Below are positions 1 to 6,454 of a stretch of 6,454 bases of DNA, piece by piece; within the stretch, counting starts at the first letter, position 1, and the number at the start of each line of letters is the position of its first letter. Source of the stretch: an uncultured Clostridia bacterium (GTDB lineage Bacteria > Bacillota_A > Clostridia > Oscillospirales > Oscillospiraceae); assembly GCA_947167435.1 (NCBI GenBank), contig CAMVIC010000092.1, positions 1 to 6,454 of the forward strand. Reading direction: 5' to 3'. The notes under the pieces are model-generated. The model was given only the letters and a program-made list of their open reading frames with translations. It was not told the DNA's origin and did no database searches. A program made the translations under genes and the position numbers.

Positions 1-1135
1 CCGGCTCGATGCGGTTGCCGTTGATTTTGATCATGTCGCCGCTGCGGCCCAGCAGCACGTAGTTGCCGTTTTCATCCAGGGCTGCCAGGTCACCGGTGTG
101 ATAAAGGCCGTCCACAAAGGCCTTTGCCGTCTCCTCTGGCAGATTGATATAACCCCGCACGTAGGGGTTTACAAAGCAGAGCTCGCCGGTCTCGCCGTCG
201 GCGACCGGCTTTCCGTCCTCGTCCAGAAGCCGGATCTCGGTCTCCACCTGGGGGCGGCCGATGGGGCAGGTCTCATAGGCCCTGTCAATCCTGAAAAAGC
301 CCACCGCGAAGCCGCTTTCGCTGGCGGCATAGATGTTGATGAGCTCAAGCTTGTCGTTATACAGGTTGTTTGCGGGCTCGCTGCCCACAAACAGCATCCG
401 CAGGAAGGGGCCGGTATTGTTGCCCAGCTTGCGAACGTAGGAGGGCGTCAGAAAGGTGATGGTAATCCGCTTGGTCAGGAAAAACCTGGCCAGAGCGGTG
501 GGATTCTTGATGGTGGCGTAGGAGACGATGTAGTTTTTCCCGCAGAACACGTTCAGCCCCGCCAGAATCACGATGACGGTGGCGACAAAGTTCATGGGCG
601 CCAGTGTGGCCAGCCGGTCCTTCTCGGAGAAGGGGACCACGCCGTCGATGCGGATGGAGTCGATGGCCCGCTGAAGATTGCCGTATTCGTGCAGTACGCC
701 CTTGGGATTGCCGGTGGTGCCGGAGGTGTAGATGGCATAGGCCGCGTCGTGCTCGTCCGGCGTCTCGTGTCCGCGGAGGGATTCAAGACGCATGATCTCG
801 TCCCAGTTCTCTGCGGAGATTTCCAGCTTGCAGCCGCAGTCCCGGCGGATGTAGTCGATGCGCTCCGGGGCATAGGTGTCCTCCACCAGAGCCCAGGCGG
901 CGCCGGCCTTCCATACGCCGACCATGGCAATCACCGGCAGAACGCCCCGGGGCAGGTCGATGAGGACGAAATCCTCTTTCCCGATTTTGTTTGCCTTCAG
1001 CCAGGCGTAGATGCGCCCGGACATCTCGTCCAGCTGGGCATAGCTGACGCCCTTTGTGTGCACGTCGTCAAACAGAATCGGTGCGTCGGGCGCCTGCTCG
1101 GTATAACGCTGTAGTTTATCCAGAATAGTTTCCAA
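1..1135 (-). CDS. AMP-forming adenylation enzyme (NRPS A-domain-like, ANL superfamily), 3' end missing
   Basis: Enzymes of this family activate a carboxylic or amino acid with ATP to an acyl-adenylate and usually load it on the phosphopantetheine arm of a carrier protein or CoA. The 378 visible residues show the core motifs in order: A2-like WKAGAAWALVEDTY (75-88), the P-loop YTSGTTGNPKGV (136-147), an A5-like NIYAASE (267-273), YHTGDLAAL (345-353) and GRSGDMIKINGNRIEP (363-378), after which the gene leaves the window. The C-terminal subdomain with the catalytic lysine is therefore not visible. The start is a TTG at 1135-1133, eight bases after AGAGGAG. An in-frame TGA lies a short way upstream with no ATG between, so TTG (or the adjacent CTG) is the best choice. 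The A4 region reads MNFVAT (181-186), without the Asp that binds the alpha-amino group in NRPS A domains, so the substrate may not be a standard alpha-amino acid. No condensation or thiolation domain precedes it, so it appears free-standing at the N terminus. Family membership is sure; substrate is unknown. Confidence 0.9.
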   Translation of the reverse strand, partial: METILDKLQRYTEQAPDAPILFDDVHTKGVSYAQLDEMSGRIYAWLKANKIGKEDFVLIDLPRGVLPVIAMVGVWKAGAAWALVEDTYAPERIDYIRRDCGCKLEISAENWDEIMRLESLRGHETPDEHDAAYAIYTSGTTGNPKGVLHEYGNLQRAIDSIRIDGVVPFSEKDRLATLAPMNFVATVIVILAGLNVFCGKNYIVSYATIKNPTALARFFLTKRITITFLTPSYVRKLGNNTGPFLRMLFVGSEPANNLYNDKLELINIYAASESGFAVGFFRIDRAYETCPIGRPQVETEIRLLDEDGKPVADGETGELCFVNPYVRGYINLPEETAKAFVDGLYHTGDLAALDENGNYVLLGRSGDMIKINGNRIEP

Positions 1136-1143
1136 CAGACTGA

Positions 1144-1150
1144 CTCCTCT
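1144..1150 (-). promoter_or_regulatory. Shine-Dalgarno site of the adenylation enzyme
   Basis: On the minus strand the sequence reads AGAGGAG, followed by eight bases and then TTG. It decides the non-ATG start, because no ATG or GTG lies in frame between the upstream TGA and this site. Confidence 0.7.
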
Positions 1151-1225
1151 CTGCCATAATCATAATAGAATTGGGAAGCTGCCGCGTTCAGGCAATGACG
1201 ATGCCGTGGACTCATTCTGAGTATT

Positions 1226-1254
1226 ATCATACGCCTAATCCGGACAAATTCCAA
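1226..1254 (-). promoter_or_regulatory. Sigma-A-like promoter for the adenylation gene
   Basis: On the minus strand a -35 TTGGAA (1254-1249) and a -10 TATGAT (1231-1226) are separated by exactly 17 bases. The -10 matches consensus at 5 of 6 positions and the -35 at 4 of 6. Transcription would start near 1219, giving a 5' untranslated region of about 85 bases. It lies downstream of the hairpin that follows the small protein gene, so the adenylation gene can be transcribed independently. Confidence 0.6.
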
Positions 1255-1328
1255 CAGGTTTTCGGAAACAATCTGAAAAAAACGGTTTTTGTGCGCTGAA
1301 GAAGAAACAGGCCGCCGCCCGGTTTTTG

Positions 1329-1364
1329 TTTTCGCCATAAAACGGATTTTCGCCATAAAACGGA
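1329..1364. repeat. Perfect tandem duplication of an 18-bp unit
   Basis: The unit TTTTCGCCATAAAACGGA occurs at 1329-1346 and again without spacer at 1347-1364. It lies in the AT-richer gap between the hairpin and the adenylation-gene promoter. A related ten-base string, CGGTTTTTGT, also occurs twice nearby (1283-1292 and 1320-1329). The duplication could be replication slippage or a paired binding site; nothing in the sequence decides this. Confidence 0.9.
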
Positions 1365-1411
1365 AGAGTCCCCTGCCGCAGAGGAACGAGTCCTCTGCGG
1401 CAGGGGATTCT
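1365..1411 (-). terminator. Strong intrinsic-terminator-like hairpin after the double-glycine protein gene
   Basis: A perfect 16-bp inverted repeat (1370-1385 against 1391-1406) has a 5-base loop. It extends outward with 1365-1369 against 1407-1411, broken only at 1368/1408. It starts 18 bases past the stop codon at 1429. Read on the minus strand, the stem is followed by ACTCTTCCGTTTT, a weak and interrupted U tract. It therefore probably ends the small-protein transcript, perhaps incompletely, and may also stabilise the 3' end of the mRNA. Confidence 0.75.
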
Positions 1412-1428
1412 GCCTTGTGTGTGCGCTG

Positions 1429-1851
1429 TCAGACGTTGGCGACGCCGCTGGCGCGGATATCACCGATGGGGACGCCGCTGTAGGTGCCGTTGAAGTGCCA
1501 GACCGCACTCAGGCTCACCGCGCCGGAGAGACCGGGGATGGCAAAGCTGGCCAGACGGTTGGTGACCGGGTTGCTGCCGCCGTAATTGACGGCTGCGGCA
1601 GTGGCGGTATAGACCATGCCGTTTGCGGACAGCTCTACGCCGCCGCCGTTGCTGTACAGACTGTAGGAGGTGGCGCACACATCCACGTACAGGGTGTTCT
1701 GACCGTAGCCGTCGGCCTGTACGGACCAGTTAACCAGAAGGTTGAGCTGGGTGCCGGTACTGGAGGCGAAGCTGCCGGAGGAAATGACGCCGCCGCCAAA
1801 GCCGCCCGCTACCTGATTGAGTTCGCTCTCAGAAAGAATCTTTTTTTCCAT
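1429..1851 (-). CDS. Double-glycine-leader small secreted protein, probable cargo of the adjacent exporter
   Basis: This 140-residue protein starts with MEKKILSESELNQVAGG. The leader fits the classical double-glycine export signal: Leu at -12, Glu at -8, Leu at -7, Val at -4 and Gly-Gly at -2/-1. Cleavage after Gly17 would release 123 residues. The rest is rich in Gly, Ser and Ala and alternates hydrophobic and polar residues, as in beta strands (for example LNLLVNWSV 36-44, TLYVDVCATSYSLY 53-66, AVSLSAVWHFNGTYSG 111-126). There is a single Cys (59), so no lanthionine or disulfide pattern is apparent, and there is no second membrane or signal segment. The start has GAGGGA six bases upstream of ATG. 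The gene is divergent from the operon encoding a C39 peptidase transporter, which is the reason to call it cargo. I do not recognise a named family. The SYSLY...NG..YT...NY...HFNGTYSG pattern faintly recalls beta-sandwich domains of phage tail proteins, from memory only. Bacteriocin, adhesin or signalling roles all remain open. Confidence 0.85.
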   Translation of the reverse strand: MEKKILSESELNQVAGGFGGGVISSGSFASSTGTQLNLLVNWSVQADGYGQNTLYVDVCATSYSLYSNGGGVELSANGMVYTATAAAVNYGGSNPVTNRLASFAIPGLSGAVSLSAVWHFNGTYSGVPIGDIRASGVANV

Positions 1852-1857
1852 TGTATT

Positions 1858-1863
1858 TCCCTC
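1858..1863 (-). promoter_or_regulatory. Ribosome binding site of the double-glycine protein
   Basis: On the minus strand GAGGGA is followed by AATACA and then the ATG at 1851. This supports the start that leaves the 17-residue leader intact. Confidence 0.7.
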
Positions 1864-1896
1864 GACTTTCCCAGAATGATTTTCTCTGACGTGCCT

Positions 1897-1905
1897 ACCA
1901 TATCA
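1897..1905 (-). promoter_or_regulatory. Possible extended -10 promoter of the double-glycine protein gene
   Basis: The minus strand reads TGATATGGT, a TGn extended -10 element with TATGGT as the hexamer (1902-1897). No good -35 hexamer sits at the normal distance. That position is instead covered by a direct repeat (1913-1932), as expected if an activator replaces the -35 contact. Transcription would start near 1890, about 40 bases before the ATG. Confidence 0.4.
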
Positions 1906-1912
1906 GGCTGTC

Positions 1913-1932
1913 TGTCACACAAGTGTCACACA
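1913..1932. repeat. Direct repeat TGTCACACA-N2-TGTCACACA, candidate operator
   Basis: Two identical 9-bp copies (1913-1921 and 1924-1932) are spaced so that the period is 11 bp, about one helical turn. They lie over the -35 region of the possible minus-strand promoter and about 60 bases upstream of the plus-strand promoter -35. That placement suits a regulator that binds as a tandem dimer, but no regulator gene is in the window. Confidence 0.6.
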
Positions 1933-1992
1933 GGCAAAAACCCCGCCTGCACAGAGAGAGAAACATGCCGCTGAAAAACAAGCCGGATTGAC

Positions 1993-2021
1993 TTGAAATT
2001 TGCCGCAGAAACCCTTATAAT
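1993..2021 (+). promoter_or_regulatory. Sigma-A promoter of the export operon
   Basis: TTGAAA (1993-1998) and a perfect TATAAT (2016-2021) are separated by 17 bases. Transcription would begin near 2028, leaving an untranslated leader of about 130 bases before the STAS gene. This is the best promoter match in the window and suggests the operon has a sizeable housekeeping-polymerase input rather than only an alternative sigma factor. Confidence 0.8.
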
Positions 2022-2027
2022 AGTTAA

Positions 2028-2160
2028 CAATGGCATAATGCCCGCATAGTGTCCGGGACAACAACGCGGATACCGGCGGAGGACCTGCCGGAAAAAGCGG
2101 GACTGCGGCCGGTGAAAAGCTTTTTGATTCACTGCCATATCGTATACAGGAGGACATACC
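2028..2160 (+). other. 5' untranslated leader of the export operon with alternative stems
   Basis: The leader carries a short hairpin, 2073-2079 against 2085-2091 with one G-U pair and a 5-base loop, followed by AAAAA. The bases 2072-2077 (ACCGGC) can instead pair with 2108-2113 (GCCGGT), so the two stems exclude each other. A weaker stem pairs 2112-2116 with 2128-2132. The leader ends in AGGAGG (2147-2152 region), seven bases before the ATG. No known riboswitch class is recognised, and the stems may be fortuitous in GC-rich sequence. Confidence 0.35.
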
Positions 2161-2460
2161 ATGCTGAAAATCAACAAGACTTGTGAGGACGCAAAACTGA
2201 CGGTTGCTCTGGAGGGGCGCCTGGACACCACCAGCTCTCCGGAACTGGAGAAGAGCCTGCAGGAGAGCCTTGACGGCGTCAGCGAACTGATCATGGATCT
2301 GAGCGGATTGGAGTATATCTCCTCCGCCGGACTGCGCGTGCTGCTCTCGGCACAGAAGACCATGATGAAGCAGGGCAGCATGAAGGTGATCCACGTCAAC
2401 GAGACCGTGATGGAAATTTTCGAGGTCACGGGCTTCGTGGAAATTCTGACCATCGAATAA
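2161..2460 (+). CDS. STAS-domain protein, anti-anti-sigma factor-like (SpoIIAA/RsbV type)
   Basis: The 99 residues form a single STAS domain of normal length. Visible features are the N-terminal strands (LTVALEGRLDTTSSPEL, 13-29), the central strand and turn ELIMDLSGLEYISSAGLRVL (42-61) and the C-terminal helix region. In SpoIIAA and RsbV the loop reads DSSGL or DSTGL, and the first Ser is phosphorylated by an anti-sigma kinase. Here the equivalent is YISSAGL with Ser55 as the likely phospho-site and the preceding Asp replaced by Ser54. Proteins of this kind bind and release an anti-sigma or HPK-like ATPase in a partner-switching cascade. No such kinase or PP2C phosphatase is in the window. 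It is the first gene of the export operon, with a strong AGGAGG site, and ends three bases before the next gene in the same reading frame. Its target, a sigma factor or the exporter itself, is unknown. Confidence 0.92.
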   Translation: MLKINKTCEDAKLTVALEGRLDTTSSPELEKSLQESLDGVSELIMDLSGLEYISSAGLRVLLSAQKTMMKQGSMKVIHVNETVMEIFEVTGFVEILTIE

Positions 2461-2463
2461 GCC

Positions 2464-2880
2464 ATGGCAGAACCGATTTTCAGAGAGAAGAGCCTGGAGA
2501 GAATTACCTCGCCGGAGGAGCTGAGCGACTATCTTCGCGTCACCAGCCCCTCGGTCTGGCTGGTTCTGGTCGCGGTGATTCTGCTTCTGGCGGGGGTTCT
2601 GGTGTGGAGTGCGGCCACGTCCATCGACAGCGTTGTCACCGGCACCGCCCAGGTGGAAAACGGCACCATGCGCATCCTTTTTGACGACCAACAGCTTGCC
2701 CAGAGCGTGCAGACCGGCATGACCGTAAAAGTGGGAGAGACCGAGAGCACCATCAGCGGCATCGGGACCGGAGCCAGCGGCTCGCTGTTTGCCAGCGGTG
2801 TGACTACGCTGGCCGACGGCAGCTATCCGGCCAGAGTGGTCCTTCGGAAAACACAGGTTCTGCGGCTCCTGTTCAACTGA
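2464..2880 (+). CDS. Short HlyD-like NHLM-type secretion adaptor with one membrane segment
   Basis: This 138-residue protein has the N-terminal pattern typical of NHLM secretion adaptors as I know them: FREKSLERITSPEELSDYLRVTSP (about 6-29) directly before one membrane helix (VWLVLVAVILLLAGVLVW, 31-48). The external part (about 52-138) looks like small beta strands and ends in KTQVLRLLFN. Usual HlyD family members have a long coiled-coil hairpin and lipoyl-like halves; neither is visible here, so the protein is far shorter than a standard adaptor. The reading frame is open with clean neighbours on both sides, which argues for a genuine short form rather than decay. There is no Shine-Dalgarno before the ATG at 2464. 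Translation probably depends on ribosomes ending on the STAS gene, whose TAA precedes this ATG by one codon in the same frame. It probably sits in the membrane with the two ABC subunits that follow. Confidence 0.8.
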   Translation: MAEPIFREKSLERITSPEELSDYLRVTSPSVWLVLVAVILLLAGVLVWSAATSIDSVVTGTAQVENGTMRILFDDQQLAQSVQTGMTVKVGETESTISGIGTGASGSLFASGVTTLADGSYPARVVLRKTQVLRLLFN

Positions 2881-2888
2881 GGGCGCCT

Positions 2889-5069
2889 ATGGGACAGAAG
2901 AAGATCAAACAACCGGTGACAAGGGGCCGCGCCCGGGTCCCGGTTGTTATGCAGATGGAGGCGCTGGAGTGCGGTGCCGCCTCCCTGGCCATGGTGATGG
3001 CCTACTACGACAAGTGGGTTCCGCTGGAGCAGGTGAGACTGGACTGCGGCGTCAGCCGCGACGGCTCCAACGCCAAGAACGTGCTGCTTGCCGCGCGAAG
3101 CTACGGCTTCGAGGCCCAGGGCTACCGCTGCGAGCCGTCGGCTCTGCGGGAGGGGATGCCGCTTCCCTGCATCATCCACTGGAATTTCAATCATTTTGTT
3201 GTCCTGGACGGCTTTAAGGGCAACTATGCATATATCAACGATCCGGCACGGGGCGAAGTCAAAGTTTCCATGGAGGAATTTGACGTCGCCTTTACCGGCA
3301 TTTGTCTGCAAATTACCCCGGGACCGGATTTCGTGCCCGGCGGCAAGCGCAAGAGCACGCTCAGCTTTGCCCGCTCCCGTCTGAAGGGCGCGGGAGCCGC
3401 CGTGGCCTTCGTGCTGCTGTCCACCGTGATCGGGTACCTGTTCGGCATCATAAATCCGGTATTCTCCCGCTTTTTCATGGACCGTCTGCTGACGGGAGAA
3501 AACCGGGAGCTTCTGATGCCCTTCCTGGGCCTGATGGCGCTGATGGGCCTTGCTCAGGTGACGGTGTCATGGATTCAGGCGGTATACGCCCTGAAGATCA
3601 ACGGCAAAATGGCCATTGTCGGCAGCAGCGAGTATATGTGGAAGCTGCTGCGCATGCCCATGGAGTTTTTCTCCCAGCGCATGGCGGGTGACCTGATGCA
3701 GCGGCAGGGGACCAACGCCTCCATCGCCTCCACCCTGGTCAATACCCTGACTCCTCTGGCGCTCAACACCATCATGATGATCTTCTATCTGGTGGTTATG
3801 CTGCGCTACAGCGTGCTGCTGACCATCGTGGGCATCGTGACGATCATCCTGAACCTGCTGGTGTCCCGGATCATCTCGGCAAAGCGCGTCAACATCACCC
3901 GTGTTCAGATGCGCGACGCGGGCAAGCTGGCCTCCGCAACCGTCTCCGGCATTCAGATGGTGGAGACCATCAAGGCAAGCGGCGCCGAAAACGGCTATTT
4001 TCAGAAATGGGCGGGGTATCAGGCCTCGGTCAACGCCCAGAATGTGAAGTTTGCAAAGCTGAACCATTACCTGGGCATGATTCCCGCACTGCTGTCCGCC
4101 ATTGCCGACGCGTCGGTGCTGATTATCGGCGTATGGCTTGCCATGCGGGGGGAGTTTACCCTGGGCATGATCATGAGCTTCCAGGGCTTCCTGAACGCCT
4201 TCATGTCCCCAGCCATGACCATCATCTCCGCCGGGCAGATGATTCAGGAGATGCGCACGGAGATGGAGCGCGTGGAGGACGTAATGCAGTATCCCTCCGA
4301 TCCCCATGCCATCGACACGCCGCTGTCCGACGAAAAGGACTATTCCAAGCTCTCCGGCGCGGTGGAGCTGAAAAACGTCTGCTTTGGCTATTCCCGGCTG
4401 GGAGAGCCCCTGATCCGGGACTTCTCCATGAGCATGAAGCCCGGCAGCCGCGTGGCCTTCGTGGGCAGCTCCGGCTGCGGCAAGTCCACGCTTTCCAAGC
4501 TTATTTCCGGGCTGTATCAGCCCTGGAGCGGCGAGATTCTCTTTGACGGCAGGTCCATCTCCCAGATTGACCGCAGCGTGTTCACCGGCTCGGTTGCGGT
4601 GGTGGACCAGGATATAACGCTCTTTGAGGACACCATCGCCAACAACATCAAAATGTGGGACGAGTCCATCGAGGACTTTGAGATGATCCTGGCCGCCCGG
4701 GACGCGCAGATCTACGACGACATCATGGCACGGGAGGGCGGCTTCGGCGCAAAGCTCACCGAAGGCGGCAAGGACCTGTCCGGCGGCCAGCGGCAGCGCC
4801 TGGAGATTGCCCGGGTACTGGCACAGGACCCCTCCATCATCATCATGGACGAGGCCACCTCCGCCCTGGATGCCAAGACGGAATACGAGCTGGTAAAGGC
4901 GGTCAAGGACAGGGGCATCACCTGTATCGTCATTGCCCACCGGCTCTCCACCATCCGCGACTGCGACGAGATTATCGTACTCGACCACGGCCTGGTGGTG
5001 GAACGCGGCACCCATGAGGAGCTCATGGCCAAAGGCGGCTATTATACCGAGCTCATCACCAGCGACTGA
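2889..5069 (+). CDS. NHLM/NHLP-type export ABC transporter with C39 peptidase, permease and ATPase (PCAT)
   Basis: This 726-residue protein is a peptidase-containing ABC transporter that removes double-glycine leaders and exports the cargo. The C39 domain (about 15-145) keeps the oxyanion Gln22, catalytic Cys28 (QMEALECGAASLAMV), His102 (NHFVVLDGF) and Asp118 (INDPARG), so it should be active. Hydrophobic segments at about 165-440 form the six-helix ABC permease. The ATPase has Walker A GSSGCGKST (526-534), Q-loop Gln574, signature LSGGQ (630-634), Walker B IIIMDE with catalytic Glu655, and H-loop His684. Length and domain order are those of the NHLM peptidase/ATP-binding subunit. The start eight bases after the adaptor stop is preceded by a moderate GAGGG site. 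The next gene starts 11 bases after its stop. The divergent gene at 1429-1851 encodes a protein with a fitting leader, the obvious substrate candidate. Confidence 0.97.
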   Translation: MGQKKIKQPVTRGRARVPVVMQMEALECGAASLAMVMAYYDKWVPLEQVRLDCGVSRDGSNAKNVLLAARSYGFEAQGYRCEPSALREGMPLPCIIHWNFNHFVVLDGFKGNYAYINDPARGEVKVSMEEFDVAFTGICLQITPGPDFVPGGKRKSTLSFARSRLKGAGAAVAFVLLSTVIGYLFGIINPVFSRFFMDRLLTGENRELLMPFLGLMALMGLAQVTVSWIQAVYALKINGKMAIVGSSEYMWKLLRMPMEFFSQRMAGDLMQRQGTNASIASTLVNTLTPLALNTIMMIFYLVVMLRYSVLLTIVGIVTIILNLLVSRIISAKRVNITRVQMRDAGKLASATVSGIQMVETIKASGAENGYFQKWAGYQASVNAQNVKFAKLNHYLGMIPALLSAIADASVLIIGVWLAMRGEFTLGMIMSFQGFLNAFMSPAMTIISAGQMIQEMRTEMERVEDVMQYPSDPHAIDTPLSDEKDYSKLSGAVELKNVCFGYSRLGEPLIRDFSMSMKPGSRVAFVGSSGCGKSTLSKLISGLYQPWSGEILFDGRSISQIDRSVFTGSVAVVDQDITLFEDTIANNIKMWDESIEDFEMILAARDAQIYDDIMAREGGFGAKLTEGGKDLSGGQRQRLEIARVLAQDPSIIIMDEATSALDAKTEYELVKAVKDRGITCIVIAHRLSTIRDCDEIIVLDHGLVVERGTHEELMAKGGYYTELITSD

Positions 5070-5074
5070 GGAGG
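5069..5074 (+). promoter_or_regulatory. Shine-Dalgarno site of the second ABC subunit
   Basis: AGGAGG begins on the last base of the upstream TGA stop and lies six bases before the ATG at 5081. It indicates coupled, roughly equal synthesis of the two transporter subunits. Confidence 0.8.
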
Positions 5075-5080
5075 CGGAGA

Positions 5081-6454
5081 ATGGGTTGGTTTGACGAACA
5101 GATCCGTCAGAGAAAGCTGTCGGATCAGGAAATCTTTGAAGATTCCATTTTTCGTATGGCCTCCGTGGTGCTGGGAAAACAGCGGGCAGGGGTTCTGCGC
5201 GACGAGCGCATTGCCACAAAGGCGGCCATCGACGATATTCTGAAGTATTACCATTATAAAAGCGCGGAAATCCCGGAAAGCGTCCGCAGCCTGGACGAGC
5301 AGCTGGAGTTCTGCCTGCGGCCCCACGGCCTGATGCGGCGGAACGTAAAGCTGGAAAAGGGCTGGTACCGGGACGCCTTCGGGCCCGTGCTGGCTTTCCG
5401 CAAAGAGGACGGCGCGGCCGTGGCCCTGCTGCCCAAGCGCTTTGGCGGCTATTGGTTCCTGGACCCGGACACCGGGGAGAAGACTGCGGTCAACCTGCAG
5501 ACGGCCGAGCTCTTTGATGCCGAGGCCATCTGCTTCTACCGGCCGCTGCCCCTGCGGCAGCTGGGAATTCCGGACCTGATTGTGTATCTGAAGGACTGCC
5601 TGAGTACCGGTGATTACGTTGCCATCGTGCTGCTGACGCTGCTGCCCATCCTGTGCGGCCTTCTGCTGACCAATATCACCCGCGCCCTCACCGGCTTCGT
5701 GCTGGAAAGCGGCAGCCTGTCTCTGCTGTGGGGGACGGCGGTGTTCATGATTTCGACCATTGTTTCCTCCCAGCTGATCGGCGTGGTCAAGGAACTGATG
5801 ATGAACCGGGTGGAGCTGAAAACCTCCCTGTCCACCGAGGCGGCCATGATGATGCGCGTCATGAACATGCCGGCAAACTTCTTCCGGCAGTTTTCCTCCG
5901 GCGAGCTCTCCAGCCGCTACAGCGCGGTAAACCATCTGTGCGAGCTGCTGCTCAACAGCGTGTTCTCCACGGGACTGAGCTCTCTGCTCTCCCTGCTGTA
6001 CATCACGCAGATCTTCCGCTATGCCCCGGCACTGGTCGGTCCTGCGCTGCTGCTGATTCTGGCCACCGTGCTGGTCAGCGTGGTCTCGGTTCTGACCCAG
6101 ATGAAGATCAGCCGGGAGATCATGGAAAAGGGAGCCAAGCAGAACGGCCTGAACTTCGCGCTGATCACCGGCGTGCAGAAGATCAAGCTGGCAGGCGCGG
6201 AAAAGCGGGCTTTCGCCAAGTGGGCCAGCGCCTATTCCGAGGCGGTGGAGCCCAGCTACAATCCGCCGCTGCTGATCAAGGCAAACGCCGCCATCAACAG
6301 CGCCATCTCCCTGGTGGGGACCATTGTGCTCTACTATCTGGCGGTGCAGACCCGGGTCAGCCCTTCGGAGTATATCGCCTTCAATACGGCTTTTGGCTCC
6401 GTGACGGCGGCCTTCGCCTCCCTGACGGGCGTTGCCCTGTCCGTGGCGCGCATC
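5081..6454 (+). CDS. NHLM/NHLP-type export ABC transporter, permease/ATP-binding subunit without peptidase (3' end missing)
   Basis: The first 458 codons are in the window with no stop. The ATPase domain lies beyond the right edge. Residues 1-175 form a soluble extension with no Cys-His-Asp peptidase motifs. It includes a segment VALLPKRFGGYWFLDPDTG and ends near AEAICFYRPLPLRQLG, a layout I associate with the second NHLM ABC subunit. Membrane segments follow at about 178-200, 213-237, 287-338 (a helical pair), 401-424 and 431-458. The motif ALITGVQKIKLAGAEKRAFAKWA, before the fifth helix, corresponds to the intracellular coupling region of ABC exporters. The peptidase-bearing subunit has the matching SGIQMVETIKASGAENGYFQKW. 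It probably forms a heterodimer with the product of 2889-5069, since the genes are 11 bases apart and each has one permease half. The family call rests on the N-terminal half only. Confidence 0.88.
   Translation, partial: MGWFDEQIRQRKLSDQEIFEDSIFRMASVVLGKQRAGVLRDERIATKAAIDDILKYYHYKSAEIPESVRSLDEQLEFCLRPHGLMRRNVKLEKGWYRDAFGPVLAFRKEDGAAVALLPKRFGGYWFLDPDTGEKTAVNLQTAELFDAEAICFYRPLPLRQLGIPDLIVYLKDCLSTGDYVAIVLLTLLPILCGLLLTNITRALTGFVLESGSLSLLWGTAVFMISTIVSSQLIGVVKELMMNRVELKTSLSTEAAMMMRVMNMPANFFRQFSSGELSSRYSAVNHLCELLLNSVFSTGLSSLLSLLYITQIFRYAPALVGPALLLILATVLVSVVSVLTQMKISREIMEKGAKQNGLNFALITGVQKIKLAGAEKRAFAKWASAYSEAVEPSYNPPLLIKANAAINSAISLVGTIVLYYLAVQTRVSPSEYIAFNTAFGSVTAAFASLTGVALSVARI

Follow-up and report, generated by a model that had tools for sequence, protein, structure and literature searches.

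A double-glycine leader protein with a phage-tail-type domain is a candidate cargo of an NHLM-type exporter in an uncultured Clostridia bacterium

C39 peptidase domains cut leader peptides that end in a double glycine (GG), as excerpts of PMC8836110 describe. One protein with such a site is MAM of Faecalibacterium prausnitzii. Its GG site is conserved and an exporter with a C39 domain lies nearby in some strains and far away in others; the same excerpts state that the structure of MAM is unsolved and that the role of the exporter awaits proof (PMC8836110). Four small GG-motif proteins of Synechococcus elongatus, EbfG1-4, are needed for biofilm formation, and their efficient secretion requires that the peptidase domain of the transporter PteB is intact; EbfG4 is localised to the cell surface and the matrix, and EbfG1-3 are amyloid (excerpts of PMC4997328 and PMC9981879). 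With EbfG and MAM, GG-leader proteins that go with peptidase-domain exporters and are not described as antibiotics are already known. The exporters of NHLM/NHLP systems are represented by the models TIGR03796, TIGR03797 and TIGR03794. Two further systems concern the domains themselves. Lysins such as Cpl-7 use CW_7 and LysM modules to bind the cell wall, and in these hydrolases the modules are joined to an enzyme (excerpts of PMC5705596). The siphophage tail proteins of PHROG 372 that were examined here are about 820-860 aa long and contain fn3-like, DUF859 and C-terminal parts behind an N-terminal stretch of about 130 residues.

The locus described here lies in a window (the whole stretch of DNA that was analysed) of 6,454 nucleotides from an uncultured bacterium that presumably belongs to the same broad group as the host of MAM, the gut Clostridia. 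The window holds the gene for a GG-leader pre-protein beside exporter genes (Table 1). Compared by description, the pre-protein is like MAM a protein cargo with a GG site and a mixed linkage to the exporter; unlike MAM, for which the excerpts of PMC8836110 mention no such relation, it is related to a phage tail protein. Again by description and from excerpts, EbfG1-3 are amyloid, whereas the LysM, CW_7 and beta-domain cargoes reported below look globular. The locus resembles the NHLM/NHLP systems in an exporter 1 that scores over the model cut-off, with exporter 2 next to it. In contrast to these systems, its HlyD-like protein has 138 aa and scores far below the cut-off, a Nif11 or nitrile-hydratase-like leader is not seen on the pre-protein and the cargo is a predicted folded domain. 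This domain corresponds to the N-terminal part of the phage proteins, but in the cargo it stands alone behind a putative export leader. As far as the literature was searched, lone LysM, CW_7 and phage-tail-type domains as candidate cargoes tied to NHLM-type exporters are new, and so is a host domain behind an export leader that is apparently homologous to the N terminus of DUF859 tail proteins.

Table 1. Positions of the pre-protein gene, the exporter genes and further features within the window
Feature	Position	Strand	Evidence
AMP-forming ligase/adenylation domain, flanking, cut off	2..1135	-	PF00501, E 4.2e-53
Strong terminator-like hairpin directly downstream of the pre-protein gene	1362..1414	-	Folding and inverted repeat
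Gene for the GG-leader pre-protein, 140 aa	1429..1851	-	ORF list, 126 homologues, alignment
Mature all-beta domain (predicted), residues 18-140	1432..1800	-	AlphaFold, Foldseek against viral models, profiles
Leader peptide, residues 1-17, GG at its end	1801..1851	-	G16 and G17 invariant, leader composition
GAGGGA, ribosome-binding-like site for the pre-protein gene	1858..1863	-	Sequence motif
Promoter-like sequence (TTGAAA-17-TATAAT) ahead of the exporter genes	1993..2021	+	11/12 consensus matches; sequence only
STAS-domain anti-sigma-factor antagonist	2161..2460	+	PF01740, E 5.4e-15; TIGR00377 over cut-off
Short HlyD-like membrane protein, 138 aa	2464..2880	+	Partial TIGR03794 match
NHLM-type exporter 1: C39 peptidase, permease and ATPase	2889..5069	+	TIGR03796; Peptidase_C39 at residues 17-145
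NHLM-type exporter 2: permease/ATPase, incomplete at the window end	5081..6454	+	TIGR03797

The pre-protein gene looks like a single-gene unit. Six bases separate the GAGGGA motif from the start of the frame, and the hairpin behind the gene folds with -44 kcal/mol (z -8.6), a value that none of 200 shuffles equalled. An 18-base unit in perfect tandem duplication (1329-1364) adjoins the hairpin. The gene is divergent from those for the STAS protein, the short HlyD-like protein and the two NHLM-type exporters, with a gap of about 310 bases. An earlier sequence-only reading of the window had described a product of 140 residues with a 17-residue GG leader and a remainder of 123 residues with one Cys. 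The translation agrees with this description, and the mature part (12.3 kDa, pI 4.66) holds C59 as its single Cys.

The leader reads MEKKILSESELNQVAGG. In an alignment of 48 of the 126 homologues found, G16 and G17 are invariant, and hydrophobic residues precede them at fixed spacing, as in GG-leader substrates. Among the 120 homologues listed (126 found) the leader motif is matched by 118; the two others are P0078, which has a leader by eye, and P0047, which begins downstream of it. The leader region alone gives weak matches in Pfam and NCBIfam, all under the curated cut-offs; L_biotic_typeA is among them, as is the curated leader model TIGR01847, for which the pre-protein scores 13.7 against a cut-off of 15.7. 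Nif11 and nitrile-hydratase-like leaders gave no match to the pre-protein in Pfam and NCBIfam at E <= 1. A scan that required the leader motif plus a ribosome-binding site found 46 matches, 38 of them distinct, in 30 partly overlapping loci (511 kb). Reversed DNA gave 1 match, complemented DNA 1 and triplet-shuffled DNA 2-4, so that roughly 0.01-0.05 chance matches are expected per window. The window itself has a single match, the pre-protein. The scan is conservative, as two known beta-domain genes were missed (L001:10001, L002:10001). Taken alone, the sub-threshold score of the curated leader model would fit a GG that arose by chance in a cytoplasmic or unused protein. With a near-invariant leader, nearly empty control scans and a co-occurrence with the exporter (see below) against it, we disfavour this reading as very improbable.

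The 126 relatives were retrieved at E <= 0.01 in a protein search with the pre-protein. The 120 listed among them carry no precomputed Pfam domain, and neither Pfam nor NCBIfam holds a name for the family, which had indeed been suspected to be undescribed; the pre-protein matches neither LysM nor CW_7 in Pfam. Besides the two glycines, W42, F103, F120 and G122 are invariant in the 48-sequence alignment. AlphaFold, run on the alignment, predicts a confident all-beta domain (mean pLDDT 89.4). A short leader helix is followed by a low-confidence joint at residues 16-18 and then by 8 strands, as is expected of a cleavable leader ahead of a folded domain. The model and the conserved family thus support, by computation, the earlier view of a beta-rich product that is a folded domain and not a small modified peptide. 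Foldseek found no PDB match at E <= 1e-3, either for this model or for that of the phage domain described below.

Exporter 1 scores 937.3 bits against TIGR03796 (cut-off 853.3), and the NHLM-type exporter that had been read from the sequence next to the gene is thereby confirmed. It holds Q22, C28, H102 and D118, which we take to be the C39 catalytic set, together with Walker and LSGGQ motifs. The part of exporter 2 inside the window reaches 251.8 bits against TIGR03797 (cut-off 709.4). Of the 421 positions in the TIGR03794 model, the HlyD-like protein matches only the first 53, with 33.6 bits, below the cut-off of 156.2. Its relatives have 138 aa in L035, L041 and L045, 173-176 aa as called in L043, L044 and L047, and 284 aa in L037, where the gene adjoins a more distant exporter. 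The STAS antagonist is the first gene of the exporter unit, and in one relative an RsbW-like ATPase is encoded close to the exporter (L041:12335-12808(-)); this suggests control of the exporter by partner switching. Relatives encode response regulators and a histidine kinase near their exporters, and G006 has an RsbW-like ATPase there. Such regulators near the exporter genes suggest that export is tightly regulated, and the signal is perhaps envelope stress or population state. Two further proteins recur near exporter 2, a membrane protein with DUF218 and a response regulator with a C-terminal part that lacks a Pfam match (L036:8543-9997(-), L036:7214-8017(-), L041:4240-5724(-), L041:5733-6539(-)).

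The pre-protein had been taken for the only candidate cargo. This stands for the window, with its one scan match, and does not stand for the relatives, which have candidate LysM and CW_7 cargoes. Sorted by profile, the 38 distinct scan matches comprise 12 beta domains, 11 LysM, 5 CW_7 and 10 others, and a majority-residue leader pattern, [LMI]-x-[DE]-x-x-L-x-x-V-[AST]-G-G, is common to the beta, LysM and CW_7 cargoes. By eye, five of the ten others seem to be spurious, namely two 157-aa frames, two fragments of ATPases and one short frame; two are zinc-ribbon-like and three are other short GG proteins, for which a Pfam scan gave nothing convincing. GG-leader proteins that look zinc-ribbon-like by eye are encoded at L010:9852-10052(+) and L011:10453-10653(+), both adjoining the beta-domain gene, and at L073:5090-5329(-), about 2.6 kb from an exporter. 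A conserved 82-aa GG-leader protein lies directly 3' of exporter 2 (L045:13760-14008(+), L046:6565-6813(-)); the L045 copy had no match in Pfam. Pfam, run on four GG-LysM and three GG-CW_7 cargoes, recognised LysM in every one of the former (E 5e-11 to 4e-18) and CW_7 in every one of the latter (E 3e-27 to 1e-33), always over the cut-off. With a CW_7 cargo as query, 346 proteins came up at E <= 1e-3; of the 120 listed among these, 117 match the leader pattern. The mature part of these cargoes is a LysM domain or CW_7 repeats alone. Cpl-7-type lysins carry the same wall-binding modules joined to an enzyme (excerpts of PMC5705596), whereas these cargoes have no enzyme attached. By their domain assignments, bare GG-LysM and GG-CW_7 proteins are predicted peptidoglycan-binding modules without an enzyme. 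LysM domains bind peptidoglycan and related glycans. CW_7 binds a peptidoglycan fragment (excerpts of PMC5705596).

These cargoes bear on the reading that the mature protein is an antimicrobial which leaves the cell through a bacteriocin-type C39 exporter. NHLM systems and the exporter model do carry the bacteriocin-exporter name, and the leader is like those of class II bacteriocins, with the weak, sub-threshold TIGR01847 and L_biotic_typeA matches. The mature part, on the other side, is a conserved domain, predicted to be folded, that is also used in anchored and phage tail proteins, and the sibling LysM and CW_7 cargoes have no recognised lytic or pore-forming part. A modification enzyme was not among the six window proteins and nine neighbour proteins of relatives that were scanned, and no immunity gene was recognised within the window. 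We therefore consider a bacteriocin unlikely.

Do the cargoes occur together with the exporter? All 13 genomes found via the GG form (G001-G013) have TIGR03796 over the cut-off; G014, whose homologue is 29% identical, leaderless and lipoprotein-like, does not. GG-CW_7 and GG-LysM, with matches that include the leader, are likewise present in 13/13 of these genomes, with 1 to 8 GG-LysM matches reaching into the leader per genome; G014 has neither, and G098 has both. For GG-LysM a match had to begin at position 9 or earlier in a frame of at most 125 aa, a rule chosen once the table had been seen. Since G001-G013 were found through the cargo, a sample of 250 genomes of the family is the fairer test. 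In this sample 26 genomes have the exporter over the cut-off. The GG form of the beta domain occurs in 3 genomes, GG-CW_7 with leader in 5 and GG-LysM with leader in 7, and every one of these falls inside the 26 (hypergeometric 1e-3, 8e-6 and 6e-8; the sets overlap and kinship is ignored). Without the centre genome, GG-LysM still gives 6/6 (6e-7, kinship ignored). Non-GG forms of the domain are also enriched with the exporter (10/44 genomes against 13/203 others, Fisher 0.002), and kinship thus plays a part in the co-occurrence. GG-CW_7 is absent from 21 of the 26 exporter-bearing genomes. An order-wide sample comprised 394 genomes, of which 23 have the exporter over the cut-off, and GG-CW_7 with leader (E <= 1e-20) appears there in the centre genome only. 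Thus, the exporter is the wider spread of the two and the cargo set is a speciality of the lineage.

Homologues had been expected to carry the leader and to lie near C39 transporters, and both expectations hold in part. The leader is nearly universal among the listed homologues, yet the beta domain in any form occurs in 47/250 family genomes, and the leaderless forms predominate there (44 against 3). The GG form was followed in 14 genomes (G001-G013 and G098). In five of them (G001, G002, G006, G013, G098) the gene lies within 8 kb of the exporter, in eight the two are on different contigs, and in G012 there are 18 kb between the gene and a second, more distant copy of the exporter. G123 and G018 have CW_7 and LysM cargoes within 6.2 kb of the exporter, and the pre-protein was not found there in its GG form. 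The exporter neighbourhood of G018 also encodes a lipoprotein-like protein with the beta domain. It lies at L069:8250-10760 (+), has 837 aa from this start and carries long Pro/Thr/Glu-rich repeats on both sides of the domain.

Fourteen loci in reference genomes led to 14 genomes, and there the cargo profile also finds longer, leaderless proteins. Counted without phage-type proteins, 19 of the 20 distinct non-GG forms examined have a hydrophobic segment ahead of the domain, and a lipobox is present in two of the 19; the twentieth is cut by a contig end. The linker of the anchored forms consists to 53-90% of Pro, Thr, Ser, Glu, Gln and Ala. The non-GG forms therefore offer no argument for a cytoplasmic domain. 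They do bear on a role as a factor directed at the host or the community, which would be released onto host cells or neighbours and not onto the own wall. The relatives stem, as far as titles tell, from digestive-tract samples (roe deer abomasum, RUG, which we take to mean rumen genomes). MAM, the model for such a factor, offers the same GG site, C39 exporter and mixed linkage among strains in the excerpts of PMC8836110. Against this, the anchored forms keep the beta domain at the membrane and the sibling cargoes are predicted wall-binding modules, which leaves a MAM-like factor rather improbable.

The third setting of the domain is the phage tail. Foldseek against viral models gave 7 matches at E <= 1e-3, the best being an uncharacterised siphovirus protein (E 2.9e-8, TM 0.72, 34% identity). 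One of the seven has a functional name, the tail protein of Lactococcus phage AM8; the rest are uncharacterised or nameless. The cargo profile also matches the first ~130 residues of annotated tail proteins in two phages, one of them an Oscillospirales phage, with 42.3 and 33.0 bits; both proteins belong to PHROG 372 and contain DUF859. Conversely, when a profile was built from six phage-type domains and run against the reading frames of the loci used for the forward search, every match listed outside the two phage proteins was a cargo or a non-GG form (E 2e-11 to 1.5e-3). The phage set was chosen by its match to the cargo profile, and the two directions are thus not fully independent. Pairwise hhalign of cargo and phage-type domain gives a probability of 97.3 (E 1.9e-11), and the commonest residue is identical in the cargo, non-GG and phage sets at G26, F28, W42, V58, W118, G122, Y124, I132 and others. 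The phage domain is modelled as all-beta (pLDDT 82), with 18 of the 22 rows of the underlying alignment being cargo proteins. A full tail-protein architecture is absent from the cargo, with its 123 residues, no DUF859 match and no PHROG match at E <= 1. A fold shared with phage tail domains had been proposed from the sequence. The structural matches support it and the profiles go further: judged from them, cargo and tail domain are related by sequence homology, beyond mere likeness of fold, and one domain is predicted in three settings, as GG-leader cargo, in membrane- or lipid-anchored proteins and at the N terminus of siphophage tail proteins.

The phage relation invites a special case of the explanation that we favour, in which the secreted modules would take up the sites on the wall on which phages or lysins depend. 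The three main kinds of cargo recur in phage tail proteins or in cell-wall hydrolases and lysins (excerpts of PMC5705596), and the two annotated phages in which the beta domain occurs include an Oscillospirales phage. In the tail protein, however, the beta domain is N-terminal, and the cargo had no match to the PADLOC defence models at E <= 0.01. The N terminus of siphophage fibres often serves attachment to the tail and not host binding. Such a shield is a minor possibility. Similarly speculative is the proposal of an extracellular defence in which Oscillospiraceae and Ruminococcaceae of animal digestive tracts wear an NHLM-exported coat of beta, LysM and CW_7 modules that keeps phages from adsorbing or lysins from attacking.

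The explanation that we favour is that a C39 exporter lineage has been re-purposed to deliver folded envelope-binding modules, which we hold to be somewhat more likely than not. From the leader, the intact-motif exporter, the family, the shared domain, the sibling cargoes and the co-occurrence, all established computationally, we infer cleavage, export and surface binding. In the neighbouring NHLM-type ABC exporter, the C39 peptidase would recognise the leader LSxxELxxVAGG and cut the pre-protein after GG, and the exporter would pass the cargo out. Export of the pre-protein by the C39 exporter is, on sequence grounds, very likely. Outside the cell the 123-residue part would form a beta-sandwich-like domain that may bind the cell envelope or a glycan; such binding is somewhat more likely than not. 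The pre-protein would belong to a set of GG-leader cargoes that the exporter lineage handles, most of the others identified being bare LysM and CW_7 proteins, putative peptidoglycan binders. Together, the beta, LysM and CW_7 cargoes might coat or decorate the wall with no enzyme attached. As to the benefit, our guess is wall shielding, adhesion or a matrix.

Thus, a relative of gut bacteria apparently sends out a phage-tail-type domain via a machine usually tied to small antibiotics, and isolated cell-wall-binding domains seem to take the same route in its close relatives. NHLM exporters are annotated as bacteriocin exporters, and if this lineage secretes folded wall-binding domains the annotation misleads. 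If true, these bacteria would have a non-Sec route for small surface proteins, and a domain common to host surface and phage tail proteins would offer a handle on the binding partner of the tail domain.
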